64,000 nt of DNA from an uncultured Alphaproteobacteria bacterium (GTDB taxonomy: Bacteria > Pseudomonadota > Alphaproteobacteria > HIMB59 > GCA-002718135): contig CACOPD010000002.1 in the NCBI GenBank assembly GCA_902628835.1, positions 204,218 to 268,217 of the forward strand, read 5' to 3'. Shown one piece after another: positions 1-64,000 of the stretch. The notes under the pieces were generated by a model. It was given only the letters and a program-made list of their open reading frames with translations, did not search any database and was not told the DNA's origin. Position 1 is the stretch's first letter. Every line of letters begins with the position of its first letter. Made by a program: the position numbers and the translations under genes.

Positions 1-2
1 GC

Positions 3-893
3 GAAGAGAAGGCAAATGAAGTATTACAATCATCATTTGAAAATGGAGTAAATTTTTTTGATACAGCTGATGTTTATGGCGATGGAAGAAGTGAAAAATT
101 TGTTGGAAATTTTATAAATTCTATTTCTGAGAGAATTTATGTAGCAACTAAAGCTGGTAGACGTATTAATCCACACGTTGCAAATGGTTATTATGATAGA
201 GATTTAATGGAGTCTTTTGTAGACCGATCATTATCAAATCTAAATATTGAAACTATCGATCTTTTACAAATGCATTGTCCGCCAACAGAGGTTTATTCAT
301 CTGATCAGACATTCGAAATGTTAAATTATTTAGTAAGTAAAGGCAAAATACAAAATTATGGTTTTAGCGTTGAAACAGTTGATCAAGCTTTAGAATGCAT
401 TAAAAACCCTAATACAAAATCAATTCAAGTTATCTTTAATATTTTTAGACAAAAACCTGCAGAAGAATTATTTAAAATAGCAAATGAAAAAAAAGTAGCA
501 ATCATAGTTAGAGTCCCTCTTGCTAGCGGTTTGTTATCTGGAAAATTTGATAAAAATTCTTCCTTTGCCTCTGATGATCATCGAAATTATAATATTAACG
601 GTGATGCATTTGATGTTGGTGAAACATTCTCCGGGGTCAATTATTCAAAAGCTCTGGAAGCAGTCGAAGAACTTAAAAATCTTATTCCAGATGAAGTAAC
701 TCTTTCTCAATTATCTCTTAAATGGATTTTAATGCATGAAGCTGTAAGTGTTATAATTCCAGGTGCAAAAAATAAAGACCAGGTAAATCTAAATGTTGCT
801 TCTAGTGAAGTTAATGAGATCTCCTCTTTAATGAATGAGATAAATCATATCTATACAAAATATTTCTATGATGATGTACATCATCGTTGGTAG
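3..893 (+). CDS. aldo/keto reductase, 5'-truncated by window edge
   Basis: The reading frame is open from base 3, so the gene starts outside the window; the ORF-track start at 207 is an internal Met. The first visible residues include FFDTADVYGDGRSEKFVG, the aldo/keto reductase segment carrying the catalytic Asp and Tyr, followed by the catalytic Lys in VATKAGRR. Downstream are the family's DLLQMHCP strand, the GKIQNYGFS turn and a late SVIIPGAKN segment that contacts NADPH in relatives. About 296 residues are visible, close to a full enzyme. The expected reaction is NAD(P)H-dependent carbonyl reduction; the substrate cannot be read from sequence. Its stop codon overlaps the TTG that opens the following MFS gene, so the two may be cotranscribed. 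Confidence 0.85.
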   Translation, partial: EEKANEVLQSSFENGVNFFDTADVYGDGRSEKFVGNFINSISERIYVATKAGRRINPHVANGYYDRDLMESFVDRSLSNLNIETIDLLQMHCPPTEVYSSDQTFEMLNYLVSKGKIQNYGFSVETVDQALECIKNPNTKSIQVIFNIFRQKPAEELFKIANEKKVAIIVRVPLASGLLSGKFDKNSSFASDDHRNYNINGDAFDVGETFSGVNYSKALEAVEELKNLIPDEVTLSQLSLKWILMHEAVSVIIPGAKNKDQVNLNVASSEVNEISSLMNEINHIYTKYFYDDVHHRW

Positions 894-2047
894 TAAATTT
901 TGTGTTAGAAGAAACTAAGATATTTAGAAGAGCAACTCTTGCATCAATAATAACATCAACTTATCCTATGATTGTTGTTGGATGTTACTTTGGCATTACA
1001 CCATGGAATATGAAGAGGTTAACAATTGATGAAACTGATTTAAGTTTTTCAATATTAATTTTTGGAATTTTTTTTGTATTATCAAATCAAATAGCTGGAA
1101 GAATATTAGTCCCAAAATATGGAACAAGACTAGTAATGTCTTTGGCTTTTCCACTAATTACCTTTTCTTCATTGTTATCGATAATATCTTCATCATATTT
1201 ATATTTTTTATTAACTTTCATTCCAGCTGGGATCGGATGGGGCGCTTCTGGACCAATTGGAGGAATACATTCTCAACTAATTGAAAAACATTTTAAGAAA
1301 ATTATTACTCCTTACTACGCTATGGGTTTCAATATTGGCATTCTTGCTGGTGGAAGTTTAGCTGGTATAATTATGCGGTATAACTTTGAGCCTTATATTT
1401 TCTTTGTTGTTTTGTCTTTTTCTTCAATTTTAGTTGCATTATTAGTTCTTCATCTAGGATTACCTAGTAATTTAGATTTTAAAGGCAAAGGTGAAAAATT
1501 TAAAATTCCCGAGTCAAATGTTCTTGTATTTGGTTTTTTATTATTTTTTGTTTTTGGTTCTGGTGGTATAGTTATGGATTGGTCGACATTATGGCTATCA
1601 AAAGATTTAAACACCCCTCTTTATCTCGCAAGTATGGGATTAATATTTTTTAGTATTGGAGCTATTTTAGCTAATTTATTCTCTAACACTTTAATTAACT
1701 TATTTACTGAAAAAGTTGTAGGATGTCATTTTGTGATGATTGGAGCGTCAATAATGTTTTTGTCTTTATTAACAAACAATTTCTATATTATACTAGTAGT
1801 TTTATCTATTTATGGATTTGCTATAGCAAACTTAGTTCCCATAGTTATTCGACAAGCTGTTAAGCAATCCAACGAGAGTATTCCTATGACTGTAACAAAT
1901 CTTATAACTATTGGATTATCTTCTACAATGATTATGCCAGCAGCAGTTGGTTTTCTTGCGGAAACATTTTCACTTACTTTAAATATGTATTTACTATGTA
2001 TTATAGTATTTACTTCTGGGTTTGTTTTTTTACTTAAGTTTAAATAA
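887..2047 (+). CDS. MFS transporter (YbjJ/MosC-like)
   Basis: A 386-residue hydrophobic protein with about 11-12 predicted membrane segments. The GWGASGPIGG loop and the GSGGIVMDWSTLWL segment resemble the major facilitator subgroup that contains YbjJ and MosC, where an (E/G)G..DWS motif is typical; this is recognition from memory. The open frame begins with TTG at 887, overlapping the reductase stop; GTG at 902, just after that stop, is an equally good start. The substrate is unknown. Pairing with an aldo/keto reductase and a downstream nitrilase-like amidase could mean uptake and breakdown of a small organic compound, but this is only context. Confidence 0.8.
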   Translation: MVVNFVLEETKIFRRATLASIITSTYPMIVVGCYFGITPWNMKRLTIDETDLSFSILIFGIFFVLSNQIAGRILVPKYGTRLVMSLAFPLITFSSLLSIISSSYLYFLLTFIPAGIGWGASGPIGGIHSQLIEKHFKKIITPYYAMGFNIGILAGGSLAGIIMRYNFEPYIFFVVLSFSSILVALLVLHLGLPSNLDFKGKGEKFKIPESNVLVFGFLLFFVFGSGGIVMDWSTLWLSKDLNTPLYLASMGLIFFSIGAILANLFSNTLINLFTEKVVGCHFVMIGASIMFLSLLTNNFYIILVVLSIYGFAIANLVPIVIRQAVKQSNESIPMTVTNLITIGLSSTMIMPAAVGFLAETFSLTLNMYLLCIIVFTSGFVFLLKFK

Positions 2048-2051
2048 AATT

Positions 2052-2858
2052 ATGAATAAATTAAAAATATCGCAAGTTCAATTTACTGCCAGTCATTTAC
2101 CTAATGTAAACGCACACATTCTTGAGAGGTTATTTAAAAAAACATCAATATTTAACCCTCATCTTATTTGTACACCAGAATGTTCAAATATAATTACTAA
2201 AGACAAAAAATATTTACAATTACATGCACCATTTCAAAACCAATGTCCTGTTCTAAAAATGGCAAAAATTTTTGCAAAAAAAAATAAAGTGAATATAAAT
2301 TTAGGTTCCTTACTTTTAAAAATCAAAAATAAAAGAAAACTTGTTAATAGATCTTTCTTAATTGGCGATAATGGAGTTATTATAAAAACGTATGATAAGA
2401 TCCATATGTTTGATGTAAAAATTAATAATAGTGAAGTACATAAAGAATCTGCATCATTTACAGCTGGAAATAAAATAGTTTATGCAAAAATTAACAAAAT
2501 CAAAATAGGAATGACTATTTGTTATGATTTAAGGTTTCCTTATTTATATAGAAAGCTTGCTAAAACAGGATCCGATATAATTTTAGTGCCTGCAGCTTTT
2601 ACAAGACCTACAGGAAAGGATCATTGGCATGTTCTTAATAGATCAAGAGCAATAGAAAATAATGTTTTTATTATTGCAACAGGAATGTGTGGAGTTCATC
2701 ATTTAAATAGAAAAACATATGGACATTCTCTCTTAGTTAATCCCTGGGGTCAAATAATAAATTCTGCTAAAAAAGATCCAAAAGTTTTGAATACAATAAT
2801 TGATATTAAAGAAGTAAAAAATACTAGAAAAAAAATACCTTCATTAAGTTATGACTAA
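2052..2858 (+). CDS. nitrilase-superfamily carbon-nitrogen hydrolase
   Basis: Carbon-nitrogen hydrolase of the Nit/omega-amidase type, about 268 residues. The catalytic Glu-Lys-Cys triad is visible in order: Glu in LICTPECSNI, Lys in KTYDKIHMFD and Cys in MTICYDLRFP. The family hydrolyses amides or deaminates glutathione/glutarate amides; the exact substrate is not determinable here. The ORF track extends upstream to 2022, but that start lies inside the preceding MFS gene. ATG at 2052 (MNKLKISQVQF) fits the usual family N-terminus and sits 4 bases after the MFS stop. The gene overlaps the following methyltransferase by 8 bases. Confidence 0.9.
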   Translation: MNKLKISQVQFTASHLPNVNAHILERLFKKTSIFNPHLICTPECSNIITKDKKYLQLHAPFQNQCPVLKMAKIFAKKNKVNINLGSLLLKIKNKRKLVNRSFLIGDNGVIIKTYDKIHMFDVKINNSEVHKESASFTAGNKIVYAKINKIKIGMTICYDLRFPYLYRKLAKTGSDIILVPAAFTRPTGKDHWHVLNRSRAIENNVFIIATGMCGVHHLNRKTYGHSLLVNPWGQIINSAKKDPKVLNTIIDIKEVKNTRKKIPSLSYD

Positions 2859-3474
2859 TTTTAAATCTTTAGTATCTGGTGTTGGCAGTCTAAATAAAAC
2901 TAAAAAGTATTATAACGATTGGTCGAAAAATTATGATAAGACTCTAAAAATATGGAATTACCAGGCTCCAAAAAAAAGTAGCCAATTTTTAAAAAAATTA
3001 AATAAAGTAAGGGCAAATAATATTTTAGATCTTGCATGTGGTACTGGTTTGTTTGGTCTGGAATTAAAAAAACTATATCCAAAAAGTATAATTTATGGGT
3101 CTGATATTTCAAAAGAAAGCTTGAAAATTGCACATACCAAAAATATTTATTATGATCTTAAAGTAAATAATTTTGAACAATTTAATTATCAAAAAATTAA
3201 ATTTGATCTTATTTCTCTTATAGGTTCTATGACTTACTGTAAGAATGTTGATAAACTCTTCATAAATATTAATAAAAATATTAAAGAAAAAGGTTTTTTT
3301 ATTTTTACACATAGAGTGGATTTATGGGAAAAACAGGACTTTAGTAATATTTTAAAAAAATTTAATAATTCTTTAAAAATAATTAAAATTTCTAGACCTA
3401 TAAACTATTTACCTTTGAATAAAGATTTTAATAATAAGATAAAAATTAGAATGGTCTTGTTACAAAAATATTAA
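2851..3474 (+). CDS. class I SAM-dependent methyltransferase
   Basis: A 207-residue Rossmann-fold methyltransferase. Motif I is NILDLACGTGLFGLEL, followed by the acidic end of strand 2 in YGSDISKESLKIA, which binds the SAM ribose, and a strand-4 segment FDLISLIGSMTYC. The N-terminal VSGVGSLNKTKKYYNDWSKN resembles ubiquinone/menaquinone-type or small-molecule methyltransferases, but the acceptor is unknown. It overlaps the nitrilase-like gene by 8 bases and is the last gene of this run. Its stop lies about 90 bases before a strong hairpin terminator. Confidence 0.8.
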   Translation: MTNFKSLVSGVGSLNKTKKYYNDWSKNYDKTLKIWNYQAPKKSSQFLKKLNKVRANNILDLACGTGLFGLELKKLYPKSIIYGSDISKESLKIAHTKNIYYDLKVNNFEQFNYQKIKFDLISLIGSMTYCKNVDKLFININKNIKEKGFFIFTHRVDLWEKQDFSNILKKFNNSLKIIKISRPINYLPLNKDFNNKIKIRMVLLQKY

Positions 3475-3498
3475 AAATAATAAATTTTTAATAAAAAA

Positions 3499-3527
3499 TT
3501 GAGACAAAACTGAGAATCGGGTATTTA
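3499..3527 (+). promoter_or_regulatory. candidate sigma-70 promoter for small RNA
   Basis: TTGAGA (3499-3504) is followed by 17 bases and then TATTTA (3522-3527). A transcript starting about 7 bases later would begin at the foot of a GGTTTAT/ATAAACC hairpin. The match is only approximate and AT-rich sequence gives such matches by chance. Confidence 0.3.
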
Positions 3528-3533
3528 TATATT

Positions 3534-3600
3534 AGGTTTATTTTCTATCCATAAACCAGAGAAAAAAAGAAGGGATCCTCGCCGTTTCCCTTCTTTTTTA
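3534..3600 (+). ncRNA. candidate small RNA with two hairpins
   Basis: Two consecutive hairpins stand alone between convergent genes. The first is GGTTTAT (3535-3541) paired with ATAAACC (3551-3557). The second is the terminator stem AGAAGGGA/TCCCTTCT, whose loop reads TCCTCGCCGTT. A CCUC-type loop is complementary to Shine-Dalgarno sequences, a feature known in alphaproteobacterial trans-acting sRNAs. A promoter-like element sits directly upstream. The alternative is that this is only the terminator of the methyltransferase run. Confidence 0.35.
3562..3599 (+). terminator. rho-independent terminator, probably bidirectional
   Basis: Stem AGAAGGGA (3568-3575) pairs with TCCCTTCT (3587-3594) around an 11-base loop and is followed by a T-run; an A-run precedes the stem, so the minus-strand transcript also ends in T. 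It lies between the methyltransferase (+) and mntR (-) and could serve both. Confidence 0.75.
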
Positions 3601-3635
3601 TTTTATACACTAATTAATTTTGATTTGACAACAGC

Positions 3636-4031
3636 TTAAATTTTATTTTTTGAATTAAAATAATCCATTTTTTTAAGGGTTTTATTACTTACATGATGTT
3701 CAATACCTTCAGCATCTTCAGCAGCTGTTTTCTTGTCTAGCCCGATACTTAGTAAAAAACTATAAACCGTATTGTGTCTCTTTTTAGAATAACTGGCTAT
3801 TTTTTGACCTTTGAATGTTAAAAAAATGGATCGATATGGCTCTCTCTTAATATACCCTTGGGATTGTAGTCTTTGAATAGTTTTGTTAGCTGTTGCTTGA
3901 GCAATTCCTAAATTCTCAGCAATGTCGACTATACGTGCTTCTCCTTTAGTATTTAATAATTCCGCAATGAGCTCTAAATAATCCTCGGTATTTTCAGTTT
4001 TATGAGCATTTCTAACTTTGCTAAAAGACAT
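3636..4031 (-). CDS. mntR: manganese-responsive transcriptional regulator (DtxR family)
   Basis: A 131-residue DtxR-family repressor of the MntR type. The N-terminal winged helix-turn-helix (about residues 15-80) reads EDYLELIAELLNTKGEARIV then IAENLGIAQATANKTIQRL. The C-terminal metal-binding and dimer domain carries DAEGIEHHVS, which matches the Glu and His ligands of known MntR proteins. It lacks the SH3-like third domain of IdeR/DtxR, as expected for MntR. It is divergent from a predicted manganese transporter with an inverted repeat in the 79-base gap, so autoregulation and control of the transporter are likely, though inferred. Confidence 0.9.
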   Translation of the reverse strand: MSFSKVRNAHKTENTEDYLELIAELLNTKGEARIVDIAENLGIAQATANKTIQRLQSQGYIKREPYRSIFLTFKGQKIASYSKKRHNTVYSFLLSIGLDKKTAAEDAEGIEHHVSNKTLKKMDYFNSKNKI

Positions 4032-4071
4032 CGATATTGTTTAACATAAATAAATAAAAAATAATATAAAA

Positions 4072-4105
4072 ATATAGCCATAGCTATATTTATTAGCTAT
4101 ATATA
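4072..4105. promoter_or_regulatory. candidate MntR operator
   Basis: A 7-base inverted repeat, ATATAGC-CATA-GCTATAT (4072-4089), is followed by a further half-site-like AGCTATATATA from about 4094. It lies between the divergent mntR and manganese transporter genes, about 22 bases before the transporter ATG. Position and symmetry suggest MntR binding. Confidence 0.55.
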
Positions 4106-4110
4106 CATCT

Positions 4111-5262
4111 ATGAATGCATTAATTAATGCCTTAAATGAAAAAACTAAAATAATTCTTCAAAATGATGGAAGATTATTAAAAAAATCTTTTTTTGGTCTT
4201 TTGCTTTTAACACTTGTTTTTCAAGGTGGTGAATTCGGAGAAGTAATTAGAACATCAATGGTAGATGCATACATTCAAGTATCAGTTTTCGTTGGATTTA
4301 CATTATTTGTATTTATTGGCTTGGATAGTTTAACAAAATTTGATGTTAAACATTTTTTATCAAAGACTCAGAAATTTCATGTTGGTATATCTGCTTTTTT
4401 AGGAGCTATTCCTGGATGTGGAGGAGCAATCATTGTGGTAACTCAATACATACAAGGGAGAATTTCATTTGGTTCTTTAGTTGCTGTCCTAACAGCCACT
4501 ATGGGTGATGCAGCATTCTTAATTCTTGCTGTCGAACCATCAACTGGTTTATTAATTTTTGTTCTAGGAATAATTGTGGGTTCAATATCTGGTTATATTA
4601 TAGATTTTATCCATGGCATTAATTTTATGCAGAGTGAAACAAACTTAAAAGTTGAGTTTGAAAAAGTTAGTAAAACTTTTGTATCTAATTTTAATTATTT
4701 CTGGCTTTTCTTATTTATACCAGGTTTTGTAATGGGTATTTTAGTAGCTTTTCAAATTGAATTTAATTCTTCGGTTTATAATTCATTTTTACTTTTAATT
4801 GCATCAGCAGGCGCAATACTTTCAATCTTTATGTGGTCTTTAAACCCACTGAGTGATTTTCAATGTTCAACTGATAAGACTAGAGGATTTTTATCAAGAG
4901 TTGTAGATACAACAAATTTTGTAACTACTTGGGTAATTAGTGGGTTTTTAGTATTTGAAATTTTTATGTACTTTACAAGTTTAGATTTAAAGATTTTCTT
5001 TGATCTGTGGCTTCCATTTGTACCATTGGTTGCTATTTTATTTGGTTTCTTACCTGGATGCGGTCCACAAGTTGTTGTAGCTACGTTTTATCTAAATGGA
5101 TATATTCCTCTTTCAGCTGAACTAGGAAATGCAATTTCAAATGATGGAGATGCGTTATTCCCAGCTATAGCTCTTGCTCCAAAAGCTGCAATTTTAGCAA
5201 CACTTTATAGTGCTATACCCGCCTTGGTAGTTGCATACGGATATTTTTATCTATTTGAGTAA
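4111..5262 (+). CDS. putative manganese transporter (10-11 TM, ArsP_2-like)
   Basis: A 383-residue polytopic membrane protein with two similar halves. Each half has a PGCG signature, [12 protein letters not shown] near residue 97 and [12 protein letters not shown] near residue 313. Each is followed by a conserved acidic stretch: [13 protein letters not shown] in the first half and [18 protein letters not shown] in the second. This matches the family annotated as putative manganese transporter / heavy-metal exporter. Direction of transport is not certain: divergence from mntR supports manganese, and the fold relatives include exporters. Codon use is like its neighbours. Confidence 0.8.
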
Positions 5263-5410
5263 AATCTTGAAGAAAAATTTACCTTCTAAAATTTGCATTG
5301 TTTGCAATAAACCATTCAGTTGGAGAAAAAAATGGGAAAGAGATTGGAAAAATGTTTTATATTGTTCTAAGAAATGCTCTAAAAATGCATCAAAAAAAAA
5401 TAATAGCTAA
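5255..5410 (+). CDS. DUF2256 small zinc-ribbon-like protein
   Basis: A 51-residue protein too short for the ORF track. It contains [20 protein letters not shown] followed by LYCSKKCS, the two CxxC-type pairs and WRKKWERDW core typical of DUF2256. Function is unknown; the four cysteines probably bind zinc. The best start is TTG at 5255 ([12 protein letters not shown]), overlapping the transporter stop by 8 bases; TTG at 5267 is an alternative. No ATG is available in frame. Confidence 0.75.
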
Positions 5411-5419
5411 ATCTTATTT

Positions 5420-5569
5420 GTGACAGATAAAATAAATAAAAAAAGAAATAATAATAATTCAAAAGATGATTCAAAAAAAAATATACGTTTAACAAGATTA
5501 AAAAGGTTAGAAAAAAAACTTAAATCAAATATTTTGAAAAGAAAAAAAGCTATAAATAAAAATGGATAA
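5420..5569 (+). CDS. small basic protein upstream of murA, unknown function
   Basis: A GTG-started frame of 49 codons that overlaps the murA start by 8 bases. The product is highly charged: a Lys/Asn-rich N-terminal part, then RLTRLKRLEKKLKSNILKRK, a likely basic helix. Alphaproteobacteria often have a short Arg/Lys-rich ORF of this shape (ending in a LRxNLxRRK-like helix) immediately before murA, so position and ending support a real gene. This comparison is from memory. Low-complexity AT-rich DNA can also produce such frames. Confidence 0.5.
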   Translation: MTDKINKKRNNNNSKDDSKKNIRLTRLKRLEKKLKSNILKRKKAINKNG

Positions 5570-6818
5570 ATTAATAATAAAAGGTGGTTATCAAATTTCT
5601 GGTTCAGTTAACGTTCATGGCTCAAAAAATGCTGCATTACCTATAATCGTATCTTCACTTTTATCAGATAAATCTCTAAAACTTTTGAATGTACCCAACG
5701 TTGTAGATGTGTCAAATTTAATTACGTTACTTAAAAACTATGGTGTTAAAATTCTACGTAATAAAAATACAGTTAATATTAATCCAAAAAAAATTAAAAA
5801 TTTGTCAGCTGATTATGATGTTGTAAGAAAAATGAGAGCTTCTATCTTAATTTTAGGACCTTTGCTTTCTCGATTTGGTGAAGCTAAAATATCCTTACCT
5901 GGAGGATGTGCAATAGGGACCAGACCAATAGATATACATCTAAAAGGATTATCAAAACTGGGGGCTAATTTTGAAATTCAAAATGGTTTTGTTGTTGGTA
6001 ATGTCAAATCACGATTAATAGGTAACAAAATTAATTTACCTTTTCCAAGTGTAGGTGCAACTGAAAATATTCTTATGGCTTCTGTATTGGCAAAAGGTGA
6101 AACTAAGATTTCAAATGCAGCAAGAGAACCAGAAATAGAAGATTTATCAAAATGTCTTATCAAAATGGGAGCAAAAATCGAAGGGCATGGATCTAAAAAT
6201 ATTTATATACAAGGTGTCACTAATTTAAAAAAAACTCAGCATAGAATTATTTCTGATAGAATTGTAGCAGGAACGTATATAATTGCTGCATTGATACTAA
6301 ATTCAAACTTAGAAATAAAAAACTTTAATACTGAATATTTAAAATCTTTAATAAATGTTTTAAAAAAAATGGGTGCAAATTTGAAAATAAATAATAATTC
6401 GATTAGAGTTTTAAAGGGTCCAAAACTTAAATCCACTAATATATCTACCAGTCCATACCCTGGTTTCCCAACTGATTTACAGGCTCAATTAATGTCGCTA
6501 ATGTGCATTTCAAATGGAAAATCTAAAATTAAAGAAACAATTTTTGAAAATAGATTTATGCATGTGCCTGAATTGAATCGATTAGGTGCACATATTACAG
6601 TAGAAAAAGATACTGCAACCATTCTAGGTAATCAAATATTTAAGGGAGCGCAGGTGATGGCTAGTGATTTACGAGCTAGTATTAGCTTAGTACTAGCAGC
6701 TATGAATGCAAATGGTCAAACTACATTAAATCGTGTTTATCATCTTGATAGAGGATACGAAAATATAGAAAAAACATTAGGTAGCTTAGGTGTAAAGATA
6801 AAAAGAGAGAAAAATTAA
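5562..6818 (+). CDS. murA: UDP-N-acetylglucosamine 1-carboxyvinyltransferase
   Basis: MurA transfers enolpyruvate from PEP to UDP-GlcNAc, the first committed step of peptidoglycan precursor synthesis in the cytoplasm. At 418 residues it is full length. The N-terminal VHGSKNAALPII contains the substrate-contacting Lys-Asn pair, and LPGGCAIGTRPIDIHLKGL is the flexible loop with the catalytic Cys that fosfomycin modifies in sensitive enzymes. The C-terminal FMHVPELNRLGAHI and DLRASISLVLA segments are also typical. The start ATG overlaps the small basic ORF, consistent with translational coupling. Confidence 0.97.
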   Translation: MDKLIIKGGYQISGSVNVHGSKNAALPIIVSSLLSDKSLKLLNVPNVVDVSNLITLLKNYGVKILRNKNTVNINPKKIKNLSADYDVVRKMRASILILGPLLSRFGEAKISLPGGCAIGTRPIDIHLKGLSKLGANFEIQNGFVVGNVKSRLIGNKINLPFPSVGATENILMASVLAKGETKISNAAREPEIEDLSKCLIKMGAKIEGHGSKNIYIQGVTNLKKTQHRIISDRIVAGTYIIAALILNSNLEIKNFNTEYLKSLINVLKKMGANLKINNNSIRVLKGPKLKSTNISTSPYPGFPTDLQAQLMSLMCISNGKSKIKETIFENRFMHVPELNRLGAHITVEKDTATILGNQIFKGAQVMASDLRASISLVLAAMNANGQTTLNRVYHLDRGYENIEKTLGSLGVKIKREKN

Positions 6819-6864
6819 CTTTTTCTAGTTTTTTCTTTGATCACAATATAAAAGCCTGCAATTT

Positions 6865-7512
6865 ATGAGCAAAATAGTTATTGCAGTACCTAGAGGTAGA
6901 ATTACTAAAGAATGTAAAAACTTGTTACTAAAAACAAGTTTTGCTCCTGATCCTTTATTATTCGATAAAGATACAAGAAAATTAACTTTTAAATCAATAA
7001 AAAGAAATATTGAGTACATCAAAGTTAGAGCTTTTGATGCTTGTACGTTTGTTGCATTCGGAGCTGCACAAATAGGTATAGCTGGTGAGGATGTAATTAA
7101 CGAATTTGATTATTCTGAAATATATGCTCCACTTGATTTAAATATTGGTCATTGCCGTATTTCTGTAGCTGCACTCAAATCTTTATTAAAAAAAGAAGAT
7201 CCAGAAACATGGAGTAATATAAGAATTGCTACGAAATACCCAAATATTACTAAAAAATTTTTTTATAATAAGGGGATACAAGTTGAAATAATAAAATTAA
7301 GTGGCTCAATGGAATTAGCACCTTCTCTAAATATGTGCAGGAGAATTGTAGATTTAGTTTCTACTGGCAAAACATTAAAAGAAAATGGTTTAACAGAAAT
7401 TGAAGAAATTATGAAAATTCAATCCAAATTAATTGTTAATAGATCTGCTTATAAGACAAATATGAATGAGGTTTCAAAAATTATTTCTGAAATAGGTACA
7501 TTCGTAAAATGA
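6865..7512 (+). CDS. hisG: ATP phosphoribosyltransferase, short form
   Basis: HisG condenses ATP and PRPP, the first step of histidine synthesis. The 215-residue length and the absence of the C-terminal regulatory domain mark the short form, which in known systems works with HisZ; no hisZ is in this window. The N-terminal IVIAVPRGRI and the PRPP-site segment RIVDLVSTGKTLKENGL are visible. It overlaps hisD by 4 bases (ATGA), so the two are cotranslated. A 46-base gap separates it from murA. Confidence 0.93.
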   Translation: MSKIVIAVPRGRITKECKNLLLKTSFAPDPLLFDKDTRKLTFKSIKRNIEYIKVRAFDACTFVAFGAAQIGIAGEDVINEFDYSEIYAPLDLNIGHCRISVAALKSLLKKEDPETWSNIRIATKYPNITKKFFYNKGIQVEIIKLSGSMELAPSLNMCRRIVDLVSTGKTLKENGLTEIEEIMKIQSKLIVNRSAYKTNMNEVSKIISEIGTFVK

Positions 7513-8789
7513 AAATAATAAAATTTAATAAAAATTTTTATAATCAACTTCAAATTAAGATAGAAAAAAGAAATTCATTTTCTAGGAAATCAATACAAGA
7601 AAATGTTAAAAAAATTATTAATGATGTAAAAAAAAATGGTGATAAAACACTAATTAAGTATGCAGCTAAATTTGATAAAGTTAAAATTAATAAAAAAGAT
7701 CTTACTTTAGATTTATCTAAAATAAAAACCCAATCAAAAATTGAACCACAAATTTTTAATAGTTTTAAAAAAGCAATAAAAAATATTTCATCTTTTCATA
7801 AAAAACAATTACCTAAAAATATTATCTACAAAAATAATGGCACATTATTAAGATCTGTGTGGAAACCTATTGATTCTGTTGGCTTATATGTTCCTGGAGG
7901 AAAGGCTTTTTATCCCTCTTCATTAATTATGAATGCAGTCCCAGCAATTATAGCTGGAGTAAAAAGAATTGTATGTGTAACACCTCCAACTAAATCAATT
8001 AATCCATATTTTATAAAATTAGTTAAGGAGTTAGGCATTAAGGAAACATATTTTGTAGGTGGGGCTCAAGCAATTAGTGCACTAACATATGGTACTGAAA
8101 CTATTAAACCAGTAAATAAAATATTTGGTCCTGGCAATGCTTATGTAGCAGAAGCAAAACAACAATTATATGGAAAAGTAGGGATAGATTTACTTGCAGG
8201 ACCATCAGAAATAATTGTTGTTGCAAACAATAATAATAATCCAAATTGGGTTGCATCTGATTTAATTGCTCAAGCAGAACATGATGAAAATGCACAGTCA
8301 ATTTTAATTACTGATAATAAAAACTTTGCTTCAAAAGTTATAAATTCAATTACAAATATTAAAAAAGATCTTCCAAAAAAGAAAATAATTGAGAAAAGTT
8401 TAAATAATAATGGTGTAATTGTTTTGGTTGACAATATAGTACATGCTGCAGAAATAATTAACTTTATTGCACCAGAACATTTACACTTACATATATCTAA
8501 TTATAAAAAATTATTATCAAAGATAAATAATGCAGGCGGTATTTTTTTAGGCGAGTATTCAGTCGAGGCTTTTGGTGATTATATTGTAGGAACTAATCAT
8601 GTATTGCCTACATCAGGAGCGGCTAAGTTTTCATCAGGATTGGGTGTTTTAGATTTTATGAAAAGAAACTCCGTTGTTGAGATGAATCAAAAATCTTTTA
8701 ATACTCTTTCAGAGGATACTCAAAAAATGTCTGGACTAGAAGGACTAGATGGTCACAAATTGTCAGTTAAAATTAGACAAAAGAAATAA
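7509..8789 (+). CDS. hisD: histidinol dehydrogenase
   Basis: Zinc enzyme that oxidises L-histidinol to L-histidine in two NAD+-dependent steps, ending the histidine pathway. At 426 residues it is full length. Recognisable blocks in order are [39 protein letters not shown], the metal/catalytic [13 protein letters not shown] and APEHLHLHI, and the late [14 protein letters not shown]. Translationally coupled to hisG. The other his genes are not here, so the pathway is split in this genome. Confidence 0.97.
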
Positions 8790-8812
8790 TTTTTACTATA
8801 AGCGTTAAAAAT

Positions 8813-9031
8813 ATGCCAAAAGAAGGATCGATTGAATTTCAAGGAGTTGTGTTAGAACTTCTCCCAAATGCAATGTTTAAAGTAAAATTAGAAAATGATC
8901 ATGAAATACTTGCTCACTCATCAGGTAAAATGAGAAAAAATAGAATAAGAGTATTAGCTGGCGATAAAGTTACAGTAGAAATGACGCCATATGATTTAAC
9001 TAAAGGCAGAATTACTTTTAGATGGAAGTAA
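8813..9031 (+). CDS. infA: translation initiation factor IF-1
   Basis: A 72-residue single-OB-fold protein starting [19 protein letters not shown] and containing [19 protein letters not shown], nearly invariant in bacterial IF-1. It occupies the 30S A site during initiation. It lies 23 bases after hisD and overlaps yacG by 10 bases. In many alphaproteobacteria maf and an RNase E/G gene separate infA from yacG; here they are absent from this spot. Confidence 0.97.
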
Positions 9032-9201
9032 AAAAAACAAAAAAAAATAATATCATTTCTTTAAAAAAAAAATCTAAATGCCCAACTTGTAAAAAGATTT
9101 CTAAAGAACCTTTTATACCTTTTTGTTCAAAAAAATGTGCTAATCTTGATTTAATGAAATGGCTCACAGATGAACATGGCTTAGAAATAAAATCTGACTA
9201 A
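9022..9201 (+). CDS. yacG: YacG, zinc-ribbon DNA gyrase inhibitor family
   Basis: A 59-residue protein missing from the ORF track. It has the YacG zinc site [10 protein letters not shown]...[16 protein letters not shown], with four cysteines in CxxC and CxxxC spacing and the following LxxW segment. The E. coli homologue binds GyrB and inhibits gyrase. The ATG at 9022 lies inside the last codons of infA in another frame, giving a 10-base overlap. The protein has a Lys-rich N-terminal extension of about 18 residues compared with the minimal family. Confidence 0.88.
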
Positions 9202-9253
9202 TTATTCTATTTTTAATTGAATTTAATTATAAATACTTTATCTGATGTTTTGT

Positions 9254-9329
9254 GCCCAGGTAGCTCAGTTGGTAGAGCAAGGGACTGAAAATCCCTGTGT
9301 CGGTGGTTCGATTCCGCCCCTGGGCACCA
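9254..9329 (+). tRNA. tRNA-Phe (GAA)
   Basis: A complete cloverleaf of 76 bases. The acceptor pairs GCCCAGG with CCTGGGC, discriminator A, and CCA is encoded. The anticodon arm GGGACTGAAAATCCC shows anticodon GAA, and the T-arm contains GGTTCGATTCC. Confidence 0.97.
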
Positions 9330-9425
9330 CTCATTTCAATTACTTACTATCAGATACAATTTTAAAAAAATCTTTAAAAATTTTTAAATGGAAGATATAA
9401 ATTTCATATTATTAGATGGGAAATT

Positions 9426-10448
9426 ATGAATTTTATTAAAAAATTATTTCTAGTCTTATCAGTATTATCTTTATTCAGCCTACACTCTTTTTATGCAAAT
9501 GCTTGTTCAGTTAAGATTGGATCATTTGACTGGAACAGTGCAAACATACACTCGGCTATAGCATCATACATATTAGAAAATGGATATGGTTGTGATATTG
9601 AGGTCACCAAAGGTAGAACAAATCCTATCTTGAAAGCATTAATTGATAATGAAATTGATATAATATTTGAGCACTGGACTGATAATAATGTTGCCTTAAT
9701 TGATCCTGAATTATCTTCTGGTAATTTAGTTGATTTAGGCGTTAATACACCAGCTTCTGAACAAGCTTTCTTTATTGATAGGAAAACTTCTGAAACTTAT
9801 GGCATCACAAGAGTTGATGATCTTAAAAAATCTAAAATTTGGGAATTGTTTAAAGACCCTGAAGATTCTTCTAAAGGAAGAATTATCAGCTGCATCTATG
9901 GTTGGACTTGTTACACCATTAACTATGTTAAAATTATGGAGTATGGTCTTGGTGATCTTTACAACATGTATGATCCAGGTACTGCTTCAGGATTAGATAA
10001 AATAATTATAGATGCTTTTGCAAATGGCAAACCCATAATTACATATTATTATACTCCAACAAGCTTAATGGGAAAACCTGAAATTGATTTGGTTCGTTTA
10101 TCTGAACCGTCCTACGATAAAGCATGCTGGGATAGTTTGATGAGTGTTGTAGACAACATAAAGATTTATGGCACTAATGCTTATGAGCCATCTTGTGCAA
10201 ATGAATATAAAGATATGGCTCTGACAAAGTTAGCTACAGGTAATTTTTATAATAGCAATCCTGATATTATATCTTTTGTAAATGCTTATACAATCACAAC
10301 TTCTGTTGTTAACAATCTTTTAGCATATTACGTTGATATTTCGGATGGCAATTTAGAACAAACTGCAAAGTATTATTTAAAAAATTATTCTGAATGGGAA
10401 ACTTGGGTTACAAGCGATATAGTATCTAAAATAAAAAACACTCTGTAA
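9426..10448 (+). CDS. glycine betaine/proline-type ABC substrate-binding protein
   Basis: A 340-residue periplasmic binding protein of the OpuAC/ProX fold. A signal peptide (MNFIKKLFLVLSVLSLFSLH... ending in ANA before CSVKIG) is followed by KIGSFDWNSANIHSAIASYI and EIDIIFEHWTDN, the strand and Trp-containing loop that form the quaternary-amine pocket in this family. Ligands are probably glycine betaine, choline or a related osmolyte such as DMSP. No permease or ATPase gene is adjacent, so it is an orphan here. It stands alone between tRNA-Phe and the convergent tolC-like gene. Confidence 0.85.
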   Translation: MNFIKKLFLVLSVLSLFSLHSFYANACSVKIGSFDWNSANIHSAIASYILENGYGCDIEVTKGRTNPILKALIDNEIDIIFEHWTDNNVALIDPELSSGNLVDLGVNTPASEQAFFIDRKTSETYGITRVDDLKKSKIWELFKDPEDSSKGRIISCIYGWTCYTINYVKIMEYGLGDLYNMYDPGTASGLDKIIIDAFANGKPIITYYYTPTSLMGKPEIDLVRLSEPSYDKACWDSLMSVVDNIKIYGTNAYEPSCANEYKDMALTKLATGNFYNSNPDIISFVNAYTITTSVVNNLLAYYVDISDGNLEQTAKYYLKNYSEWETWVTSDIVSKIKNTL

Positions 10449-10457
10449 ATATAAAAA

Positions 10458-12356
10458 TTAAAGAGATAAATCTTCTTTTGATAAATCCCAAGTAAGTGTA
10501 AAGACATCATCAACACTCACAACATCGTTACTAGCAGTTAAACGAATATCAAGGGAACCAAATGACTCAATAGGTATGCCAACAAAACTATTTGTAGATG
10601 GAAGAAGTGCTAACCAAGATGGTAAAGGATTTCCATCAGCAAGTTTTGCATGATAACGTGTTCTCCCTTTGCCTTCTAGATAAAATGTTTCATTACTGTA
10701 TTTAAATATAAAACCACCACCACTAAGAGAAGAATAGGCCACTAAATTATCGTTTGATTTTAATTGCTTGAGTGTTGGGTTTTGTTCATTTAGTGGCTCC
10801 ACGACTAAAGCTGTATATTTTTTAGTCCATCGATTAAGGTTATTTTCAATATTTTTTGCTAACTCCTGTTCATCCATTTCAAGTGCATTATTTGGTACAA
10901 AATTCATTCCTACAGATGAATATAATGATCCTAAACTGTACTGCAATTCTGCAAAAGCTATATCATTTCTTAATTTTGCAACAAGCAAACTTGCTTCTTC
11001 ACGAATTATTTCAAGTTCTCCAAAGCGTGAAATTTTTTGTGCATTTGAGATAAGGTCATTAATTCGTTGTGAAACCTCTAAATACTGTCTCGCATTGCTA
11101 TACTCTCTTAAAGTTTGTGCATAATTAATATTAGCAATATGGACTTGAGATAAAATTGTCATTGATAAAGCTAAGCGTTGTTCTTTTATAATTTTTTCAT
11201 TTAGTTCATTTATCTCACTATTATTACCTAGCTGAAAAACATTTAAAAGGTTTACACCTAGTAAAGCGCCATATTCAAAATTATTTTTATTATATAAATA
11301 TTTATTGGAGTCATAAGTCCAATTTGCATCAAATCTTAAAGAAGGAAAAAGAGATAACATACGAGCTCTTGCCTCTTTTGCATTAACACGTTCTTGATAT
11401 GCAATTTCTAATAATTCTGGTCGAGAAAACAGTGCTGTCTCTTCTTGTCTCTTAAGATCCATTCGAAGTTCTGTAAGTGGTTGAGCTGTATGAACAAGAA
11501 CATATTTTTCATCTGGAAGTAATCCCATTAAACCAGCTAACTCAACTCTTGCATCCATTAAAGCACGTTGTTGAGTGTCAAGTATCTGCGCTACATCAAG
11601 TAATTCTTTTTGATAGAGCAGAGCATCCATTGGAGAAGATAATAGAAGAGTTTCAATATACTCCATATCTTCTAATGCAGAATTAACTTTCTCCATTAAA
11701 GGATTGATTTGATCTAAAAGGTAATCTGCAGAAATTGTTTTCCAATATGCATAAATGATTTCTCTTGTTAAATTTTGAACAGCTTTTCTTTCTAACTCTT
11801 TAGAGATTAAATAACGATCTGCTTGTTGACCTGCACGAACATAGGACAAACCAAAATCAAGTGCATTCCAAGTAAAGCCGTATTCACCTGTTCGCTGTCT
11901 TCTTTCAGATGAAACAGTGTAAGAAGGATCATCTCCTAACTCACCTGGTCCCGTTTCTCTATCACTAATTGCTAAACTTGTTGAACCAGGAAATTGACTT
12001 AAATGTTTATATCCTGCATTAACTGCAAATTGAGGAAGCATATCAAACTTAACAACATCAATCTGACCTTGGCTAAGTGCAGACTCCATCATTTGAATAC
12101 GAAGATTGCGATTATGTTTAATTCCAATTGCAATAGCTTGGTATAAATCTATTTCTTTAACAATATTTTCTGTTCCAGCTTTTAATTCATCATAATCTTT
12201 TTTTGATTGTGATTTTATAGTTTCTTGATCTAAGCCAGTAGGAGCTCTGCTTCCACAACTTGTAAGGAGTAGCAATAAAGGGATGGAAATAAGTAACTTT
12301 AAAAAGAAATTTAAATTAAAGTCATATTGCTTAGATTTATCTATAAAAACCGTCAT
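10458..12356 (-). CDS. TolC-family outer-membrane lipoprotein with C-terminal cadherin/Ig-like domain
   Basis: Outer-membrane efflux protein of the TolC superfamily. The N-terminus has a hydrophobic stretch ending in the lipobox LLLLTSCGS, so it is probably lipidated. The coiled-coil region (about residues 70-500) holds the paired outer-membrane factor repeats, for example LYQAIAIGIKHNRNLRIQMM and RPELLEIAYQERVNAKEARA. After about residue 515 there is an extra C-terminal domain of roughly 110 residues ending NPLPSWLALLPSTNSFVGIP, which resembles cadherin/putative-Ig (CADG/He_PIG) domains and is unusual on TolC. The open frame reaches 12440, but that would run through a palindromic operator; Met at 12356 gives a better signal peptide. 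Mets at 12377 and 12395 are alternatives. Confidence 0.82.
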   Translation of the reverse strand: MTVFIDKSKQYDFNLNFFLKLLISIPLLLLLTSCGSRAPTGLDQETIKSQSKKDYDELKAGTENIVKEIDLYQAIAIGIKHNRNLRIQMMESALSQGQIDVVKFDMLPQFAVNAGYKHLSQFPGSTSLAISDRETGPGELGDDPSYTVSSERRQRTGEYGFTWNALDFGLSYVRAGQQADRYLISKELERKAVQNLTREIIYAYWKTISADYLLDQINPLMEKVNSALEDMEYIETLLLSSPMDALLYQKELLDVAQILDTQQRALMDARVELAGLMGLLPDEKYVLVHTAQPLTELRMDLKRQEETALFSRPELLEIAYQERVNAKEARARMLSLFPSLRFDANWTYDSNKYLYNKNNFEYGALLGVNLLNVFQLGNNSEINELNEKIIKEQRLALSMTILSQVHIANINYAQTLREYSNARQYLEVSQRINDLISNAQKISRFGELEIIREEASLLVAKLRNDIAFAELQYSLGSLYSSVGMNFVPNNALEMDEQELAKNIENNLNRWTKKYTALVVEPLNEQNPTLKQLKSNDNLVAYSSLSGGGFIFKYSNETFYLEGKGRTRYHAKLADGNPLPSWLALLPSTNSFVGIPIESFGSLDIRLTASNDVVSVDDVFTLTWDLSKEDLSL

Positions 12357-12410
12357 AATTTTATCGAGAAAATGCATTATCACAAAATGAATCATTGAAT
12401 AGAACTTTAA

Positions 12411-12425
12411 GACCCAAAATGGGTC
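12411..12425. promoter_or_regulatory. palindromic operator between tolC-like gene and giant gene
   Basis: GACCC-AAAAT-GGGTC, a near-perfect palindrome 45 bases before the giant gene ATG. The 13-base core ACCCAAAATGGGT recurs at 28567-28579 upstream of the winged-helix regulator. It probably controls both divergent genes. Confidence 0.65.
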
Positions 12426-12470
12426 ATTACTCTGTTTCATTTATGTTAATTTTGTTTTATTGCTTCGAAA

Positions 12471-15400
12471 ATGCACCAAAAAACACCAAAACAATTGGTA
12501 AACTCAGGTTTAAAGTTTCAAGCACTTGAGCCTAGAATTATGTTTGATGGAGCAGCAGTTTTTACTGGTGTAGAAGCTCTCGATCAAATTGAAAATCAAA
12601 ATACATCACAAATTCAAAATGATATTAATCAAAATGATAGTGTTGAAGTATTATTAAAAAATAAAGATACAAAAAAAGAAATAGTTTTTATTGATAAAGG
12701 TGTTGATGACTATCAAAGTATAGTGAATTCTATTGATAGTTCAAAATCAATTTATCTAATAGATACTCAAGAAAATGGTTTTGAAAAAATTCAAGACGTA
12801 TTAAGTAATCAGACTGATGTGGATGCAATTCATATTGTTGGTCACGCAAACGTAGGACAAGTCGTATTAGGAAACTCAGTATTAAATGCTGAAACAATTA
12901 ATTCTTTTAAAAGCAATCTTGAATCAATTGGTGAAAGTTTAACAAAAGACGGCGATATACTTTTTTATGGTTGTAACTTAGCAAAAGGTGAACAAGGAAA
13001 ACTTTTTGTTCAACAAATTGGAAATATAACGCAAGCTGACATTGCAGCATCTGATGATATTACAGGTGAGGGTGGTGATTGGGATTTAGAAAAAAAATAT
13101 GGCATTGTTGAAACTAAAGGTATTCAAGTTGTTGATTATAAACATTCTCTTCTTCAAAATGGAATCTCATCCTTAACTGGTTTTGTAGAAAACACTGGAA
13201 CAAATTTACGAGCTGGTACTAGTGATGGTGGACACGCAGCAGCTGCCTCTAACCACACTGATGGTAACAAACCTTTTGTTATCACTCTAGAGAGAGAAAA
13301 TATAAATTCAGGTACTTTTAATTTCTATAAAGTTAATAGTTTATCTACTGGATTTGAGGAAAACAATAGTGGTGTTCAAACTGCAGGTCCTGATATAACT
13401 TCAAATACTACAACTGTTGATGCTTCATCAACACCTATGAACTCATACTATGTTTATGCAACAGAAAACTCAGGAAGAAATGATGTTAGAGAAGTAACTT
13501 TTGAAAACGAAATCTTGGGTGTGTGGTTCAATATGAGTAATGTTATTGAATATTCAGGAGTAGATAAAAGTAGCGGAAGCTATCATACTATAAGCGAACA
13601 TGGAAGTGGCAGCCAAAATGCTTGGAGTACTGAAAAATTAAAATGGGAATGGGGTACAAGTGTAACCGATAGTAGTAAGCCTTCAGGTCACAAAAGTGAT
13701 TGGTTTGGTGTCGATACCGATTCAAATACACTTTATGTTGGATTTAATAATGGAAGTCAGCATGGTGATATTATTAGAGTATTTACTGCAGCAGCATCCA
13801 ATCAAGCACCTGTAGCTGTTAACGATACAGATAGTGTTAATGAAGATGCAACTGTAACTAAAACAGGCTCTCAAAATGATGTTTTAAATGATGATAGTGA
13901 CCCTGATGGCGATACAATCACAGTTACTCAAATAAAACATAGTACAACTTCAAACTCTGCTGTTAGCGGAAGTACTACTTATAGTAATGGTACATCAGTA
14001 ACTGGAACTTATGGTACATTAACTATTGGTGCTGATGGTTCTTACACCTATGTTGCTGATCAATCAGCTGCTGATGATTTGGATGCGGGTGATACAGCCA
14101 CTGATGTTTTTACATATACAATATCTGATACTGTAGACACTGCTACAGCTACTTTAACTATAACTGTAACAGGTATCAATGATGCACCAGTTGCAGTTGA
14201 TGATACAGACTCAGTTGCTGAAGATGCAACAGTTACAAAAACTGAATCGCAAAATGATGTTTTAAATGATGATACAGATGCGGATGATTCAGCATCTCTA
14301 ACTGTAACGCAAATTAAGAAAGATGGTGGATCAAATTCTGCTGTAAGTTCAGGAAGTACTTATAATTCTAGCGGTACATCAGTAACTGGAACTTATGGTA
14401 CATTAACAATTGGTGCTGATGGTTCTTACACCTATGTTGCTGATCAATCAGCTGCTGATGATTTGGATGCGGGTGATACTGAAACAGATACATTTGTTTA
14501 TACACTTTCCGATGGAACAGATACTGATACTGCAAATTTAGTTATTACTGTTACAGGAGTCAATGATACGCCAAGTGCACAAAATGATGTTGGTGTAATT
14601 AATGAAGGAGAAACTCTAACGGTTACAAATGGTTCTAACCCTGTACTTTCAGGTTCTTACGATGCAACAGGTGAAAACTCAGGTGATTTGATGGATACAA
14701 ATTCTAGTTCACATAAAGATAGTGACCCTGATGATTCTCCAACACTGAGAATTTCCGCAATACAACCTAGCGGTGGCTCATCATCTTCTGTTGCTAGTGG
14801 TAGTTCTTATAATAGTAGTGCTACTTCAGTAACTGGTTCTTATGGTACTCTTACAATTGGAGCAGATGGATCATACGCATATGCCGCTAATGATAGTATA
14901 TCTGGTTTTGATGCTAATGAGACTTTAACAGATACTTTTACCTATACTTTATCTGATGAACATGATGCTACAGATACCGCAACTTTAACGATCACACTTT
15001 TAGGTCAAGATAATGAGGGTCCCACTGGTGTAAATAATACCAATGCTGTTAATGAAGATGCAACAGTTACAGTTACAAATGGAACAAGTGGTGTAACAGG
15101 TGATGTTTTAATTAATGATACTGATCCAGAAGGCGATGGACTTACAGTTACAAAAATTAAAAAGAGTGGAGGATCTGATTCTAATGTCTCTTCAGGTAGC
15201 TCATACAATAGTAGTGGAACATCAGTAACAGGAACTTATGGTACATTAACAATTGGTGCTGATGGATCATATACTTATGTTGCTGATCAAGCAGCAGCTG
15301 ATGCATTAGACGCTGGTGATACTGAAGATGATGTTTTTGTTTATACATTATCAGATGGTAATGGTGGAACTGATACAGCTAATATCACAATTACAGTTAC

Positions 15401-18400
15401 GGGTATTAATGATGATCCTGTTGCAGTAAATGATACTGACTCAGTTAATGAAGATGCAACTGTTACAAAAACAGGTGCTCAAGATGATGTGTTAAATGAT
15501 GATACCGATGCTGATGCTTCTGCATCATTAACTGTAACTAAGATTAGACCAAATGGTGGATCAGACTCTACTGTAAGTTCTGGCAGTACGTATAATTCAA
15601 GTGGCAGGTCAGTTACCGGTACTTATGGAACATTAACTATAGGTGCAGATGGTTCATATACCTATGTTGCTGATCAAGATGCTGCAGATGAATTAGATGC
15701 TAGTGATGCTGTTACAGATGTTTTTGTTTATACAGTATCAGATGGAACGACTCCTGTTACTGCAACATTGACAATTACAGTTACTGGTGTGAATGATGCG
15801 CCTGTTGCGGTAAATGATACTGATGCTGTGAATGAAGATGCAACCGTTACAAAAACTGGATCGCAAAATGATGTTCTAAATGATGATACAGATGCCGATG
15901 ATTCAGCATCACTTTCAGTTACAGCAATTCAACCAAGTGGTGGTTCAAGTTCAAATGTTTCTTCTGGTAGTTCCTATAATAGTAGTGGAACATCAGTAAC
16001 AGGAACTTATGGTACTCTTGTAATTGGTGCTGATGGTTCATATACATACACGGCAGATCAATCAGCTGCTGATGCACTAGATGCAGGTGATACAGCTACT
16101 GATGTTTTTACTTATACTCTATCTGACGGCACAGCAACAGACACGGCAACTTTAACAATTACTGTTACTGGAATTAATGATGCGCCTGATGCCATAGATG
16201 ATACTGATAGTGTTAACGAAGATGCAACTGTTACAAAAACTGGATCGCAAAATGATGTTTTAAATGACGATACTGATGCCGATGACTCAGCTTCTTTAAC
16301 TGTTACACAAATAAAGAAAGATGGAGGATCTAACTCAGCTGTATCTTCAAGTAGTACATATAATAGTAACTTCACATCTGTAACAGGAACTTATGGTACT
16401 CTTAAAATTGGCGCTGATGGTTCGTATACTTATGTTGCGGATCAAGCTGCAGCCGATGCATTAGATGCAAGTGATACTGTTACAGATGTGTTTGTCTACA
16501 CAATAAGTGACGGGACTGATACAGACTCAGCAAACTTAACAATTACTGTTACAGGTGTAAATGATGATCCAGTGGCAGTAGATGATACCGATGCTGTGGA
16601 TGAAAATGAAACTGTTACTAAAACAAATTCTCAAGATGATGTTTTAAATGATGATACTGATGCCGATGACTCAGCATCTTTAACTGTTACACAAATCAAA
16701 AAAAATGGCGGATCTAATTCTGCAGTTTCTTCAGGAAGTTCTTATAATAGTAGTGGTACTTCAGTAACAGGAACATATGGAACATTAACTATTGGGGCTG
16801 ATGGTTCATATACCTATGTTGCTGATCAAGCAGCCGCAGATGCATTAGATGCTGGTGATACAGAAACTGATGTGTTTGTGTATACAGTTAGTGACGGGAC
16901 TTCTACAGACACTGCCAACTTAACTATTACTGTAACTGGAGTAAATAATACACCTATTGCACAAAATGATGTTGGTGTAATAACTGAAGACAGTACTCTG
17001 ACCGTTGCTAATGGAGCTAATGCAAATGAGACTAATGATGCTGGCAGTACATTTAATGCGTCAGGTGAGCATTCTGGTGATGTTTTAGATACATCTTCTA
17101 GTTCTCATCAGGATAGTGATGCAGATGAGTCAGCAGTTTTAGTTGTTTCACAAATAAAAAAAACTGAAGGAGATAATTCAACCGTTTCCTCAGGCAGTTC
17201 CTATAATAGTAATGGAACATCAGTAACTGGAACTTATGGTACTCTTACAATCGGTGCTGATGGTTCTTATACGTATGTTGCTGATCAAGCTGCTGCAGAT
17301 AGTATTGCATTAAATGAGTCTCAAGATGATGTTTTTGTATACACTATGACAGATGGCACTGAAACTGTAAGCGCAAATCTTACAATTACAGTTTTGGGTA
17401 CAAATGATAATCCTACTGCACAAGATGATGTCGGTGTTATTAATGAAGGAGGAACTTTAACTGTTCAAAATGGAGATAATGCAAATGTTTCTGGAAGCTA
17501 TGATGCTAATGGTGAAAATTCAGGAGATGTAATCGATACAACATCTAGTTCTCACAAAGATACTGATCTTGATACAAGTGATACTCTTTCTATTACAAAA
17601 ATTAAAAAAAGTGGAGGATCTGATTCAAATGTTTCTTCTGGAAGTTCGTATAATAGTAGTGGAACTGCAGTAACTGGAACATATGGTACTCTTACAATCG
17701 GTGCTGATGGATCATATAAATACGTTGCTCAGTCAGATATCGCAGGACTTAATGATGGAGCCACAGTTACGGATACGTTCACTTACACATTATCTGACGG
17801 AACAGCAACGACGACAGCTGATATTACAATAACGGTTATTGGTGGTGCTGCATCAAATAATTCTCCAAGTGCTGTAAATGATACTGATGCTGTCAATGAA
17901 GATGCTACAATTACAAAAACAGGTGCGCAAGATGATGTTCTAAATGATGATAGTGACTCCGATGGGGATACAATTACAGTTAATCAGATTCAACCAAGTG
18001 GTGGATCTGCTTCATCCGTAAGTGCTGGCAGTACTTATGATTCTAGTGGTACATCAGTAACTGGTACTTATGGTACTCTTACAATCGGTGCTGATGGTTC
18101 ATATACCTATGTTGCTGATCAAAGTGCTGCTGATGATTTAGACGCTAGTGATACTGCAACTGATACTTTTACATATAGAATTACTGATGGGACCGCTACA
18201 GATACTGCAACATTAACTATTACTGTTACTGGAGTAAATGACACTCCTTCTGCAGTCGATGATACCGATGCAGTTAATGAAGATGCAACTATTACTAAAA
18301 CAGGATCTCAAGATGATGTTTTAAATGATGATACCGATGCAGATGATGATGACACATTTTCTGTAACTGCAATACAACCAAGTGGCGGCTCTTCCTCTTC

Positions 18401-21400
18401 AGTAAGCTCTGGTAGTTCTTATAATTCAAGTGGTACATCAGTAACCGGAACTTATGGTACTCTTACAATCGGTGCTGACGGTTCATATACCTACGTTGCT
18501 GATCAAAGTGCTGCCGATGCATTAGATGCAAGTGATACAGCTACAGATGTCTTTACTTATACAATTTCAGATGGTGATGCCACTGATACTGCAACACTAA
18601 CTATAACAGTAACTGGAATAAATGATGATCCAGTTGCAGTAGATGATACTGATAGTGTGAATGAAGACGCAACTGTTACCAAAACTGGATCGCAAAATGA
18701 TGTTTTAAATGATGATACAGATGCGGATGATTCATCATCTGTAACTGTCACACAAATCAAAAAGGATGGCGGATCAAATTCTGCTGTGAATTCTGGTAGT
18801 ACTTATGATTCTAGTGGCACTTCAGTAACTGGTACTTATGGTACATTAACAATTGGTGCTGATGGATCTTATACCTATGTAGCTGATCAATCTGCTGCAG
18901 ACGATTTGGATGCAGGTGATACAGCCACTGATGTTTTTGTGTATACAGTTAGTGACGGGACTTCTACAGACACTGCCAACTTAACTATTACTGTTACAGG
19001 TATAAATGATGATCCTGCGGCAGTAAATGATACTGATAGTGTGAACGAAGATGCAACAGTTACAAAAACTGGATCGCAAGATGATGTATTAAATGATGAT
19101 ACGGATGCTGATGACTCAGCTTCTTTAGTTGTTACAAATATTCAACCAAGTGGAGGATCAAGTTCAACAGTTTCTTCTAGTACTACTTATAGTAATGGTA
19201 CATCAGTAACCGGAACTTATGGTACGTTAACAATTGGCGCAGATGGTTCTTATACCTACGTTGCTGATCAAGATGCTGCTGATGCATTAGATGCAAGTGA
19301 TACAGCCACTGATGTCTTTACGTATACTTTGTCGGATGGAACAGCGACAGATACAGCAACGCTAACAATAACGGTAACTGGTATCAATGACGATCCTGTA
19401 GCAGTAAATGATACTGATGCTGTCAATGAAGATGCTACAATTACAAAAACAGGATCAGAAGATGATGTTTTAAATGATGATACAGATGCGGATGATTCAT
19501 CATCTGTAACTGTAACGCAAATTAAGAAAGATGGCGGATCAAATTCTGCTGTAAGTTCAGGAAGTACTTATAATTCTAGTGGTACTTCAGTAACTGGTAC
19601 CTATGGTACGCTTACAATCGGTGCTGATGGTTCTTATACTTATGTTGCAGATCAATCAGCTGCAGATGATTTAGATGCAGGTGATACTGAAACAGATGTG
19701 TTTGTTTATACTGTCAGTGATGGAACTACAACTCAAACAGCAAATTTAACTATAACCGTAACTGGTGTGAATGATACACCTACCGCAGTCGATGATACCG
19801 ATGCCGTTAATGAAGATGCTACAATTACTAAAACTGGATCTCAAGATGATGTTTTAAATGATGATACCGATGCTGACGACTCAGCTTCTCTTAATGTGTC
19901 AGCAATTCAACCAAGTGGAGGATCGAGTTCAACAGTTTCTTCTGGTACAACTTATAGCAATGGTACCTCTGTCACAGGTACTTATGGTACATTAACAATT
20001 GGTGCTGATGGTTCTTATACGTATGTTGCTGATCAAGCAGCCGCAGATGCACTAGATGCAAGTGATACAGCAACTGATGTCTTTACGTATACTTTGTCGG
20101 ATGGCACAGCAACAGACACAGCAACTCTAACTATTACAGTTACTGGTGTAAATGATACACCTGTTGCAGTCGATGATACTGATAGTGTTAATGAAGATGC
20201 AACTGTTACAAAAACAAGTTCTGAAGATGATGTTTTAAATGATGATACAGATGCGGACGATTCATCTTCTGTCACTGTAACACAAATTAAAAAAGATGGC
20301 GGATCTAATTCTGCAGTTTCTTCAGGTAGCTCTTATAATAGTAGTGGGACATCTGTAACTGGAACTTATGGTACATTAACTATTGGTGCCGATGGTTCGT
20401 ACACCTATGTTGCTGATCAATCAGCTGCTGATGATTTGGATGCTGGAGATCAAGTAACAGATGTGTTCACTTACACGGTTTCTGATGGTTCAGTTACAGA
20501 TACTGCAAATATAACAATCACTGTAACTGGGGTAAATGACACACCTTCTGCAACTAATGATACTGATAGCGTTAATGAAGATGAAACTGTTACTAAAACA
20601 GGTGCGCAAGATGATTTATTAAATGATGATTCAGATGCAGATGATAGTGCTAGTTTATCTATAACAAATATATCTCACTCCAATGGAAATACAGGTACTG
20701 TTGCATCAAGTTCAACTTATGCAAGTAATGGCACACAAATTGTTGGAACATACGGAACATTAACAGTAGGAGCTGATGGTTCTTATACGTACACTGCTGA
20801 CCAAGATGCTGCAGATAGTATTGCCGATGGCTCAAGTGAAACAGATGTTTTCACTTATACACTTTCAGATGGTTCAGCGACAGATACAGCTACAATAACA
20901 ATTACTGTTAGTGGAGCTGACAATGAAGTTTCCGGCGTCAATGACACTGGAGCTGTCGATGATGATAGCACTTTAAGTGTTGGAAATCAAAGCGCTGGTG
21001 TTCTATCCAATGATACCGATAATGGTAGTGCTGCATTATCTGTAGGAGAAGCTTCCGTCAGTGCAATTCGAACAGGTAGAGAAAGTGCCAGTGGCACTGA
21101 TGGAACTATTGGATCAGCACTTGTTGGAACTTATGGATCACTTACACTTAATTCAGATGGTACATATGATTATACCGCTAATACTGATGCTGCTGAAGCA
21201 CTTGCTCCAACGCAAACAGCAGTCGATTACTTTACTTATACTATTTCAGATGGAACGAGTACCGATACAGCTGAATTACAAATAACTGTTACAGGTATTA
21301 ATGATGCGCCAACATCTACTACACCTGCAACTATATTCGCAACAGAAAATCAATCAGTAATTATTCAGACAAAAACCTTCTTTAGCGATCCAGACCCAAG

Positions 21401-22673
21401 TTCTAATTCTTTTGGTCAATTAACTTACTCAGTGAGTGGTTTACCAGCTGGATTAACTATAAATTCTAATGGTAAGGTTACCGGTATTGTTACTCAAGGT
21501 ACTTATACATTTACTGTTACAGCTACTGATGGTGGTAATCTATCTACTCAACAAACATTTACTCTAGAAGTGGCTAAAAGTAATGACGTTGATGCAGTTC
21601 CTGAAAAACTAAAAATTAATAAGAAAAATATTGAGAAAAAAGTAAAAAATAAAACTGTTGTATTTAAAGAAAGATCAGTTGTAGAAGTTGCTAATCTTGA
21701 AGTTGCCAAAGATTATTCATTTAATGGAGGAATGCGTGTAGTTGATGTAGCAGTTGAAGATTTAAGTAATAATAATACTGATGATCCTACACCAATGAGT
21801 AAAAGTTTTCTTAACGAAGGGACTATTTTAGGTTTTGCTATTGGTGATGATTACAAAATTAATGTTAAGCAATATACAGCAACAATGGAAAATGGTTCAG
21901 CTGTTCCTGATTGGGTAAAAGTAGATCCAAAAACTGGTCAAACTCTAGTTCAGTTTCCTGACAATATATATTCAATTGATATAAAAATTATTGCAATTGA
22001 TAAAGATAATACAACAAGAGAAATAGATCTTACTCTTGATCAATCATCAATAAAGCCAGATAAAAGTTTGAAAAGAAGTTTAGAAAACTTTATTGATAGA
22101 AGTTCCACACTAAAATCAGAAGTATTTATTGATAATAATGGAAAGATGCAATTAAATGCTCTTAATAAAAATCAAATTGATCTAAACAGAACAGCTAATC
22201 TTAATAATAGTGAAATTGTAGATATCGAGAACAATTCTAATAACAATTCTTCTCTATCGACTTTAAAATTAGCATCAATTGATAAAAATTTAGATAAAAT
22301 TACAGTTAAGATAGCTGATGATAAAAGAAATCAAGTTGTAAAGTATTCATTAAGTATACCTGAACAAGGTTTGACTATAGGTAATCAAATACCAAACTGG
22401 CTTAAGATTAATGCTGAAACTGGTGAAATAGAAGCTACACCTCCACAAGGTTTAGATAATATTAAGTTACAAATTATTGCTGAAGATGAAGATGGTACTT
22501 TACGAACATTAGAAGTAGATCTAGATTTATCGTCTAATGATCAATCAAAATTACCTAATAAAACTATAATAGATAACGAATTAGAAAAGTTTGCTTCTCT
22601 ACAGGACCAAATTCATGTTAAATACAATGATTATGAAAATTATGGAGATAAAATTGTTAAAGTTGCTAGCTAG
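12471..22673 (+). CDS. giant LEPR/DUF4347/VCBS-repeat surface protein
   Basis: A 3400-residue acidic repeat protein, likely an exported adhesin. Residues 19-28 are LEPRIMFDGA, the motif of the LEPR-XLL class of large exported proteins. Residues about 65-225 form a DUF4347 domain with HIVGHAN (His125) and LFYGCNLAKG (Cys168). A unique beta-rich region follows to about 443. Nineteen VCBS-type repeats, mostly of about 128 residues, span about 443-2941 with a NDTD.VNEDATVTKT start and TYGTLTIGADGSYTYVADQ core. A cadherin/Ig-like domain (AGLTINSNGKVTG) follows, then a Lys-rich linker and two more such domains (VPDWVKVDPKTGQ, IPNWLKINAETGE). No Sec signal peptide and no RTX nonapeptides were seen. 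It starts the operon that continues with three adaptor genes; its end overlaps the first. Confidence 0.9.
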   Translation: MHQKTPKQLVNSGLKFQALEPRIMFDGAAVFTGVEALDQIENQNTSQIQNDINQNDSVEVLLKNKDTKKEIVFIDKGVDDYQSIVNSIDSSKSIYLIDTQENGFEKIQDVLSNQTDVDAIHIVGHANVGQVVLGNSVLNAETINSFKSNLESIGESLTKDGDILFYGCNLAKGEQGKLFVQQIGNITQADIAASDDITGEGGDWDLEKKYGIVETKGIQVVDYKHSLLQNGISSLTGFVENTGTNLRAGTSDGGHAAAASNHTDGNKPFVITLERENINSGTFNFYKVNSLSTGFEENNSGVQTAGPDITSNTTTVDASSTPMNSYYVYATENSGRNDVREVTFENEILGVWFNMSNVIEYSGVDKSSGSYHTISEHGSGSQNAWSTEKLKWEWGTSVTDSSKPSGHKSDWFGVDTDSNTLYVGFNNGSQHGDIIRVFTAAASNQAPVAVNDTDSVNEDATVTKTGSQNDVLNDDSDPDGDTITVTQIKHSTTSNSAVSGSTTYSNGTSVTGTYGTLTIGADGSYTYVADQSAADDLDAGDTATDVFTYTISDTVDTATATLTITVTGINDAPVAVDDTDSVAEDATVTKTESQNDVLNDDTDADDSASLTVTQIKKDGGSNSAVSSGSTYNSSGTSVTGTYGTLTIGADGSYTYVADQSAADDLDAGDTETDTFVYTLSDGTDTDTANLVITVTGVNDTPSAQNDVGVINEGETLTVTNGSNPVLSGSYDATGENSGDLMDTNSSSHKDSDPDDSPTLRISAIQPSGGSSSSVASGSSYNSSATSVTGSYGTLTIGADGSYAYAANDSISGFDANETLTDTFTYTLSDEHDATDTATLTITLLGQDNEGPTGVNNTNAVNEDATVTVTNGTSGVTGDVLINDTDPEGDGLTVTKIKKSGGSDSNVSSGSSYNSSGTSVTGTYGTLTIGADGSYTYVADQAAADALDAGDTEDDVFVYTLSDGNGGTDTANITITVTGINDDPVAVNDTDSVNEDATVTKTGAQDDVLNDDTDADASASLTVTKIRPNGGSDSTVSSGSTYNSSGRSVTGTYGTLTIGADGSYTYVADQDAADELDASDAVTDVFVYTVSDGTTPVTATLTITVTGVNDAPVAVNDTDAVNEDATVTKTGSQNDVLNDDTDADDSASLSVTAIQPSGGSSSNVSSGSSYNSSGTSVTGTYGTLVIGADGSYTYTADQSAADALDAGDTATDVFTYTLSDGTATDTATLTITVTGINDAPDAIDDTDSVNEDATVTKTGSQNDVLNDDTDADDSASLTVTQIKKDGGSNSAVSSSSTYNSNFTSVTGTYGTLKIGADGSYTYVADQAAADALDASDTVTDVFVYTISDGTDTDSANLTITVTGVNDDPVAVDDTDAVDENETVTKTNSQDDVLNDDTDADDSASLTVTQIKKNGGSNSAVSSGSSYNSSGTSVTGTYGTLTIGADGSYTYVADQAAADALDAGDTETDVFVYTVSDGTSTDTANLTITVTGVNNTPIAQNDVGVITEDSTLTVANGANANETNDAGSTFNASGEHSGDVLDTSSSSHQDSDADESAVLVVSQIKKTEGDNSTVSSGSSYNSNGTSVTGTYGTLTIGADGSYTYVADQAAADSIALNESQDDVFVYTMTDGTETVSANLTITVLGTNDNPTAQDDVGVINEGGTLTVQNGDNANVSGSYDANGENSGDVIDTTSSSHKDTDLDTSDTLSITKIKKSGGSDSNVSSGSSYNSSGTAVTGTYGTLTIGADGSYKYVAQSDIAGLNDGATVTDTFTYTLSDGTATTTADITITVIGGAASNNSPSAVNDTDAVNEDATITKTGAQDDVLNDDSDSDGDTITVNQIQPSGGSASSVSAGSTYDSSGTSVTGTYGTLTIGADGSYTYVADQSAADDLDASDTATDTFTYRITDGTATDTATLTITVTGVNDTPSAVDDTDAVNEDATITKTGSQDDVLNDDTDADDDDTFSVTAIQPSGGSSSSVSSGSSYNSSGTSVTGTYGTLTIGADGSYTYVADQSAADALDASDTATDVFTYTISDGDATDTATLTITVTGINDDPVAVDDTDSVNEDATVTKTGSQNDVLNDDTDADDSSSVTVTQIKKDGGSNSAVNSGSTYDSSGTSVTGTYGTLTIGADGSYTYVADQSAADDLDAGDTATDVFVYTVSDGTSTDTANLTITVTGINDDPAAVNDTDSVNEDATVTKTGSQDDVLNDDTDADDSASLVVTNIQPSGGSSSTVSSSTTYSNGTSVTGTYGTLTIGADGSYTYVADQDAADALDASDTATDVFTYTLSDGTATDTATLTITVTGINDDPVAVNDTDAVNEDATITKTGSEDDVLNDDTDADDSSSVTVTQIKKDGGSNSAVSSGSTYNSSGTSVTGTYGTLTIGADGSYTYVADQSAADDLDAGDTETDVFVYTVSDGTTTQTANLTITVTGVNDTPTAVDDTDAVNEDATITKTGSQDDVLNDDTDADDSASLNVSAIQPSGGSSSTVSSGTTYSNGTSVTGTYGTLTIGADGSYTYVADQAAADALDASDTATDVFTYTLSDGTATDTATLTITVTGVNDTPVAVDDTDSVNEDATVTKTSSEDDVLNDDTDADDSSSVTVTQIKKDGGSNSAVSSGSSYNSSGTSVTGTYGTLTIGADGSYTYVADQSAADDLDAGDQVTDVFTYTVSDGSVTDTANITITVTGVNDTPSATNDTDSVNEDETVTKTGAQDDLLNDDSDADDSASLSITNISHSNGNTGTVASSSTYASNGTQIVGTYGTLTVGADGSYTYTADQDAADSIADGSSETDVFTYTLSDGSATDTATITITVSGADNEVSGVNDTGAVDDDSTLSVGNQSAGVLSNDTDNGSAALSVGEASVSAIRTGRESASGTDGTIGSALVGTYGSLTLNSDGTYDYTANTDAAEALAPTQTAVDYFTYTISDGTSTDTAELQITVTGINDAPTSTTPATIFATENQSVIIQTKTFFSDPDPSSNSFGQLTYSVSGLPAGLTINSNGKVTGIVTQGTYTFTVTATDGGNLSTQQTFTLEVAKSNDVDAVPEKLKINKKNIEKKVKNKTVVFKERSVVEVANLEVAKDYSFNGGMRVVDVAVEDLSNNNTDDPTPMSKSFLNEGTILGFAIGDDYKINVKQYTATMENGSAVPDWVKVDPKTGQTLVQFPDNIYSIDIKIIAIDKDNTTREIDLTLDQSSIKPDKSLKRSLENFIDRSSTLKSEVFIDNNGKMQLNALNKNQIDLNRTANLNNSEIVDIENNSNNNSSLSTLKLASIDKNLDKITVKIADDKRNQVVKYSLSIPEQGLTIGNQIPNWLKINAETGEIEATPPQGLDNIKLQIIAEDEDGTLRTLEVDLDLSSNDQSKLPNKTIIDNELEKFASLQDQIHVKYNDYENYGDKIVKVAS
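13798..21294 (+). repeat. 19-copy VCBS coding repeat array
   Basis: Nineteen tandem coding repeats, usually about 384 bases. Copies 3, 9 and 10 carry a longer variant (QNDVGVI start and a GENSGD-type insert). Some distant copies are nearly identical at DNA level: 16875-16933 and 18936-18994 share 59 identical bases, which suggests recent recombination or gene conversion. Asp-rich loops suggest calcium binding. Confidence 0.92.
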
Positions 22674-23370
22674 TTTTATTTTAATATTTTCTTTATTTAC
22701 CAGCTATGCTTTTGCTGAAGAGAGAGAATCACGAGCATTAGTTGTAGCCTCACAACAAGCAGTTCTATCAAGCGAATTAGCGGCAAAAATTGATAATATT
22801 CCTGTTAAAGAAATGCAGCGTTTTAAAAAGGGTGATCTCTTAATTCAATTTGATTGTAGTTTATACGAAGCACAAAAAGATGTTGTAAGTGCAAACGCGA
22901 ATAGTGCTTTAATTAAAGTGGAAAGTGATGAGCAAATGTTTCAAATGCGTACAATAGGTAAATATGACCTTGAGCTTTCCAAATCAGAATATGAAAAAGC
23001 AAAAGCAGAATTACTGATCGCCGAACTAAATTTAAAAAGATGTAAGATTTCTGCACCATTTGATGGAGCGGTAGAAGAAATTCTTGTCAATACATTTGAA
23101 ACAATTCAGCCTCAAGTTGAGTTAATGAAAATAATTCAAACAGATGTTTTAGAATTAGAAATGGTTGTATCAAGTGAATGGATTTCATGGCTCACTATTG
23201 GACACCCAATAGTTGTATATATTGATGAAATTCAAAAAGAATTTAATGCTACCGTAAGCGGTATAGGTGCAAACGTAGATCCGGTAAGTCAAACAATACA
23301 GTTAAAAGGTACAATTACCGATGCTAGTCCTGCTCTTCTTGCTGGAATGAGTGGTCGAGTTTTATTTTGA
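22633..23370 (+). CDS. periplasmic adaptor (HlyD/AcrA-like membrane fusion protein)
   Basis: A short adaptor of about 245 residues. An N-terminal signal sequence (KLLKLLASFILIFSLFTSYAFA) is followed by a lipoyl-type half motif VVASQQAVLSSELAAKIDNI and KGDLLIQFDCSLYEAQ. A helical hairpin comes next, then the second lipoyl half RCKISAPFDGAVEEILVN and a beta-barrel segment. Adaptors of this kind bridge an inner-membrane component and a TolC-type channel. The ORF track starts at 22591 inside the giant gene; ATG at 22633 or 22642 gives a proper signal peptide. It overlaps the giant gene by about 40 bases and the next gene by 4 bases, so the genes are tightly coupled. Confidence 0.85.
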   Translation: MKIMEIKLLKLLASFILIFSLFTSYAFAEERESRALVVASQQAVLSSELAAKIDNIPVKEMQRFKKGDLLIQFDCSLYEAQKDVVSANANSALIKVESDEQMFQMRTIGKYDLELSKSEYEKAKAELLIAELNLKRCKISAPFDGAVEEILVNTFETIQPQVELMKIIQTDVLELEMVVSSEWISWLTIGHPIVVYIDEIQKEFNATVSGIGANVDPVSQTIQLKGTITDASPALLAGMSGRVLF

Positions 23371-24698
23371 GCGAAGACAAGTTAACTCGTCTTTCTCGTA
23401 TTTTTTCATTCGAAAAAAAATTACGTGAAGCCAAAAATATGTTTGAGCTTCGATACATCATAACAAATGAATTAAGAACAATTAGCCCATATGTATTTGC
23501 TTTTTTTGGAGAATGGAAAAGCAAAAATAAATTCAAAATAGAGACTGTATCTGATGTCACCGTTGTTGAAAGAACTTCGCCAACAGTTGCTTTAATCCAG
23601 AAATTAATGAGAAAAAAAATAAGTGACACTTCTTATGAAGTGCACAATTTTACATCTGACCCAAAAACTCTATCACCAGCAAAGGGAGAAAAACCGATGC
23701 CTTCAAATTTTTTATGGGTCCCATGTTTCTCGGCTCAAAAAGGACCTGAAGCTGCAATGTTGCTGTGTCGTGAAGATGAATGGAATGAAGAAGAAATAGA
23801 ATTTATAAAACATTTAAGTTCGACAATAGGGCATGCTTTTGGCTCTCTATCAAAAAACAATAGTTTTATTAGCTTTAAATTTTTGCGTAGTTCATTTTTA
23901 CAAACTGTTATATTTTTTGCTCTAATTGCAAGTATGTTTATACCTGTTGAAATATCAACAATTGGAAAAATGGAAATAATCCCTAAAGAACCAAATTATA
24001 TTAACTCACCTTTAAACGCTGTAGCCCAAAAAGTTTTGATTGAAAACAACGAAGCTATTGAAATCAATCAACCAATTATACAACTTGAAAAAACAGAGTT
24101 GCAAAATGATTATGAATTATCAATTCAAGAATTAAGAATAATTGAGACTGAATTGTTACAGGCTCAACAGTCTTCTTTTAATAGTTCGGAAGATAAAGCG
24201 TTGCTCGCAAGACTACAGGGGCAAATAAAATTAGCAAAAGAAAAAACTCTTTATCAAAAAATTTTACTTGATAAAACTTTGGTTACTTCACCTGCTAATG
24301 GTATAGCTATTCTAAAAGATAAATCTCTCATTATTGGTAAGCCTTTTCAAATTGGAGAGACAATAATGATGATAGCAGATCCAAATAAAATTTTAGTAGA
24401 GATTATGGTTCCTGTAAAAGACTCTATTACCATTAAAAGAGATGCAAGAGTGAATATCTATTTAGATTCAGATCCACTTAATGTTTTAGAGGCAAGAGTA
24501 ATTAAATTTTCTTACGAACCAGAAATGACATCCCAGAATATATTAGCTTACCGTGTTACAGCTAAGCTTATTGCAGATAATATAAATCCAAGAATTGGAT
24601 TAAGAGGTTCAGCAAAAATTTATGGTGATCAAGTTAGACTCTATTTTTATCTTTTTCGAAAACCAATTATTTTCCTTCGACAAACATTTGGTCTATAA
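23367..24698 (+). CDS. GAF-like domain plus HlyD adaptor
   Basis: A 443-residue two-part protein. Residues about 10-165 look like a GAF-type cytoplasmic sensor domain (FLWVPCFSAQKGPEAAMLLCR, WNEEEIEFIKHLSSTIGHAF). One membrane segment follows at about 175-195 (FLQTVIFFALIASMFIPV), then a periplasmic HlyD-like part with lipoyl halves INSPLNAVAQKVLIENNEAI and KTLVTSPANGIAILKDKSLI around a coiled-coil hairpin. The start is TTG, overlapping the previous stop as TTGA. This topology puts a possible signal-sensing domain in the cytoplasm linked to a periplasmic adaptor. The GAF ligand is unknown. The next gene starts with no gap. Confidence 0.8.
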   Translation: MSEDKLTRLSRIFSFEKKLREAKNMFELRYIITNELRTISPYVFAFFGEWKSKNKFKIETVSDVTVVERTSPTVALIQKLMRKKISDTSYEVHNFTSDPKTLSPAKGEKPMPSNFLWVPCFSAQKGPEAAMLLCREDEWNEEEIEFIKHLSSTIGHAFGSLSKNNSFISFKFLRSSFLQTVIFFALIASMFIPVEISTIGKMEIIPKEPNYINSPLNAVAQKVLIENNEAIEINQPIIQLEKTELQNDYELSIQELRIIETELLQAQQSSFNSSEDKALLARLQGQIKLAKEKTLYQKILLDKTLVTSPANGIAILKDKSLIIGKPFQIGETIMMIADPNKILVEIMVPVKDSITIKRDARVNIYLDSDPLNVLEARVIKFSYEPEMTSQNILAYRVTAKLIADNINPRIGLRGSAKIYGDQVRLYFYLFRKPIIFLRQTFGL

Positions 24699-26801
24699 AT
24701 GTTAACACCATCTATTAGAGAAGATTTACAATTATTTGAGGGTACACCATTGGAAGATGGCTCTCCAACTTGGTTACTATTTGATACTTTAACAAATAAA
24801 TATTTTACAATAGGATTAAATGCATTCCGATTACTCAATTATTGGAATGCCGATGTAGATACTAAAACTTTTATAAAAAATGTTGAACAAAAAGGAGTTA
24901 ATTTAAAAGAAGAAGAATTGAGTGATTTTATTTCTTTTTTAAAAGTAAATGATCTTATATCTCATCATAATTCTGAAGATACAAAATTCTTAATTGAAAA
25001 ATATAAAAATCAGAAAAAACATTTCATTTTATCAATAATTCATAATTACTTATTCTTTAAAATCCCTCTATTAAAACCAGATACTTTTTTAGATAGCACT
25101 TTAATGTTAGCGAAAATAATTGGTTCAAAATTAGTTCGTTATATTGTCTATGTTTTAGGTTTAATTGGTATTTATTTTGTAATTCAAAATTGGGATCAAT
25201 TTATAAATACTTTTCTTTATTTTTTTAATTGGAATGGATTTATATTTTATGCTTTTTCACTTGTATTAGTAAAAGCAATTCATGAATTTGGTCATGCATA
25301 TGTTGCTAAGAACTATGGATGCAATGTAAACTCTATGGGCATTGCATTCCTTGTCTTTTTTCCTTTTTTATATACGGATAACACTAATGCCTGGAGGTTG
25401 AGAGATTATAGTAACAGATTACGTATTAATTTTGCAGGGATTTCAACAGAATTACACCTTGCTTTATTGGCAACTTTTTTTTGGTCTATTTTAGAGCCAG
25501 GCACATTAAAAAGTATAGCATTTTTTATTGCTACTACAAGCTGGGTTTCTTCTTTATTGATAAACATAAGCCCTTTTATGAGGTTTGATGGATATTACGT
25601 TTTGGCAGATTTTTTAAGAGTAGAAAATTTACAACCACGTGCTTTCTCGCTTGCTAAATGGAAATTAAGACAAATTATTTTTGGTCTTAATCACGAACAA
25701 CCAGAGAAAATGAATGCTAATAAAATAAATTTTTTAATTTTTTATGCTTGGTCAACATGGATATACCGTTTCTTTTTATTTATTGGGATCGCAATATTAG
25801 TTTACCATTACACATTTAAAGTATTAGGAATTATTTTATTTGTTGTAGAAATAATATGGTTTATTTGTCTTCCTATTTACAGAGAAATGGCTTTATGGTG
25901 GAAAATGCGCAGCGATATTGGCCTCTCTTTTAATTTTATTAGAACTATATTATTTATTTTAGTCTTATTTTTCCTATTCTTTTATCCTTGGAAAAATTAT
26001 CAAAAAATTCCAGCTATTCTCCAATCAGAAAATTTTATATCAATATATGCTCCTGAAGAAGCACAAATAAAAAGAGTGCATATTAAAGAGGGTGACAAGG
26101 TCCAAAAAGATCAACTTCTTATTGAGTTAATTTCACCATTACTAAATTACAAAATTAATCAAACAATTGGAAATCTTGAATTAGCTGACTTACAAATTAA
26201 TAATGCATTAAAAAGTAAAACAAATAGAGAGCAATTATTATCACTTAGAAGTAAAAAAAATAAATTAGAAACTGAAATTTTGAATCATAATAAAATAAAA
26301 TCATCTTTAAACATTAGAGCGCCTTTCAATGCTGAAATTACCTTTTTAGAAAAGTTTAAGAAAGACCAATGGGTTAATCAAGAAGATCCTTTGCTATCTC
26401 TAGTTGATAAAGATACACAAACAATTTTTGCTTTTATTTCTGAAAAAAATATTGCAAAAATAGATCAAACAAAAGATTTATTTTTTATTAGTTCACACAT
26501 AGATAGTCCTAAAATTCCATTATCAATTAAATCTATAAGTAAATCACCAGTAAATAATTTTAATCTCTATCCAATTGTAACATCATTGTATAGCGGCCCT
26601 ATTGCTGCAAGAGAAAATTCTAGTTCAGACATAATATCTGAACAAGCCTATTATCTAATAAGTATGAACTTAGTAGGGGATATAACTAAAGTGGATCAGA
26701 AAATGCTAGGTTCAGTGAATATAGCAATTTATCCAACTAGTTTTGCAGAACGAATTTATAAGTATGTTTATGCTGTCTTAATTAGAGAATTAAGTTTTTG
26801 A
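24699..26801 (+). CDS. PqqD-like / M50 metalloprotease / HlyD fusion membrane protein
   Basis: A 700-residue fusion. Residues about 15-90 (PTWLLFDTLTNKYFTIGLNAF) resemble a PqqD-like winged fold. A polytopic M50 site-2-protease-like core follows at about 140-440, with the zinc motif HEFGH at residues 195-199 inside a membrane segment and the third-ligand motif FMRFDGYY with Asp297. Both motifs look intact. After a last membrane segment the periplasmic tail (about 440-700) is HlyD-like: IYAPEEAQIKRVHIKEGDKV and LNIRAPFNAEITFLEKF around a helical hairpin. It is the last adaptor gene of the operon. No ATPase is present, so this protein may be the inner-membrane core. Whether it cleaves the giant protein or only moves it is unknown. 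Confidence 0.83.
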   Translation: MLTPSIREDLQLFEGTPLEDGSPTWLLFDTLTNKYFTIGLNAFRLLNYWNADVDTKTFIKNVEQKGVNLKEEELSDFISFLKVNDLISHHNSEDTKFLIEKYKNQKKHFILSIIHNYLFFKIPLLKPDTFLDSTLMLAKIIGSKLVRYIVYVLGLIGIYFVIQNWDQFINTFLYFFNWNGFIFYAFSLVLVKAIHEFGHAYVAKNYGCNVNSMGIAFLVFFPFLYTDNTNAWRLRDYSNRLRINFAGISTELHLALLATFFWSILEPGTLKSIAFFIATTSWVSSLLINISPFMRFDGYYVLADFLRVENLQPRAFSLAKWKLRQIIFGLNHEQPEKMNANKINFLIFYAWSTWIYRFFLFIGIAILVYHYTFKVLGIILFVVEIIWFICLPIYREMALWWKMRSDIGLSFNFIRTILFILVLFFLFFYPWKNYQKIPAILQSENFISIYAPEEAQIKRVHIKEGDKVQKDQLLIELISPLLNYKINQTIGNLELADLQINNALKSKTNREQLLSLRSKKNKLETEILNHNKIKSSLNIRAPFNAEITFLEKFKKDQWVNQEDPLLSLVDKDTQTIFAFISEKNIAKIDQTKDLFFISSHIDSPKIPLSIKSISKSPVNNFNLYPIVTSLYSGPIAARENSSSDIISEQAYYLISMNLVGDITKVDQKMLGSVNIAIYPTSFAERIYKYVYAVLIRELSF

Positions 26802-28025
26802 TTTTAAATTATTATAACTAACCCCAATCATTAGAAATAATCCTAAACTTAATAACAGTATTGAAAAACCAAAACCAACTCGCTGAGATATTAAAAATGT
26901 TAAAGCAGAAGCCAAAATTGGACCTAAAAAAGCTGTAATTTTACCAGATAGAGTAAATATTCCAAAACTAAAACTTTGTCTGTTATTATCAGTTAAATTA
27001 GCCATAACAACTCTGCTTGAGCTTTGAAGTGGACCCGTAAAAAAAGTAGCTATTATCACATATAATATAAACATTGATTGATTTGTATTTATGGAAATTA
27101 ATAAGATTAAAAAAATTACAATAGTCAAAGTTAAAATTATCGTTAATTTATCATTTTTAATTAAATATCCAAATAAGTAACAACCTATTGCACCACTGAT
27201 GTTAGCTTGTAGTCCAAGAACTAATATTTGTTGTAAAGATAAGCCCATTACAGAAGTTCCAAAAATACCTATCGTAGTAGTAATAATAACTAAACCATCA
27301 ATATAAAAAAGCCTCGCTAATAAAAAACGCCCAGTGTTAGTTAATTTATCTTTCCAAATTAAAGATTTAATTTCAACAAAGGTATGGTGTGTGTATTTTT
27401 CAGCAATATTATTAATTTTAGACAAAAACAATAATGGCAAAGCAAAAAGTAAAAACCAGAAAGCTAATACTATATGCACAAAACGAATATGATCAAAATT
27501 TTCTTTATTCAAATTAAAAATATTTTTTTCAGGTAAAATAAAAAATTGTAAAAGTAAGAAAAAAATTATGACTCCACCAATAAATCCAGAGCCAAAACCA
27601 ACTCCTGAACCTAAAGTAAGATTAGTAGGATAGCAGTCTTTTAGAGTAGCATTATAAAAACTATTAGAAATCTCGTAAGTAATTCCACTAATAAATAAAA
27701 CTAATAAGGCATAGTAAGTGTAACTTGATGAAGGTTTTATTAGAAAAAAGCTACCAATTGCAATAACACAAAATATTGAAAATAATCTTAAAAAAAATAC
27801 TTTTCCATTTTCTCTACTATCTGCAATTTTTCCAAGGTATGGCATTACTATACCAACTATTATACCGGTAATACCAATTGTGAATTGCCATAGAGCTGTA
27901 CCATATTGAGGATCATCAACTACGTTGTTTACAAAATAACTTGATGTTAGGGCTGCGATGACAATCATTGGAAATACGGAGTTTCCAACATCATATAATG
28001 AAAATGATAATAATTTGTTCATCAA
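26790..28025 (-). CDS. UMF1/Atg22-like MFS transporter
   Basis: A 411-residue protein with about 12 membrane segments. The opening LLSFSLYDVGNSVFPMIVI and the ISNSFYNATLKDCYP segment resemble the UMF1 (Atg22-like) branch of the major facilitator superfamily. The substrate is unknown. It converges on the M50 fusion gene with a 12-base overlap of the 3' ends and follows the winged-helix regulator after only 6 bases, so the two form an operon. Its place beside the secretion genes and under the shared palindrome suggests a link, but this is inference. Confidence 0.78.
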   Translation of the reverse strand: MMNKLLSFSLYDVGNSVFPMIVIAALTSSYFVNNVVDDPQYGTALWQFTIGITGIIVGIVMPYLGKIADSRENGKVFFLRLFSIFCVIAIGSFFLIKPSSSYTYYALLVLFISGITYEISNSFYNATLKDCYPTNLTLGSGVGFGSGFIGGVIIFFLLLQFFILPEKNIFNLNKENFDHIRFVHIVLAFWFLLFALPLLFLSKINNIAEKYTHHTFVEIKSLIWKDKLTNTGRFLLARLFYIDGLVIITTTIGIFGTSVMGLSLQQILVLGLQANISGAIGCYLFGYLIKNDKLTIILTLTIVIFLILLISINTNQSMFILYVIIATFFTGPLQSSSRVVMANLTDNNRQSFSFGIFTLSGKITAFLGPILASALTFLISQRVGFGFSILLLSLGLFLMIGVSYNNLKSKT

Positions 28026-28031
28026 AATATT

Positions 28032-28547
28032 TTAATTTTTATTTTCTATACTTGAGATAGCTGAACTTTTTTTGTTCATATCTTTCATAAGCTCTTGTAA
28101 GAAACCTATGCTCTCCATATCTTGAATTAAGAAAGATAACTGTTTAAGTGTATGCACTGAAAAACTCTTAAGTATTTCTGAATATTTTTCAGTAAGCATA
28201 ATTCCTCCAGTATTATCTTTAACAAGTAGATTTAATGAAATTAATCTATTCACTCTACGTCTCACACTTTCTTTTGGTTGTTCTAATATATTAGCAATAC
28301 TTAAAATTGATAATTTGGATCGTTTAAAAATTTTTGTAATTTTTTCATCTTTTAGATTTGATAAATCTTTAATTGAAAGTGACTCAGAAAATTTTAAGTT
28401 ATAGCCTAATTGCGCAGCTACAGTATTTAGAACCATCATTTCATCAAAAGTTAGTTTTAATTTACCCACTCTTTTGTAATAATCAGTTAAAAACATTAAA
28501 AACGCATAACCTACGTTTGAAAATTCTTGGTTTGAGTCAATTCTCAT
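28032..28547 (-). CDS. winged-helix transcriptional regulator
   Basis: A 171-residue protein without a family I can name firmly. Residues about 90-145 read KLSILSIANILEQPKESVRRRVNRLISLNLLV followed by a wing and LTEKYSEIL, a winged helix-turn-helix of MarR/GntR-like layout. The N-terminal part is helical and could form a dimer interface or effector pocket. A palindrome (AAACCC-AAAAT-GGGTTT) lies 18 bases before its start and the same core lies before the giant gene, so it probably autoregulates and controls the secretion cluster. It heads a two-gene operon with the MFS carrier. Confidence 0.7.
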   Translation of the reverse strand: MRIDSNQEFSNVGYAFLMFLTDYYKRVGKLKLTFDEMMVLNTVAAQLGYNLKFSESLSIKDLSNLKDEKITKIFKRSKLSILSIANILEQPKESVRRRVNRLISLNLLVKDNTGGIMLTEKYSEILKSFSVHTLKQLSFLIQDMESIGFLQELMKDMNKKSSAISSIENKN

Positions 28548-28564
28548 AATATAATTCTAACAAT

Positions 28565-28581
28565 AAACCCAAAATGGGTTT
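28565..28581. promoter_or_regulatory. second copy of the ACCCAAAATGGGT palindrome
   Basis: AAACCC-AAAAT-GGGTTT, perfect 6-base arms around 5 bases, between the regulator (-, start 28547) and the ABM-like gene (+, start 28629). The 13-base core matches 12412-12424 exactly. Confidence 0.65.
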
Positions 28582-28628
28582 GTATAAAGCACAACTAATA
28601 AAACGTTATAAATTATGGAAAATTTTGT

Positions 28629-28973
28629 ATGTCTAAATTCATAAGTGTAGTTAAGTTTAAAGTTAAAACAGAAGAAGAAAATAATTTTATTGAAGCGATG
28701 CAAAAATATAATTTACCAGATGGTTTAATTTATAGGAAATTAATTAAAACAGGTGAGCATTCTTATTGCAGCATTATTGAATGGGCAAACGAGGCTGCTT
28801 TGGAAGATGCAAGGCCTCATATGATAGCTTTTCTTGATACAATTAGAAATATGTTAATAGAGTTTAGTCAAGAATTAGGTGTTACTGATCCAGCATCTGG
28901 TCCTGTTGTAATTGATCAAAGTGGCCCAGTAGCAGAATCTGGAAAAACTATTACTGGGAAATTAAAGCTATAA
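28629..28973 (+). CDS. ABM-like (dimeric alpha/beta barrel) protein
   Basis: A 114-residue protein whose first 80 residues (ISVVKFKVKTEEENNFIEAM, then SYCSIIEWANEAALEDA) fit the ferredoxin-like fold of the antibiotic-biosynthesis monooxygenase / dimeric alpha-beta barrel group. A Pro/Gly-rich tail of about 30 residues follows. Members range from monooxygenases to non-catalytic proteins, so no reaction is assigned. It is divergent from the winged-helix regulator and could share its operator. Confidence 0.6.
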   Translation: MSKFISVVKFKVKTEEENNFIEAMQKYNLPDGLIYRKLIKTGEHSYCSIIEWANEAALEDARPHMIAFLDTIRNMLIEFSQELGVTDPASGPVVIDQSGPVAESGKTITGKLKL

Positions 28974-29034
28974 ATCTTAAAAGATTTGTTCATAAAACTT
29001 TTCTCTAAATGATAAATTCTAAAATAATACAAAT

Positions 29035-30030
29035 ATGGATAAAAAAATTCTAGTCTTTTCAAATGGTGAAAAAATTGGGGATGGAATAATAAAATTACAA
29101 CTCCTTCACGAAATTAAATCAAGACTTCCAGATTATAAATTATATTGGCTAACTAATAAGGGTAAAACTGTCTATTCAAGCGCTCTTAAATTCATAGCAT
29201 GCAATTATATTGATGAGATACTTGACCAAGCAGACCTTAGTCCATTATTTTGGAATAAAATATCTAAAAGATATAAATTAGAAAATGAATTTTTTGATTA
29301 TATCTTAGATACACAAAAATCGGTAATTAGAACTGTAGCATTAAAAAGAATAAAACATAAAAATTTTATTTCTGGATCTGCTAATGGTTTTCTTTCTACT
29401 AAAAAATTTAAAAATAATAAGAAAAGAAAGTATTATTTAGAATATATTTTAGATTTATTAGATTTAATAGTTAATAAAAAAAATAGAAGTGATTTTAAAA
29501 TTCCAATAAGTGAAAAACTCGAAGAATTAATAAGTAAGATTTTACCAAAACAAAAAAGCTATGTAGGTATTGCACCTGGTGCAGGTGAAAAAAATAAAAT
29601 TTGGTCTTTAGATAACTATATCGAGCTATGTAATTATCTTGAAAGAAATAATAAAACTATAGTTTTTTTTATTGGACCTGATGAATTATATTTAAAAGAA
29701 AAATTAAAAAATCTTTATCCTCATTCAATATTTATTGAGGATCATATTAAAAGATATCAAAATATAGAAATTATTATGGCTTCTACCAAATATTTACAAT
29801 TAGCCATTTCAAATGATAGCGGTGTTAGTCATATGTTATCAACTGGATATTGCCCATTAATTAAGCTTTTTGGTCCCAAAGATTCTAAAAAATTTACTCC
29901 TGAAAATCCAAATCTATTTTCTATATCCTCAACTGATTTTAATTCAAAAAATATCAACAAAATACCTGTCTCTAGGGTGATCAAAGAAATAGAAAAAGTT
30001 CTGATTAAAATTTCATATATTAGAAGGTAG
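29035..30030 (+). CDS. glycosyltransferase family 9 (heptosyltransferase-like)
   Basis: A 331-residue GT-B glycosyltransferase of the ADP-heptose:LPS heptosyltransferase type. The N-terminal ILVFSNGEKIGDGIIKLQLL corresponds to the acceptor-side start. The C-terminal half has YVGIAPGAGEKNKIWSLDNY and AISNDSGVSHMLSTGYCPLI followed by KLFGPKD, the family's donor-binding signatures. It probably adds a sugar to lipopolysaccharide or another envelope glycan at the inner face of the membrane. No other LPS genes are beside it. Confidence 0.8.
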   Translation: MDKKILVFSNGEKIGDGIIKLQLLHEIKSRLPDYKLYWLTNKGKTVYSSALKFIACNYIDEILDQADLSPLFWNKISKRYKLENEFFDYILDTQKSVIRTVALKRIKHKNFISGSANGFLSTKKFKNNKKRKYYLEYILDLLDLIVNKKNRSDFKIPISEKLEELISKILPKQKSYVGIAPGAGEKNKIWSLDNYIELCNYLERNNKTIVFFIGPDELYLKEKLKNLYPHSIFIEDHIKRYQNIEIIMASTKYLQLAISNDSGVSHMLSTGYCPLIKLFGPKDSKKFTPENPNLFSISSTDFNSKNINKIPVSRVIKEIEKVLIKISYIRR

Positions 30031-30067
30031 ACAAGTATATTTTTCATCATTACTTGTTTTATTTTAT

Positions 30068-30775
30068 ATGTTCAAATTTGATAAACTTGTATTTGGAGAC
30101 GCAGGGTGGGGTGATGAATTTCTTATAGCGACACTCATGACTCTACTTGTAAGTATTTTATCAATGGGTTTAGGGCTTTTTTTAGCAATTATTACAGTTT
30201 GGGCAAAGATAATACAAAATGGAATAACAAGATTTATTGCAAATTTTTATACAACAGTAATTAGGGGTGTTCCTGAATTATTAGTCATTTATTTAATTTT
30301 CTTTGGCGGTAATGCTGTTGTTATGAGTATTGCTAAAGTATTTGGTTATAATAAGTATATAGAACTAAATGCACTTACAATTGCAACAATTGCCATTGCA
30401 GTAATATCAGCAACATATTCTAGTGAAGTTCTAAGAGCTGCCTATTTATCTATATCTAAAGGTCAAATAGAAGCTGCAAAAGCATTAGGTATGAACAAAT
30501 TCAGTATTTTTTTCAAAGTTATTACACCACAAGTAATTAGACATGCTTTACCAGGAATTGGGAATGTATGGCAAATAACGCTTAAAGACACATCTCTAAT
30601 TTCTGTAACTGGCCTTGTTGAAATTATGCGTCAATCTAGAATATCTTCTAATGTCGAGCATTCACCTTTAACTTTTTTAATAACAGCTGCAATATTGTAT
30701 TTATGCCTAACGACAATCTCTGGAAGGGTTTTTAAAACTTTAGAAGTAAATTATTCAAAAGGATTTTCAGCATGA
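30068..30775 (+). CDS. polar amino acid ABC transporter permease (HisQ-like)
   Basis: A 235-residue inner-membrane permease with about five membrane segments. The EAA loop that contacts the ATPase is EAAKALGMNKFSIFFKVITP, and TVIRGVPELLVIYLIFFG is the typical HisQM/ArtQM-type opening. It belongs to the histidine/octopine group of amino-acid importers. It overlaps the next permease by 4 bases. The matching ATPase and binding-protein genes are not adjacent. Confidence 0.88.
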   Translation: MFKFDKLVFGDAGWGDEFLIATLMTLLVSILSMGLGLFLAIITVWAKIIQNGITRFIANFYTTVIRGVPELLVIYLIFFGGNAVVMSIAKVFGYNKYIELNALTIATIAIAVISATYSSEVLRAAYLSISKGQIEAAKALGMNKFSIFFKVITPQVIRHALPGIGNVWQITLKDTSLISVTGLVEIMRQSRISSNVEHSPLTFLITAAILYLCLTTISGRVFKTLEVNYSKGFSA

Positions 30776-31482
30776 ATGAATTTTTAAGTATTATTCAAAA
30801 TTCACTAATTTTTAAAAATTTCTTTTTGGTCCTATCTGGCTTAGATAATACGATTTTATTATTATCAATTTCATTACCACTTGGTTTTGTTCTAGCATTA
30901 TTATTTGCTCTAGGAAGAGTTTCAAAAATTGTATTATTATCAAGAACAATTGCTAGCTATATTTTTATAATTAGAGGGACACCTTTACTTGTACAAATAT
31001 ATTTAATTTATTTTGGTCTAGGTTCTGTAAAGTTTATTAGAGAAAGTTTTTTATGGTATGCATTAAAAGAACCTTTCTGGTGTGGGGTAATAGCACTTAC
31101 TATTAATACTGTTGCATATGGTGCAGAAATTTTCCGTGGCGGTATTCAATCAATTGAGAAAAGTCAGGTTGAATCAGGTTTATCATTAGGTTTTGGAAAA
31201 TTTTTAATTTTACGAAAGATTATATTACCGATTGCTATAAGAAAAGTTCTACCATCTTATGGTAATGAATTAATCTTGATGGTTAAAGCAACTTCATTAG
31301 TTAGTCTTACAACATATATGGAAATGACAGGTATTGCGAGAAAGATAATGGCAAAAACATTTGCACCAGTAGAAGCATTTATTGCCGCAGGCATCCTTTA
31401 TCTTTTTTTAAATTTTCTAATGGTTCAGTTTGTTAAATATTTAGAATGGAAATATAATCCACACCTAAGATTAAATAATTAA
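30772..31482 (+). CDS. polar amino acid ABC transporter permease (HisM-like)
   Basis: The second 236-residue permease of the pair, with IIRGTPLLVQIYLIYFGLG and an EAA-like loop QVESGLSLGFGKFLILRKII. It would form a heterodimer with the upstream permease. The start overlaps that gene as ATGA. The C-terminus overlaps the convergent cytochrome gene by 4 bases. Substrate is not determinable; histidine, arginine or opine-type compounds are the family range. Confidence 0.88.
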   Translation: MNEFLSIIQNSLIFKNFFLVLSGLDNTILLLSISLPLGFVLALLFALGRVSKIVLLSRTIASYIFIIRGTPLLVQIYLIYFGLGSVKFIRESFLWYALKEPFWCGVIALTINTVAYGAEIFRGGIQSIEKSQVESGLSLGFGKFLILRKIILPIAIRKVLPSYGNELILMVKATSLVSLTTYMEMTGIARKIMAKTFAPVEAFIAAGILYLFLNFLMVQFVKYLEWKYNPHLRLNN

Positions 31483-31928
31483 TTTCTAAATTTTTTATGA
31501 CATGATCCACAATTTGCTGCCATTACTTTAAAAGCATCATTTAACATCTCGTTATCTTCAAGCTCAACACTAAGTGAAATCATTTCAATATCACTAATGA
31601 ATTTGTCATTGAATTCATTAAAAGTTTCTCTATCATTCCATATTTCTTCACTAGCTCCTTTGTGCTGACTTCCTTCGGGATAGTGATCTTTAAATTCTGT
31701 TGCTGCATGTAACAAAGTTTCATTTAATTCAAGAATTGCTTCATAGTCGTTGGTTTTTAATAATCTAAATATTTGAGAAGATGTACTTTTAACCTTTTGC
31801 ATTAAAGCCATTCTGTTATTAACTATTTCTTCAAGAGATTTATCTTCCAAAGAAACTTTATGAGCCATCAAAATTGTAGGTGTAATTAAGAATAGTAATA
31901 TTAGTATAATTTTAGAGTGCATAGCCAT
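31479..31928 (-). CDS. cytochrome c' (class II c-type cytochrome)
   Basis: A 149-residue exported cytochrome. A signal peptide (KIILILLFLITPTILMAH) is followed by a four-helix-bundle-like sequence, with the heme site AANCGSCHKKFRN at the very C-terminus (CxxCH), as in cytochrome c'/c556 proteins. A role in electron transfer or NO binding is usual for the family. Its start overlaps the end of iolE by 17 bases, so it is probably cotranscribed with that gene although no functional link is known. Met at 31922 is an alternative start. Confidence 0.83.
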   Translation of the reverse strand: MAMHSKIILILLFLITPTILMAHKVSLEDKSLEEIVNNRMALMQKVKSTSSQIFRLLKTNDYEAILELNETLLHAATEFKDHYPEGSQHKGASEEIWNDRETFNEFNDKFISDIEMISLSVELEDNEMLNDAFKVMAANCGSCHKKFRN

Positions 31929-32805
31929 TTTCTTTTAATATATTTGAAAGATATTTATATCCAATTTTTGCGTATTCAAGAGGATTAGCTTTTTTTGGAT
32001 CCTGTTCAGCTTCAATAATTAGCCATTCTTGATACTTTTCTTCAAATAATATTTTAATCAATGGTCCGTAATCGATGCATCCATCTCCTGGAACAGTGAA
32101 AACACCATCTAAAAAAGACTCTCTAAAACTTAGGTCATCTTTAATTGATTTTAAAAAAACATCTTTTCTAATATCTTTACAATGAACATGGTTAATTCGA
32201 GAAATATAATTTTTTAATACTCTTTCGTAATTTGCTTCGGCAAACATCAAGTGTCCAGTATCATAAAGCAAAAATGTATTTTGACTTGTCTTATCCATAA
32301 ATCGATCTACATCTTCCTCAGATTGTATAATGGTTCCCATATGCTCATGATACGACATTGGCATTCCTTCATTCATTAGCATATCTGATAATTCACTAAT
32401 TTTTTTGCAATAGCTATCCCATTCATCTTTTTCAAGTTTTGGTCTTTCACTAAGAGCTTTTGATTGATCTCCTTGAATTGATCCAGATATATCAGCAAAA
32501 ACAAAAACATCTGCTTCTATTAATTTTAATAAATTTAAATGATCTTGAAGTGCTATCCATTCTTCTTTTACACTTCTTTTTCTAAGTATTGCCCCATACC
32601 AACCACCTGGCATTTTTAAATTAAATTTTTCCAAAAGATATTTTGTAATACCTGGATTTCTTGGAAATTTTCCACCTAATTCTATACCTGTAAATCCAGA
32701 TGAGCTTGCATCCTCTAAACATTTCTCAATAGGAGTGTCACCTCCAAGTTCTGGCATATCATCATTGCTCCATGCAATAGGCGCAATGCCAAGTTTAATT
32801 TTCAT
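31912..32805 (-). CDS. iolE: myo-inosose-2 dehydratase-like (IolE)
   Basis: A 297-residue TIM-barrel protein of the xylose-isomerase-like family. The opening IKLGIAPIAWSNDDMPELGG and the TGIELGGKFPRNP segment are characteristic of IolE, which dehydrates 2-keto-myo-inositol in inositol breakdown. Metal-site segments YHEHMGT, DTGHLMFA and HVHCKD are present. No other iol genes are in the window, so a related polyol-ketose dehydratase or isomerase is possible. Divergent from the glutamine amidotransferase gene. Confidence 0.82.
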   Translation of the reverse strand: MKIKLGIAPIAWSNDDMPELGGDTPIEKCLEDASSSGFTGIELGGKFPRNPGITKYLLEKFNLKMPGGWYGAILRKRSVKEEWIALQDHLNLLKLIEADVFVFADISGSIQGDQSKALSERPKLEKDEWDSYCKKISELSDMLMNEGMPMSYHEHMGTIIQSEEDVDRFMDKTSQNTFLLYDTGHLMFAEANYERVLKNYISRINHVHCKDIRKDVFLKSIKDDLSFRESFLDGVFTVPGDGCIDYGPLIKILFEEKYQEWLIIEAEQDPKKANPLEYAKIGYKYLSNILKENGYAL

Positions 32806-32848
32806 GAAGTTTTACATATTTCATGATAAATAAAAAATAAAGATAAAT

Positions 32849-33670
32849 ATGAACATATTATTAGTTGATGGAAACGAAAAAGAAGCCTCAGATCGATATA
32901 CAAAATTGGGTATGGATACTCAATTTCAAATATATGAAAAAATTTTAAAAAAAAAATCTAATTTACATATCAATACCACAACAATTCATCCTGCAGTTCA
33001 TGATAAATATCTTCCTCTAGGTATAAGTCTTGATGACTTCAATGCGGTTGCTTGGACTGGAAGTTTGTTAAATATATATAATGAGACAAAGTCCATAACT
33101 AATCAAATAGAGCTAGCTAAAGAATTATTTAAAAGAAAAAATAAAATATTTGGAAGTTGTTGGGGGCTTCAGGTTTTAGTTACTGCTGCAGGAGGTAAAG
33201 TAAGAAAAAATCCAAATGGTCTTGAAGCAGTTTTAGCCAAAAATATTACATTAAATCAAAATGGTAAAGTTCACCCTATGTATAAGAATAAAAAAAAATC
33301 ATTTAATGCACTTTGTTGGCATTATGATGAAGCAGAAAATCTTCCAAAGGAAACCAAAGTCCTAGCTTCAAATAAGATCAGTAAATTTCAATCTATAAGC
33401 TTTGAAGTAAACCAATCAAGTGTTTGGGCAGTGCAATATCATCCAGAATTTAATCCAAGATGGATGGCTGGGCTTATGGAAATGAGAAGAGATATTTTGT
33501 TAGAACAAAAAGTATATGAAAATTTATCAGAATTTGAAAACGAAAAGAAGATTTTGCAAAACTCTAATAATCTTGAGAAAAAAGAATTACAAATATATGA
33601 TGATATTGTTAATGAGGAGGCTCATTCTTTAGAGATTTCAAATTGGTTAAATCTTAATAAAAATTATTGA
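32849..33670 (+). CDS. class I glutamine amidotransferase
   Basis: A 273-residue type 1 glutamine amidotransferase. The nucleophile Cys lies in KIFGSCWGLQVLV and the His-Glu pair in AVQYHPEF, so the triad is complete. It is a stand-alone amidotransferase rather than a fusion, like the GMP-synthase-related family that may act on gamma-glutamyl amines or an unknown partner. About 60 helical residues extend past the catalytic domain. Convergent with glpK, overlapping by 17 bases. Confidence 0.82.
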   Translation: MNILLVDGNEKEASDRYTKLGMDTQFQIYEKILKKKSNLHINTTTIHPAVHDKYLPLGISLDDFNAVAWTGSLLNIYNETKSITNQIELAKELFKRKNKIFGSCWGLQVLVTAAGGKVRKNPNGLEAVLAKNITLNQNGKVHPMYKNKKKSFNALCWHYDEAENLPKETKVLASNKISKFQSISFEVNQSSVWAVQYHPEFNPRWMAGLMEMRRDILLEQKVYENLSEFENEKKILQNSNNLEKKELQIYDDIVNEEAHSLEISNWLNLNKNY

Positions 33671-35135
33671 CAGTATTAATAATTAATTTCCATTTAATAA
33701 TATTAGAAGTTGAAATAGATTTGCTAATCTTTGCTTTAATTGTTTTATCTTTTTTCCAAAGTTTATTTATTTGGTTTGTGTTTTTTAAATATCCAGATTG
33801 AATTGCTGTAAGATATGCTGCACCAAGTGAAGTAGTCTCAATATTACTTGGTCTAATAATTTTAATTTGAGAAACATTTGCTAAACTTTGAAGAAAGCTA
33901 TTATTTTTAACCATACCTCCATCAACTCTAATTTCGCTAATCTTTGTTTTAGAATCTTTTTCCATACACTCAATTAATTCATAAGTTTGAAAGGATAGGC
34001 TATCCAAAGTTGCTTTGATGATATCTTCTTTAGATGTGTTTCTCGTGATACCAAAAAATGTTCCTCTCGCATTCGGGTTCCAGTATGGTGCACCAAGTCC
34101 TGTTAAGGCTGGAACAAAAAATAAATTTTCATCTTTATTAGCTTTTTTATACAGTTTATCAGTTTCACTAGAATCTTTTATAAATTTTAAATTATCTCGA
34201 AGCCATTGTATTGCAGAACCTGCCACAAAAATACTTCCTTCATAGCAAAACATTTTTTTACCATTTATTTTAAAAGCAACAGTTGTTAGTAATCTATTCT
34301 TAGATAATTTAAATTTTTCTCCAATATTCATAAGAAGAAAACAGCCTGTACCATAGGTACTTTTTGATTGTCCTTTTTTAAAACACGCTTGACCAATTGT
34401 TGCTGACTGTTGGTCTCCAGCCATGCCACCAATTGTTATTGCATCACCAAATAATTTAGTAGAGCCAAAATCATATGCATTTTCAACTACAGTTGGTAAT
34501 ATATTTTTTGGAATATTAAATATTTTTAAAATTTTGTCAGACCATTTCTCTTTTTGAGAATCAAAAATCATTGTTCTTGATGCATTTGATATATCTGTCA
34601 GATGAGATTTTCCATTGGTTAAATTCCATAAAAGCCAGGTGTCTATTGTTCCAAAAAGTAAATTTTTATTCTTTAAATTTTTATTTACTTCCTTAACATT
34701 ATCAATAATCCATTTAATTTTAGTTGCAGAAAAATAAGGATCAAGTTCTAAACCAGTTATTTTTTGAATTTTTTTATCAGTCCCTTTTCTTTTTAACTTT
34801 TCACAAAGATTAGCTGTTCTTCTATCTTGCCAGACAATTGCTCTATAAATTGGTTTCCCAGTTTTTTTATTCCATAAAACTGTTGTTTCTCGCTGATTGG
34901 TAATTCCAATTGAAATTATATTTTTTGAATTTAACTTATTTTTTTTTAAAATTTTTGAAATTAAATTTCTAACATCCTCCCAAATTTCTGTTGCATTATG
35001 CTCTACCCATCCTTCATTTGGAAAATATTGTTTAAATTCTTTTTGGACAATATCAAATATTTTAAATTTTTTATCATACAGTACAATTCTTGAACTTGTT
35101 GTTCCTTGATCAATCACTAAAAAATATTTTCTCAT
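33654..35135 (-). CDS. glpK: glycerol kinase
   Basis: FGGY-family kinase making sn-glycerol-3-phosphate from glycerol and ATP. The 493-residue length is normal. The N-terminal VIDQGTTSSRIVLYD is the phosphate-binding loop, GWVEHNATEIW and RAIVWQDRRTA contact glycerol, and MAGDQQSATIGQACF with STYGTGCFLL carries the catalytic-Asp region. It lies 3 bases after parE and was probably transcribed with it. No glpF or glpD is adjacent. Confidence 0.95.
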   Translation of the reverse strand: MRKYFLVIDQGTTSSRIVLYDKKFKIFDIVQKEFKQYFPNEGWVEHNATEIWEDVRNLISKILKKNKLNSKNIISIGITNQRETTVLWNKKTGKPIYRAIVWQDRRTANLCEKLKRKGTDKKIQKITGLELDPYFSATKIKWIIDNVKEVNKNLKNKNLLFGTIDTWLLWNLTNGKSHLTDISNASRTMIFDSQKEKWSDKILKIFNIPKNILPTVVENAYDFGSTKLFGDAITIGGMAGDQQSATIGQACFKKGQSKSTYGTGCFLLMNIGEKFKLSKNRLLTTVAFKINGKKMFCYEGSIFVAGSAIQWLRDNLKFIKDSSETDKLYKKANKDENLFFVPALTGLGAPYWNPNARGTFFGITRNTSKEDIIKATLDSLSFQTYELIECMEKDSKTKISEIRVDGGMVKNNSFLQSLANVSQIKIIRPSNIETTSLGAAYLTAIQSGYLKNTNQINKLWKKDKTIKAKISKSISTSNIIKWKLIINTVNNFY

Positions 35136-35138
35136 ATA

Positions 35139-37073
35139 TTAAACGTCTAAATTTTTAATGAAGTTTGCATTATTTTGAATAAATTTAAAACGTAACTCTG
35201 CTTGTTTTCCCATTAAAGTTTCAAATAAAATTTCCGTAGTTTTTAAATCTTTTTTAGCTTTTTCTGAATTTATTAATATAAGATTTCTTTTCTTTTGATC
35301 CATTGTTGTCTCTTTGAGTTGATCAGCAGGCATTTCACCCAATCCTTTAAATCTTGTAATATTATAATTGTCAGATTTAAATTCTTTTTCAATTAATTTA
35401 TTTTTCTCTTTTTCATCATAGGCATAAAAAGATTTGCTATTATTATAAATTTTAAAAAGAGGAGGCATTGCTAGATAGAGTTTATTTTCATCAATTAACC
35501 TTTTCATATATTTATAAAAAAAAGTAATAAGTAGAGTCGCTATATGTGAGCCATCCACATCTGCGTCAGTCATTAATATTATTTTTTCATAACGAAGTTT
35601 TGAAATTTCAAAGTTTTTTCCTATCCCACAACCTAAGGATTGAATAAGATTTTGTATTTCATTGTTATCTGCAATTTTAGATAATCCAACATTATAAACA
35701 TTTAAAATTTTTCCTCTTAAGGGAAGTATTGCCTGAAATTCTCTATTCCTTGCTTGTTTAGCCGAACCTCCAGCACTATCACCTTCAACAATAAATATCT
35801 CTGAGTCTTTTATTGATTTGCTTGAGCAATCTACTAATTTACCTGGAAGACGATTTCTTTCTTTAATACTTTTTCTATCTAACTCTTTAATTTTTGATAA
35901 ATCAGTTCTCTGAAGAGCTCTTTCAATTAAATTATCTAAAAGTATTTTTGAATTTTTCTTATTAGCATTTAACCATAATAAAAATTCTTGTTGTGTTTTT
36001 GTTTCAATCTCTTTTTGTAAATTTGGCATTATTATTCTTTTTTTAGTTTGTCCTTCAAAACTTGGATCATTTATAAAAATAGAAACAATAACGTTAGAGT
36101 AATCAAAAATATCACTGTGATTGATATTACTTATTTTAGAAAATTGATTTTTCTGACCATAAAGTTTAACTGCTTTTAAAATTCCATTCCGAATACCATT
36201 TTCATGTGATCCTCCATCTGGCGTTTCAATGGTATTACAATATGACATTAAACTTGATGATTCATTTGTATTAAATGATATTAATGTTTCAAAATTTTCA
36301 TTATCTTTAATTTTTGATTTTAATAAAAAGTTTTTTTCAAACAATTTTGAATTATTTGCGTATTCCAATTGAAAATAATCTTCAATCCCTTTCTTGTAAA
36401 AAAAACTTTTATTGCCTGGTGTATTATCTTTAATTAATTCTTTATCAATCTCAAAGTTTATAGTTGTTCCTCCAACTAATACTGATTTCATATTTATAAA
36501 ATTATATAATTTTTTTGGAACAAATTGCGTTTCTTCAAAAATTGTTTCATCTGGGACAAAAGAGATTTCTGTACCTTTTAATTTCTTGCTACATTTTTCA
36601 ATTTTAATTTTTGTTTTAACTTTACCCTTTGAGTAATCCTGTCGATATACTTTTCCATCTTTGAATACTTGAACTTGAAGTAAAGAGCTTAATGCATTTA
36701 CAACAGAAATCCCAACTCCATGCAGTCCACCAGAAGTTTTGTATGCATTACTATTAAATTTACCACCTGCATGAAGTGTTGTTAAAACTACCTCAAGAGC
36801 TCTTTTATTTTTATATTTTGGATGAAAATCTATAGGAATACCTCTTCCATTATCTTTTATTTTGATCGAACCATCTTTTTTATAATGAAAACTTATATCG
36901 GTAGCGTGACCTGCCAAAACTTCATCTATACTATTATCCAATACCTCATTAACTAAATGATGAAGCCCATCTTGGTTTGTGCTTCCTATATACATCCCTG
37001 GTCTTTTACGAACAGGTTCAAGACCCTCAAGAACTTCAATATCTTTAGCGTTATAAGTAGATTTTTTTACCAC
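35139..37073 (-). CDS. parE: DNA topoisomerase IV subunit B
   Basis: Type IIA topoisomerase ATPase subunit, about 645 residues, the size of ParE rather than GyrB. GHKL ATPase motifs: EVLDNSIDEVLAGHA, DNGRGIPIDFHP and SGGLHGVGISVVNALS. The TOPRIM domain shows FIVEGDSAGGSAKQARNR and MTDADVDGSHIATLLITFF. The C-terminal FKGLGEMPADQLKETTM is typical. The open frame starts with TTG at 37088; GTG at 37073 (MVKKSTYNAKDIEVLEG) fits the usual family N-terminus better. parC is not in the window. Confidence 0.92.
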   Translation of the reverse strand: MVKKSTYNAKDIEVLEGLEPVRKRPGMYIGSTNQDGLHHLVNEVLDNSIDEVLAGHATDISFHYKKDGSIKIKDNGRGIPIDFHPKYKNKRALEVVLTTLHAGGKFNSNAYKTSGGLHGVGISVVNALSSLLQVQVFKDGKVYRQDYSKGKVKTKIKIEKCSKKLKGTEISFVPDETIFEETQFVPKKLYNFINMKSVLVGGTTINFEIDKELIKDNTPGNKSFFYKKGIEDYFQLEYANNSKLFEKNFLLKSKIKDNENFETLISFNTNESSSLMSYCNTIETPDGGSHENGIRNGILKAVKLYGQKNQFSKISNINHSDIFDYSNVIVSIFINDPSFEGQTKKRIIMPNLQKEIETKTQQEFLLWLNANKKNSKILLDNLIERALQRTDLSKIKELDRKSIKERNRLPGKLVDCSSKSIKDSEIFIVEGDSAGGSAKQARNREFQAILPLRGKILNVYNVGLSKIADNNEIQNLIQSLGCGIGKNFEISKLRYEKIILMTDADVDGSHIATLLITFFYKYMKRLIDENKLYLAMPPLFKIYNNSKSFYAYDEKEKNKLIEKEFKSDNYNITRFKGLGEMPADQLKETTMDQKKRNLILINSEKAKKDLKTTEILFETLMGKQAELRFKFIQNNANFIKNLDV

Positions 37074-37100
37074 AATTATTTTTATCAAAAGTGTTAATAT

Positions 37101-37133
37101 AAAAAAATAAAAAAACCGCCCGTAGGCGGTTTT
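37101..37133 (-). terminator. rho-independent terminator of glnA
   Basis: AAAACCGCC (37112-37120), loop CGTA, GGCGGTTTT (37125-37133). Read on the minus strand, the stem is followed by a long T-run. It separates glnA from parE. Confidence 0.9.
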
Positions 37134-37167
37134 AATATTAAATATTTATAAAAATTTATAAATTTTT

Positions 37168-38601
37168 TTATACGTCGTAGTAAAGATTGAACTCATGTGG
37201 ATGTGGTCTTAGATCCATTGGGCTTACTTCATTATCTCTTTTATATGAAATATAAGTTTCAATATTATCTTTTGTAAACACATTACCTTGTAGTAAATAT
37301 TTGTGATCTTTTTCAAGTGCATTAAGTGATTCAGCTAATGATCCTGGAGTTGAAGGTATTTTAGCTAATACACTAGCTGGTGCTTCATAAATATTAATAT
37401 CGGTTGGTTTACCTGGGTTAATTTTATTTTTAACACCATCAAGGCCAGCCATTAATATAGCAGAAAATGCTAGATACGGATTAGCAGAAGGGTCTGGACA
37501 TCTAAATTCAACTCTTTTTGCTTTTGGACTCGCCGTATAATTATTTGGAATTCTAACAGAAGCTGTTCTATTTGCTTGAGAATAAGCAATATTAACTGGC
37601 GCTTCAAAACCAGGAACAAGTCTCTTATATGAGTTTGTTGTTGGTGCGCAGAAAGCTAATAAGGAAGGAGCATGCTTTAAAATTCCTCCGATGTAATGTA
37701 ATGCAAAATCACTTAGATCTGCATAATTACCTTTTTTGTACATAAGAGTTTTATTTTTTTTCCAAATACTAGAGTGTACATGCATACCAGATCCATTATC
37801 CTCAAAAAGTGGCTTTGGCATAAAAGTTGCGGTTAATCCATGTTGTCTAGCAACATTTTTTACTACGTATTTATAACGTAGTAGATCATCAGCCATTGAA
37901 AGTAACGGAGAAAACTGTAAATCAATTTCGCATTGACCACCAGTTGCAACTTCGTGATGGGATGCTTCAACATCAATTCCTATTTCTTCCATTGTGAGTA
38001 CCATTTCAGTTCTAACGTCTTGTAAGCTATCTGAGGGAGGTAAAGGAAAGTATCCACCTTTATGTCTAGGTTTATGTCCTAAATTAGGATTTTCATCTCT
38101 ACCAGTATTCCATGCACCCTCAGAAGAATCAACTTCATGAAAAGCAAAATTAGAACCAGAATCATATTTAACATCATTAAATACAAAAAATTCCGCTTCT
38201 GGTCCGAAGTAAGCAGTATCTCCAAGACCTGAAGATTTTAAATATTTCTCTGCTTTTTTTGCAACGTATCTTGGATCTCTTTCATAGCTTTTGTATGTTA
38301 CAGGATCTACGACATCACAATAAAAAGCTATAGTTTTTTCAGAATAAAAGGGGTCTATATATCCAGTTGATACATCTGGTACCATTGCCATATCACTGTT
38401 CTCTATTGATTGAAAACCTCTAACTGAGGATCCATCAAATCCTACACCATCTGAGAATAAATCTTCAGTTAAATATTTAATAGGTATTGATATATGGTGA
38501 GTAGATCCTGGCATATCAGTAAACCTTAGATCTACCATTTTAATATTTTGATTTTTAACTTTTTTTAAAAGTTCTTTTGGTGTCTTGCAGTCGAATTTCA
38601 T
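37168..38601 (-). CDS. glnA: glutamine synthetase type I
   Basis: GS makes glutamine from glutamate, ammonia and ATP; about 477 residues, one subunit of the dodecamer. Visible blocks are [51 protein letters not shown], the ATP-site [10 protein letters not shown] and [31 protein letters not shown] includes a Tyr at the usual adenylylation position. The ORF track starts at 38616, but ATG at 38601 follows a clear TGAGGT ribosome site and gives the normal [10 protein letters not shown] start. A tandem glutamine-riboswitch-like leader lies upstream, so expression is probably lowered or raised by glutamine. Confidence 0.97.
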
Positions 38602-38605
38602 AATT

Positions 38606-38643
38606 ACCTCACACATTAAAAAAATATACCCATAAAATGAGGA
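38606..38643 (-). promoter_or_regulatory. glnA ribosome site and possible sequestering element
   Basis: On the minus strand the ribosome site TGAGGT (38606-38611) can pair with TCCTCA (38638-38643), about 27 bases upstream. This could be the expression platform of the riboswitches. The pairing is five to six base pairs, so modest. Confidence 0.4.
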
Positions 38644-38690
38644 TATTTATTTATTATTCATGCTCTAGTTATGAAATCTGCTTTGTCTGC

Positions 38691-38742
38691 GCGTTCCTTC
38701 AGCAAGAAGCTTACTTCCGATCTACATAGTAGATTGAACGAT
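38691..38742 (-). ncRNA. glutamine riboswitch-like aptamer (glnA RNA motif), glnA-proximal copy
   Basis: Minus-strand sequence begins ATCGTTCAATCTAC and ends GCTGAAGGAACGC, with the internal CGGAAGTA element. The outer stem is CGTTC/GAACG, the internal hairpin ATCTAC-TAT-GTAGAT. This fits the glnA RNA motif (glutamine-binding aptamer) from memory. The second copy lies 15 bases upstream. Confidence 0.75.
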
Positions 38743-38757
38743 TTATAACTTTTGCAT

Positions 38758-38807
38758 GCGTTCCTTCAGCACAATGCCTACTTCCGACTCATATTGAGTT
38801 GAACGAT
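38758..38807 (-). ncRNA. glutamine riboswitch-like aptamer (glnA RNA motif), distal copy
   Basis: Minus-strand sequence ATCGTTCAACTCA... to GCTGAAGGAACGC. It shares the outer stem, CGGAAGTA and GCTGAAGGAACGC with the other copy, but its internal hairpin is ACTCA-ATA-TGAGT. The stem sequence differs while pairing is kept, which is covariation within the window. Confidence 0.75.
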
Positions 38808-38848
38808 TAAGGTGTAATTACTAACTTTTAAATAAAAGTAAAGAAGAT

Positions 38849-39190
38849 TTAGACAGCATCACTGTCTTTTTCTCCAGTTCTTATTCTAATCACTTGCTCT
38901 ATATTTGAGACGAAAATCTTACCATCTCCAATTTTTCCAGAATATGCAGTGGATTTTATTGATTCTATAACGTCATTGACTTGATTATCTTCTACTATCA
39001 CCTCAAGTTTCATTTTAGCTAAAAATTCATCATCATACGTATCATCAGCATCCATGCCTCCAGTTGAACCTCTTTGTCTTCCAAAACCTTTTACATCAAT
39101 TAAAGTCATTCCGGATATTCCAATTTCATGAAGTGCTTCTTTGACCTGAGAAAGTTTAAAAGGTTTAATAATTGCTTCTATTTTTTTCAT
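38849..39190 (-). CDS. glnB: nitrogen regulatory protein PII with altered T-loop
   Basis: A 113-residue PII trimer subunit. The N-terminal MKKIEAIIKPFKL, GFGRQRG and C-terminal TGKIGDGKIF-like AYSGKIGDGKIFV and VIRIRTGE are canonical, including the ATP/2-oxoglutarate residues. The T-loop is not: GHTELYRGAEY of E. coli GlnB is replaced by GSTGGMDADDTY, one residue longer and acidic. A Tyr remains next to the position of Tyr51, so uridylylation cannot be excluded. It overlaps the aminotransferase gene by 4 bases and precedes the glnA leader, forming one operon. Confidence 0.92.
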   Translation of the reverse strand: MKKIEAIIKPFKLSQVKEALHEIGISGMTLIDVKGFGRQRGSTGGMDADDTYDDEFLAKMKLEVIVEDNQVNDVIESIKSTAYSGKIGDGKIFVSNIEQVIRIRTGEKDSDAV

Positions 39191-40344
39191 ATTGTAGATA
39201 ATCTTTTGATAGCCTCTTTAATATTTTCTAGAGAATTAGCAAAACTTATTCTAATAAATTCATTTGCATTATCACCAAAACTTGAACCCGGAACTAAAGC
39301 AACACCTTTTTCCTCAAGAGCTACTTCAGAAAATTTATTTCCACTTAATCCAGTTTTTGAAATATTTGGAAATGCATAAAAAGCACCACCTGGTTCAAAA
39401 CATGAAATTTTATCAAGTTTATTCAATTCATTGAAAACGTATTCTTTCCTTTTTTCAAATTCATGGACAATTTTTAATAATTCTTTTTGCGAACCTTTTA
39501 TTGCTTCCAAACCAGCATACTGAGAAATAGATGTAGCGCATGAATTATAATTTACACAAATTTTATTTGCATGTTCAATTAGATTATCTGGCCATATACT
39601 CCAACCTAGTCTCCATCCAGTCATACAATATGTTTTGCTCCAACCTTCTAGAACAACTAATCTATTCTTTAAGCTTTCATATTCTAAAAATGAGGGCATT
39701 TGCTCATTATTAAAAATTATATTACTATAAATTTCATCACTTAAAATGCAGACATTAGGATACTCATGTAGTAGATTAACAAGATCAGATATTTTTTTTT
39801 TATTCATATATGATCCTGTTGGATTATTGGGATTATTTATTATAATTAAACTCGTTTTATCTGAAATTAATTCCTTAAGTTGATCCACATTAATTTCAAA
39901 ATTATCTTTTTCTGAAAGTTTTAAAGGAACTGCTTTTGCACCACTGTATTTAATCATTGATCTGTAAATTGGAAAACCTGGGTCTGGATAAATTATTTCT
40001 TTATCTTCACTACCTAATAATAAAGCAGAAATAAAAATTACAGGTTTACCTCCTGGAGTTATTAAGACATTTTCTGGTTTGATATTTGCTTTATATTTAT
40101 TGAATACTAGTTCTGAAATTGATTCTCGTAATTCTGGTATGCCATTCGATGGAGTATACCCATGATGACCGTCTTTGATTGCTTTAATTGCAGCTTCTTG
40201 AATATTGATAGGTGTAGGAAAATCAGGTTGTCCAATTCCTAAATTAATAATATCTTTACCTTTTGTTGCAAGATTATTAGCCTTAGCAAGAATAGAAAAT
40301 GCTGTTTCTGTTTCTAAGCTAAATATTCTTTTTGAAACTTCCAT
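39187..40344 (-). CDS. PLP-dependent class I/II aminotransferase
   Basis: A 385-residue fold-type I aminotransferase of the aspartate/aromatic family. It shows the GYTPSNGIPELRESIS substrate-side helix, NNPNNPTGSYM, the PLP-contact DEIYSNIIF, the Schiff-base Lys in EGWSKTYCMTGWRLGW and the C-terminal Arg in EFIRISFANS. It may use glutamate/2-oxoglutarate as partner, which fits its coupling (4-base overlap) with glnB and glnA. The specific amino acid is not determinable. Confidence 0.88.
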   Translation of the reverse strand: MEVSKRIFSLETETAFSILAKANNLATKGKDIINLGIGQPDFPTPINIQEAAIKAIKDGHHGYTPSNGIPELRESISELVFNKYKANIKPENVLITPGGKPVIFISALLLGSEDKEIIYPDPGFPIYRSMIKYSGAKAVPLKLSEKDNFEINVDQLKELISDKTSLIIINNPNNPTGSYMNKKKISDLVNLLHEYPNVCILSDEIYSNIIFNNEQMPSFLEYESLKNRLVVLEGWSKTYCMTGWRLGWSIWPDNLIEHANKICVNYNSCATSISQYAGLEAIKGSQKELLKIVHEFEKRKEYVFNELNKLDKISCFEPGGAFYAFPNISKTGLSGNKFSEVALEEKGVALVPGSSFGDNANEFIRISFANSLENIKEAIKRLSTI

Positions 40345-40396
40345 ATTTTTGATATAGCGAATTTAAATTAAAATAAAACTTTTAATTAAACTATAT

Positions 40397-40474
40397 GGCG
40401 AGCGTAGCTCAGTTGGTTAGAGCGCAGGCTTGTGGTGCCTGATGCCGTGGGTTCGAATCCCATCGTTCGCCCCA
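40397..40474 (+). tRNA. tRNA-His (GTG)
   Basis: Acceptor GCGAGCG/CGTTCGC with the extra 5' G (G-1) at 40397 opposite discriminator C, both hallmarks of tRNA-His. The anticodon arm CAGGCTTGTGGTGCCTG shows GTG. CCA is encoded. Confidence 0.97.
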
Positions 40475-40540
40475 TTTTTTATTTAGTTAATTTTCTCTAT
40501 TGTTTTTTAATTTATTGTACATAAAAGGCTAATAATAATA

Positions 40541-40625
40541 GGGCCGGTGGTGGAATTGGTAGACACGCTAGATTTAGGTTCTAGTGCCGCGAGGTGTGAA
40601 GGTTCAAGTCCTTTCCGGCCTACCA
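40541..40625 (+). tRNA. tRNA-Leu (TAG)
   Basis: An 85-base class II tRNA with a long variable arm. Acceptor GGGCCGG/CCGGCCT, anticodon arm CTAGATTTAGGTTCTAG with anticodon TAG, T-arm GGTTCAAGTCC, CCA encoded. It ends 15 bases before tig. Confidence 0.95.
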
Positions 40626-40640
40626 TTGGGTTTAAAAATT

Positions 40641-41993
40641 ATGAATGCAAAAGAATTAAAATCTAAAAAACTTTATAAAGAATACTCATTAGAGATTCCC
40701 TATGAAGAAGTTGACATTGAAGTAGATAATAAAATAAATCAAATACTCCCTACTGTAAATATTCCTGGTTTCAGAAAAGGAAAAGCGCCACTTAATATTG
40801 TAAAAAAAAAATATGAAGATAATGTATTAAATGAAGTAATTCAAAAATTAATAGATACAAATACAAAAAAATTAATTGATGAAAAAAAATTTTCTCTTTT
40901 TAGAGCTCCTAAAGTTGAGCTTAGTAACTATGAAAAAAATAAGCCAATAACTATAAATCTAAAATTTGATTTAAAACCTGAAATTAAACTCAAAGATTTT
41001 AAAGATTTTAAAATAAATAAATATAAAATTGAGTTAAGTAAAAAAGCAGAGGAAAATCAGCTTAAAAGTTTTATTGCTTCACAAAAAAATTATAAAAAAA
41101 TTGAAAGTTCTCGACAAGTTAAAAATACTGATAAGGTTATTGTTAATTTTGGATCCTCTCAAGAAGGCCTTCCAGAATATTTAAAATCTCAAAAAAATTT
41201 TCCTATTGATTTAGAGTTTGATGAAGGAATACTTCCAAATTTAAATAAGGAATTAATCTCAAAAAAAGTAAAAGTCGGAGATAAGTTTGAGCTAGAAATT
41301 AATTTATCAAAAATTTTGAAAGACGATAAATTTAAAAAAACGACTTTTAATTTTGAAATAATGTCTATTGAAGAAAAAATTAAATTTGAACTTACTAAAG
41401 AATTCTTAGATAAAAATGGATTTGAAAAAGAAAAAGATTTTAAAAATTTCTTAGTAAACAATATCAAAAATCAATATGAGCAAGGAATAAAACAAATAGA
41501 AAAAAAAGAATTAATGGATCTTTTAGATAATAGTTACAAATTTGATTTACCTGAAGGAGTTTTAGAAGATGATTTTAATCAAATATGGCATCGTTTAGAG
41601 CACGCAAAGAAAGAAGGTAACTTAGATGAGGATGATAAGCTATTAAAAGATGAAGATCTTAAAAAAAGATATAAAAAAATATCAGAAAGAAGAGTTAAAC
41701 TCGGTCTATTAATGCAACATATTGCCTCAGAAGAAAAAATAATTATTTCTGAGGAGGAAATTAAAAAAGGAATTTTAGATTATAGCAGTCAATATCCAGG
41801 TCAAGAAAAGCAAATTATGGAATATTTTGAAAAAAATCCTTCATCACTAGATACTATTAGAGCCCCACTTATTGAACAAAAAGTTATTGATTCAATTATA
41901 TCCAAATCGAAAACAAATGTTATAAAATTAGATGAACATGAATATAAAAAACTTGAAGTTAAAACATTTGATATTAAAGATACAAAAAAATGA
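40641..41993 (+). CDS. tig: trigger factor chaperone
   Basis: Ribosome-bound chaperone and peptidyl-prolyl isomerase, about 450 residues. The ribosome-docking signature is [10 protein letters not shown] near residue 45. A poorly conserved PPIase-like middle and a long Lys/Glu-rich helical C-terminal arm follow. The ORF track starts at 40584 inside tRNA-Leu; ATG at 40641 ([15 protein letters not shown]) is the real start. It overlaps clpP by 4 bases, the classic tig-clpP-clpX-lon order of protein quality control. Confidence 0.95.
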
Positions 41994-42601
41994 AAGACCC
42001 GATAGAAAAGATTACAAATAACCTTATTCCAATGGTTGTTGAACAATCATCAAGAGGTGAAAGGTCTTATGACATTTATTCAAGATTATTAAAAGAAAGA
42101 ATAATTTTTCTAACAGGTCCTATTGATGATAATGTTGCAAGTCTTATATGTGCTCAAATATTATTTCTAGAATCTGAAAATCCAAAAAAAGAAATTTCTT
42201 TTTATATTAATTCACCAGGTGGTATCGTTTGGTCTGGATTGGCCATTTACGATACTATGCAATACGTTTCTTCAAAAATTATGACTATTTGCATTGGTCA
42301 GGCAGCTTCTGCTGGATCATTACTTTTGACTGCTGGAGAAAAAGGAATGAGATTTTCTTTGCCTAACTCAAGAATCATGGTTCATCAACCTAGCGGAGGT
42401 TATCAAGGTCAAGTAACAGATATTGAAATTCAAACAAATGAAATAAAAAAAACAAAGTTAAAATTAAATGAAATTTATTCAAAACATACTGGAAAAAAAA
42501 TATCAGAAATATCAACCATAATGGAACGAGATAAGTATTTTTCTGCTGATGAAGCAATTAAATTTGGTCTTATTGATAAAGTTGTAAAAGGTAGAAAATA
42601 A
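41990..42601 (+). CDS. clpP: ATP-dependent Clp protease proteolytic subunit
   Basis: A 203-residue serine protease. Catalytic Ser in [12 protein letters not shown], His in [10 protein letters not shown] and Asp near [19 protein letters not shown] forms the oxyanion strand. It assembles into a double heptameric barrel with ClpX. ATGA overlap with tig and TAATG overlap with clpX indicate translational coupling. Confidence 0.97.
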
Positions 42602-43866
42602 TGAATAAAAAAAATGATAAAGATTCACTATTTTGCTCTTTTTGTGGAAAAAATCAGAAAGAAGTAAAAAAACTAATAGCAGGCCCAACTGTTTTTGTAT
42701 GTGATGAATGTGTTGAACTATGTATGGATATTATTAAAGAAGATAATAAAAATAATAAATTCAAAATTAAAAAAGATATACCTAAACCTTCAGAAATAAA
42801 TAAATTTTTAAACGAATACGTAATTGGCCAGAAAGATTCAAAAAAAATACTCTCAGTAGCCGTTTATAATCACTATAAAAGATTATCATCCAATTTAGAA
42901 AACGATAATATAGAAATTTCTAAATCAAATATTCTTTTAGTCGGACCCACTGGCACTGGAAAAACATTATTAGCACAGACTCTAGCAAAAATACTAGATG
43001 TTCCTTTTACAGTTGCTGATGCCACAAGTCTTACTGAAGCAGGATATGTCGGAGAAGATGTAGAAAATATAATTCTTAAATTATTGCAAGCATCAGATTA
43101 TAATGTTGAACGAGCACAAAAGGGAATAGTTTATATTGACGAAATTGATAAAATCGGAAGAAAAAGTGATAATCCATCTATAACAAGAGATGTGTCCGGA
43201 GAAGGTGTGCAACAAGCATTACTAAAAATTATGGAAGGTACAATAGCTAGCGTCCCACCGCAGGGAGGAAGAAAACATCCACAACAAGAATTTTTACAAG
43301 TTGATACTTCAAATATACTTTTTATATGTGGCGGAGCATTTTCAGGATTAGAAGAAATCATAAATTATCGTTTAAAAGGAACTGCGATAGGTTTTAATTC
43401 TAAATTAGATATAGAAACAAAAAAATCTATTGGCTCATCACTTAAAAAATTAGAAAATCAAGATTTATTAAAATTTGGAATGATACCAGAATTTATTGGA
43501 AGGCTTCCAGTAATCACTACTTTGAGTGAATTAGATGAGGATATGCTAATTCGAATAATGACTCAGCCTAAAAATGCAATAGTAAAGCAATTTGAATCTC
43601 TTATGAAAATGGATGGTGTTAAATTAGAAATTAAAGAAGATGCTTTAAAAGAAATTGCAAAGTTAGCAGTTTCTCAAAATACTGGTGCAAGAGGTCTTAG
43701 GTCTATAATAGAGGATTCTTTAATGGATTTAATGTATAGAGTACCTGATCAAAAAGATTTATATAAAGTAGTAATAAATAAAGATGTGATTTCTAAAAAA
43801 TCTGATCCGATTTTAATTTATTCTAACAAAGAAAGTGGTCAAAAATTAATGTCTAATAACTCTTGA
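42601..43866 (+). CDS. clpX: ClpX unfoldase, ATP-binding subunit
   Basis: A 421-residue AAA+ unfoldase. The N-terminal zinc domain is [17 protein letters not shown]...CDECVELC. Walker A is [15 protein letters not shown], the pore loop GYVGED, Walker [13 protein letters not shown], sensor region [12 protein letters not shown]. It recognises tagged substrates and feeds ClpP. The start ATG shares its first base with the clpP stop. Confidence 0.97.
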
Positions 43867-43896
43867 TTTTAATCAATATATAGACATTTATATATT

Positions 43897-46263
43897 ATGG
43901 CAAAAAATCTAATACCTGTTCTTCCTCTGAGAGATATAGTAGTATTTCCTAACATGGTTGCACCACTATTTGTTGGTAGAGAACAATCAGTAAATGCTCT
44001 TAACCATGTAATGACAGGTGACAAAAAAATTTTCTTACTTTCACAAAAGAACTCAAAAATTGATAATCCTGACATAGAAAACCTCTATTCTTTTGGAACT
44101 GTTGCCAAAATTATACAACTATTGAAACTACCTGATGGTACTCTTAAAGTTTTAGTTGAGGGGATTCAAAGGGCAAAAGTAAAAAAGATAAATTTCAATA
44201 AAGAATTTATTACTGCATCAATTACTGAAATCAATCAAAAAAATAAAAAAAATTCAAATATAAGAGCTTTGCAAAAACTTATAATTGAACAGTTTGTTGA
44301 GTTCCAAAAAATTAATAAAAAAGTCTCACTAGATGTAATCAATAATATCAAAACGTTAAATGATCCCGATAAAATAGTTGATACAATAGTATCAAATATT
44401 TCAATTTCATTATTCCAGAAACAAGAAATATTAGAGATAATAAATACAGAAGAAAGACTTAACAAAATCTATGGTTATTTAGTATCTGAAATTGACTCTT
44501 TTCAAGTTGAGAAAAAAATAAAGGGTCGTGTAAAAAGACAAATGGAGAAAACACAAAAGGAATATTACTTGAACGAACAAATGAAAGCTATTCAGAAGGA
44601 ATTAGGAGAAAATGAAGACTTGGATGAAATTGCTGAATTAGAGAAAAAGTTAAACCAGTACAATTTATCTAAAGAAGCTAAAGACAAATGTGGTTCAGAG
44701 ATTAAAAAATTAAAAAACATGAGTCCTATGTCTGCTGAGGCAACTGTAATTAGAAATTATCTAGATTGGGTAATGTCTATACCATGGAATAACCCTGATC
44801 AAATCTCTCAAAATATTAATAAAGCTTCAACTATCTTAGAGAATGATCACTATGGTTTACAGAGAGTTAAAGAAAGAATCCTTGAATACCTAGCAGTTCA
44901 AAAAAGAACTAATAAGCTTAAGGGCCCTATATTATGCTTGGTTGGACCGCCTGGTGTAGGAAAGACATCTCTTGGCAAATCAATAGCAAATTCTACAGGA
45001 AGAAGTTTTGTTAGGATGTCTCTGGGAGGTGTTAGAGATGAAGCTGAAATAAGAGGACATAGAAAAACATATATTGGGTCAATGCCTGGTAGATTCATAC
45101 AAGCAATGAAAAAATCAAAATCATCGAACCCTCTTATCCTGTTAGATGAAATCGATAAACTAGGTTCTGATTGGAGAGGCGATCCATCCTCTGCACTTCT
45201 AGAAGTTCTAGATCCTGAACAAAATAGTAAATTTAACGATCATTACTTAGAATTGGATTATGATCTTTCAGATGTGATGTTCGTATGTACAGCAAATACA
45301 CTTAACATTCCTCCGGCTCTTCTTGATCGAATGGAGGTAATTAGAATACCTGGCTATACAGAAAAAGAAAAAAATCAAATTGCAAAAAGATATCTAGTTC
45401 CAAAACAAATCAAAAATCATGGAATAAAAAAAACTGAAATTTCATTTAACTCTAAAGTTTTAAATTCAATAATTAGAAATTATACTAAAGAAGCAGGAGT
45501 GAGAAATCTTGAGAAAGAAATTTCTAAAGTTTGTAGAAAAACAGTAAAAAAATTAGAAACTTCAAGACTTAAAAAAATTAAACTAAATGAAAAATCACTT
45601 CAAGATCTTCTTGGAATTGCAAAATTTAGGTCAAATGAAATTGAAAAAAAGAATTTAGTAGGTGTAACAAATGGTTTGGCCTGGACTGAAGTAGGAGGAG
45701 AGATTCTGTCAGTGGAGGTAATTTTATCCTTTGGAAAGGGAAAACTTACTATTACTGGAAAGTTAGGTGAAGTTATGAGAGAATCAATTCAAGCTGCTAC
45801 TTCATACGTAAAGTCAAAATCAATAAGTTTAGGAATTAACCCAAAAGATTTTGAAAATTACGATATTCATATACATGTTCCCGAAGGTGCTACACCAAAG
45901 GACGGCCCAAGTGCTGGTATTGCTATTTTTAATTCTCTAGTTTCTTCTTTGACAAATAATAAGATTAGAAGAGATGTAGCAATGACTGGAGAAATTACAC
46001 TCAGAGGGCGAGTACTCCCAATTGGAGGTTTGAAAGAAAAAATATATGCAGCTAGCAGAGCAGGTATAAAAAAGGTTCTTATACCTCAAGAAAATTTCAG
46101 AGAAGTTTCTGAATTTGATAAAGAAGTTATTAAAGGAATAAAAATTATTCCAGTTTCTGATGCTTTTTCAATACTTGAACATACGTTAACAAAATCAATA
46201 ATTCCATTAAATTTAACCGAATCTCAGCTAAAAAATAATCAAAACACTACTAGTACCCACTAA
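43897..46263 (+). CDS. lon: Lon protease
   Basis: A 788-residue ATP-dependent protease. The N-terminal LON domain opens LIPVLPLRDIVVFPNMVAPL. Walker A is GPPGVGKTSLGKSIA, the AAA+ core contains GGVRDEAEIRGHRKTYIGSM, and the proteolytic Ser-Lys dyad is in KDGPSAGIAIF with the Lys in GGLKEKIYAA. The protein is full length. A 30-base gap after clpX holds no clear terminator, so it may share that transcript. Confidence 0.97.
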   Translation: MAKNLIPVLPLRDIVVFPNMVAPLFVGREQSVNALNHVMTGDKKIFLLSQKNSKIDNPDIENLYSFGTVAKIIQLLKLPDGTLKVLVEGIQRAKVKKINFNKEFITASITEINQKNKKNSNIRALQKLIIEQFVEFQKINKKVSLDVINNIKTLNDPDKIVDTIVSNISISLFQKQEILEIINTEERLNKIYGYLVSEIDSFQVEKKIKGRVKRQMEKTQKEYYLNEQMKAIQKELGENEDLDEIAELEKKLNQYNLSKEAKDKCGSEIKKLKNMSPMSAEATVIRNYLDWVMSIPWNNPDQISQNINKASTILENDHYGLQRVKERILEYLAVQKRTNKLKGPILCLVGPPGVGKTSLGKSIANSTGRSFVRMSLGGVRDEAEIRGHRKTYIGSMPGRFIQAMKKSKSSNPLILLDEIDKLGSDWRGDPSSALLEVLDPEQNSKFNDHYLELDYDLSDVMFVCTANTLNIPPALLDRMEVIRIPGYTEKEKNQIAKRYLVPKQIKNHGIKKTEISFNSKVLNSIIRNYTKEAGVRNLEKEISKVCRKTVKKLETSRLKKIKLNEKSLQDLLGIAKFRSNEIEKKNLVGVTNGLAWTEVGGEILSVEVILSFGKGKLTITGKLGEVMRESIQAATSYVKSKSISLGINPKDFENYDIHIHVPEGATPKDGPSAGIAIFNSLVSSLTNNKIRRDVAMTGEITLRGRVLPIGGLKEKIYAASRAGIKKVLIPQENFREVSEFDKEVIKGIKIIPVSDAFSILEHTLTKSIIPLNLTESQLKNNQNTTSTH

Positions 46264-46343
46264 TATTTAATATTAAATAATTCAGTAAATTAGCCATTTA
46301 TTTGTTAAATTCCCTTATTTCTGGGAAAATTTTTATAATAATG

Positions 46344-46372
46344 TTGACTTGTTTAGAAAACAGACAATTATT
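46344..46372 (+). promoter_or_regulatory. candidate hupB promoter
   Basis: TTGACT (46344-46349), 17 bases, then ATTATT (46367-46372), upstream of hupB. A strong ribosome site AAAGGAG follows at about 46387-46393 and decides the GTG start of hupB at 46400. Confidence 0.45.
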
Positions 46373-46399
46373 AGAAAAATTTAATAAAGGAGATTAAAA

Positions 46400-46675
46400 G
46401 TGAATAAAAATGATCTTATCGCATCTGTAGCATCTTCCGCTGGACTATCAAAATCTGACGCAACTAGAGCAATTGAAAGCTTTCTTGATGCAATAACCAA
46501 CTCTTTAAAAAGAGATGAAAAGGTTAGTATAGTTGGTTTTGGTAATTTTAGTGTTAGTCATAGAAAAGCTACTACTGGGAGAAATCCTAGAACAGGGGAA
46601 TCAATTCAAATACCAGCGTCTAAAAGACCTAAATTTACTGTAGGAAAAGCGTTAAAAGACTCAGTAAACAATTAA
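46400..46675 (+). CDS. hupB: DNA-binding protein HU
   Basis: A 91-residue HU-family nucleoid protein. The beta-arm signature is GFGNFSVSHRKATTGRNPRTG followed by IPASKRPKFTVGKALKD. It bends DNA as a dimer and compacts the chromosome. The start is GTG with a good ribosome site. Location directly after lon is standard in Proteobacteria, and a strong terminator follows. Confidence 0.97.
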   Translation: MNKNDLIASVASSAGLSKSDATRAIESFLDAITNSLKRDEKVSIVGFGNFSVSHRKATTGRNPRTGESIQIPASKRPKFTVGKALKDSVNN

Positions 46676-46694
46676 TTATCTTTTTTTCTTGCAC

Positions 46695-46730
46695 CGGCTG
46701 TTAAATAAATTTAACAGCCGATTTTATTTG
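46695..46730 (+). terminator. rho-independent terminator of hupB
   Basis: CGGCTGTTAAA (46695-46705), loop TAAA, TTTAACAGCCG (46710-46720), perfect 11-base arms followed by ATTTTATTT. It lies just before tRNA-Val. Confidence 0.9.
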
Positions 46731-46805
46731 GGTGTTTAGCTCAGTTGGTAGAGCATCTCGTTTACACCGAGAGGGTCGGGAGTTCAAGTCTCTCAACACC
46801 CACCA
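46730..46805 (+). tRNA. tRNA-Val (TAC)
   Basis: Acceptor GGGTGTT/AACACCC, anticodon arm TCTCGTTTACACCGAGA with anticodon TAC, discriminator A and encoded CCA. Only 3 bases separate it from tRNA-Asp. Confidence 0.97.
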
Positions 46806-46808
46806 TGC

Positions 46809-46885
46809 GCGGGAGTAGTTCAGCTGGTTAGAACGCTGCCCTGTCACGGCAGAGGCCGCGGGTTCGAATCCCGTCTCTCGCGCCA
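46809..46885 (+). tRNA. tRNA-Asp (GTC)
   Basis: Acceptor GCGGGAG/CTCTCGC with one G-T pair, anticodon GTC in GCCCTGTCACGGC, discriminator G and encoded CCA. Probably cotranscribed with tRNA-Val. Confidence 0.97.
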
Positions 46886-46984
46886 CTTTTAAAAGCTTTT
46901 TTTGTGTATTAAAGTCGCAACTACATACGTTGTTATTATTGAATATTTCGTTAAATACATTAGTAATTTAACTGTGAGATTATA

Positions 46985-47350
46985 GTGGCTAATTTTCTTT
47001 TTGAGTACCTACCAATTTTGATTTTCATCTTCATTGCTTTAGGTTTAGCAATAGGGATGACTGTACTTTCATTCGTTATAGGTGATTCAAACCCTGACCC
47101 AGAAAAATTGTCAGCATACGAGTGTGGTTTTGAAGCCTTTGATGATGCAAGAGGTAGGTTTGATGTAAGATTTTATCTTGTTGCAATATTATTTATTATA
47201 TTTGATCTAGAAGTAGCTTTTCTTTTTCCCTGGGCAATAACACTTGGAAAAATTGGTTTATTTGGATTTTGGTCAATGATGATTTTTCTTTCTGTACTGA
47301 CTATAGGTTTTATTTATGAATGGAAAAAAGGTGCATTAGAATGGGAGTAG
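46985..47350 (+). CDS. nuoA: NADH-quinone oxidoreductase subunit A
   Basis: A 121-residue, three-helix membrane subunit of complex I. The conserved [20 protein letters not shown] loop with its Cys, followed by [11 protein letters not shown], identifies NuoA. The start is GTG at 46985. First gene of the nuoA-N operon; its end overlaps nuoB by 10 bases. Confidence 0.96.
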
Positions 47351-47853
47351 ATCAAGCAAAAAAAATAGTTGATGAAACACTTAATTCAGAATTATCTTCA
47401 AAAGGTTTCCTTGTTGCAAGTTATGATAAAATTCTAACTTGGGCAAGAACTGGATCATTGTGGCCTATGACTTTTGGATTAGCATGCTGTGGTGTTGAGA
47501 TGATACATTCTTATATGGCAAGATATGATCTAGATAGGTATGGTGTAATACCTAGAGGGAGCCCAAGACAATCAGATGTTATGATTGTTGCTGGAACATT
47601 AACAAATAAAATGGCACCTGCTTTGAGAAAAGTTTATGATCAAATGCCTGAACCCAGATGGGTTATATCAATGGGCTCATGCGCAAATGGAGGAGGATAT
47701 TATCACTATTCATACTCAGTGGTAAGAGGTTGTGATAGAGTAGTTCCCGTTGATGTTTATGTACCAGGATGTCCTCCAACTGCAGAAGCATTAGTTTACG
47801 GTATTCTTCAATTACAAAAAAAAATCAGAAGAGAAAATAAATTTAAAAGATAA
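47341..47853 (+). CDS. nuoB: NADH-quinone oxidoreductase subunit B
   Basis: Carries the terminal N2 iron-sulfur cluster next to the quinone site. The Cys ligands are in [22 protein letters not shown] and [10 protein letters not shown]. The ORF track starts at 47320 within nuoA; ATG at 47341 (MGVDQAKK) is the likely start. About 170 residues. Confidence 0.96.
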
Positions 47854-47859
47854 TTCAAA

Positions 47860-48444
47860 ATGCTAGAAAAGCTTAAGAAAAATAAAGATATTACAAATAT
47901 TAAAGAACATGAAAAACTTATAGAAATAGAATGTGATAAAAATAATATTTTATCTCTTTTAAAAAAACTAAAAGAAAACAATGATTTTATTTTTAACCAA
48001 TTATTAGACATAACTGCTGTTGACAATCCATCAAGAGAACGCAGATTTGATTTAATATACATTATTCAAAGCTTGAAAAAAAATAAAAAACTAATTTTAA
48101 AAACATCTCTAAAAGAAAATGACTCAATAGAAACAATAACTTCAGTTTACAAGGCTGCTGATTGGTATGAAAGAGAGTGTTACGATCTGTTTGGTATTGA
48201 GTTTACTAATCATCCTGACTTAAGAAGAATTATGACAGATTATAATTTTGAAGGACATCCTTTAAGAAAAGATTTTCCTCTAACTGGTCATACAGAAGTT
48301 AGATACGATGATCTTGAAAAAAAAGTCATTTATGAGCCAGTAAAGCTCTCTCAAGAGTTTAGAGACTTTGATAGTGAGTCACCTTGGGAGGGTATGAAAA
48401 ATAACCTAATCGGTGACGAGAAATCAGAAATTCAAAAAGACTAA
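47860..48444 (+). CDS. nuoC: NADH-quinone oxidoreductase subunit C
   Basis: A 194-residue peripheral-arm subunit. The 30-kDa subunit signature is [20 protein letters not shown] followed by [11 protein letters not shown]. The N-terminal half is Lys-rich. Separate from nuoD, not fused as in enterobacteria. Confidence 0.96.
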
Positions 48445-48445
48445 T

Positions 48446-49624
48446 ATGAAAGAAGTTGAATTAAATACAACGACCATAAATTTTGGACCACAACATCCAG
48501 CAGCTCACGGTGTTTTAAGATTAGTTGTAGAATTAGAGGGAGAGGTTGTCAAAAGAGCAGAACCCCATATTGGTTTACTTCATAGGGGTACTGAAAAATT
48601 AATAGAGTATAAAACATATCTTCAGGCCGTACCTTATTTTGATAGATTAGATTATGTCTCTCCAATGTGTCAGGAGCATGCCTTTGCTCTTGCAACAGAG
48701 AATCTTCTGAATATTGAAGTGCCACAGAGAGCTAAATTTATAAGAGTAATTTTTGCAGAAGTTACAAGAATCTTAAATCATCTTCTTAATATACCTGCAT
48801 ATGCTGCTGATATTGGTGCAGTGACTCCATTTCTTTGGTGTTTTGAGGAAAGAGAAAAACTTCTAGAGTTTCATGAAGCTGTTTCTGGTGCTAGGTTTCA
48901 TGCAGCCTATTTTAGACCCGGTGGAGTACATCAGGATATGCCAGAAGGTATGGAAGAAAAATTATTTGAGCACTTTAAGACACTTCCAAAATTTATAGAT
49001 GACTTAGAAGATTTACTTACGAATAATAGAATTTTACGACAAAGATCAGTTGATATAGGCATCATTTCTAAAAAAGAGGCTATTGAATGGGGATGCTCAG
49101 GACCTGTTCTAAGAAGTTCTGGTGTTGCTTGGGACTTAAGAAGATCACAACCTTATGATGCTTATGATCAAGTTGAATTTGATATCCCTGTTGGCAAAAA
49201 AGGAGATTGTTTTGATAGATATTTAGTTAGAATTGAGGAAATGAGACAAAGCATTTCAATAATTAATCAATGCCTTAATAAAATTAAACCTGGAGCAATT
49301 TCTGTAGAAGATAATAAAATTACACCCCCAAAAAGAAACCAAATGAAAAAATCGATGGAGGCATTAATTCACCATTTTAAATTGTTTACTGAGGGATATA
49401 GGGTTCCAGAAGGACAAACCTATGCAGCTGTTGAAGCACCAAAAGGTGAGTTTGGTGTTTTTCTTGTTTCTGATGGATCAAGTAAACCTTATAGATGCAA
49501 AATAAGAGCTCCTGGATTTGCTCACCTTCAAATATTAGATAATTTATCAAAAGGTCATTTAATGGCTGACATTGCAGCTATATTAGGCAGTCTTGATATT
49601 GTTTTTGGAGAGATTGATAGATAA
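48446..49624 (+). CDS. nuoD: NADH-quinone oxidoreductase subunit D
   Basis: The 49-kDa subunit that forms the quinone pocket with Nuo[32 protein letters not shown] and [11 protein letters not shown]-like [13 protein letters not shown] are conserved blocks. The ORF track begins at 48413 inside nuoC; ATG at 48446 ([14 protein letters not shown]) fits. About 392 residues; TAATG overlap with nuoE. Confidence 0.97.
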
Positions 49625-50217
49625 TGCATCATCCTGGAACAAATAACAAGGTTTATAAAAAAATTAATGATAATTTTGAATGGTCAAAAGTTAATTTTGA
49701 AAAAATATCAAATATATTAAAAAAATATCCATCAAATAAAATTCAAAGCGCGGTAATACCACTCTTGGATTTGGCTCAGAGACAAAACAAAGGTTGGTTA
49801 AGTAAAAATTCAATGGAGAAAGTAGCTGAGACTTTAAGTATGTCTTATATAAGAGTTTTGGAGGTAGCTACATTTTATTCAATGTTTAATCTTGAGCCAA
49901 TTGGAAAGAATTTTGTCCAGATTTGTAGAACTACACCATGCTGGTTAAGAGGAAGTGATAAGCTTTCAAAAGTTGCTCAAGAAGTTTGTAATACTCAAAT
50001 TGGAGGTACAAGTGATGATAAAAAATTCACAGTTGTTGAAGTAGAATGTTTAGGAGCTTGTTGCAATGCACCTATGATACAAATTAATGATGAATATTAT
50101 GAAGATTTAGATGAAGAAAACTTTAGACAACTTCTAAATGATTTAAAAAGTAATAAACCAATTAAAATTGGTTCTCAAATTGGAAGAAAATCATCTCAAC
50201 CAGAAAGAGAATTTTGA
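49624..50217 (+). CDS. nuoE: NADH-quinone oxidoreductase subunit E
   Basis: A 197-residue thioredoxin-fold 24-kDa subunit. The four 2Fe-2S ligands are visible in [12 protein letters not shown] and [13 protein letters not shown]. It lies in the NADH-dehydrogenase module with NuoF and NuoG. The stop overlaps the nuoF ATG as TGATG. Confidence 0.96.
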
Positions 50218-51491
50218 TGCTGAAACAAGAAGACAAAATATTTAAAAATCTGTATGGATTTGATGATTGGAAACTTAAAGGAGCTTTAAAAAGAGGAATA
50301 TGGTCGAATACTAAAGATTTGATAAAATTAGGAAGTGATAAAATAGTTGATGAAATAAAAAAAAGTCAGCTTAGAGGACGCGGAGGCGCAGGATTTCCGG
50401 CAGGTCTTAAATGGTCATTTATGCCTAAGAACTCAGGTAAAGAACATTATTTAGTTGTTAATGCAGATGAATCTGAGCCTGGTACATGCAAAGATCGGGA
50501 AATTTTAAGAAATGATCCCCATTTACTATTGGAAGGTTGTTTAGTTGCTGGATTTGCAATGCATGCACATACTTGCTACATATATATTAGAGGTGAATAT
50601 TATTCAGAGTCATCAAATTTACAAAAAGCAATTGATGAGGCTTATGAAAACAAATTAATTGGAAAAAATGCTTGTGGTTCAGGATGGGACTTTGATATTT
50701 TTTTACATAGGGGAGCTGGAGCTTATATTTGTGGAGAAGAAACAGCTCTACTTGAAAGTTTAGAGGGAAAGAAAGGACAGCCTCGACTAAAACCACCTTT
50801 TCCTGCTGGAGCAGGTTTATATGGTTGTCCCACAACAGTAACAAATGTTGAAACTATAGCTGTATCACCTACAATTTTAAGGAGAGGTGGTGATTGGTTT
50901 GCAGGTCTAGGTAGTGCTAATAATACTGGAACAAAAATATTTAGTATTTCTGGGCATGTAAACAATCCTTGTAATGTTGAAGAAGAAATGGGCATTCCAT
51001 TGAAAGAGCTTATAGAAAAGCATGCTGGTGGAGTTATAGGAGGCTGGGACAATCTTTTAGCGATTATTCCTGGTGGAGCCAGTGTGCCACTTCTTCCTAA
51101 ATCCATTTGTGATACAGTAAAAATGGATTTTGATAGCCTTAAAGAAGTTAAAAGTGGTCTTGGTACTGCAGCAGTAATTGTCATGAATAAATCAACAGAT
51201 ATTGTTGAAGCAATAGCAAGGTTATCTCATTTCTATAAACATGAAAGTTGTGGTCAATGTACACCTTGTAGAGAAGGTACTGGATGGATGTACAGAATGA
51301 TGGAAAAGATGATCCATGGAGATGTTTTAAATCAAGACATAGACAAATTACTCGATGTAACAAAACAAATTGAAGGGCACACTATATGCGCATTAGGTGA
51401 TGCAGCTGCTTGGCCTATTCAAGGTTTATTTAGACATTTTAGACCTGAAATTGAAAAAAGAATTGAAGAAAGAAATAGAAGAGTAGCTTAA
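50217..51491 (+). CDS. nuoF: NADH-quinone oxidoreductase subunit F
   Basis: The 51-kDa subunit that binds NADH and FMN. NADH site [18 protein letters not shown] site [19 protein letters not shown], and 4Fe-4S ligands [15 protein letters not shown] with the fourth Cys in [12 protein letters not shown]. The ORF track's TTG start at 50214 is one codon too early; ATG at 50217 is preferred. About 424 residues. Confidence 0.97.
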
Positions 51492-53530
51492 TGCCAAAAA
51501 TAACAATTGATAATAAAGAACATGAATTTGAAAACGGTATGACCGTAATGCAAGCTTGTGAACAAGTAGGCACTGAAATTCCAAGATTTTGTTACCATGA
51601 AAAATTATCAATAGCAGGAAACTGTAGGATGTGCTTAGTAGAAATGGAAAAAGCTCCAAAACCTATTGCATCATGTGCCATGCCAGCTGCAGATGGAATG
51701 GTTATAAAAACTAATACTGAAACAGTTAAAAAAGCTCGTAAAGGTGTGATGGAGTTTCTTCTTATTAATCATCCATTGGATTGTCCTATTTGTGATCAAG
51801 GAGGAGAATGCGATCTTCAGGATCAAGCAATGTATTATGGTTTTGATAAAACTAGATATGAAGAAAATAAAAGAGCAGTTCACAATAAAAATATGGGACC
51901 ACTTGTCAAAACAATTATGACAAGATGTATACATTGTACAAGATGCGTAAGGTTCTCTACAGAAGTTGCTGGTGTTGATGATATAGGATTACTAGGAAGA
52001 GGTGAAAATGCTGAGATCACGACATACTTAGAAAAAACTATTGAATCAGAATTATCAGGTAATGTAATTGATTTATGTCCTGTAGGTGCTTTAACAAGTA
52101 AACCATATGCATTTAAATCTAGACCATGGGAACTAACTAAAACAGAAACATTTGATGTATTCGATGGTATAGGTTCAAGTATAAGAATTGATACAAGAGG
52201 AAAAAAAGTTTTAAGAGCTCTTCCTAGAATAAATGAAGAAACCAACGAAGAATGGATAAGTGATAAATCTAGATTTGCTGTTGATGGACTTTCAAGTCAA
52301 AGATTAGACACTGTTTATTCTAAATCAAATAAAAAACTCCAAAAATCATCATGGGACGATGCATTTGAATTAATACAAAAAGAAATTAAAAAAAGAGGTA
52401 AAGAAAATACAGTATTTTTATCTGGTAAGTTCACAGATATTGAAACTTTATATTCTGCACAAAAATTTAGCCATTCACTTAAATCAAAAAACTATGATTG
52501 CAGATTTGATAATGCACAAATTATCGATAATTCATCTTCAAGTTATAAATTTAATTCGACAATTCAAGAAATTGAAAAGGCTGATGCTATTCTTTTAATC
52601 GGATCTAATCCTAGATGGGAAGCTGCAGTACTAAACGCAAGAATTCGAAAGGCATATATTGAAAATAACTGCAAAATTGGTCTAGTAGGTCCTAAACTAG
52701 ATCTTACTTATAATTATCATCATTTATCAGATACTTTAGATTATCTTAATAAATTATCTAATAATAAATCTGACTTTAATAAAGTTTTAAAATCTGCAAA
52801 AAACCCACTTATAATATTAGGCACCTCAGCAATAAATAATGATCATGGAAAAAAAATATTAGAAACTGCAGGATTAATTGCAAAAAATATTCAAAAAAAT
52901 AAAAATATAAATCCATTAAATATTCTTCACCAAGATATTTCCAGAGTAGGTGCATTAGATTTGAAATTTTATAATAAAAAATTTGATGTTGATTATAACA
53001 AACAATTAAAAAAACATATTGATAAAACTAAACCTGTAGTTTTCTTAATGGGATTAGATGAGATAAATTTTTCAACACTTGAAAATGCTTTTGTTGTTTA
53101 TCTCGGTCATCATGGAGATATTTCAGCATCTATAGCTGATATAATTTTACCAACCCCTGCATATACTGAGAAAAGTTCTACTTTTATGAATATAGAAGGT
53201 AGAGTTATTCAAACAACCAAGTGTCATAACCCACTAGGTGAAGCTAGAGAGGAGTGGAAAATTTTTAGAGTTTTAAGTGACTTATTTGAAAAAGATTTAA
53301 ATTTTAACAATCTTGGAGAGCTTCGAAATGATCTTACATGTAACTATGGTCAATTTGCTCTCTTAAATGAAGTCAATTCTATTGGTGAAATTACTTTTGC
53401 TAAAAAAAATAAAATTGAGGATATTAAAATTAATTATAATATTGTGAATTTTTATATGAATGACTCTATTTCTAGATCTTCTGAAACAATGGCTAGATGC
53501 ACTAAAGATATTTTAAATAAGGCAGCATAA
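51491..53530 (+). CDS. nuoG: NADH-quinone oxidoreductase subunit G
   Basis: The 75-kDa subunit, 679 residues. The N-terminal 2Fe-2S ferredoxin domain shows RFCYHEKLSIAGNCRMCLVE. Then HPLDCPICDQGGECDLQDQA and CIHCTRCVRF hold 4Fe-4S clusters, and a molybdopterin-oxidoreductase-like domain without cofactor-binding follows. The start overlaps the nuoF stop as TAATG. Confidence 0.97.
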   Translation: MPKITIDNKEHEFENGMTVMQACEQVGTEIPRFCYHEKLSIAGNCRMCLVEMEKAPKPIASCAMPAADGMVIKTNTETVKKARKGVMEFLLINHPLDCPICDQGGECDLQDQAMYYGFDKTRYEENKRAVHNKNMGPLVKTIMTRCIHCTRCVRFSTEVAGVDDIGLLGRGENAEITTYLEKTIESELSGNVIDLCPVGALTSKPYAFKSRPWELTKTETFDVFDGIGSSIRIDTRGKKVLRALPRINEETNEEWISDKSRFAVDGLSSQRLDTVYSKSNKKLQKSSWDDAFELIQKEIKKRGKENTVFLSGKFTDIETLYSAQKFSHSLKSKNYDCRFDNAQIIDNSSSSYKFNSTIQEIEKADAILLIGSNPRWEAAVLNARIRKAYIENNCKIGLVGPKLDLTYNYHHLSDTLDYLNKLSNNKSDFNKVLKSAKNPLIILGTSAINNDHGKKILETAGLIAKNIQKNKNINPLNILHQDISRVGALDLKFYNKKFDVDYNKQLKKHIDKTKPVVFLMGLDEINFSTLENAFVVYLGHHGDISASIADIILPTPAYTEKSSTFMNIEGRVIQTTKCHNPLGEAREEWKIFRVLSDLFEKDLNFNNLGELRNDLTCNYGQFALLNEVNSIGEITFAKKNKIEDIKINYNIVNFYMNDSISRSSETMARCTKDILNKAA

Positions 53531-53537
53531 TAATTAA

Positions 53538-54539
53538 ATGACCTATGATATAATAATTACTGGTTTAATAATTGTTGCCCAAATATTTGCTGTTGTTGTA
53601 CCAGTTTTAATATCTGTAGCTTTTTTGGTTTACGCTGAAAGAAAAGTTTTAGCCCTAATTCAATTAAGAAGAGGTCCAAATATAGTAGGCCCTTTTGGTA
53701 TATTACAAAGCTTTGCAGATGCACTAAAACTTATTACCAAAGAAAATATTATACCTAGTGGATCAAATAAAATTGTGTTTATCTTAGCACCTATAATAAC
53801 AATGGTACTTAGCTTAGCGGGTTGGGCAGTAATACCCTTTGCACCAGGATGGGTAGTCTCTGATATTAACGTTGGTATCATGTATCTGTTTGCAGTGTCA
53901 TCTCTTGGAGTATACGGAGTAATAATGGCTGGTTGGGCTAGTAACTCTCAATATCCTTTTTTAGGAGCATTAAGATCAGCTGCTCAAATGGTTTCATATG
54001 AAGTATCTATTGGATTTGTAATAATTACAGTATTATTATGTGTAGGTTCTTTAAATTTATCAAAGATAGTTTTAGCTCAGCAGACTGTATGGTTTGCAAT
54101 TCCATTATTGCCTATGTTCATTATCTTTTTTATTTCTGCTTTAGCTGAAACAAATAGATTACCTTTTGATCTTCCTGAAGATGAATCAACACTTGTTGCA
54201 GGATTTTTTACTGAATATTCATCTGCTTCATTTGTATTATTTTTTTTAGGTGAATACGCAAGTATGATTTTAATGTCTTCTATGACTGTCATTCTTTTTC
54301 TAGGCGGATGGCTTCCTCCATTTGATGTATACCCATTTAATGTTGTTCCTGGAGTAATCTGGTTTACTGTGAAAGTAATATTTATATTGTTTTTATTTAT
54401 CTGGGTTAGAGGAACTTTCCCAAGATATAGATATGATCAATTAATGAGACTTGGATGGAAAGTTTTTCTTCCTTTTTCTTTATTTTGGGTTGTAGCAACT
54501 TCAGGTTTTTTAGTATATTTTGAAATGCTTCCAAATTAA
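53538..54539 (+). CDS. nuoH: NADH-quinone oxidoreductase subunit H
   Basis: A 333-residue, eight-helix membrane subunit at the quinone-entry site. [17 protein letters not shown] and [20 protein letters not shown] are diagnostic, and the latter holds the Glu-rich loop of the proton pathway. Seven-base gap after nuoG; the nuoI ATG follows after 1 base. Confidence 0.97.
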
Positions 54540-54540
54540 T

Positions 54541-55020
54541 ATGTATAAATTAATTAAATCTTTTACTTTATTTGAATTACTTCAAGGTTTATTTTTAACT
54601 TTCAAATATATATTTAAGTCTAAAGTTACAATAAATTATCCTCATGAAAAAGGACCATTAAGTCCACGTTTTAGGGGTGAGCATGCATTAAGAAGATATC
54701 CAAGTGGAGAAGAAAGATGTATAGCATGTAAGCTTTGTGAAGCAGTTTGTCCTGCTCAGGCAATTACAATTGAAGCTGAGCCAAGAGAGGATGGAAGCAG
54801 AAGAACAACAAGATATGATATAGATATGACCAAGTGTATTTACTGCGGTTTATGTCAAGAATCTTGTCCAGTTGATGCAATAGTCGAAGGACCAAATTTT
54901 GAATTTGCCACTGAAACCAGAGAAGAATTAATTTATAATAAAGGTAAACTTTTAGAAAATGGAGATAGATGGGAACAAGAAATTGCCCAAAATATTCATC
55001 TCGATAGAAAATATAGATAA
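54541..55020 (+). CDS. nuoI: NADH-quinone oxidoreductase subunit I
   Basis: The 23-kDa ferredoxin-like subunit, about 159 residues. Two 4Fe-4S motifs, [12 protein letters not shown] and [12 protein letters not shown], form clusters N6a and N6b. The ORF track begins at 54520 inside nuoH; ATG at 54541 ([13 protein letters not shown]) is the likely start. Confidence 0.97.
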
Positions 55021-55022
55021 GA

Positions 55023-55634
55023 ATGGTTCTTTATTCATTAACATTTTATCTGTTTTCATCTGTAGCAGTTCTTTCAGCTCTGATGGTTATAAGTGCAAAA
55101 AATCCTGTTCATTCAGTTTTGTTCTTAATTTTAAGCTTTGTTAATGCATCAGGACTCTTTGTTTTGTTAGGGGCTGAATTTTTGGCAATGATACTTGTCG
55201 TTGTATATGTTGGTGCTGTTGCAGTCCTTTTTCTTTTTGTTGTAATGATGCTTGATATAAATTTTGTAAAATTGAGAGAAGGTTTTTTGCAATATTTACC
55301 TTTTGGAGCATTATTAGGCATAGTTCTAGTTATAGAACTTGGGATACTTTTTCTAACAGATAGATCTTCTAATATTTATAACAATCAAACTCCATTACAA
55401 CCTATAATTAATGAAGTGGAGAATACAAAAATGATTGGACAAATACTCTACACTGAATATTTTTATTTATTTCAAATATGTGGGATAATTTTATTAGTCG
55501 CAATGATTGGATCCATTACACTTACATTAAGAGATAAAGGTGGAGTTAAAAGACAGAATATAAATTCTCAAAATACAGTTGATGCATCAATAGCTATAGA
55601 AAAGAAAAAAGTAAAATTAGGTGAAGGAATTTAA
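55023..55634 (+). CDS. nuoJ: NADH-quinone oxidoreductase subunit J
   Basis: A 203-residue membrane subunit with five helices. MVISAKNPVHSVLFLILSF and LVVVYVGAVAVLFLFVVMM (the pi-bulge helix) are typical. It lies 2 bases after nuoI and 3 bases before nuoK. Confidence 0.95.
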   Translation: MVLYSLTFYLFSSVAVLSALMVISAKNPVHSVLFLILSFVNASGLFVLLGAEFLAMILVVVYVGAVAVLFLFVVMMLDINFVKLREGFLQYLPFGALLGIVLVIELGILFLTDRSSNIYNNQTPLQPIINEVENTKMIGQILYTEYFYLFQICGIILLVAMIGSITLTLRDKGGVKRQNINSQNTVDASIAIEKKKVKLGEGI

Positions 55635-55637
55635 TTT

Positions 55638-55943
55638 ATGATTACCCTCGAACACTATCTTTTTCTTGGCGCAATTATTTTTACCTTAGGTGTACTAGGA
55701 ATATTTTTAAATAAGAAAAATTTAATTATAATTTTAATGTCTATAGAACTCATCTTGCTATCAGTAAATATCAATTTTATTGCTTTCTCAGCATATATTA
55801 ATGATATTTCAGGACAAATTTTTGCAATGCTTACACTTACTGTTGCAGCAGCTGAAGCAGCAATTGGACTGGCCATACTTGTAGTATTTTTTAGAAATTT
55901 AGGATCAATAGAAGTAAATAAAATTAATCAACTTAAGGGATAG
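55638..55943 (+). CDS. nuoK: NADH-quinone oxidoreductase subunit K
   Basis: A 101-residue three-helix subunit. [20 protein letters not shown] holds the conserved membrane Glu of the proton path, and [16 protein letters not shown] the second. Tightly packed between nuoJ and nuoL. Confidence 0.96.
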
Positions 55944-55946
55944 TAG

Positions 55947-57854
55947 ATGGCAACATCAATTATATTTTTACCTCTACTTGGTTTTCTTTTTTGTTTTTTA
56001 CTAGGTAAACAGTTTAACTATAAATTTTATCAAATATCAACAACTTCAATTCTTTTTCTTTGTGCTTTTTTTTCTTGGATAATATTCATTCAGTTTATTA
56101 ATAATAAGGAAACTGAAATAATCTTTATTCTTAACTGGATTACTTCTGGAAACTTTATTGTTGATTGGTCAATAAGATTAGACACATTAACTGCTGTGAT
56201 GTTCATTGTGGTTACAACTGTTTCTGCTTGTGTGCATTTATATTCAATAGGTTATATGGAAGAAGATCCATCAAAAATTAGATTTATGGGCTATCTAAGC
56301 TTATTTACCTTTTTTATGCTTGTTCTTGTATCAAGTAATAACTTGTTGCAAATGTTTTTTGGTTGGGAAGGTGTTGGACTAGCTTCATATTTATTAATTG
56401 GTTTTTGGCACCATAAAGATTCAGCAAATAAAGCTGCTATAAAAGCATTTGTTGTAAACAGAGTTGGAGATTTTGGATATGCAATTGGAATTGCTGGAAT
56501 TTTTTACATTTTTGGTACCATAAGTTTCGACAGTATATTTTCACAAGTAGATCAATTTAGTGAGCATCAAATTCAATTCCTTTCATTTAGTTTTCCAACT
56601 TTAGATTTTTTATGCTTTCTTTTATTTATAGGAGCAATGGGTAAATCTGCTCAATTGGGTTTACACACGTGGCTACCAGATGCTATGGAAGGACCTACCC
56701 CTGTTTCTGCACTAATACATGCTGCAACAATGGTAACAGCTGGCGTATTTTTAGTTGCAAGAATGAGTCCTCTTTATGAGTTTGCTACATTTACTAATTT
56801 TTTCATCACTTTTGTAGGCGCGGCTACAGCTATTTTTGCCGCCTCTATAGCCTTAACACAAAATGATATTAAACGAGTCATTGCATATTCAACATGTAGT
56901 CAATTAGGATATATGTTTTTTGCAGCAGGTGTCGGTGCTTATAATGCATCAATATTTCACTTAACAACTCATGCTTTTTTTAAAGCTCTTCTATTTCTTT
57001 CTGCAGGTTCTGTAATTCATGCAATGCATCATGAACAGGATATGAGAAAAATGGGCGGACTTTTCAAAAAAATACCTTTTACTGCTACAATGATGTGGAT
57101 TGGATCTCTTGCAATTATTGGTTTTCCTTATCTCTCTGGCTACTATTCAAAAGAAAGTATTTTAGAAAATGCTTTCTACGCATCAAATGGAATAGCATAC
57201 TTTGCATATTTAGTAGGTATTTTAACTGCTCTACTTACGGCTTTTTATTCATGGAGATTATTATTCCTAACATTTCATGGTGAAAATAGATCAGAAAATA
57301 AAACATATGATCACGCCCATGAATCACCTTTAGTTATGATAGCTCCATTATTTATTCTTGCAATTGGTTCTATTTTTTCTGGAATATTCTTTGCTGATTA
57401 TTTTATTGGATATTACAAAAAAGAGTTTTGGGATAATGCAATATTATTAACAGAGAGTTCTATTAAATATCTTCCTCTTACACAATCCTTAATATCTAAA
57501 TCAGCTGTTGCAATTGGAATTCTTGTTTGTGTGTTGATATATTCAAATAATTTAAACAGAGCAAAAAATCTTTCCCATAATTTAGATCCTTTATATTCTC
57601 TTTCTAAAAATAAATGGTATGTGGATGAGCTATATCATAAAGTATTTGTTTTAACTTTTTTCAAACTAGCAAACTTTTTCTGGAAAAGAGGAGATGAAAA
57701 AACTATCGATGGTTTGGGGCCAAACGGTGTCTCCTGGATTATTTCAAAATCTTCATCTTATATAAGTTTATTTCAATCAGGCTATTTATTTCATTATGCT
57801 TTTGCTATGCTTGGTGGCTTAGTAATAATTTTAACATGGTTTTTATATTACTAA
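55947..57854 (+). CDS. nuoL: NADH-quinone oxidoreductase subunit L
   Basis: A 635-residue Mrp-antiporter-like proton-pumping subunit with the long lateral C-terminal helix. FFGWEGVGLASYLLIGFWH, LHTWLPDAMEGPTPVSALIH and KRVIAYSTCSQLGYMF are conserved, with Lys and Glu residues of the half-channels. NuoM starts directly after its stop. Confidence 0.97.
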   Translation: MATSIIFLPLLGFLFCFLLGKQFNYKFYQISTTSILFLCAFFSWIIFIQFINNKETEIIFILNWITSGNFIVDWSIRLDTLTAVMFIVVTTVSACVHLYSIGYMEEDPSKIRFMGYLSLFTFFMLVLVSSNNLLQMFFGWEGVGLASYLLIGFWHHKDSANKAAIKAFVVNRVGDFGYAIGIAGIFYIFGTISFDSIFSQVDQFSEHQIQFLSFSFPTLDFLCFLLFIGAMGKSAQLGLHTWLPDAMEGPTPVSALIHAATMVTAGVFLVARMSPLYEFATFTNFFITFVGAATAIFAASIALTQNDIKRVIAYSTCSQLGYMFFAAGVGAYNASIFHLTTHAFFKALLFLSAGSVIHAMHHEQDMRKMGGLFKKIPFTATMMWIGSLAIIGFPYLSGYYSKESILENAFYASNGIAYFAYLVGILTALLTAFYSWRLLFLTFHGENRSENKTYDHAHESPLVMIAPLFILAIGSIFSGIFFADYFIGYYKKEFWDNAILLTESSIKYLPLTQSLISKSAVAIGILVCVLIYSNNLNRAKNLSHNLDPLYSLSKNKWYVDELYHKVFVLTFFKLANFFWKRGDEKTIDGLGPNGVSWIISKSSSYISLFQSGYLFHYAFAMLGGLVIILTWFLYY

Positions 57855-59339
57855 ATGATTGACTGGCCACTAGTATCAGTAATAATTTTTTTACCTTTAA
57901 TTGGTGCTTTAATTATTCTTTTTATTAAAGAAGATGAATTAACATCAATTAATATTAAATGGGCTGCTTTACTAACAACGTTAGGAACATTTATTTTAAG
58001 TTTAATACTCTGGTTACAATTTGATTATTCCAATCCATCTTATCAATATGAAGAAAAATTTAGATGGTTTGATGATTTTAATTTCTTCTACCATGTTGGA
58101 GTTGACGGTATCTCACTTTTTATGATTTTATTAAGTACATTTTTGACTCCACTTTGTATTTTAGCTAGTTGGAATAATATTAAAAAAAGAGTCAAGGAAT
58201 ACATGCTTTCTTTTTTATTTTTAGAGACTGTAATGATTGGAATGTTTGCTTCTATAGACATACTTTTATTTTATATTTTTTTTGAAGCAGTATTAATACC
58301 AATGTATCTAATAATAGGTATATGGGGAGGTAATAGAAGAATCTATGCTTCTTTCAAATTCTTTCTCTACACTCTTTTGGGTTCAGTACTCATGTTGATT
58401 GCTATTATTGTGATGTATAGAAACACAAATTCAATGAGTATTGATTTCTTACAAGGTAATTATTTTTCCTATAATACTCAGTTGTTTTTATGGCTCGCCT
58501 TCTTTGCTTCCTTTGCAGTTAAAATTCCTATGTGGCCGTTTCATACATGGTTGCCCGATGCCCATGTTGAAGCTCCAACGGCTGGATCTGTTATTTTAGC
58601 CGGAGTACTTTTAAAAATGGGCGGGTATGGTTTTATTCGTTTTTCTCTAGGTATGCTTCCAGAAGCAACAGAGTTTTTTATTCCTTTAATTATGACATTA
58701 AGTATAGTTGCCATAGTATACACTTCCTTAGTAGCACTAGCACAAACTGATATTAAAAAACTAATTGCATATTCATCTGTTGCTCATATGGGAATTGTAA
58801 CAATTGGAATTTTCTTAGTTAATCAACAAGGTTTAGAAGGAGCAATGATGCAAATGATTAGTCATGGACTAGTTTCAGCAGCCTTATTTTTATGTGTTGG
58901 TGTTATTTATGATCGAATGCATACTAGAGAAATTGAATTTTACGGAGGATTAGTTCAAAGAATGCCACTTTATGCAACAGTATTTATGATTTTTATGCTG
59001 GGATCAGTTGGATTACCTGGGACTAGTGGCTTTATTGGAGAATTTTTAGTTATTGTTGGCGCATTTAAATTTTCAAGTTACGTTGTTATTGGCGCGGCTT
59101 TTGGAATAATATTATCCGCTGTTTACATGCTATACCTTTATAAAAGAATTATTTTTGGCACCATAACTAATAATAAACTTGCAGATATTTTAGATATAAA
59201 CACAAGAGAGAAAATCATATTAATTCCTTTAGCAATTTCAGTAATATTACTAGGTATATTTCCAAATCTATTTTTAGATCCTATGAGATTATCACTTGAA
59301 CTAATTATAACAAACTATGAAATAGCCAATGCTAAATAA
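57855..59339 (+). CDS. nuoM: NADH-quinone oxidoreductase subunit M
   Basis: A 494-residue antiporter-like proton-pumping subunit. HVGVDGISLFMILLS, FFEAVLIPMYLIIGIWG, FHTWLPDAHVEAPTAGSVIL and KKLIAYSSVAHMGIV are diagnostic. It overlaps nuoN by 11 bases. Confidence 0.97.
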   Translation: MIDWPLVSVIIFLPLIGALIILFIKEDELTSINIKWAALLTTLGTFILSLILWLQFDYSNPSYQYEEKFRWFDDFNFFYHVGVDGISLFMILLSTFLTPLCILASWNNIKKRVKEYMLSFLFLETVMIGMFASIDILLFYIFFEAVLIPMYLIIGIWGGNRRIYASFKFFLYTLLGSVLMLIAIIVMYRNTNSMSIDFLQGNYFSYNTQLFLWLAFFASFAVKIPMWPFHTWLPDAHVEAPTAGSVILAGVLLKMGGYGFIRFSLGMLPEATEFFIPLIMTLSIVAIVYTSLVALAQTDIKKLIAYSSVAHMGIVTIGIFLVNQQGLEGAMMQMISHGLVSAALFLCVGVIYDRMHTREIEFYGGLVQRMPLYATVFMIFMLGSVGLPGTSGFIGEFLVIVGAFKFSSYVVIGAAFGIILSAVYMLYLYKRIIFGTITNNKLADILDINTREKIILIPLAISVILLGIFPNLFLDPMRLSLELIITNYEIANAK

Positions 59340-60765
59340 TATTTACAATATTTTTTTTATACCTGAAATTTTTTTAGCATGCTCTTCTTTTGTTTGCTTA
59401 CTTTTTGGCCTTTTTTTAAAAAAGAATGCATTTAGACAAACTTCCAATCTAGCAGTTTTCATTTTATTATTAACGATTTTGCTTGTTTACTATGATAGTG
59501 AATCAAATTTTGCAAACTATAAAAGTTTATTTAGCCACTCTTCTTTTATAAATTTTTTTAAAATTTTAGCTCTATTAGGATCTATAGCTAGTATCATCAT
59601 TTCTAAAGATTATTTCTTAGGCATTAAGCTAAAAAATTTTGAAATTCCTATTTTATTTTTATTTTCAACACTTGGGATGATGTTAATGATTGCTTCAAAT
59701 AATCTTATGTCCATGTATCTAGCAATAGAACTTCAAAGTTTATCTCTTTATGTTGCTGCAGCAATAAAAAGAGATTCAATCTCATCAGCTGAGTCAGGAG
59801 TAAAATACTTTATTTTAGGAGCATTATCTTCTGGTATACTCTTGTATGGTTTCTCCTTAATTTATGGATTTACTGGTTCAATGAATTTTGAAGATATAAG
59901 CTTCTATTTATCAAAATATGATAATTTAAACTTAGGTCTAATATTTGGGCTTGTATTTGTGATGGTAGGCTTGGCTTTTAAGGTTTCAGCCGTACCTTTC
60001 CATATGTGGACTCCCGATGTTTATGAAGGAGCTCCAAACTCAATTACAGGTTTTTTTGCTATTGTCCCTAAGATTGCTGCAGTAGCTTTAATTTATCGTT
60101 TTTGCTTAGTTCCATTTGAAAATTTTTACTTAGAATGGAGTCAAATAATTTTATTTTTATCAATAGCCTCAATGTTTCTTGGAGCTATAGCGGCTATAGC
60201 ACAGTCAAATATTAAAAGATTATTAGCTTATAGTTCTATCGGACATATAGGCTATATCTTAATAGGCTTAGTTGCCGCAAATGATGATGGAATTAAAGCA
60301 GCATCAATTTATATGTTTTCATACATGATAATGAATGTTGCTATTTTCACTATTTTACTTTCGTTAAAAGTTAAAAATGAATATTTAATTAATATAAGTG
60401 ATTTAAAAGGGTTAAGTAAAAGTAATCCAATCGTAAGTCTTTCTATTTCAATAATAATGCTATCTATGGCTGGAATCCCTCCATTTATAGGATTTTTTGG
60501 AAAGTTTTATGTTTTCATTGCTGCAATTGAACAAGAATTATACGTACTTTCAGTTCTTGGTGTCCTAGCTAGTGTAATTTCTGCTTTTTATTATTTAAGA
60601 ATTATTAAGATAATGTATTTTGATGAAAGTAAAAGTGAAGGAATAATTAATTTTCAAATTTCTTTTCAATCAAAAATTATTTTATCCTTAAGTTTATTTT
60701 TAATTATTTGTTTTATATTTTACCCGTCTTTATTGATTAATATATCAGCAAGTTTGACCATTTGA
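59329..60765 (+). CDS. nuoN: NADH-quinone oxidoreductase subunit N
   Basis: A 478-residue antiporter-like subunit, last of complex I. MYLAIELQSLSLYVAAAIKR, FHMWTPDVYEGAPNSITGFF and KRLLAYSSIGHIGYILIGL are conserved. BirA starts 3 bases after its stop, continuing the operon. Confidence 0.96.
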   Translation: MLNNIYNIFFIPEIFLACSSFVCLLFGLFLKKNAFRQTSNLAVFILLLTILLVYYDSESNFANYKSLFSHSSFINFFKILALLGSIASIIISKDYFLGIKLKNFEIPILFLFSTLGMMLMIASNNLMSMYLAIELQSLSLYVAAAIKRDSISSAESGVKYFILGALSSGILLYGFSLIYGFTGSMNFEDISFYLSKYDNLNLGLIFGLVFVMVGLAFKVSAVPFHMWTPDVYEGAPNSITGFFAIVPKIAAVALIYRFCLVPFENFYLEWSQIILFLSIASMFLGAIAAIAQSNIKRLLAYSSIGHIGYILIGLVAANDDGIKAASIYMFSYMIMNVAIFTILLSLKVKNEYLINISDLKGLSKSNPIVSLSISIIMLSMAGIPPFIGFFGKFYVFIAAIEQELYVLSVLGVLASVISAFYYLRIIKIMYFDESKSEGIINFQISFQSKIILSLSLFLIICFIFYPSLLINISASLTI

Positions 60766-60768
60766 TTA

Positions 60769-61356
60769 ATGTCATTAGATAAAATTAAAAATCTATTAGA
60801 TAAAAACAATTTTGATTTTCATTTTATTGAATCTGTAGATTCTACAATGTCAGAGGTTAAAAAACTTATTTATAATAGAAATATATGTTTGATGGCAAAT
60901 GAACAAAAAAAAGGATTTGGAAGACGAGGAACAACTTGGGAAAGTCCAAAAAATAATGTCTATATTTCTATTTTATCTAAAAATATATTGCCAATAGAAA
61001 ATCATTTTTTAAATAATGCTTTTATTACTAATATGATCTGTTCTGTGATTGAAAATATTTGTAATGTTAAAACTCAAATTAAATGGCCAAATGACATTTT
61101 AATTAATAAAGAAAAAATTTCTGGAATAATTTCTGAAATATTTAGTATCAAAAGTGATAAATATATAAATACTGGTTTTGGAGTTAACATAGTATCTTCT
61201 CCAAAAATTAAAAATTATCCAACAACTAATATTAATAAATACAATAAAGAAATTAACAATTTTTATTTTGTATATGAAATTATGGAAGAGTATTTTAACA
61301 ATTTTAAACAACTTTTAAATAATCATGAAAAAATTATATTTAGGAAGCAATATTAA
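60769..61356 (+). CDS. birA: biotin--[acetyl-CoA-carboxylase] ligase, catalytic part; frame broken near 3' end
   Basis: A 195-residue frame with the biotin protein ligase catalytic core: NEQKKGFGRRGTTWESPKNN binds biotinyl-AMP, and IKWPNDILINKEKISGIISE carries the catalytic Lys and the following strand. It lacks the regulatory helix-turn-helix of E. coli BirA, as usual in alphaproteobacteria. The frame ends early with HEKIIFRKQY. The missing C-terminal SH3-like domain is encoded in the next frame (61334-61477). Removing one A from the six-A run at 61328-61333 would restore a protein of about 235 residues. Either a sequence error, a real mutation or slippage. Confidence 0.88.
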   Translation: MSLDKIKNLLDKNNFDFHFIESVDSTMSEVKKLIYNRNICLMANEQKKGFGRRGTTWESPKNNVYISILSKNILPIENHFLNNAFITNMICSVIENICNVKTQIKWPNDILINKEKISGIISEIFSIKSDKYINTGFGVNIVSSPKIKNYPTTNINKYNKEINNFYFVYEIMEEYFNNFKQLLNNHEKIIFRKQY

Positions 61357-61477
61357 ATTAAAAATTGATGAACAAAATGTAAAACAAGGAATATTTCATA
61401 ATCTTAATCCTGATGGTTCAATCACTTTAAAAAATAATATTAATTTTGAAAATATTTATAATGCTAGAATAATTTAA
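61328..61477 (+). pseudogene. birA: out-of-frame C-terminal domain of birA
   Basis: After the A-run at 61328-61333, the next frame reads LYLGSNIKLKIDEQ and then VKQGIFHNLNPDGSITLK, the small C-terminal domain of biotin protein ligases (GSxVxV... GxxxGIDxDGxLxL pattern). It stops with TAA at 61475-61477, whose last base starts the coaX ATG. That TAATG junction matches others in this operon and shows the intact gene once reached here. Confidence 0.8.
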
Positions 61478-62238
61478 TGATTGTTATAGATGCAGGTAAT
61501 ACGAATATAGTTATAGGTTTTTATACAAAAAACAAATTAATTAAAATTATTAGATTAAAAACGGAAAAAAAAGTCAATATTACACAAAAAGAAATAAATA
61601 AATTTTTTAAATCTAACAAAAAATTGACTAATAATCTTAAAGATAGATATTGTATCTTGTCCTCTGTTGTACCTTCTTTAAATTTAATTTTTAAAAATAT
61701 TTTTCAAAAAAATAAATTCAAATTTTATGTAATTAATCCAAAAAAAATATCATTTAGAAAGAGTATCAATTATAATCTAAATCAAATTGGAAGTGATCGA
61801 ATAGCAAACTATGCCTATGTGTATAGTAAGAAAATCAAAAACTGTATAATTATTGACTTTGGTACAGCTACTACTTTTGATATCATTAAAAACAATCAAT
61901 ACTCTGGTGGATTAATTTTTCCAGGTATAAATCTTTCAATGGATACACTTTTAAAAAATGCTGAATTATTAAAAACTTCAAAAATCTCAAAATCAAATAG
62001 AATTGTTAATAATAATACATCAGCTTCTATTCAATCAGGTTTCTATTTTGGTTATTTGCATGCAGTTAATGGCATATTAAAGCAAATTATTAAGGAGAAT
62101 AACTTTAAGCCCAAAGTCTATATTACGGGTGGTCTAGGTAAAATATTTAGGGATAAAATTATTTATAAACCTATATATATGGAACATTTGACATTAGAAG
62201 GAATAAAAGAAATCGGTAACAAACATTTTTATGAGTAA
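61477..62238 (+). CDS. coaX: type III pantothenate kinase
   Basis: A 253-residue ASKHA-fold kinase that starts coenzyme A synthesis. MIVIDAGNTNIVIGFY is the phosphate loop, QIGSDRIANYAYVY is the pantothenate-site motif, IIIDFGTATTFDII the second phosphate block, and YSGGLIFPGINLSMDTL the ribose region. It overlaps rnj by 8 bases. Confidence 0.95.
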   Translation: MIVIDAGNTNIVIGFYTKNKLIKIIRLKTEKKVNITQKEINKFFKSNKKLTNNLKDRYCILSSVVPSLNLIFKNIFQKNKFKFYVINPKKISFRKSINYNLNQIGSDRIANYAYVYSKKIKNCIIIDFGTATTFDIIKNNQYSGGLIFPGINLSMDTLLKNAELLKTSKISKSNRIVNNNTSASIQSGFYFGYLHAVNGILKQIIKENNFKPKVYITGGLGKIFRDKIIYKPIYMEHLTLEGIKEIGNKHFYE

Positions 62239-63904
62239 TAATTTACAACTTAATGATTTTAGTGAAGGGCTACATTTTTTATCTCTTGGGGGTATTGGTG
62301 AAATAGGTGCAAATTGTTATCTCTATGGATGTGATGGAAAATGGATAATGATAGATTTAGGCCTTTCATTTGCAGATGAAAAGTTTCCAGGTGTAGATTT
62401 ATTGGTACCAAAAATAGATCATATTGAAAGTTTAGAAGATAATCTCGAGGCTATTATTATCAGCCATGGTCATGAAGATCATGCAGGAGCTGTTGCTTTC
62501 TTAGCAAATAAAATTAAATGTCCAGTATATGCTAGTAAATTTGCAAAATTTCTTATCGAAAATAGGCTAAAAGAATTCAATAAAGTAGAAGGATTTTCTT
62601 TGAAAGAGATAAATCTAGACAATAAATTAATACTCAATAATTTTGATATAAGTTTTATTCCAACTACACACTCAATTCCTGAACCAACTGCAATAGTAAT
62701 TAAAACAACATATGGATCATTACTTCACACTGCTGATTGGAAAATAGATTTTTCACCTACTTTAGGAGACTCATTTTCAAAAGAAAAATTTGAAAAATTA
62801 GGAAATGATGGATTACTTGCCTTAATAGGTGACTCTACTAACGCAAATGTGCCTGGTAAATCAGAATCTGAAAGTGATGTTAGAGATGAACTGACAAGTA
62901 TATTTTCAAGATTTTCTAATAGAATTGTTGTTACCTGTTTTTCTTCAAATATTGCACGAATGAAAAATATTATTCAAGCAGCAAAAAAAAATAAAAGAAA
63001 GGTCGCTCTTGTTGGTAGGAGTATGAAAAAAAATATCGAAGTAGCAAGAAAATGTGGTTATGTTGCAGATGATGAAATTTTTATTAGTGAAGATGAAGCT
63101 TCTTATATACCTAGAGAAAATTTAGTCATAATTTGTACTGGAAGTCAGGGTGAAAAAAGATCTGCACTTTTCAGAATAGCTTATAATTCTCATCAACATT
63201 TACATTTAGAGCCTGAAGATGTAGTAATTTTTAGCTCTAGAGATATTCCTGGTAATGAAAAATCAATAAATAATTTAAAGAACTTACTTATTAGACAAAG
63301 AGTTGAGATAGTAACTGCTGATGATGATTTAGTACATGTTTCAGGTCATGGTTATGCAGATGAAATAAAACAAATGTATAATTGGACAAAACCTTACTTA
63401 TCTATTCCTGTGCATGGTGAACCCATGCATCTAGAGGCTCATAAACAATTATCTTACTCATCTCAAGTACCATTTACTAAAATTTTAGAAAATGGAAAAT
63501 GTCTCAAAATTGCACCAGGTGAACCTAAAATTGTAGAAAAATTTGAAACTGGAAAGTTAATTGTTGAGGGTAAAAATCTTTACGACTCTGAATCTGCATT
63601 TATTAAAGAGAGAAGGAAATATTCATTTGAGGGGCTAGTTTTAATTTCTTTAATTATCAATGATGATGATTATTCAATTAATAAAAATATGTTACTTACC
63701 TTAAAAGGATTGCCAGGAATAGATGAAGAAAATATTAAAAATAGTTTTAAAATACTTTTTATAGAAAACTATACAAAACTTAACAAAGATCAAAAATCAT
63801 CAGATCTTATAGTATCTGATTTAGTTAAAAGTAGTTTTAGAAAGATTATAAAAAATTCAATTCAAAAAAAACCAGAAATTGAAGTTCATTTAATACGATC
63901 TTAA
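62231..63904 (+). CDS. rnj: ribonuclease J
   Basis: A 557-residue metallo-beta-lactamase/beta-CASP ribonuclease. The zinc motif is IISHGHEDHAGAVAFL, later HSIPEPTA, LLHTADWKID and the beta-CASP block VTCFSSNIARMKNI and HVSGHGYADEI. It processes and degrades RNA from the 5' end, important where RNase E is reduced. The coaX-rnj-DUF1467 order is common in alphaproteobacteria. Confidence 0.95.
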   Translation: MSNNLQLNDFSEGLHFLSLGGIGEIGANCYLYGCDGKWIMIDLGLSFADEKFPGVDLLVPKIDHIESLEDNLEAIIISHGHEDHAGAVAFLANKIKCPVYASKFAKFLIENRLKEFNKVEGFSLKEINLDNKLILNNFDISFIPTTHSIPEPTAIVIKTTYGSLLHTADWKIDFSPTLGDSFSKEKFEKLGNDGLLALIGDSTNANVPGKSESESDVRDELTSIFSRFSNRIVVTCFSSNIARMKNIIQAAKKNKRKVALVGRSMKKNIEVARKCGYVADDEIFISEDEASYIPRENLVIICTGSQGEKRSALFRIAYNSHQHLHLEPEDVVIFSSRDIPGNEKSINNLKNLLIRQRVEIVTADDDLVHVSGHGYADEIKQMYNWTKPYLSIPVHGEPMHLEAHKQLSYSSQVPFTKILENGKCLKIAPGEPKIVEKFETGKLIVEGKNLYDSESAFIKERRKYSFEGLVLISLIINDDDYSINKNMLLTLKGLPGIDEENIKNSFKILFIENYTKLNKDQKSSDLIVSDLVKSSFRKIIKNSIQKKPEIEVHLIRS

Positions 63905-64000
63905 TGGCACTATTTACTCATGTTCTAATTTTTATCCTTGTTTGGTGGATTTTATTTTTCATACTCCTACCGATTAAGATAAAAGTACCCCAAAAAGTAG
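63904..64000 (+). CDS. DUF1467 small membrane protein, truncated by window edge
   Basis: Starts ATG sharing a base with the rnj stop (TAATG). The visible 32 residues, MALFTHVLIFILVWWILFFI then LLPIKIKV, match the start of DUF1467, a two-helix membrane protein that usually follows the RNase J gene in alphaproteobacteria. Function unknown; the rest lies outside the window. Confidence 0.8.
   Translation, partial: MALFTHVLIFILVWWILFFILLPIKIKVPQKV

Follow-up and report, generated by a model that had tools for sequence, protein, structure and literature searches.

A biotin--protein ligase gene that loses its reading frame partway through, with the rest of its coding sequence lying intact in the next frame, raises the question of whether it is a pseudogene, a recoded gene, or no broken gene at all. 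Such a birA occurs near the end of the 64,000-bp stretch of DNA analyzed here (the window), from an uncultured member of the Alphaproteobacteria, between a nuoN-like gene and coaX, the latter followed by an RNase J-like gene (the two end genes named by inspection). That the frame is broken in the assembled sequence is plain: the 5' birA frame (60769-61356, plus strand, as are the other parts of birA and coaX described below) encodes 195 residues, of which the sequence is native through residue 190 and then continues as IFRKQY before a stop. A sequence-only reading of the locus had recognized this break and attributed it to a single base in a run of six A at 61328-61333. The break and the run are both there; the proposed cause does not survive comparison with relatives.

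The 5' product of the gene matches TIGR00121 at 101.6 bits (cut-off 83.1), the biotin--protein ligase family, and PF03099 at 58.7 bits across residues 22-138 (60832-61182), an intact catalytic domain in which the columns of the GRG(R)R and KWPND motifs are invariant in the alignment with relatives, as expected of a TIGR00121 catalytic domain. The C-terminal domain, unlike that of the intact ligase, does not follow in the same reading frame but is encoded only in the +1 frame, as 47 undecayed codons at 61334-61474. A search of this C-terminal piece against Pfam returned no domain over threshold, and structure was used to recognize it instead. As the sequence-only reading had also observed, the +1 frame stays open (61325-61477) and ends in a TAATG junction (61475-61479) where the ancestral birA stop overlaps the start of an intact coaX (type III pantothenate kinase, 253 aa, 61477-62238); among relatives this junction is conserved as TAATG or TGATG. 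The resulting 50-aa open frame, whose ATG lies inside the 5' birA frame, is probably not a gene, judging from the aligned sequences: in relatives that have this ATG (e.g. L003) its frame meets a TGA after three codons, and the frame is open in the window by virtue of the lesion described next.

Close birA copies from the same genus, about twenty in one search and about fifty in another (~87-98% protein identity), are nearly all 244-aa frames, and the shorter ones that were checked stop at contig ends. The site itself was aligned across 38 of these copies. All of them carry the A-run without loss of frame, with six A in 37 and seven in the remaining copy (L018), and all 38 also contain 26 bp that are absent from the window. 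Immediately 3' of the run, two direct copies of ATTAT bracket the missing unit in the relatives; the window retains one, at the junction (61333-61337). Flanking direct repeats with one copy remaining are the signature of a microhomology deletion; were a 26-bp deletion placed at random in such sequence, its junction would show 5 bp or more of homology in ~1-2% of cases. This alignment identifies the lesion as a 26-bp microhomology deletion and not a one-base homopolymer change, although, because 26 is one less than 27, it looks like a one-base slip without relatives for comparison. A one-base indel in the run is thereby rejected, the run being conserved among relatives. We can likewise reject a truncated BirA common to the genus. 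The relatives do not end birA at the same early stop, and every other copy long enough to include this point has the intact form.

The junction is also private. Allowing up to 2 mismatches, the window's junction sequence was not found in any of the other 101 same-genus genomes (1/102 overall), as an artefact would predict, and as a private mutation would predict equally. The coding sequence downstream shows no sign of decay: over the 47 codons that follow the junction, ~1-2 amino-acid-changing and 3-4 silent bases separate the window from its nearest relatives, and, junction codon aside, the private changes of the whole gene with respect to the 38 relatives amount to one silent change upstream and one amino-acid change downstream. 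If the deletion is genuine it would therefore be recent. The earlier suspicion that the break was either very recent or not real is thus borne out by an undecayed downstream part and by relatives none of which share the break. Of the three causes then offered, sequencing or assembly error and true mutation both remain, whereas slippage on the A-run falls away, with the run ancestral and in frame and 26 bp gone.

In a structure model of the intact 244-aa BirA of a relative (mean pLDDT 90), a helix spans residues 186-195 and a C-terminal domain rich in strands begins at residue 203; nearly all of the model aligns with solved biotin ligase structures. By this model, the window's BirA is predicted to keep its catalytic domain while losing the end of the helix and the whole C-terminal domain. 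Such a loss would matter in this organism. The genome is 84% complete and has one detectable birA; searches of it with PF03099 and TIGR00121 found no second copy, and a PF21948 match was rejected as a second biotin ligase, since it belongs to a lipoyl ligase family. We considered whether BirA might have become redundant through loss of biotin-dependent enzymes and rejected this: AccB is intact, with an EAMKTF biotin site and its gene adjoining that of AccC, as is pyruvate carboxylase, with an EAMKME site. Biotinylation is therefore needed, and with a sole detected birA and intact acceptors depending on it, real loss of BirA should be very costly.

What is left is a choice between an artefact and a private mutation, both of them ordinary causes, and the verdict that the break is no real feature goes with the former, which is the likelier. 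We consider it most likely, with a probability of roughly 0.6, that the 26-bp gap is an artefact of amplification or assembly. Misannealing at the 5-bp ATTAT repeat during whole-genome amplification, or a fault of assembly, would delete the 26 bp, shift the frame and remove the C-terminal domain from the predicted protein, with the A-run playing no part. The closest named genomes are AG-series single-cell records, including AG-337-I02, which is a genus name in the AEGEAN-169 group, order HIMB59 (PMC8692485), and we infer that the window's genome is likewise a single-cell assembly. The published benchmark for that kind of workflow gives rates per 100 kb of 1.5 for misassemblies, 3.0 for indels and 5.0 for mismatches (PMC9771814). 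Most chimeras formed in amplification have junctions with 2-21 nt of complementarity, a range into which the window's 5-bp junction homology falls; 85% of those reported are inverted, whereas the deletion here would be a same-strand and very short-range event, and joins on the same strand over less than 10 kb are rare among them (11/475; PMC1855051). It also counts against an artefact that amplification errors are usually outvoted by other reads, and that the same microhomology suits replication slippage in a living cell.

Isolated breaks of this kind were looked for at the gene level in contigs C1 and C2 of the window's genome and in a relative; this survey was used in place of a raw listing of indels between the window and its relatives, which was swamped by compensated indels and repeats. 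Private frame breaks affect 2 of 305 comparable genes in the window's genome and 0 of 304 in the relative, so that a generally error-ridden contig is rejected. The other broken gene, by appearance that of a trkH-like potassium transporter, lies on the same contig as birA but outside the window (C2 ~4804-4808); a run of T7 stands there against T6 in the relative, and in ~50 close relatives the frame runs uninterrupted through all 482 aa. This second private break counts in favour of an artefact at birA. Another same-genus genome (G006, C2 ~30137-30162) has a frame break of its own in the same trkH-like gene, different and again private. These observations fit a low-level background of isolated, single-genome breaks in this genome set. 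The survey did not count a T-run difference within the window, at 50215, among the broken genes. Separately, at ~14500-21700, inside a ~3400-aa open frame of repeated units (adhesin-like by appearance), the alignment with the counterpart in a relative is out of register.

A real private mutation, taking all of its forms together and including one that leaves a functional short enzyme, is possible, at something short of even odds. In its principal form, replication slippage between the ATTAT copies would have deleted the 26 bp very recently in this cell's lineage and so inactivated or weakened BirA; this would account for the clean 5-bp direct repeat at the junction, for the absence of later decay and for an assembly that bears no mark of error at this point. 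We nevertheless consider it rather unlikely, given that the only biotin ligase found would have been damaged while its biotin acceptors are intact, and that the intact form persists in every other copy in the genus that reaches this point.

Alternatively, the cell may tolerate a genuine deletion, with the 195-aa protein acting as a functional short class I biotin ligase that lacks the C-terminal domain. The catalytic domain is complete, and the literature on the need for the C-terminal domain is split. The best solved-structure match of this BirA family is the Aquifex ligase, an engineered version of which kept promiscuous labelling without its 63 C-terminal residues and lost it without 73, while a comparable cut inactivated a ligase derived from that of E. 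coli (PMC9293651). By our reading of the alignment the window's protein is cut at the equivalent of about Aquifex residue 177 of 233, which removes less than the 63-residue cut. Promiscuous labelling, however, differs from biotinylation of an acceptor, and the genus as a whole retains the C-terminal domain; a working short ligase is accordingly quite improbable. It would be a long shot that a wild marine bacterium has newly reduced its sole biotin ligase to the catalytic domain and survives, a natural counterpart of the truncated Aquifex ligase.

There is next to no chance that the cell still obtains the C-terminal domain through polymerase or ribosome slippage on the A-run or by translating the 50-aa frame separately. 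The two frames do overlap, an ATG opens the second, and a one-base shift would join both. Relatives, however, carry the run in frame and have no need of recoding; the joined product would still be short of residues in the helix and in the linker that leads into the C-terminal domain; with 26 bp missing, slippage at the run could not restore the ancestral protein; and inspection reveals no purine-rich ribosome-binding site before the ATG at 61325. Six A is in any case short for slippage. The one-base reading of the run and slippage upon it are, on the aligned sequences, refuted.

The case carries a caution, in that private breaks in essential genes of single-cell assemblies should not be equated with pseudogenes or recoding unless reads or relatives are consulted; here an apparent one-base slip beside an A-run was exposed as a 26-bp deletion by alignment with relatives. 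To programmed or compensatory homopolymer slippage the locus bears the likeness of an A-run beside a frame break, and it differs in that the run is in frame, is unneeded in intact relatives, and adjoins a lesion that is a 26-bp loss. It resembles the small microhomology-mediated deletions that arise by replication slippage or as amplification chimeras, having likewise lost one copy of a 5-bp repeat together with the intervening sequence. As for the protein, the relatives' BirA is comparable to class I ligases without a DNA-binding domain (the Aquifex aeolicus 2EAY/3EFS type), matching the Aquifex, Pyrococcus, Mycobacterium and Staphylococcus enzymes in both catalytic and C-terminal domains; the window's copy shares with them the catalytic domain and has lost the C-terminal one to the frameshift after residue 190.
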